Below, one piece after another: positions 1 through 10,225 of a stretch of DNA of 10,225 bases. The stretch comes from Nitrososphaeraceae archaeon. GTDB lineage: Archaea; Thermoproteota; Nitrososphaeria; Nitrososphaerales; Nitrososphaeraceae. The notes below the pieces were generated by a model. It saw only the letters and a list, made by a program, of their open reading frames with translations. It was not told the DNA's origin and did no database searches. Each line of letters opens with the position of its first letter. The first letter of the stretch is position 1. The stretch is taken from contig JASHSN010000123.1 in NCBI GenBank assembly GCA_030038695.1, forward strand, positions 1 to 10,225, given 5' to 3'. The position numbers and the translations under genes are program-made.

Positions 1-712
1 TGCCCGTTGCATCATGCTCAATCTTGATAAAACCTCTCGGAGCACCATAATGTATGATATAGCCATTTGGTGTTGCCCCTTTCGTTCCAAGAGGTACTGC
101 CTCTCTCGATCCATTGGTTATAGCATAGTTATTAGTTGTTGGATCCCAGGAAGTTATTTTTACAGAATCAATTTTAAGACTACCGTGAACATCTATATTG
201 TACGGACGAGCAGTGGTAGGGGTGATTTCTTGGTTTGAACTTATTTTCAGCCATCTAGTATCAGTTGAATCTATGCTGAAGGTGACTCCCTTAGCGACTA
301 CTACATTTGCACTAAGAGACCATGTGCCATTTGGAGATTGCTTCAATATACTGGTATCCTTGAGTTTATTGTCAATATCTGTGAATCTGGCTGAGCCACA
401 ACTAACGGTGATTGTTCTCGTAGACTGGCTATAGCTTATGCAACTACGAATAACATTCTTAGATTGAGAAGATGGGGCTGTGCTGCCCTTGTTTGAAGGG
501 TGACCAGAGGAAGAATGTTTGTGTTTTATAGCTTTTGCCTCCTGAATGGATGAGTGAATGACTGGAAATACGATATACTGGGAGATAGTGCGTGAGCCGG
601 CTAAGGCAACAGTAATAAAAAGTAAAACCAATATGGGTATCCAAAAGTTAGTCAAGTTAATAAAAAATTCCAGTGTGACATATATATATTGTTGAGTATT
701 TGCTACTGACAT
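1..712 (-). CDS. Membrane-anchored parallel beta-helix (NosD-like) protein, N-terminal part
   Basis: The frame is open from 712 to the left edge of the window, so 237 residues are visible and the C-terminus is missing. Seen: a hydrophobic segment at about residues 13-38 (ending FWIPILVLLFITVALAGS), a low-complexity Ser/His/Lys linker (residues 60-85), two cysteines (C91 and C105) around RTITVSC, then a beta-rich region with the phrases DSVKITSWDP and GAPRGFIKIEHDATG. That order and wording resemble thaumarchaeal surface proteins whose following part is a right-handed parallel beta-helix (NosD/mannuronan-epimerase-like repeats). The repeats themselves lie outside the window, so the fold is inferred. 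The protein is probably a signal-anchored extracellular protein. The ATG at 712 is preferred because an AT-rich TATA-like element sits about 26 bp upstream; an in-frame ATG at 724 is the alternative and adds MDPA. Confidence 0.75.
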   Translation of the reverse strand, partial: MSVANTQQYIYVTLEFFINLTNFWIPILVLLFITVALAGSRTISQYIVFPVIHSSIQEAKAIKHKHSSSGHPSNKGSTAPSSQSKNVIRSCISYSQSTRTITVSCGSARFTDIDNKLKDTSILKQSPNGTWSLSANVVVAKGVTFSIDSTDTRWLKISSNQEITPTTARPYNIDVHGSLKIDSVKITSWDPTTNNYAITNGSREAVPLGTKGATPNGYIIHYGAPRGFIKIEHDATG

Positions 713-733
713 GGCGGGATCCATTCTTGTAAG

Positions 734-743
734 TAAATCTAAA
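734..743 (-). promoter_or_regulatory. TATA-like element for the beta-helix gene
   Basis: On the minus strand this reads TTTAGATTTA and is centred about 26 bp upstream of the ATG at 712. That is the spacing expected for an archaeal TATA box driving a leaderless transcript. The surrounding DNA is AT-rich, so the match is weak evidence on its own. Confidence 0.35.
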
Positions 744-763
744 TTCGTTGGTTATGCACTATG

Positions 764-791
764 ATTGTAATGGGGGTATTACTATTACAAT
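764..791. repeat. Inverted repeat in a divergent intergenic region
   Basis: ATTGTAAT (764-771) and ATTACAAT (784-791) are perfect reverse complements separated by 12 bp, giving a 20-bp centre-to-centre spacing, about two helical turns. The pair lies between two divergent genes, about 52 bp upstream of the minus-strand start and 80 bp upstream of the plus-strand start. This could be a dimeric regulator site. A shorter nested pair (GTAAT...ATTAC, 767-782) overlaps it. Chance occurrence in AT-rich DNA is possible. Confidence 0.35.
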
Positions 792-871
792 ATGCCAAGG
801 TACTGTTTTTATTATAACGTATAATAATCAATTAGCGATCATTACAAATAAGAATATGATTTAAGAATACA

Positions 872-1381
872 ATGTTGAATAATATAGTAACACAAGAGGC
901 AATAAACCAATGTTTAGGATATATCGACGGATCAAAGAAAGATCAGTTTTTGGAGCTTATAGCAGTAACCCAGATCATCTTAGACGATCCTACATTCGAA
1001 GATTCCATAGCAGGTACAAGTATTCGCGCTAACTACATAACAACTATAATTCGCGAAGAGAAAGGACAATTAAGATTTCAATGTGTGCGTGAAATGTATG
1101 TAGACTTTAGTAAAATACCTATTGATTTTGCTGTTGATAGGGGTCACGAAGATGACCCAATCATAGAATCTTACAGCATATTGGAGAAACACAAACCAAC
1201 GTTACGTGATATCCTTGGGGTTTTAAAAAGGAACTATTTTATGCCACGAGATTTCTCTGACAAGTTGATGATAGATCATATAAATAAATTAAGAGAAATA
1301 TTTACCAAATACGAGATATTGACATTTCCTTCAATAGACATGCCTGCACTCAACATAGGCATAATACCAATTGCTGAATAG
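872..1381 (+). CDS. Hypothetical soluble protein, 169 aa
   Basis: An intact frame from ATG to TAG, in a window where many neighbours are broken. I do not recognise a family. Seen: no signal peptide and no membrane segment; a mixed, fairly acidic composition with an early helical-looking region (residues 8-40), two cysteines (C14 and one in [12 protein letters not shown], about residue 76), an acidic stretch [11 protein letters not shown] near residue 90, and a Lys-rich helix-like segment ([20 protein letters not shown]) near residues 129-148. It ends in a hydrophobic, uncharged tail rich in Ile and Pro. The upstream neighbour is divergent and the downstream one is a convergent pseudogene, so it is probably a single-gene unit. 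AT-rich TATA-like stretches lie at about 808-818 and 843-851; the second would fit a leaderless transcript. Function cannot be inferred. Confidence 0.7.
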
Positions 1382-1417
1382 CGGTGGAAGGAATAATTTA
1401 ACCGGGTTATTTCTGCA

Positions 1418-2035
1418 AATTTGTGCTATACCTCCGTCGACGAAAAATTCAATACCTGTAATGTAACTGCCGTCATCAGATGCAAGAAAGGCGACTGCTT
1501 TTGCGACCTCATTAGGATTTCACACCCTACCCAGCGGTACGGAGTTGACGAAACTCGTCTTCAACTCTTCGAACTGTTCAGCACTCAGTCCCATACCCAT
1601 GCTAATGGCCATCGGTGTGGATATCGCACCAGGACTGACAGCGTTGACACGGATCTTACGGAGTTTTAGATCAACAGTACTGGAACGAGCGAATGATCGT
1701 ATAGCAGCCTTGGTCGCACCATAAACAATAACGCCCTCAAACCCTTTGGAGCATCCAATCGAAGCAGTCAGAATGATAGAACCACCGTCCAATTCTTTGC
1801 AATTGTGTAGATAAAAGCGACTTTTGTACATTGAATAGCAGGCCCTTTAACGTTGATACTGAATATTTTGTGAAAATGAGATTCAGTAATCGATCCTAAC
1901 GGTAGTAATTCAATAACGCCAGCATTGGCGAAGAGGACATTGATTAGGCCTTTCTGCTAGATTTGAGACATCTCCCTCAACACCGATGACATTTTTGCCA
2001 ATCTGCTTGGCAGTGGCAACTATGCCGCTATTTGC
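1418..2035 (-). pseudogene. Short-chain dehydrogenase/reductase (SDR), multiply broken
   Basis: Classical SDR landmarks appear in order on the minus strand but in different frames: an NSGI-like piece of the N-terminal glycine motif (near 2033), QIGKNVIGVEGDVSNLA (about 2004-1950), LFANAGVIELLPLG with the NAG motif (about 1930), GSIILTAS with the catalytic-type Ser (about 1780), YGATKAA with the YxxxK pair (about 1720), VNAVSPGAISTP, and the C-terminal phrase [10 protein letters not shown] (ending near 1418). Intact SDRs are about 245 residues and NAD(P)-dependent oxidoreductases. Lesions: about 30 residues lost between NSGI and KQIG, a deletion after SNLA, at least two frameshifts around 1790-1850, and a TGA (1520-1522) in [20 protein letters not shown]. 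The normal stop after the C-terminal phrase also seems lost. The longest clean piece (1520-1831) would encode 103 residues. The substrate of the ancestral enzyme is unknown. Confidence 0.9.
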
Positions 2036-2099
2036 ACGGGATTTTTTGCAGAAGTTCTATGTTAATCCTCTTTTGGTAGCTTTTCTCACAATAATATAG

Positions 2100-2315
2100 G
2101 AAAACAACTTCCGTTGGCCATCACTGTACAGCTGGCAGTGCCCCATAGTATACATCTTCCTTTGTTGCAAAATTCAAAGCTGGACAAAATGCGATTCTTT
2201 GAATCGTCACAATAGACTTCCAGATGATACATACAAGAGACTGAAACAAAAATGGAAACGGATGGAAGCAGAAGCTGAGACTTTATTTTTAGTATTTAGT
2301 TCTCCGCTTCTGTGA
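2100..2315 (+). other. Unassigned stop-free frame, possible gene remnant
   Basis: The frame after a TAG (2097-2099) stays open for 71 codons to TGA (2313-2315) but has no good start. The last half looks protein-like: SLNRHNRLPDDTYKRLKQKW followed by KRMEAEAETLF, a charged, helix-like segment. The earlier half has several Cys and Trp residues (QCPIVYIFLCC, SWTKCD). A degraded zinc-binding or helix-turn-helix protein is conceivable, but no recognised motif is complete. On the opposite strand a short frame ending FATKEDVYYGALPAVQ is equally unexplained. I see no other feature between 2036 and 2469. Confidence 0.2.
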
Positions 2316-2469
2316 TGATGTATTAACATTTCTATGATAAATGTATAAGTGTATATTACTCAACATACGTGTGGCACGGTGTGTTACAACATCCCACGCT
2401 AGTCGTTACGGAGTCTAGGGGTGTATTTCACGTTGAAAAGGTTGTTGAATAAGAAGTAGAAACTTTATT

Positions 2470-2649
2470 ATGAACCGTGCACTATACATACTAATCATAT
2501 ATGATATGCAAATAAGTGGGCTAGTGATATTAGTTGTCCTGAGCATTATACTTTTTGAAGTATTCCCAGAGAAAAGTGTTTGGTCGATCCCTGTCCGACA
2601 AGCAGATGAACATATGATTGCTGTTCCGGGCTCAGGACTTTATTATTAG
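2470..2649 (+). CDS. Small single-pass membrane protein with DEHM...PG motif, 59 aa
   Basis: An ATG-to-TAG frame too short for usual length cut-offs. Seen: an N-terminal hydrophobic helix at about residues 16-31 (SGLVILVVLSIILFEV), then FPEKSVWSIPVRQADEHM followed by IAVPGSGLYY at the C-terminus. The tail closely parallels the broken minus-strand copy at 3497-3700 (VPVKSIFSISIKPDDEHM then MEIPGLRGY), sharing P, KS, SI, DEHM, PG and Y in register. The resemblance supports this being a real gene family rather than a chance frame. Past the TAG, the same frame continues with basic residues (GKNKKRIK), as in the basic tail of the other copy, so the stop may itself be a truncation. It lies directly upstream of the response regulator, whose frame overlaps its end. 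Function unknown; a membrane partner of the signalling gene is an inference from position. Confidence 0.6.
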   Translation: MNRALYILIIYDMQISGLVILVVLSIILFEVFPEKSVWSIPVRQADEHMIAVPGSGLYY

Positions 2650-3086
2650 GGCAAAAACAAGAAACGCATAAAACTCTCACCAAAGAACAGCAACGATTTT
2701 GGAAAAGAATACTGATTGTAGATGACGATGTAGATATCACTACAACTTTCAAAGTAGGTATAGAAGAGAGCAATAAAAATGATAGTAACAAATGCAGAAT
2801 TGAGGTCTATGCATCTAATGATCCTATTGTAGCATTGTCTGATTTCAAACCAAATTTATATGATCTCCTTCTGGTTGACATTAACATGCCATATATGAAC
2901 GGATTTGAATTATGTGAGAAGATTTTGGTTACCGACATTAATGTCAGAATTTGTTTCATGTCTGCTGTAGAGATAAACCGTGAGGGACTGAGAGAGATAT
3001 ATCCATCACTAGGCTTAGGATGCTACATCAGAAAGCCGGTCAGTATAGATTATTTGCTCGAAAGGATCAGATCAGAATTGGATTAA
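2610..3086 (+). CDS. Stand-alone receiver-domain response regulator, no canonical start codon
   Basis: Recognisable coding begins near 2682 (KEQQRFWKRILIVDDD) and runs to a stop at 3084-3086, about 130 residues, one receiver domain with no output domain. All receiver landmarks are present: the acidic DDD after ILIV (2721-2729), the phospho-acceptor Asp in LLVDINMPYMNGFE (codon 2877-2879), the Ser in CFMSA (2961-2963) and the Lys in IRKPV (3033-3035). Stand-alone receivers relay phosphate from a histidine kinase, here plausibly the kinase at 3738-5933, though this is inference. Oddity: the frame is open back to a TGA at 2607-2609 but contains no ATG, GTG or TTG before the TTG at 2835, which is inside the domain and would remove the acidic pocket. 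Either the start was lost by mutation, an uncommon start is used, or a frameshift separated it from the 59-residue membrane ORF just upstream. Confidence 0.75.
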   Translation, partial: TYDCCSGLRTLLLGQKQETHKTLTKEQQRFWKRILIVDDDVDITTTFKVGIEESNKNDSNKCRIEVYASNDPIVALSDFKPNLYDLLLVDINMPYMNGFELCEKILVTDINVRICFMSAVEINREGLREIYPSLGLGCYIRKPVSIDYLLERIRSELD

Positions 3087-3496
3087 GTATATGTATGGGT
3101 GGTGCATCCTCAGACCAGTCTTAACAAGTGTGCAGTCAACATTGAAATATTCAGGCTCCGCATGCTAATCCAAAGACTCAAAAGACCTTGATCAAACGTG
3201 GATTAAGCGCTGCGAAGATGCATATTTTGGAACATGTGGTATAATTGCCTAACATGTTAGAAAGAATAAACTCTACAATTCTGTTAAAAATCACTCTCCT
3301 AGTTATCGTGTAAATTGGCCTAATTGTTTGTAGTTTCGATGTTTTTGCCGTAATTTCAGCCTCAACAATTATCATTGGGAATTTCAATCATATGCTGGCA
3401 AGAATAGATATCTTACTTCCAATCTTCTGTTACAAACAGAAAAATATTTGGATGGGACTTCGAATCAGGATTCTCCTTCTCTGGCGACACTGTTTC
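3087..3496. other. Region without an assignable gene; signal-peptide-like start at 3254
   Basis: On the plus strand an ATG at 3254 begins MLERINSTILLKITLLVIV, then a TAA (3311-3313), then IGLIVCSFDVFAVISAS in the same frame. If the TAA is read through, this looks like an N-terminal signal peptide with a cleavage-like end, and the frame then stays open to about 3532 without further recognisable sequence. It may be the head of a dead secreted-protein gene. An imperfect inverted repeat (GCTAATCCA at 3164-3172, TGGATTAAGC at 3199-3208) also lies here. Nothing else supportable. Confidence 0.25.
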
Positions 3497-3700
3497 TCAT
3501 CTCATCTTAGTCTTTTGTATCAATAATTTTGAATAACCTCTTAATCCTGGAATTTCCATCATATGTTCATCGTCAGGTTTAATAGAGATGGAAAATACTT
3601 TTTACTGGCACTACTACAAAAAATACAATGAAGATGATTGTTACTGCTGTACCAAAGCAATACCACAGGAGTTTGAGACTGTTGTGTTCCTTCTATCCAT
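3497..3700 (-). pseudogene. Frameshifted second copy of the DEHM...PG small membrane protein
   Basis: On the minus strand an ATG at 3700, 37 bp below the stop of the histidine kinase, begins MDR and then shifts frame to KEHNSLKLLWYCFG, TAVTIIFIVFFVVVPVKSIF, a clear transmembrane helix. A second shift in or near a TTTT run leads to SISIKPDDEHMMEIPGLRGY, then SKLLIQKTKMR and TGA (3497-3499). Repairing two single-base indels gives about 67 residues: a short N-terminus, one membrane helix and a conserved C-terminal tail. The tail aligns residue for residue with the copy at 2470-2649. Its position downstream of the kinase on the same strand suggests former co-transcription. Function unknown. Confidence 0.65.
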
Positions 3701-3737
3701 GTTCATTTATTTCTCGCAGCTTTCCGATACCCTCGAG

Positions 3738-5933
3738 CTATCCGCTAAAGTCCTTATGAAGAGGTAAGCTAAATCCAAAGGTAGCTCCTTTTCCGGAAGG
3801 GTAATTATTCTTTCCCCATATCCTACCACCGTGAGCTTCGATTATGTTTTTTGATATGAAGAGACCAAGTCCGGTACCTGCTATAGATTTTGTAGTGGTT
3901 GTGGCAAATTTCGTGAAAAGTTTAGGTAATATTTCAGAATCTATCCCAGAGCCAGTATCGTTTATACTCACAACAATGTTGTTGCTATTTGGTATCACAA
4001 CCGCGGTTATAGTACCTTCCTTTGTAAATTTAATAGCATTACCTAGAAGATTTGAAATTACTTGATTAATCCTGCTCTTGTCTGCCACGATGAAGATGTC
4101 CTCTTTAGAACCTGTAAACTCTAATTTCAGATTAGTAGTAGCTTTGTGTTCTTTAATGACCCGGTTGTAGTCCGCAATAGTGTGCAATATCATGTCATTT
4201 AATTTGAATGACTCTTTTTTTAGATCTAGCGATTTGCTTTCTATTCTGCTGACGTCTAGAATGTCTTGAGTAAGCCTTTGAAGTCTTTGTGCATTTCTAA
4301 GGATGGTATCAAGTAATTGTTGTTGTTCGCTATCCTTTGTCTTGGAACGTAGAATTTGTGCTAGACCAAGTATTGGTTGCATAGGGGTACGTAATTCATG
4401 AGCCGCTATATTCACAAAATCATCCTTGAGCTTTTCTGATTCTTTTAGTTTTTGATACAATTCGGTTTGTTTCCATAATCTCTCAAATATTCCGACATAC
4501 GATAAGACACCGGCTTTGCTATTAGAATATGTTGATAGCCCTATAGCCTCATCAAAAGTTGTCTTCGAATCGTCTCTTATTTCCATTACTAGGGACATCT
4601 TTCTGTCAACTACTAGGATAGTAGCCATCGTGCCAGACGTTTGCTCGGTATATCTAATTTCTATAGTAGGGTTATAAATAGGTCTTCGCCCTAGTTCTTC
4701 CCCTACCTCTTGGTTGAATCTAGCTCCAACTTCTTCATTATAGGGAACCAAAATTCTAACCTTTACTCCCCGTTCTTTTGCCGCCTGTATAGCTAGCGGT
4801 GTTGCTCCGATTTTTGTCTGCCGAATAAATGCATTGCTAGTAGGAAAATTGAATAATACTTCTTCTTTAGCATTCTTTACAAGATCTAAGTAAAGAAGAC
4901 GAGATCTGGCTGATCTAGGAATGACTTCAATATCAGCCAAATCCACTCCCTCTTTGAGATCATTTATTCTATCCATGGCGTCTATCGAGTTATCCCACAA
5001 TTGTTCAAAGAGGCAATCATAGTGATCAATATAGATGGGTTCATTACTAACTAACAAGCTACTAATCATCTTACCCCCCTCCATCTTTTCTGCCGTAGCC
5101 AGAAATTCTTTATTAGAGATACAAAAGCTTAATGGTGTAAGATTTTTTGTGTGTCTAATTTGTACTCCTTCATTTAACAGCAAGGTTGCTAATCCTCGAT
5201 TGTCCTTGGTGATGGTTGTAATGAACCTTATCCCTTTATGTTCACCTCTTCTGTGCCTAGCCAAGACTTTTTTGTATGATCCACGAAAGTTATTGTAAAT
5301 TAGTTCGACTCCACCTGGATGAGAAGCTATTTTAATTTCATTAGAGGATTCAATATTCTTATTTATTCTTTTGGCAATTTCGCTAATATTCTTTAGCGCA
5401 ACAGTTTCAATATGTTCTATTCCTTCTTCTATTTCTTTAATTCTCTGTTCAGCTGGCGTTGCCTTATTCCACAGGATTTCGAATACATATTGGTGCTGTT
5501 GTATATCTTCTATGACATTGTTGTAGACTGCATGCGGTATAGTCGTTGTTAAACACTTTTCAGATAGACTAGCATCGGTTGTGGATATAGCAATGTATTC
5601 GGAATCGCTTACTCCAAAATTTCCCTTGACTCCATCTAAATGTCTGAGTTCTACAATCTCTATAAACTCTTTAGTGCAGGAAATATTCTCTCGTTTGATC
5701 TCAGTGATAAACCTCAATCTTGTACCCCTACTTTTTGCTTCCAAGATTGCATTCTTTACTGCTTCAAAACCAAAAGGTATTACTGACAACGATCTAACAT
5801 CGGCAAAATAATCCCACCTCCTATTTGTTTTGTGAAGAATATGCAGATGGGTGTCGATTATGATCTTAGTATCACGTAATACCTCAATCCTCCCGGCATC
5901 GATTTTTATATTGGCAGTCATAGGTGCATTCAT
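3738..5933 (-). CDS. Soluble sensor histidine kinase with three tandem PLD-like sensor modules
   Basis: An intact 731-residue protein. Kinase core: HisKA helix with phospho-acceptor His512 in AAHELRTP, N box RINQVISNLLGNAIKF (621-636), G1 box DTGSGID (659-665), F-box region KLFTKF, and G2 GTGLGL (686-691); it ends soon after the ATPase domain with no receiver. Residues 1-490 have no membrane segment and hold three related modules, each ending in a hydrophobic-LW phrase: about 50-155 (FEILWNK), 205-315 (LFEQLWDNS) and 340-488 (IFERLWKQT). The first two are followed by similar linkers (IKEIEEGIE, INDLKEGVD). The modules carry RGTRLRFITEI, KGIRFITTI and RGVKVRILV as matching strands, like phospholipase-D-like/TrmB-type ligand-binding domains, without an HKD catalytic motif. 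It autophosphorylates from ATP in the cytoplasm on an unknown cue. The first ATG is used; a second in-frame Met follows at residue 5. A possible TATA (CTTTATA, minus strand, about 6005-6011) would give a leader of about 50 nt. Confidence 0.93.
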   Translation of the reverse strand: MNAPMTANIKIDAGRIEVLRDTKIIIDTHLHILHKTNRRWDYFADVRSLSVIPFGFEAVKNAILEAKSRGTRLRFITEIKRENISCTKEFIEIVELRHLDGVKGNFGVSDSEYIAISTTDASLSEKCLTTTIPHAVYNNVIEDIQQHQYVFEILWNKATPAEQRIKEIEEGIEHIETVALKNISEIAKRINKNIESSNEIKIASHPGGVELIYNNFRGSYKKVLARHRRGEHKGIRFITTITKDNRGLATLLLNEGVQIRHTKNLTPLSFCISNKEFLATAEKMEGGKMISSLLVSNEPIYIDHYDCLFEQLWDNSIDAMDRINDLKEGVDLADIEVIPRSARSRLLYLDLVKNAKEEVLFNFPTSNAFIRQTKIGATPLAIQAAKERGVKVRILVPYNEEVGARFNQEVGEELGRRPIYNPTIEIRYTEQTSGTMATILVVDRKMSLVMEIRDDSKTTFDEAIGLSTYSNSKAGVLSYVGIFERLWKQTELYQKLKESEKLKDDFVNIAAHELRTPMQPILGLAQILRSKTKDSEQQQLLDTILRNAQRLQRLTQDILDVSRIESKSLDLKKESFKLNDMILHTIADYNRVIKEHKATTNLKLEFTGSKEDIFIVADKSRINQVISNLLGNAIKFTKEGTITAVVIPNSNNIVVSINDTGSGIDSEILPKLFTKFATTTTKSIAGTGLGLFISKNIIEAHGGRIWGKNNYPSGKGATFGFSLPLHKDFSG

Positions 5934-6089
5934 ATCAGCTGTATCTTAATTTCATACCGTGGGTCATGACAGTTCGAATACCACAACACTGATATGGTAG
6001 GAACTATAAAGATATTACTAGACATACGTGCTACATTGTCCCACCATATAGCGTATGGCAGATAGAATTTAGATCGAATCTTTCTATTG

Positions 6090-6097
6090 TTTAATAA
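6090..6097 (+). promoter_or_regulatory. TATA box of the broken kinase paralogue
   Basis: TTTAATAA is centred about 24 bp upstream of the ATG at 6117, the spacing expected for an archaeal leaderless transcript. It supports 6117, rather than the more distal in-frame ATG at 6087, as the original start. The region 5934-6116 separates two divergent, related signalling genes. Confidence 0.4.
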
Positions 6098-6116
6098 TGC
6101 GTCTGTTAACTATACC

Positions 6117-6440
6117 ATGACTAATTCCCCGCCTTTTAATGATCTTGTAGAAAAAATGGTATTTCATCGTACTGAAACGGTTATCAGTGAAGAATTGCTA
6201 TTTTTCTCTAAAACTCGACAACTCATTGAAACATGCATGGATTCTACGAGGCCATCATTCGCTATCGGGATCGAATCAATAAAGAGGCCGTCATTGATAT
6301 CAAAAGTAGAGGTGTGAAATTGAGGTAGCTAACCGACATCAAAGATGCTAATATTTCCTATTGCAAAAAGCTGATGTCGATTGTAGACGAGGTTCGGCAT
6401 CTTGATTAGATCAAAGGCAATTTTATGGTAAGAGAGATGG
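6117..6440 (+). pseudogene. N-terminal fragment of a PLD-like-sensor histidine kinase
   Basis: Translation from 6117 starts MTNSPPFNDLVEKMVFHRTE and continues through FFSKTRQLIETCMDSTRPSF. After a frameshift near 6278 it reads KEAVIDIKSRGVKLR, then a TAG (6326-6328), LTDIKDANISYCKKLMSIVD, EVRHLD, a second TAG (6407-6409) and IKGNFMV. It follows the first sensor module of the intact neighbour kinase in order: KSRGVKLR/LTDIK against KSRGTRLRFITEIK, NISYCKKLMSIVDEVRHLD against NISCTKEFIEIVELRHLD, and IKGNF against VKGNF. Only about 105 residues of the sensor remain; the rest of the sensor and the whole kinase core are absent. It is divergent to the intact kinase, so this was probably a back-to-back pair of paralogous sensors. 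Lesions: one frameshift, two stops and a deletion of everything downstream. Confidence 0.85.
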
Positions 6441-6456
6441 AATGTTTGCGTACTAG

Positions 6457-6699
6457 GTTACTAAATGGTTCAGCAAGGACGACAGTTTGGATGTTACAGG
6501 TTGCATTGCAAGTTCGTACCTTTCAAATAATCTTGTATGTACCGCAACCACTTCCTTTCCATTACTTACAGAAAAATCTAGCAACAGCTTTAAAGTATAC
6601 AATAAAATATCCTCAGAAGGGTTCACAGTCATTCATCCGATCTCGGTCGGTGATTTAAACTGGTTAAGCTCTGAAGCAGACCTGTTCAGGGTCGTCTAG
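6457..6699 (+). pseudogene. C-terminal remnant of an unidentified protein
   Basis: A stop-free frame of about 80 codons after a TAG at 6454-6456, ending at TAG 6697-6699. It reads as genuine protein: WFSKDDSLDVTGCIASSYLS, NNLVCTATTSFPLLTEKSS, NSFKVYNKISSEGFTVIHP, VGDLNWLSSEADLFRVV. The two cysteines, the Ser/Thr-rich strand pattern and lack of a charged-helix signature suggest a small secreted or beta-rich domain, but I do not recognise the family. No credible start exists (an internal TTG at 6487 is the only option), and it abuts the broken sensor directly, so an earlier deletion probably joined two unrelated gene ends. A shifted frame at 6425-6658 overlaps it and is less protein-like. Confidence 0.4.
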
Positions 6700-6714
6700 T
6701 TTTATAAGGCCTGG

Positions 6715-6978
6715 CTAAGAATCAGCACCGATTTTCACCAGCGTCTTACCAAGGTTTTCGCCATTGAATAGTGCTATGAAGGCTTTTGGAGCGTTCTCAA
6801 GACCTTCAAATATTGTTTCCTTCCATTTAATCTTTCCATCCTCAATCCATTTGGCTATATCATTAAGAAACTGATTTGTCATACCATAATGGTCCCTGAC
6901 AACGAATCCTTGAAGCTGAGTCTCTTTGTAACTAACTGCTAAAAGTATAGGTGTACTGTTGGCGTTGACGATTTTAGC
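6715..6978 (-). pseudogene. C-terminal fragment of CurA/YncB-type NADP-dependent oxidoreductase
   Basis: The minus-strand frame between TAA (just upstream of 6978) and TAG (6715-6717) encodes 87 residues: AKIVNANSTPILLAVSYKET, QLQGFVVRDHYGMTNQFLND, then KWIEDGKIKWKETIFEGLEN, APKAFIALFNGENLGKTLVK. The phrase order GF-V-DHY ... W-EGKIK ... EGLENAPKAF--LF-GENLGK--VK is the signature C-terminus of zinc-independent medium-chain dehydrogenases of the prostaglandin-reductase/CurA (YncB) group. Intact members are about 335 residues, so roughly the last quarter remains; the catalytic and Rossmann portions are absent. The fragment has no frameshift of its own, which suggests that a deletion rather than slow point decay removed the 5' end. 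Confidence 0.85.
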
Positions 6979-6991
6979 TTAAATCATTTTG

Positions 6992-7155
6992 TCAGAGTAT
7001 TAGCCTTGTCATAACTTGCGACAAATCCTGCTGAACTTCAGCTAAAACATGTTTCTCATCATCGAATGGATGTTATAATCTGCTTTCTCTATGATTTGAT
7101 CAAACACAATTCCACCGTCTTTGTCAAAGTTGGTATCGTTTGACACTAAATGCAA
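6992..7155 (-). pseudogene. Gene scrap, possibly MoaB/MogA-like
   Basis: On the minus strand the frame from about 7155 reads LHLVSNDTNFDKDGGIVFDQ, IIEKADYNIHS. One frameshift near 7065 then gives FDDEKHVLAEVQQDLSQVMT, RLIL and a TGA (6992-6994). The spacing of S-DT--DK-G, a helix of the type IIEKA-Y, then DDEKH-L-EVQ resembles the N-terminal part of molybdopterin adenylyltransferase-type proteins (MoaB/MogA). The diagnostic GGTG motif is not seen, so the assignment is tentative. It is too short to function. From 7156 to 7334 I see only short fragments and no gene. Confidence 0.3.
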
Positions 7156-7334
7156 TGTCCATACCGGATTGACGAATATACATATTTTACCGGTCAACTC
7201 CGATATCTAACTGTTATCATCGTTAAGTCAGAATTAAACAAGACACATTTTAGAGGAACTAACACCAGTTTCGGCGATCGAGATCACGAAAGTCGCTTGT
7301 GTATAAGTACTTTAATTTACGATTTAGCGTAACG

Positions 7335-7616
7335 TCAGAATTCAAAATTTAGAATCATATCATGTCGAGAAATATTAAGATAAAGATCATTTTCATCGTA
7401 ATAATCTACTTTTGATTTTGGAATTATATATTCATGCGATTTTATGGTATCCCCGTCTATTATTATTATTTTGTCATGATATTGTGCCATTACATTTCCA
7501 CAGACGTATTGATCACTACTTTTGACTTCCTTTCGTGACCATGTTAGTTCATTCCAGTCTATTTGGTTCATGTAATGAGTTTTGTCGTAGGCTTGCACAT
7601 TAGTTGTTATACACAT
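7335..7616 (-). CDS. Small PRC-barrel-like protein, 93 aa (or 78 aa from an internal Met)
   Basis: An intact frame ending in TGA. The body MNQIDWNELTWSRKEVKSSD, QYVCGNVMAQYHDKIIIIDG, then HEYIIPKSKVDYYDENDLYL has the small beta-barrel pattern of PRC-barrel-like proteins: a V-S-D--- CG-V--- strand pair followed by an IPKSKV--YD--- LYL strand. It is predicted to be cytoplasmic, with no signal peptide or membrane segment. Start choice: an ATG at 7616 gives 93 residues, but the internal ATG at 7571 (MNQIDW) begins exactly where the conserved part begins, and the strong AT-rich TATA-like run at 7621-7636 fits a transcript starting near 7604 better than one serving 7616. I therefore favour 7571. 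Proteins of this kind are common in thaumarchaea; the ligand or partner is unknown. Confidence 0.7.
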   Translation of the reverse strand: MCITTNVQAYDKTHYMNQIDWNELTWSRKEVKSSDQYVCGNVMAQYHDKIIIIDGDTIKSHEYIIPKSKVDYYDENDLYLNISRHDMILNFEF

Positions 7617-7620
7617 TAAA

Positions 7621-7636
7621 TTATATAATAATTATA
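7621..7636 (-). promoter_or_regulatory. TATA-like run upstream of the PRC-barrel-like gene
   Basis: The minus strand reads TATAATTATTATATAA here. It is too close to the ATG at 7616 to drive a transcript containing it, but is well placed (about 58 bp) for a short-leader transcript starting near 7604 and translated from the ATG at 7571. The evidence is compositional only. Confidence 0.4.
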
Positions 7637-7672
7637 GACATTTTAGTCGGCATTGATGATGGGGTAGGAACA

Positions 7673-7790
7673 TCAGCCATTGCGTTCAATACTCTGTCCC
7701 ACTACCGTGCCGGTAGTAGCTCCTAGTATCATTCCACCCACTACACGTCTTCTCGCTCTAAACGTGAGAAGGATGTGGACTGCATTCCAT
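7673..7790 (-). pseudogene. Glycine-zipper small protein remnant
   Basis: An ATG at 7790 begins MECSPHPSHV and stops at once. The neighbouring frame reads FRARRRVVGG, MILGATTGTVVGQSIERNG and ends at TGA (7673-7675). The alternating Gly spacing (GG---GA--G--VG) is a glycine-zipper, typical of short membrane-inserting or stress-envelope proteins. One single-base indel near 7760 would join the two pieces into a protein of about 38 residues, so it is either frameshifted or a relic. It lies 56 bp upstream of the PRC-barrel-like gene on the same strand. Confidence 0.45.
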
Positions 7791-7966
7791 TATATTTTTA
7801 TCTGGAGATCTTTGGAAATGCATCTGATCTAACAATGTGTTTATCCAATCGATATTGACGACCAACCACTGCTATCTTTCTTGAAGCTGTAGATGTTCTC
7901 TAGGTGCTTTTTTACCTATTGCAATCATCAATAGTAAAAGTCTAATATAAGATAGCCTAATTCTCA

Positions 7967-9132
7967 TTACATTTTGAATAGACGATGATGTGGATGACGT
8001 CTTACATCTAGAGCAACTTGACCACCACAGGCTATAGCCACAGCAGACATCAGAAATACAGGCAAGAGTCCTTCATTTGGTATGGCAACTACGATAACGA
8101 CAATAGCAGCTATCATACCATATAAGGCCATCGGAAATTCTTTTCTTAAAGAATTATTATTAACTTGGTTTGTCCTTTCAGATGTGATATGCATAACACC
8201 AAGTGCAAACAGGCATATTGAAACCGAAACACACAACAATCATTTCTCTGCAAAAGGCATTGCTAGATTCTGATTATCCAGTACAACATGTTCAATACTT
8301 ACTCCTAAAGCAGTAAATCCAATTAGTAAAGGAAAATGTATGTAAAGCCAGCAAAGATATATCCCAACTCGTCTTTCGCTGCGTAATGCCTTTATCTCAG
8401 ATCCATCCACGATGTCAAAGTATATCCACCATAGACTGAAAGCTATTCCAAGTCCTAGTGCTGTATCAGTAATTGATTGAGCAGTCCATTCATGACTTGA
8501 TATGCCATCTACAACTGCTAGTATGGAAATACCAAATACTATGATAGTAAATGATCCAAAGCGTTCAGGTAGGTGATGAATATTGGGAGCAAATTTTACT
8601 GCCATACTCCGAGTAAATATCATTGGTATTGAAATATCTATAATCAAACCTATTATCCAGAAGATGAAACGAAAAGGTATAGGTACTAAAGCAGACACAA
8701 ACCATAATGCTGCTACGATCGAAAAGCCAATGCAATATCGCTTTATGAATGGACGTGTTGCAGGAACATTTCTTCCAGTGCGCAGATATTCAATAACAAG
8801 AATGGCACGTGTTGCCGCGAAAGATAGTGCAAATCCACTGGAATCCTTGCCAAAGCCATCAGAAACACATACGGCCATGAAAGCAGCTGCAGCCATTTGC
8901 AAAAGTGTTAACAGACGGTGTCCTAAATCATCAGTTTCAAACCTTGAATTATAGAAGGTAACTCCTATCCACGACAAAAAACAGGTACAAATAGCGCAAC
9001 AAACACCAGAAATCCTGAAACTGAAACATTATGATTAAGAATTGAACTCAGCTGAAAAACTACAATCGCAACGATCAAATCGTAGAAATTCTCTAACCAT
9101 GATGCATGTCTTTCTTTCTCGATATTCTCCAC
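7967..9132 (-). pseudogene. Low temperature requirement A (LtrA) family membrane protein, one frameshift and one opal stop
   Basis: Three consecutive minus-strand segments form one LtrA protein of about 387 residues, the family's normal length. First (9132 to about 8980): ENIEKERHASWLENFYDL then SVSGFLVFVALFVPVF, the usual LtrA N-terminus. Second (8977-8240): SWIGVTFYNSRFETDDLGHR and later LPERFGSFTIIVFG, the family signature, with several hydrophobic helices. Third (8239-7967): LLCVSVSICLFALGVMHI, two more helices and a basic tail RRHPHHRLFKM. Lesions: a run of six A at 8976-8981 (T on the coding strand) is one base short of the frame VPVF-L-SWIG, and a TGA (8240-8242) sits in FAEK*LLC where a Trp codon would fit. 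The start is taken as GTG at 9132, since no ATG is in frame and homology begins there. The family consists of predicted multi-pass membrane proteins of poorly known function. Confidence 0.88.
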
Positions 9133-9251
9133 CTCAAAAAGACGCTTATAAATATCTTTTATTCTTTTAGATGCATTTTCATTCTCGAAGTTTATGAACT
9201 GAATTTCGAATATAGAAGCTGTGCTAGATAGGTGGCTTTGATTCTAGGTAG

Positions 9252-9740
9252 ATGAGATTAAGTAGCGATTACGTTGCAGTTGCGTTACTAGCCGTAAGTA
9301 GAAGAGCTACGATGATCCTTCTTGCAAAGGCCTACTTTAATATAATTCTAGTATCATTATATCATAAGTTGAGTGCAGTAAGCGAGGTTCTAAAGAAATT
9401 TGACGAACTCGAAAATGCTATGAAAATACACCTTGGAAAAGTCGATCCCCCATTAATTGTCGATCTAATACTACGTCAAAGGAAGGAGAAGAATCCTATA
9501 TATACTCTCGAGGTTTTCATAAAGGCAGGACAGGATACTAACGAAATCAGGAATCGGATAATCAAAGAAACTGGTATGGTTCCAGTTTTCTATGACGAAG
9601 GAACACATATTGTAGTAGCACACAGAGTCAATTTTGACATGCTAAAGATGATAAATGATATTGAATTTGTAGATAGAATTAGAGGCACTTACGCAGGTGT
9701 CCAGGCGTCAATAGGGCCAGTTTATGAGAAAGACGACTAA
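9252..9740 (+). CDS. Conserved-looking protein of unknown function, 162 aa (start uncertain)
   Basis: An intact frame to TAA. The C-terminal two-thirds look like a compact alpha/beta domain: DPPLIVDLILRQRKEKNPIY, TLEVFIKAGQDTNEIRNRII, ETGMVPVFYDEGTHIVVAHR, MINDIEFVDRIRGTYAGVQA, ending SIGPVYEKDD. The pattern strand - helix (NEIRNRIIKETG) - strand - strand - helix - strand (VDRIRGTYAG) resembles a ferredoxin-like or inhibitor-I9-like fold; this is inference from pattern only. Residues 1-56 are a hydrophobic, less convincing extension (VALLAVSRRATMILLAKAYF). A TATA-like TTTAATATAA at 9336-9345 lies 25-30 bp upstream of an in-frame TTG (9369), and an ATG at 9420 starts exactly at the domain, so the real protein may be 106-123 residues. 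Its neighbours are a divergent LtrA pseudogene and a cupredoxin remnant; no operon is seen. Confidence 0.65.
   Translation: MRLSSDYVAVALLAVSRRATMILLAKAYFNIILVSLYHKLSAVSEVLKKFDELENAMKIHLGKVDPPLIVDLILRQRKEKNPIYTLEVFIKAGQDTNEIRNRIIKETGMVPVFYDEGTHIVVAHRVNFDMLKMINDIEFVDRIRGTYAGVQASIGPVYEKDD
9336..9345 (+). promoter_or_regulatory. TATA-like element inside the 5' end of the 9252 frame
   Basis: TTTAATATAA is centred about 28 bp upstream of an in-frame TTG at 9369 and 80 bp upstream of the ATG at 9420. No comparable element precedes the ATG at 9252. It favours a downstream start for this gene. Confidence 0.3.
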
Positions 9741-10000
9741 AAAGCTGTTGGACGATATTGTAATATGCGAAACAGGATGTGAATCCCTCTAGCATCCGAA
9801 TGCAGGTGTCTTAGTCTTCTGTCTCGACAAAGCAGAAAGCCTCTTTAGTTAGTCACATTAAGTTAGGGAGAATGATTATACGCCAATCAATCTAGCAGCA
9901 CCTTATATTAAAATGGATAAGAGGCTATGGTTCAAAAAGTGATGATGTTCATCGTTGTATCTGTAGCAGCAAGATGTAACAGTAAGAGTTGTAACAATAA
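9741..10000. other. No gene seen; degraded sequence upstream of the cupredoxin remnant
   Basis: All frames are interrupted. A short frame MMFIVVSVAARCNSKSC begins at an ATG near 9941 and looks like a fragment of a signal peptide, which could be the old N-terminus of the cupredoxin that follows, but the connection cannot be shown. A TATA-like CTTATATTAAAA lies near 9902-9913. I see no tRNA, terminator hairpin or repeat. Confidence 0.3.
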
Positions 10001-10225
10001 AGCTCGAACTTAGATACTGATGTTGCACCTGGCCACCCGGGTGTATTCCAATTTGCTTGTAAATATCATGCTCCATCAATGATAGTACAATTAGTTGCCC
10101 TGCCCGATCTTTATATTTTTCTCCTTTGCTTTACTAGCTCCCTTTTTGATTTTGTTCTTTACCATGAAGCAGGTTTTGCTCCTCGATTGGCTTTAATAGG
10201 ATCTTTTCTTACAGTGCTGGTTGTT
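10001..10225 (+). pseudogene. Cupredoxin / multicopper-oxidase-type C-terminus, start missing, open at right edge
   Basis: The stop-free frame from 10001 contains VAPGHPGVFQFACKYHAPSM followed by IVQLVALP (10022-10105). C-x2-H-x3-M after a strand containing HPGVF is the type-1 blue copper ligand loop, and the trailing M-V-L-V-LP strand normally ends the domain. Upstream, all frames are interrupted by stops, so the first ligand His and the rest of the barrel (normally about 80-100 residues more) are not seen; only the last strand pair remains. After LP the frame continues as DLYIFLLCFTSSLFDFVLYH and a hydrophobic stretch to the window end, which may be a membrane helix fused to the cupredoxin or simply the complement of a lysine-rich frame on the other strand (10091-10165). 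In ammonia-oxidising archaea such copper proteins act in extracytoplasmic electron transfer. Confidence 0.6.

Follow-up and report, generated by a model that had tools for sequence, protein, structure and literature searches.

The window, by which we mean the whole stretch of DNA analysed (10,225 nt from a Nitrososphaeraceae archaeon), carries two copies of a short module, a hydrophobic helix followed by a juxtamembrane segment with the motif DEHM, beside a receiver domain and a histidine kinase. On the plus strand, the 59-aa open reading frame (ORF) at 2470-2649 was confirmed in the ORF list of the window. Database gene calls for members of the family use two differing starts: ATG 2506 (MQI..) is the commoner, and ATG 2470 overlaps a TATA-box-like TTTATTAT (2464-2471, plus strand), a candidate promoter element that was present in five of six aligned copies from the same genome (it is missing from L005). 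Helix and DEHM segment occupy 2506-2649 (plus strand), and the frame ends at a disruption (2638-2648). The receiver half follows in another frame (2652-3086, plus strand) and was identified by its frame and residues and by Pfam PF00072 (match to 2652-3083, E=5.5e-14, 52.7 bits against a cut-off of 30.2).

On the minus strand, a frameshifted relative of the 59-aa ORF was located at about 3497-3700, with its helix and DEHM tail in two frames. It was matched by two module profiles (A3, E=1.7e-4; A2, E=4.0e-6), and at the DNA level it aligned over 179 nt with a related gene from another species, scoring 132 where 200 shuffles reached at most 49. After a gap of 37 bases comes the stop (at 3738) of an intact 731-aa histidine kinase (3738-5933, minus strand; Pfam HisKA and HATPase_c), the N-terminus of which gave a weak PLDc_2-like match below the Pfam cut-off. 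The first-pass annotation had reported two related copies with one membrane helix each, the 37-base gap, and a kinase and a receiver lacking membrane segments, and in these points it was borne out: the similarity of the copies is beyond chance, and their KD19 maxima are 2.55 (plus) and 2.67 (minus), against 1.02 for the kinase and 1.23 for the receiver, neither of which has a hydrophobic stretch as strong. Across a palindrome (6028-6044) from the window kinase lies what is left of the sensor region of another, divergent kinase (6281-6472, plus strand), 45% identical to window-kinase residues 60-122.

The window's own genome (G000; 679 contigs, 78.5% complete) has more copies on five other contigs, plus a sixth, C402. 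On contig C428, helix, DEHM segment and receiver lie in a single open frame, and the in-frame fusion was also found in four other genomes of the genus; in the intact relatives, helix and DEHM segment form the N-terminus of a protein of about 194 aa, in frame with the receiver. Because C428 and the database proteins carry both parts in one frame, the 59-aa ORF is the first part of the receiver gene that follows, and not a separate gene before a stand-alone receiver, as originally described. Compared with this intact paralogue, the window sequence has a net 4 nt fewer at 2638-2648, and 2506-2649 and the receiver at 2652-3086 read as one gene, split by that loss.

The minus-strand copy is read as a stub left from another membrane-anchored receiver, one of subtype B: its best relative is a 215-aa helix-DEHM-receiver protein (G020:C48), to which it is 57% identical, and its DNA homology stops at the linker/receiver border. 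No recognisable receiver remnant was found behind it (local score 27, shuffle mean 27). Among 30 kinase loci (with at most 1.5 kb of flanking sequence, less where a contig ended), a stub beside the kinase was present only at the locus of the window; at one other locus, L093, a weak 26-aa match to the helix alone was obtained (E=0.34). Since the other fetched kinase loci are without the stub, the minus copy appears to be a truncated gene beside a kinase and not part of a conserved pair, and its earlier description as a kinase-linked gene was not upheld. Both DEHM copies of this soil archaeon are, judging by their sequences, broken genes.

With profile A3, the module was detected in five of the six genomes of the genus, and 64 other genomes of the family gave no match below E=0.05 (best 0.051). 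With profile A2, run on 400 genomes of the class (a set that did not include G023), the sole match outside the genus was in G399 (E=0.005) and contains four stops. Many weaker A2 matches within the genus were rejected as soluble receivers, matched via their linker end, and weak matches in the family outside the genus were read as cation-efflux-like and other ORFs. The module was absent from the viral contigs searched, and the named genome contigs yielded three loci, all from genomes of the genus already counted. Fourteen module copies were collected: eight from the window's genome, three from G023 (one cut by a contig end) and one each from G020, G021 and G024. Only C428 among the eight is full-length and unbroken.

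Receivers with the module belong to subtypes A (the window gene, C428 and others), B (G020:C48) and C (G024:C117 and G021:C74). Subtype C sits, in two species, behind a 597-aa ORF (L111 6225-8781; L112 1685-4238), which we take to be GlmS-like. On a 40-row receiver tree, which is rough (one very long branch was removed and several long branches remain), the anchor label needs seven changes, at least four of them forced by well-supported branches, so the anchor would have been gained or lost repeatedly.

A fourth carrier is a ribbon-helix-helix-like protein of 244-279 aa (G023:C149; L113 3503-4318), in which the whole module was found in eight rows of alignment A5; 21 relatives of about 200 aa in the same alignment (one named Nitrososphaera) are without it. 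RHH_5 was matched at E<=1 in 21 of the 34 members of this family (best 6.4e-4) and RHH_1 in ten. The module-bearing member P0186 had no RHH match at E<=1, and a PDB search gave a weak match to AvtR (E=0.2). The part common to the family is predicted, with moderate confidence, to be ribbon-helix-helix-like. Weak H-NOX-like matches from a fold search with the same protein (E about 0.01, TM-score about 0.3) were set aside. Alignments A4 and A5 contain 44 and 34 hand-chosen sequences, respectively.

A palindromic pattern, GTGNNACNNNGTNNCAC, was seen upstream of receiver copies. In the window, the 17-bp site GTGCTACATTGTCCCAC (6028-6044) was found by pattern match about 95 bp ahead of the kinase start, with the divergent remnant on its other side; its matrix score of 29.4 bits is circular, the site having been in the training set of the matrix. 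A degenerate palindrome, GTGGCAC-GGT-GTGTTAC-AAC-ATCCCAC (2371-2397, plus strand), lies about 110 bp before ATG 2506 and gave two matrix hits, of 17.6 and 14.7 bits, from outside the training set. For background, a Markov sequence of 2 Mb gave two matches of at least 17 bits and 17 of at least 13 bits. Half-sites are at times repeated at a 10-bp step.

The palindrome occurs 38 times in the six genomes of the genus, where its reversed form occurs nine times; in the other 64 genomes of the family each was counted 24 times. The surplus comes from G000 (17 vs 3), G023 (12 vs 1) and G022 (6 vs 2), with none in G020, G021 and G024. When up to three mismatches to GTGCTACAATGTCCCAC were allowed on both strands, the counts were 38 vs 0 in G000, 14 vs 0 in G022, 18 vs 6 in G023, 6 vs 5 in G024, 1 vs 2 in G021 and 0 vs 1 in G020. 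Palindromes precede the starts of six subtype-A genes by about 77-120 bp, and are also found before other receivers, kinases and exported-looking proteins (N-termini read by eye). Eleven of the 38 sites have a kinase or receiver match no more than 320 bp downstream (0.7% for a random point), a count that includes non-independent paralogues and becomes six of 38 for kinases and module-free receivers only. No site of at least 13 bits was found at the subtype B, subtype C or ribbon-helix-helix-like genes, or at the partial copies C402 and C337, and G022 has palindromes and no module. Since the B and C genes have no site and G022 has no module, the palindrome seems to be tied to subtype A and some kinases, not to the module as such.

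The palindrome is most simply regarded as a putative operator of a common regulator; we know of no regulator that acts on it. It is rather unlikely that it represents a mobile repeat or an RNA element, spread by duplication, and no operator. The gene family did grow by duplication, the C428 and C439 copies have longer flanks in common and a good part of the 38 sites has no convincing gene behind it, but the flanks of the 38 sites mostly hold about 0.1 bit per column (0.5 bit for the two bases adjoining the site), and sites stand before genes as unrelated as receivers, kinases and seemingly exported proteins. Within the site, ten columns are fixed by the search pattern and the free columns hold 0.3-1.5 bit.

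The receiver half of the window gene has kept its key residues, and its frame is open up to the normal stop. Two database proteins, P0122 (59 aa; 83% identity to the window ORF, frame still open) and P0124 (58 aa), have endings almost as in the window ORF, so an assembly error in the window genome is unlikely; as both keep an open frame of 58-59 aa, there is a small chance of a stand-alone product. The preserved receiver half and P0122 would be in keeping with a window gene that still functions, either through programmed frameshifting or through separate translation of the anchor (59 aa) and the receiver. This is nevertheless very unlikely: the receiver frame has no start codon before TTG 2835 (ORF list), which lies within the domain, and sister copies in this genome carry breaks of different kinds. 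Inactivation by the frameshift is the reading retained here.

Intact relatives have a strongly conserved juxtamembrane peptide, FPEKSVWSIPVRQADEHMIAVPxSGG, and a more variable linker after it. Across 44 hand-chosen module sequences, mean identity was highest over residues 26-41 (WSIPVRQADEHMIAVP; 0.92) and residues 17-45 (0.89), followed by the receiver (0.85), the helix (0.82) and the linker (0.81). In ten of ten pairs from five gene copies, juxtamembrane dN was lower than dS (0.03-0.20 vs 0.37-1.21; small numbers). D75, D126, S/T154 and K178 were found in 44 of 44 aligned rows and D74 in 43 of 44, positions which we take to be the acid pair, phosphoacceptor Asp, Ser/Thr and Lys of a receiver; phosphoacceptor Asp and Lys are thereby present in every row. 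AlphaFold2 modelled a helix of 16 residues (3-18, pLDDT about 55-60), an unstructured stretch (20-63, pLDDT under 50) and then the receiver (about 72-90), and in a PDB search the C-terminal part matched receiver folds (best E 2e-7). Conservation of the DEHM peptide, although it is modelled without structure, hints at a site for binding or cleavage.

That the N-terminal helix is a hydrophobic docking helix within a soluble complex, and no membrane anchor, is given a very low probability. The helix is short, with few flanking charges and low model confidence, and conservation extends past it; against this, KD19 is 2.0 in P0047, 2.3 in P0186 and 2.55 and 2.67 in the window copies, compared with 1.0-1.2 for the kinase and receiver, and KD17 is at least 1.6 near the N-terminus in 119 of the best 120 listed database matches. 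In P0197, of the other module-bearing kind, the strongest hydrophobic stretch is elsewhere and not in the module. A membrane anchor is the preferred reading of the helix.

The database search with the C428 protein returned 2705 proteins at E<=1e-3, probably including ordinary receivers, and the best 120 were examined. All 120 carry PF00072 (56.7 bits in the intact member P0047); 119 measure 184-236 aa, the exception being 147 aa long. The motif [DEQ][DE]H[MIVL] accompanies a hydrophobic N-terminal segment in 114 of these best 120 matches, always in one protein with the receiver, which speaks against the stand-alone family that had been proposed. Nor was the family overlooked in annotation for its shortness: intact members are already annotated, many of the listed matches as 'CheY-like chemotaxis protein'. 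P0113 and three short matches are named Candidatus Nitrosopolaris, and among the listed matches P0065 is labelled Bacteroidia and P0076 Bathyarchaeia.

For the search with the 59-aa ORF, a length window of 44-103 aa was used, so that full-length proteins were barred, and 65 short proteins were matched. Their ends fall in or near the linker (39), in a recognisable out-of-frame receiver start (7) or inside the receiver (19); these classes were assigned with rough regular expressions, the linker class being a catch-all with a few others in it (P0162 and P0182 among them), and 47 of the 65 sequences were read.

Homologues had been expected to be enriched beside signalling genes. A histidine-kinase ATPase domain lay no more than 3 kb from five of the 14 modules (including both window copies) and 28 of 122 other receivers (Fisher P=0.33), and no more than 1 kb from three of 14 and 22 of 122; the count covers five genomes, with G022, module-bearing receivers and kinase matches weaker than E=1e-15 omitted, and is based on 122 of 243 receiver matches and 113 of 159 kinase matches. 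A special kinase partnership of the module is not supported, and a test for enrichment beside HisKA or receiver genes misses the point for a segment that is the receiver's own.

A separate family of small membrane proteins, acting in trans to bring soluble kinases and receivers to the membrane, is a very improbable explanation: both copies do adjoin two-component genes, and there are 65 short matches (44-103 aa) among which P0122 and P0124 end almost identically, but the in-frame fusions largely refute it, helix and motif sit on a receiver in 114 of the 120 listed full-length matches, the short matches end variously, as broken copies or contig ends would, and linkage to kinases is no greater than that of other receivers. 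The membrane link proposed for a two-component protein most likely stands in another form, in cis as the N-terminus of the receiver, and not as a separate partner of 59-67 residues. The window gene (2506-3086) is thus, with good confidence, a membrane-anchored single-domain (CheY-like) response regulator inactivated by a frameshift, and the minus copy the stub of a gene of another subtype.

According to the passages of PMC5847659 on this class, REC-only (CheY-like) proteins make up about 75% of the response regulators of Thaumarchaeota and are thought to act by protein-protein contacts. The module proteins resemble them in having a receiver with phosphorylation residues and no output domain, and differ from them in the N-terminal hydrophobic helix and the conserved juxtamembrane peptide; in those passages no membrane anchor is mentioned for REC-only regulators. 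REC-only regulators are defined by the absence of a further domain or membrane segment, from which the hydrophobic segment of the 119 listed matches (KD17 of at least 1.6) and the modelled helix 3-18 depart. Archaeal receivers with lineage-specific partner domains (NitrOD2-REC, NitrOD3-REC and MetOD3-REC-MetOD2) are described in the corresponding part of PMC5847659, where MetOD3 is called membrane-anchored. Like these domains, the module stands N-terminal to REC and has a narrow distribution within Nitrososphaeria, and MetOD3, as characterised in that part, also anchors its receiver. The Pfam scan of P0047 gave PF00072 alone at E<=1 and no PF18550, so by that scan it is not NitrOD2; for MetOD3 and NitrOD3, which lack Pfam entries, the comparison with the module follows their description in the same passages. 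The module proteins are best classified, from sequence comparison, as REC-only response regulators, a known kind, varied by an anchor and a conserved peptide and seen here in one genus only.

Phrase searches of the literature on response regulators described as membrane-anchored, membrane-bound, membrane-tethered or transmembrane turned up no paper, and combined-term searches listed nothing on the subject. Membrane-tethered transcription factors released by proteolysis are a comparable system. The module on the ribbon-helix-helix-like protein has a layout that would likewise permit tethering and release; unlike such factors, the receiver versions have no DNA-binding domain, and cleavage here is purely conjectural. 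A passage in PMC3633832 deals with another protein.

For an intact anchored receiver, the following mechanism is proposed: the N-terminal helix would tether the receiver to the membrane, facing the cytoplasm, and soluble kinases like the neighbouring one would phosphorylate it. Because the output domain is absent, the receiver would act by binding a partner at the membrane. The unstructured conserved DEHM peptide would be a docking or processing site, its occurrence together with the helix on a ribbon-helix-helix-like protein is in line with a tether common to both kinds of protein, and the palindrome upstream of the receiver gene and the kinase would be the operator of a common regulator. A wider scheme is put forward tentatively, as possible if doubtful: the genus may have evolved a portable tether (helix plus DEHM peptide), carried by three receiver subtypes and a ribbon-helix-helix DNA-binding protein, with the peptide as a docking or cleavage signal, phosphorylation or proteolysis setting membrane retention, and a genus-specific palindromic operator joining the commonest of these receivers and soluble kinases in one regulon. 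With the receiver confined to the membrane and a short conserved peptide next to it, the location of its partner would be narrowed down, the peptide could serve as bait for that partner, and the palindrome would define a testable regulon in soil ammonia oxidisers.

Elsewhere in the window, open frames of 169 and 162 aa (872-1381 and 9252-9740, both plus strand) had no Pfam match at E<=0.01, and a short-chain dehydrogenase fragment with the later part of the domain only was found at 1520-1831 (minus strand). An LtrA-family gene (7967-9132, minus strand) is apparently split over three ORFs: 8243-8977 matches LtrA, and the flanking ORFs were assigned by eye.
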